A DNA stretch of 6,398 bases from NCBI GenBank assembly GCA_023250585.1, contig JAHFAK010000121.1:1-6398 (forward strand), written 5' to 3'. How positions within the stretch are numbered: position 1 is the first letter of the stretch; the number at the start of each line of letters is the position of its first letter. This DNA is from Deltaproteobacteria bacterium. Lineage in GTDB: Bacteria > Bdellovibrionota_F > JAHFAK01. A program made the translations under genes and the position numbers. Under the pieces are notes generated by a model that was not told where the DNA came from, did no database searches, and was given only the letters and a program-made list of their open reading frames with translations. Below, piece by piece: positions 1 through 6,398 of the stretch.

Positions 1-1
1 A

Positions 2-351
2 CAATATATACAGGCTTCTCAAAACGAGGAATGCGTAAGTTACCTTTTCCAAATCGAATCATTGGATACCTCCATTTTTATATTAACTCGAAATTTTCTA
101 CTCACAAAAGAAATTGAAGTCAATTTGAAAGCGGCTGTTTATTGTAATGCCCAGTTATTAGGGAGTAAGGATGTTTACAAAAGTATTCCGAATCAAACGC
201 GCTTTCTATTCTTAATAGTATTATGGGAGCGACGTCGATAGGAATATTTTTGTATACATTCTTACTCCCTTACTCGCCACCATTATCTGAGGCATTACCT
301 GTTATTGATATTTTAAACCAATTGTACTACGTCGTAGATGTAGATTCTTAG
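2..351 (+). pseudogene. 3' end of an unrecognised gene, apparently frameshifted
   Basis: Two open stretches join into one plausible protein. One frame is open from the window edge (base 2) to a TAG at 236-238 and reads as ordinary protein (for example LTKEIEVNLKAAVYCNAQLL). A second frame is open from 169 to a TAG at 349-351, with a hydrophobic stretch (SIGIFLYTFLLPY) and the tail LYYVVDVDS. Adding one A to the A-run at 179-182 would fuse them into a C-terminal fragment of about 116 residues. There is no ATG in the first frame, so the gene must begin outside the window. The hydrophobic stretch could be a membrane segment. I do not recognise the family. The stop lies 20 bases before the pirin start, so the two may be co-transcribed. 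It could instead be an assembly error, or an intact gene ending at 238 followed by a chance open frame. Confidence 0.45.
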
Positions 352-359
352 TATTTATA

Positions 360-366
360 AAGGAAA
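360..366 (+). promoter_or_regulatory. Ribosome binding site of the pirin gene
   Basis: AAGGAAA lies 5 bases before the ATG at 372, with AGGA as its core. It supports that ATG as the true start and is the best Shine-Dalgarno match next to any start codon in this window. Confidence 0.6.
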
Positions 367-371
367 TTATT

Positions 372-1070
372 ATGCGTACAATCCGCAAAGCCCTCGAACG
401 AGGTCATTTTGATTTTGGATGGCTCAATACCTATCATACTTTTTCATTCGGTGACTATGTTGATCCTCAGAACATGGGTTTTCGTTCGCTTCGTGTAATT
501 AATGAAGATTCTGTTCAACCTAATAGCGGCTTTCCAAAACATCCCCATAAAGATATGGAAATTATCACCTATATTTTAAGCGGAAGCCTTGAGCACAAAG
601 ATAGCATGGGTAATGGTTCGATTATTCGCCCCGGAGAAATTCAACGAATGAGCGCAGGAACAGGTGTTATGCACAGTGAATATAATGCTTCCAAAACCGA
701 ATCTGTCCATCTTTTACAGATTTGGATTCTTCCAAAGAGTAAAGGAATTAACCCAGGTTATGAACAAAAATTTTTTACTAATACACAAAAACAGGGGAAA
801 CTTTGTTTAATCGCATCGCCGGATGGCAAGGACGGAAGCGTGACCATTCATCAAGATGTAAAATTATATGCAATTCTTCTTGATACTCATACATCGGTAA
901 CGCATGCAATGTCTCGAGGACGTCATGCATGGCTTCAAGTTGCACATGGATCTGTTACTCTTAATGGTATTACATTAAATCAAGGTGATGGAGTTGCAAT
1001 GAGTGACGAACATGAAATGAAAATTGTTGGAAATACATTTTCTGAAGTGTTGCTGTTTGATTTAAATTAA
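372..1070 (+). CDS. Pirin family bicupin protein
   Basis: A 232-residue protein of the pirin family, close to the usual bacterial length (YhhW type). The N-terminal cupin has the family pattern: FGWLNTYHTFSFGDY near 15-29, GFPKHPHKDMEIITYIL at 53-69, then RMSAGTGVMHSEYN at 92-105. The four expected metal ligands are all present: His57, His59, His101 and Glu103. The C-terminal half (about 135-232) is the second cupin and shows no such ligand set, as is normal for the family. Some bacterial pirins have quercetin 2,3-dioxygenase activity and others act as redox-sensing protein partners; the sequence does not say which applies here. There is no signal peptide, so it is cytoplasmic. The start is supported by AAGGAAA at 360-366. 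It lies 20 bases after the preceding fragment and converges with the CoA-binding gene, whose stop is 21 bases away. Confidence 0.95.
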   Translation: MRTIRKALERGHFDFGWLNTYHTFSFGDYVDPQNMGFRSLRVINEDSVQPNSGFPKHPHKDMEIITYILSGSLEHKDSMGNGSIIRPGEIQRMSAGTGVMHSEYNASKTESVHLLQIWILPKSKGINPGYEQKFFTNTQKQGKLCLIASPDGKDGSVTIHQDVKLYAILLDTHTSVTHAMSRGRHAWLQVAHGSVTLNGITLNQGDGVAMSDEHEMKIVGNTFSEVLLFDLN

Positions 1071-1091
1071 GAAAAACGACTTGCGATTTTA

Positions 1092-1478
1092 TCAAAACTG
1101 TTTTGTTCTCAACAAAACAAGCGTGCATGCCTGAACTACTTCTATTTTTTGTTCTGATAATTTTTTTTGTAACTCATTATTTTCGGAGCCAGGATTAAAA
1201 ATAACTCGGCGAGGTTTTAAACTGACGATTGCATTAAAGAGCTGAGAGGAAATAGTTGAATTGACGTACACAGTTATCGTATCAATAGTGCTTCCATTCT
1301 TTTTCACATCATCGAGCGTATGAAATGTTCTAACTCCATTGATTGTATCTAATGTAGGATTAACAGGTATGGGAAGATAGCCTGCTTCTTGCAAAAAGTG
1401 CAATGCTTTATTGGAATAGCGCTCTGGTTTATCAGAAGCACCAAGAACAACAATATTTTTTCCCTGAGGCGTTTTCAT
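1092..1478 (-). CDS. CoA-binding domain protein (YccU-like)
   Basis: A 128-residue stand-alone CoA_binding_2 protein, the usual length for this small Rossmann-fold family. The nucleotide-binding start IVVLGASDKPERYSNKAL (about 9-26) carries the glycine-containing turn. Family signatures follow: IPVNPT near 37-42, DTITVYVN near 66-73, RRVIFNPGSENNEL near 90-103 and the C-terminal VQACTLVLLRTKQF. Members are thought to bind CoA or an acyl-CoA; the physiological role is not established, and no enzyme activity should be assumed. The ATG lies only 2 bases past the stop of the IDO gene and has no Shine-Dalgarno site, which points to translation by coupling or reinitiation from that gene. There is no signal peptide, so it is cytoplasmic. 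An AT-rich inverted repeat covers its last codons. Confidence 0.93.
   Translation of the reverse strand: MKTPQGKNIVVLGASDKPERYSNKALHFLQEAGYLPIPVNPTLDTINGVRTFHTLDDVKKNGSTIDTITVYVNSTISSQLFNAIVSLKPRRVIFNPGSENNELQKKLSEQKIEVVQACTLVLLRTKQF
1099..1119 (-). terminator. Weak AT-rich hairpin at the end of the IDO/CoA-binding operon
   Basis: TGTTTTGTT (1099-1107) and AACAAAACA (1111-1119) form a perfect 9-bp stem with a 3-base loop inside the last codons of the CoA-binding gene. On the minus strand the stem is followed by CAGTTTTGA, so a short T-run is present. The stem is poor in GC and the T-run is short, so termination is only a possibility. No T-run follows on the plus strand, so it would not serve pirin. 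Confidence 0.25.
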
Positions 1479-1480
1479 AA

Positions 1481-2674
1481 TTATAAAAAATGTTTTTGAG
1501 TTTCTTCTTCGTGTTTTTTTAAATAAGCCATAAATGGCGTTCCGCCGGTACCCACTTGAGTTGCATTTGCAAGTGAAGTTTGATTTTGTTTTTGAATATA
1601 ATCAGCAGCAAATCGAAGATGCGTTCCTCTAAAACGACCGATTAATGAAATACACTCATTATAGAGATCTCGAAGCTCTCCATTATTGTTTGCATGTTTC
1701 TGAATACAGGTTCGAACTGACGGACCTTTTTCTATGCTATGTAAAAATGCAACATGTTCTCGCGGCATGTACAAGCGCATTTCATCAAGGTGCGTACGTA
1801 AGGGATTATTTTCATGATCAATTTTTAAAAGCGCATCAAAAGAAGGAATAATCGTACTTTGTGCACCGGTCTCACCCTTGAATTTCATCGGTTTATTTTC
1901 GTATGCAGTAACACCTTCATACAACATTCCTTCGGGCAATGCGGGATTATCTTTCCATCCATGAATATAAGGCCGGACGCGATTGTAATAAATATAGGGA
2001 TCGCAGAATTCCGGCATGCAATCCATGGTTGCATTCATCGCTTCGAGCGATCCAACCATTTTTTTCATTAAAGGTGTTAATGCAGAAATATCTTTTTTAG
2101 TCACAGCTTCTTGAATTGGATGAATGGCCATTAATCCTTCTGTAGCTTTTGCTTCAATGTCGACGTGGATTAGAATAAACCATTCTTCATCAAGACCACC
2201 GAGAAAATTTTGTATTAAAGCAATGTTACCGAGCTCGATTGGTTTATGAAGATCGATTCGTTTCCAATTATAGAGAGCATAAGAGGCATACGACAAAATA
2301 GGTGGACGACCTAATTGTGTTGCAGCAGCATACCATGCGGTTGCTAAATGTTTCGGAAGTTTTGCAATTGGCTTTTCACCGCTTGCCCAAACATACGCTT
2401 GTCCAATGTATGATAACACAACCATTGCACGCTCATATTCCTCAGCTGTTCGAAGCGCCTCAATAGGAAAAGACGGCAGAGCTCCCACAATTTTTCGATA
2501 CTGATTAGTCATTAATAATTTTGGAAGAGCACAAGCAACTTCTTCCCATACAGCACATTCTTTCGGCAATGTACCTAATGGCGCTTCTCGCGGTAAAAAT
2601 GCATGGCTTAAATCATAATGAGAACCATCTTTACTAAGCTCAAATGGACTACTTAAAAGTTTTTTGTTTTGCAT
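1481..2674 (-). CDS. Indoleamine 2,3-dioxygenase (IDO) family heme protein
   Basis: A 397-residue protein with IDO family signatures along its whole length, near the usual size of about 400. Seen in order: LGRPPILSYASYALYNW (121-137), LDEEWFILIHVDIEAKA (161-177), CDPYIYYNRVRPYIHGW (224-240), GETGAQST (267-274), MRLYMPREHVAFL (299-311), PSVR (318-321), RFRGTHLRFAADYI (347-360) and VGTGGTPFMAYLK (374-386). His352 matches the proximal heme ligand (human IDO1 His346), Arg234 matches Arg231, and Tyr229 sits at human Phe226. His170 falls at or next to the distal position of human Ser167. Expected reaction: L-tryptophan + O2 to N-formylkynurenine, in the cytoplasm. I start at the ATG at 2672-2674; a TTG two codons upstream (2680) is possible, and neither has a good ribosome site. 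It is followed 2 bases later by the CoA-binding gene. No clear promoter was found in 2681-2736. Substrate is inferred from family only. Confidence 0.93.
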   Translation of the reverse strand: MQNKKLLSSPFELSKDGSHYDLSHAFLPREAPLGTLPKECAVWEEVACALPKLLMTNQYRKIVGALPSFPIEALRTAEEYERAMVVLSYIGQAYVWASGEKPIAKLPKHLATAWYAAATQLGRPPILSYASYALYNWKRIDLHKPIELGNIALIQNFLGGLDEEWFILIHVDIEAKATEGLMAIHPIQEAVTKKDISALTPLMKKMVGSLEAMNATMDCMPEFCDPYIYYNRVRPYIHGWKDNPALPEGMLYEGVTAYENKPMKFKGETGAQSTIIPSFDALLKIDHENNPLRTHLDEMRLYMPREHVAFLHSIEKGPSVRTCIQKHANNNGELRDLYNECISLIGRFRGTHLRFAADYIQKQNQTSLANATQVGTGGTPFMAYLKKHEEETQKHFL

Positions 2675-2736
2675 AATCAATAAATGAAATCAAATACCTC
2701 ATTTTTTGTCTAGCCAAAACGTGCCCGGCAACTTTC

Positions 2737-2786
2737 CAAAAGGTGGGGACCGACATATGAATTCATATGTCGGTCCCCACCTTTTG
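2737..2786. repeat. Perfect 50-bp palindrome: solo REP/MITE-like element
   Basis: Every base from 2737 to 2761 pairs with its partner up to 2786, centred on GACATATGAATTCATATGTC (2752-2771). Each arm begins CAAAAGGTGGGGACCGAC. The left arm equals the left end of the transposase unit (4375-4400) over 26 bases when base 2736 is included. The right arm equals that unit's right end (5212-5236) apart from one A/T base. The palindrome is therefore the two ends fused with nothing between. No target-site duplication is seen. It sits 10 bases past the lipoprotein stop and about 60 bases before the IDO start, so in the leftward transcript it would form a 25-bp stem. That could act as a terminator or 3'-end stabiliser, as known for REP sequences. 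The T-run after it is only TTTT inside the stem base. Confidence 0.95.
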
Positions 2787-2796
2787 ATTGAATATC

Positions 2797-4221
2797 TTAT
2801 TTGATATAAAAAATATCATCCGGAAAATTATTGATAATACTATTGTTTTCATAAATAATAATTTGCTCAGGAGAGACTGGTTGTACAATACACATTCCGC
2901 CACCTTCCACTACCTTCAGGCCTTCTGCTCTATTACCAGAAATACCGTTTTCCTGAAATTCAATTGATCCAAATGTTGCATGGAAGAATCCTCCAGCACC
3001 TCGAGCATATTCACTTCCAAAAATTGTATTATCTTGTATAATGTTGTTACGAAGGGAAATTTTTGTATCTGACCCAAAAGCTCCTATATTAAGTCCTCCT
3101 CCATATACATTAGGGCTTTCAAGAACTTGATTACCAATAATACGGTTATGTGCAATGAGTACTGAATCTGCCACTGACGAATATGCCAATGAAACATATA
3201 AACCAGAGCTATAGACATAATTTTTAGATTGGCCTGTATTATTGGCAATATCGTTGTCAATAATGGCAATCCGAGTTCCTTGAGTTTGTACAGTCCCAAG
3301 AGCTATTCCTGCTCCTATAACATCTCTTTCTTGAAAAAGAGAGCTGTTATTACTTACCGTATTCCCAATAATTCTTATTTCTTGTGCAGTTCCATTTATG
3401 CTTAAGAATACTACTGCTTTATCAAATCCTCTGTGATTAGTAATGCTCGTTCCTTCTATTGCAATAATATTATTTTGAGTTCCTGATGCCGTTTGTATAT
3501 GTAACCCACGAGTTATACTTACCCGATTATTTCCATCGAGAATGATATTGCGAATATATAATTTTGCATCATTGCTATTCTGATTCACCGTAAAAAAATT
3601 GAATACCGAAGAGCTTGTATCTGAATTATTAACAATCCTTGTTTTATTTTGTCCATCAATAATAATATTTCCACTAAACGTTATTCCGCTTTGTATTTTA
3701 AAGGTTCCTTCCAAAAGCAAACATTCAAGCGTTTCATCAGTTATAACTTGATTAACAGAATTTTGAAGGCGTTGAGTTTCATCACTGCCAAGATTTGAAA
3801 TAATGACAAGACTATTACTCCGTGTACATGAACATGCATTTGTTTCTTGTCGAGGATTATAGTTCTGGGGGCAAAGATCCACATCATCATAAATTCCATC
3901 GAAATCGCTATCAACTCGCTCTTTCGCAGCCTCATCTGATGGCGTATCAATAGATATAGAAGTAGAAGGAACTTGAACTTCCTCAGAAGAGGAATCTTCA
4001 TCTTCCGTTTCACTTGTCAAGTTAGATCCTTCAGGGCTAGATGTATTCGAATCAATCGATGCACTATCTGTCGCGAAATCTGTTTCATTTTGACTAGCGT
4101 TTGATACAATTGGAGAAACTTGAGCTGCTTCCCCTCCAATGAAGCTTGTGCTTCCTCCACAGGAACTTAAAATACACAAAAAAATAAAGGTATTATAGTG
4201 TGTTAAAAATATTTTTTGCAT
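2797..4221 (-). CDS. Predicted lipoprotein with TSP3 motif and beta-helix repeats
   Basis: 474 residues. The N-terminus is a lipoprotein signal: Lys3, a hydrophobic stretch (FIFLCIL, 12-18) and lipobox LSSC with the lipidated Cys at 21. Residues 22-103 are a Ser/Thr/Asp/Glu-rich linker. Residues 104-125 (DSDFDGIYDDVDLCPQNYNP) match a thrombospondin type 3 calcium-binding repeat. A CSC motif follows (130-132). From about 160 to the end, short Asn/Ile-rich turns recur (IRIIGNTVSNNS, IAIIDNDIANNTG, LIAHNRIIGNQV, LRNNIIQDNT, FQENGISGNRA), with GGGLNIG and GAGGFFHA between them. This is typical of a right-handed parallel beta-helix as in pectate-lyase-like or polymorphic surface proteins. It is probably anchored in the outer membrane and exposed on the surface or in the periplasm. 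No catalytic residues are evident, so adhesion or a structural role is only a guess. No clear Shine-Dalgarno site precedes the ATG. Confidence 0.85.
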   Translation of the reverse strand: MQKIFLTHYNTFIFLCILSSCGGSTSFIGGEAAQVSPIVSNASQNETDFATDSASIDSNTSSPEGSNLTSETEDEDSSSEEVQVPSTSISIDTPSDEAAKERVDSDFDGIYDDVDLCPQNYNPRQETNACSCTRSNSLVIISNLGSDETQRLQNSVNQVITDETLECLLLEGTFKIQSGITFSGNIIIDGQNKTRIVNNSDTSSSVFNFFTVNQNSNDAKLYIRNIILDGNNRVSITRGLHIQTASGTQNNIIAIEGTSITNHRGFDKAVVFLSINGTAQEIRIIGNTVSNNSSLFQERDVIGAGIALGTVQTQGTRIAIIDNDIANNTGQSKNYVYSSGLYVSLAYSSVADSVLIAHNRIIGNQVLESPNVYGGGLNIGAFGSDTKISLRNNIIQDNTIFGSEYARGAGGFFHATFGSIEFQENGISGNRAEGLKVVEGGGMCIVQPVSPEQIIIYENNSIINNFPDDIFYIK

Positions 4222-4374
4222 TCTCTAATGTAAATAATGCATTTTTTATGCCAATTACTCCTTAAAATATAGAACATAACAAATTGTTTTTATTTCATAT
4301 TTTACTTCTATCTTTGGATAATTGCAGTACGTATAACTCTTATCGAATCTATCATGAAAAAAATGCATAGAACA
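4222..4374. other. Intergenic region upstream of the lipoprotein gene
   Basis: AT-rich sequence between the leftward lipoprotein gene and the left end of the transposase unit. It should carry the lipoprotein promoter, but no convincing -35/-10 pair stands out. An AAGGAG occurs on the minus strand (4258-4263), 36 bases before the start codon, too far to serve it. No gene or RNA is seen. Together with 4375-4514 this is nearly 300 bases without coding sequence. Confidence 0.5.
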
Positions 4375-4400
4375 CCAAAAGGTGGGGACCGACATATGAA
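4375..4400 (+). repeat. Left inverted repeat of the transposase unit
   Basis: The 26 bases starting CCAAAAGGTGGGGACC and ending GACATATGAA are identical to 2736-2761, the left arm of the solo palindrome. GGT-GGGG-ACC within it could form a tiny hairpin in single-stranded form. Similarity to the right end may continue a few bases outward (GAACACC here against GGAACC in the reverse complement of the right end). Confidence 0.9.
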
Positions 4401-4461
4401 AACACATTTTCCAGCAATGTATCTACTCTCAAACAAAATGTACTCTCTTGAAGCTTCTACG

Positions 4462-4491
4462 TTGAGACATTTTTTTAAACTACTTTAAAAT
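4462..4491 (+). promoter_or_regulatory. Candidate promoter of the transposase gene
   Basis: TTGAGA (4462-4467, 5 of 6 to the -35 consensus) and TAAAAT (4486-4491, 5 of 6 to the -10) are 18 bases apart. Transcription would begin near 4498, leaving a short leader before the ATG at 4515 or 4536. It lies inside the mobile unit, so the element would carry its own promoter. AT-rich DNA makes chance matches common. Confidence 0.45.
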
Positions 4492-4514
4492 TAGCCAGTT
4501 ATATTTGGCACGCA

Positions 4515-5189
4515 ATGTGCAGTCATTATCTTTCTATGCCAGAGAGACCAACACCACAAAAAGGAGATTGCGTACACCTGACTCTGAGATGTAATAATAA
4601 ATTATTTCTTCTTGACGTTATTAAGTATTGGGATGACATTATTTCGTGGATTGACTGTCTGCCGTACTTTTTCGATATTGCATTACATCATGTCATTGTT
4701 ATGTCTAATCATATTCATATGATTCTTACACTTAAGAAAGATAATATCGGCGAGGCAATGTGTTACTTCACCACAAACCTCTCGAAATTTCTCAACGCTC
4801 AACATCGCTCGATCAATCATGTATTTGGAGGTAGATATTATTCTACATTAATCAAACACGAAAAATATCTCAGCAATGTTATTCGATATCTCTATCAAAA
4901 TCCTGTCAGAGCTGGATTAGTTGATAGTGTCTTTGATTATAAATATTCGAGTTTAGCGTTATACACACAAGGGATAAGCCAAGGGCTTTTTGTTTCACCC
5001 GATCTTTTTACAAAAGAACTATTTGAACAAGGTATTACCGGCCGAGATCTCTGGATCGAACATATAACCCGTATTTACAATGAAAATGAAAAAATCATTA
5101 TTGAACAATCATTACAAAAATTTTCATTTAATTTTACCAAGCGGCAATTAAAAATTATAGATTTGAAAACTGCTTCGCTCATGCTCTAA
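4515..5189 (+). CDS. REP-associated tyrosine transposase (Y1/HUH, RAYT)
   Basis: A 224-residue Y1 transposase. The HUH metal-binding motif is His66-Ile67-His68 within VIVMSNHIHMIL (60-71). The likely catalytic tyrosine is Tyr125 in VIRYLYQNPVRAGLV (122-136), matching the family's RYI..NPVRAGLV. VFGGRYYSTLI (103-113) and YKYSSLALY (142-150) are further family patterns. Residues 151-224 are a less conserved tail, rich in basic and acidic residues. Such enzymes nick and rejoin single-stranded DNA at REP hairpins through a 5'-phosphotyrosine link. The key residues are intact, so it may be active. MPERP at residue 8 (ATG at 4536) looks like the normal N-terminus of relatives and is an alternative start; neither ATG has a ribosome site. 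Matching repeats lie on both sides, at 4375-4400 and 5212-5236. It converges with the hydrolase gene. Confidence 0.9.
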   Translation: MCSHYLSMPERPTPQKGDCVHLTLRCNNKLFLLDVIKYWDDIISWIDCLPYFFDIALHHVIVMSNHIHMILTLKKDNIGEAMCYFTTNLSKFLNAQHRSINHVFGGRYYSTLIKHEKYLSNVIRYLYQNPVRAGLVDSVFDYKYSSLALYTQGISQGLFVSPDLFTKELFEQGITGRDLWIEHITRIYNENEKIIIEQSLQKFSFNFTKRQLKIIDLKTASLML

Positions 5190-5230
5190 AAAGTGCCCCC
5201 GACTAAATGGCTTCATATGTCGGTCCCCAC
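5188..5230 (-). terminator. Candidate hairpin terminator after the hydrolase gene
   Basis: CCGAC (5199-5203) pairs with GTCGG (5219-5223), and GTG (5193-5195) with CAC (5228-5230), across a small internal loop. On the minus strand the structure is followed by TTTTT (5192-5188), about 35 bases past the hydrolase stop, as in an intrinsic terminator. The apical loop is 15 bases, which weakens it. One arm lies in the right inverted repeat, so the same fold could also be a subterminal hairpin recognised by the transposase. Confidence 0.35.
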
Positions 5231-5236
5231 CTTTGG
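5212..5236 (-). repeat. Right inverted repeat of the transposase unit
   Basis: The reverse complement begins CCAAAGGTGGGGACC and ends GACATATGAA. It matches the left end and the solo palindrome arm except for one missing A in the A-run. It begins 22 bases after the transposase stop codon and runs directly into short tandem repeats. Confidence 0.9.
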
Positions 5237-5258
5237 TTCCCCTTTGGTTCCTTTGGTT
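5230..5258 (+). repeat. Short tandem repeat, 11-bp unit CCTTTGGTTCC
   Basis: CCTTTGGTTCC occurs at 5230-5240 and again at 5241-5251, followed by a partial TTTGGTT (5252-5258). The first unit overlaps the outer edge of the right inverted repeat, so the array looks like slippage or end duplication at the element boundary. Its reverse complement (GGAACCAAAGG) resembles the bases just outside and in the left end. Confidence 0.8.
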
Positions 5259-5264
5259 GGTCGT

Positions 5265-6317
5265 CTAATTAGCAAATACTTTCAGAAAAATTTTATTCGA
5301 AGGATCAGAATAAAATGCATCATGAACTGCTTCATCGCCTTTTAGAAAATAAAATCTTTTATTGCTTTCATCTTCGCTTAAATACTCATAGAGTTTTTTT
5401 ATTTCATCGGGAGTCATGAGTGAGTCCTGCTCAAAAGCAACAACAGAAAGCAATGATCCACTCGATGGATTAAAAATTTTCTTATAAATAAGTGGCCTCT
5501 TCAAAATTTTTCTATCATTTGAAGAAGAGAATATATTCATACCTGCCATTTCTGCTGATGCAAAATAAGAATCCGGGTCTTTCAACGATGATTCGACTAT
5601 CTCTTTCGAAGGAGCTCCTTGTACAAGTTTTTCATGAGCAATAAAAAAATACTTGTAGAATTTTTCAGCACTGAAGTTTATAGAGAGCACTCCATATAAA
5701 CCATTAGAGATATCCAAAGCTACAAGAGGAGCAAGCTTTAACGTCAACGCAAGTTCATGATCAGCCAGTTCCCAATCTAAAGGCCGAAAAATTACGGGTG
5801 CGAAAAATACAACATGCTCTGTTCCAAACTCTTTAAAAAGATTCATGTCCGATTGGAATAAATGGTTTTGGAGCATGTTTACAAGTAAAGTTCCCATACT
5901 GTGGGCTACTATAACGTCAACCTTTTTGAGCTTTCTAAGAACATGTTCCAACACTTCTTCATAATCAACGAGCTGGATACTTCCCAATTTCTTCTTTGTT
6001 GATAGGTTACTCTTTCCATGAGCAGGAAGATCAATGGCATATAGAGTACTTACCGTTTGTGCAAAACTATCCTCTTTTAATAGCATTTCAATGAGGGGCT
6101 GAAAAATATTCGCGTTATGTGCAAAGCCATGAAGAAAGAGAATGATTTTTCCTTGTTCGTTTTTGCCCGATGCTTTAAGTAAATGAATATTAAGATGACC
6201 TAATTCATGTGATTCAATAGGAATATATTCATCAGAAAAAATCGATGAAGCATCTGCTTGTGTGCTTAAAAAAAGAATAAACAATCCAAGATATAAAAAT
6301 AGTTTTTTTGATTTCAT
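5265..6317 (-). CDS. Exported alpha/beta fold hydrolase
   Basis: 350 residues from the chosen start. It begins with a Sec signal peptide (MKSKKLFLYLGLFILFLSTQADA), with probable cleavage after Ala23, so it should act in the periplasm or be secreted. Fold motifs: oxyanion region LFLHGFAHN (60-68), strand and turn YAIDLPAHGKS (93-103), and nucleophile elbow VAHSMG with Ser140. Asp298 (FEQDS) and His332 (AVHDAF) fall where the acid and base of the triad are expected. A lid-like insertion spans about 175-285. The substrate is unknown; esterase, lipase or lysophospholipase activity would fit. Another ATG lies four codons upstream (6329), but it has no ribosome site, whereas GGGG ends six bases before the ATG at 6317 and the signal peptide starts cleanly there. 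A strong promoter lies upstream. It is the only gene seen on its transcript and converges with the transposase. Confidence 0.88.
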   Translation of the reverse strand: MKSKKLFLYLGLFILFLSTQADASSIFSDEYIPIESHELGHLNIHLLKASGKNEQGKIILFLHGFAHNANIFQPLIEMLLKEDSFAQTVSTLYAIDLPAHGKSNLSTKKKLGSIQLVDYEEVLEHVLRKLKKVDVIVAHSMGTLLVNMLQNHLFQSDMNLFKEFGTEHVVFFAPVIFRPLDWELADHELALTLKLAPLVALDISNGLYGVLSINFSAEKFYKYFFIAHEKLVQGAPSKEIVESSLKDPDSYFASAEMAGMNIFSSSNDRKILKRPLIYKKIFNPSSGSLLSVVAFEQDSLMTPDEIKKLYEYLSEDESNKRFYFLKGDEAVHDAFYSDPSNKIFLKVFAN

Positions 6318-6363
6318 AAGTAACCCCATAATAAAATCAGTATTAATGTTTCACTGTTTTTGT

Positions 6364-6392
6364 TTTATATACGATATAACTCATATTGTCAA
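6364..6392 (-). promoter_or_regulatory. Near-consensus sigma-70 type promoter of the hydrolase gene
   Basis: On the minus strand, TTGACA (6392-6387, perfect -35) is followed after 17 bases by TATAAA (6369-6364, 5 of 6 to the -10). Spacing is optimal. Transcription would start near 6357, giving a leader of about 40 bases before the ATG at 6317. No operator-like repeat is obvious, so strong constitutive expression is likely. Confidence 0.75.
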
Positions 6393-6398
6393 TATTTT

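Follow-up and report, generated by a model that had tools for sequence, protein, structure and literature searches.

How did a solo perfect palindrome of 50 bp come to lie between a predicted lipoprotein gene and an indoleamine 2,3-dioxygenase (IDO) family gene, in the neighbourhood of a transposase gene whose unit ends in almost the same sequence? The window analysed here spans 6398 bp and is the complete contig C47; the genome to which it belongs has 2.24 Mb assembled in 164 contigs. The features of the window are collected in Table 1.

Table 1. Features of the window discussed in the text
Feature	Position	Strand	Remarks
IDO family gene	1481..2680	-	palindrome about 57 bp upstream of the gene
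R2 REP head (CGTGCCCGGCAACTTTC), truncated	2714..2736	+	directly abuts the palindrome
Double-headed R1 REP, 50-bp perfect palindrome	2737..2786	.	two heads (CAAAAGGTGGGGACCGACATATGAA) flank a single ATGAATTCAT core
Predicted lipoprotein gene	2797..4221	-	stop codon 10 bp from the palindrome, which lies downstream
Left R1 REP of the RAYT unit	4376..4421	+	27.4 bits; intact head, decayed tail
RAYT / TnpAREP-like Y1 (HUH) transposase gene, 224 aa	4515..5189	+	HIH motif, YQNPVRAG
Right R1 REP of the RAYT unit	5189..5236	-	68.8 bits; complete, with head, hairpin and tail

The palindrome and its surroundings

Positions 2737-2761 and 2762-2786 are perfect reverse complements over 25 of 25 nucleotides, with no spacer between them. 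The runner-up among the perfect even palindromes of the window has arms of 6 nt, and in 200 mononucleotide shuffles the arms never exceeded 9 nt; the palindrome is far beyond chance, and its description in the earlier note as solo and perfect was borne out. As single-stranded DNA it folds with -28 kcal/mol, compared with -6.5 kcal/mol for shuffled sequences (z = -10.8). The earlier note had also held that the palindrome equals exactly the two transposon ends fused, about 1.6 kb from the full unit. The distance to the RAYT transposase is indeed 1.6 kb, and the left end of the RAYT unit is identical to a palindrome arm (25/25 nt), but the inverted right end matches it at 24 of 25 positions (CCTTTGG against CCTTTTG at the outer edge, penultimate base), so that "exactly" was slightly too strong.

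The anatomy of the palindrome is that of two R1 REP heads around one hairpin core, ATGAATTCAT. The two inverted REPs pair into one hairpin of 25 paired bases, as in a REPIN, but a REPIN of two complete REPs and a spacer would also have both tails, the spacer and a second core; since these are missing, we class the palindrome as a REPIN derivative and not as a REPIN.

On its left side, the palindrome adjoins an R2 head that is cut after CAACTTTC, exactly at the R1 palindrome edge. Both the insertion of R1 into R2 and recombination at the common CAAAAGGT could have produced this R2/R1 junction at position 2736. No intrinsic terminator (a GC-rich stem followed by a T-run) was called at the palindrome on either strand, and a reading of the palindrome as a terminator was rejected because the scan gave it no support; any RNA-hairpin effect 3' of the lipoprotein gene would be incidental at most. 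The palindrome is probably a remnant, either dead or weakly mobile. Its site had no match in 40 other genomes. No parental REPIN was found at this site in relatives, the only other genome of the phylum that was searched having neither the lipoprotein/IDO locus nor an R1 REP. At positions 140-297, the window also contains a copy of a third repeat family, the palindromic repeat R3 (GTAATGCC...GGGAGTAAGGATG...CTTACTCCC...GGCATTAC; ~112-155 bp), which occurs at roughly 35-40 genomic loci with ~70-87% identity.

The RAYT transposase unit

The open reading frame (ORF) at 4515-5189 contains both SNHIHMI (HxH) and YQNPVRAG, the latter corresponding to the RAYT motif NP(L/V)(R/K)xG. The NCBI RAYT model NF047646 matched it with an E-value of 2.4e-18 and 66.4 bits, which is below the curated cut-off of 80; the match to Pfam Y1_Tnp was weak, and that to the solved TnpArep structure (PDB 4er8) had an E-value of 0.0028. 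Judged from these motifs and models, the predicted product is a RAYT. Nunvar et al. 2010 (PMC2817692) described this motif and the placement of the RAYT gene between two inverted, genome-dispersed REPs. The present unit has the same arrangement, with inverted flanking REPs at 4376-4421 and 5189-5236 whose family numbers ~34 copies in the genome, and heads of the GTGG type are known from other REPs. The ends of the RAYT unit are REP sequences and not ordinary transposon termini. In contrast to the units of PMC2817692, the R1 head is long, its stem is weak and interrupted, the left REP has lost its tail and the family comprises only ~34 copies. A second RAYT, 47% identical to that of the window, is located at C32:7112-7747 and is flanked by R2, and a third, more distant RAYT-like gene is present in C69.

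The R1 and R2 REP families

Both families were counted by searches of the genome. The pattern AAGGTGGGGACCGACATATG was found at 33 sites with at most 3 mismatches, whereas the reversed control pattern was found at none, and a covariance model returned 34 R1 matches in this genome and 0 in the sole other genome of the phylum searched. A wider search of genome contigs (257 billion bases; 18 specified bases) yielded three lone matches, which is about the chance level, and no R1 REP was found in viral contigs.

The R1 REP consensus obtained from copies read with their flanks is CAAAAGGTGGGGACCGACATATGAANNCATTTAGTAGGGGGCAC, and comprises a head starting with CAAAAGGTGGGGACCGAC, an imperfect hairpin with an ATG-AANN-CAT loop, and the tail TTTAGTAGGGGGCAC. 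In the right-hand REP of the RAYT unit, the hairpin consists of the stems GTG/CAC, CCGAC/GTCGG and ATG/CAT closed by the loop AANN; this proposed hairpin is the centroid structure of that REP and is contained in its minimum-free-energy fold. Over 14 aligned copies, 91.6% of the cells pair, compared with 26-53% in slid controls. Despite this degree of pairing, two-sided changes are absent, and covariation support for the hairpin was rejected. The GTGG at columns 7-10 is invariant in the 14 copies, lies 3 nt ahead of the inner stem and pairs in part with the tail.

In approximately half of the R1 copies, the REP is complete with head, hairpin and tail, and the other half are tail-less (a tail was counted as present with at least 11 of 17 matches and as absent with 8 or fewer). 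Many of the tail-less heads are intact and well preserved. Tails without a head were not found anywhere in the genome; as such orphan tails are lacking, a split by the insertion of another element was rejected. Most R1 copies are intergenic, based on simple ORF calling, and intact REPIN relatives of the palindrome are dispersed in the same genome, i.e., inverted R1 pairs of ~95-117 bp, head to head, in C22, C41, C162 and C88.

For some R1 heads, we named the neighbours by reading translations. In C87, C118 and C39, the head is joined to a common repeat of at least 120 nt, which in C87 runs into a Phd/YefM-like antitoxin frame, and in C4 and C45 a PIN-like toxin frame ends directly before the head. 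Toxin-antitoxin modules may be bordered by R1 heads. In C94 (4598-6225), two inverted R1 heads 1.6 kb apart surround metalloprotease-like and acetyltransferase-like genes, an interval that is possibly a cargo unit or a coincidence.

The R2 REP has the head CGTGCCCGGCAACTTTC, the core GGTCG-AAAAA-CGACC and the tail AAAAGGTACACC; its head has 43 matches in the genome and 0 for the control. R2 pairs fall into size classes of ~116, 104, 86 and 49-51 bp, and a hybrid R2/R1 pair is present at C94:16147-16221. Head-head REP dimers, hybrid dimers of two families and intragenic copies have been described for the GTAG/CGTC REPs (PMC3733652), along with Wolbachia CGTC-4 dimers in which the spacer and adjacent REP bases were deleted. 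The elements reported here resemble those dimers in all these respects; they differ in the outer motif, which is neither GTAG nor CGTC, GTGG being the nearest.

Recurrence of the double-headed form

Beyond the window, the double-headed form was identified at four more loci, in both REP families. The smallest R2 class (49-51 bp, in C32, C159, C63 and C112) has exactly one hairpin core in each copy. C63 and C112 hold pieces of the RNase P RNA gene that overlap and differ slightly, and in this gene the R2 form (C63, 37-85; C112, 1025-1075) lengthens a variable helix at positions 126-150 of the RNase P RNA model; because they represent the same gene, the double-headed loci were counted as five. 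A literature search for Rickettsia palindromic elements inside RNase P RNA found no direct paper. In the second R1 case, C113:33675-33724, the arms are unequal (ATATG / TCATG): they have three differing positions, and each corresponds to another REP subtype, the two meeting at the core, as expected from the joining of two different REPs. This element is in frame (SKGGDQLMKSYVGPHLLE) ahead of the TSGSTGQPKG motif of an acyl-CoA ligase, whose ORF is intact. These intragenic forms are compatible with tolerance.

Over both families, the 5 independent double-headed loci compare with 13 REPINs; the solo palindromes do not outnumber the split ones, a comparison that the earlier note had proposed.

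A false join of two heads could imitate such a form, given that the repeat has more than 30 copies and that the assembly is fragmented and probably derived from a metagenome. Several of the 164 contigs end near R1 or R2 copies, and the orientation of the hairpin core is opposite in the two RNase P contigs, an ambiguity typical of palindrome assembly. Nevertheless, the window palindrome has sensible flanks (the lipoprotein stop and the IDO start), the C113 arms are unequal with the reading frame kept, and every double-headed form has exactly one hairpin core, all of which makes an assembly artefact improbable.

Origin of the palindrome

We conclude that the palindrome is probably a shrunken R1 REPIN whose interior was lost between the hairpin cores. 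An in silico deletion between the ATGAATTCAT copies of a consensus REPIN with AATT loops gave the window palindrome letter for letter. Apart from this 10-bp sequence, the two arms of that REPIN have no direct repeat of more than 6 nt in common. An AATT-loop REP is present at C41:2926 and accounts for one of the 14 aligned REPs; with other loops, the core homology falls to 4-5 bp. The 10-bp repeat is assumed for the parent REPIN, which would accordingly have had AATT loops.

The starting state would be an R1 REPIN, i.e., REP, spacer and inverted REP, presumably first spread by the RAYT. Each hairpin core is a palindrome, which makes the two cores near direct repeats of one another as well, and slippage during replication, or recombination, could take place between them, probably while the REPIN was stalled as a hairpin or cruciform; we infer slippage to be the agent. 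The spacer would be lost in the deletion together with both tails and one of the cores, and two heads around a single core would be left.

The loss of an interior and the kinship with the transposase unit, both implied by the minimal non-autonomous derivative of the earlier note, are thus retained, except that the lost interior most likely belonged to a REPIN of ~95-120 bp and not to the RAYT gene unit. Deletion of the transposase gene with its surroundings and fusion of the unit's ends would agree with the 25/25 and 24/25 matches of the left and right ends to the palindrome arm. However, it leaves the differing penultimate base of the right end to be accounted for, it requires a junction without common bases (ATGAA|AACAC and TGGC|TTCAT), and the palindrome is nearer, in both size and structure, to the 13 REPINs than to the RAYT units, of which there are only two, so that we regard this origin as very improbable.

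The earlier note's other suggestion, an ancestral palindrome that was later split by the transposase gene, would explain why the palindrome and the RAYT unit have their ends in common. It is disfavoured by the conserved tail and paired hairpin of the right-hand REP of the RAYT unit and of about half of the R1 copies, both absent from the palindrome. Since about half of the R1 heads are tailed, headless tails are lacking and a tail is present in the right-hand REP of the RAYT unit, we take the palindrome to be derived, and an ancestral one is scarcely credible.

Foldback template switching, in which the replication of a single REP turns at the hairpin loop and recopies the head, would convert a quasi-palindrome into a perfect one, as the identity of the arms at 25 of 25 positions might suggest. 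Symmetry extends past the REP boundary in three of the six double-headed contig copies, by 12-23 nt in C159 and the RNase P copies (C63 and C112), for which foldback template switching fits equally well, as does insertion into a target that is itself palindromic. In the window, however, the symmetry goes precisely as far as the natural end of the REP (CAA/TTG) and stops there, as it does in C162 and C113, which favours deletion over foldback copying, and the three differences between the C113 arms, which fit two REP subtypes, also argue against it. For the window palindrome we consider foldback copying unlikely.

Implications for REPIN decay

Palindromes formed by deletion of a REPIN interior have already been reported in other bacteria, and the present case is another instance. 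Bertels and Rainey 2011 (PMC3116915) mentioned, as seen but unpublished for Pseudomonas fluorescens SBW25, that a REPIN from which the sequence between its two REPs is deleted becomes a long palindrome with a single REP. The inter-REP deletion and its long palindromic product are alike in both cases; unlike in SBW25, the break here is in the hairpin core and two REP families are involved, and the REP sequence and the host are others. What is added is the breakpoint rule (hairpin cores), the fact that the form recurs within one genome in two families, and the lineage of the host.

It is doubtful, though conceivable, that double-headed REPs are a distinct retained class of compact perfect hairpins rather than debris, tolerated or used at constrained sites, namely the reading frame of an acyl-CoA ligase, a variable helix of the RNase P RNA and positions immediately following stop codons. 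They would then have arisen repeatedly, through the same deletion within REPINs, in two RAYT/REP families of a phylum that has hardly been sampled. Whether such remnants are ever used is a question better put to the in-frame and RNase P insertions than to the window palindrome.

The findings add RAYT/REPIN systems to a sparsely sampled phylum, in the form of two families that each have one RAYT. They also offer a simple account of REPIN decay: the palindromic nature of the cores makes two inverted REPs direct repeats as well, so that an interior deletion that keeps both heads is an expected end product.
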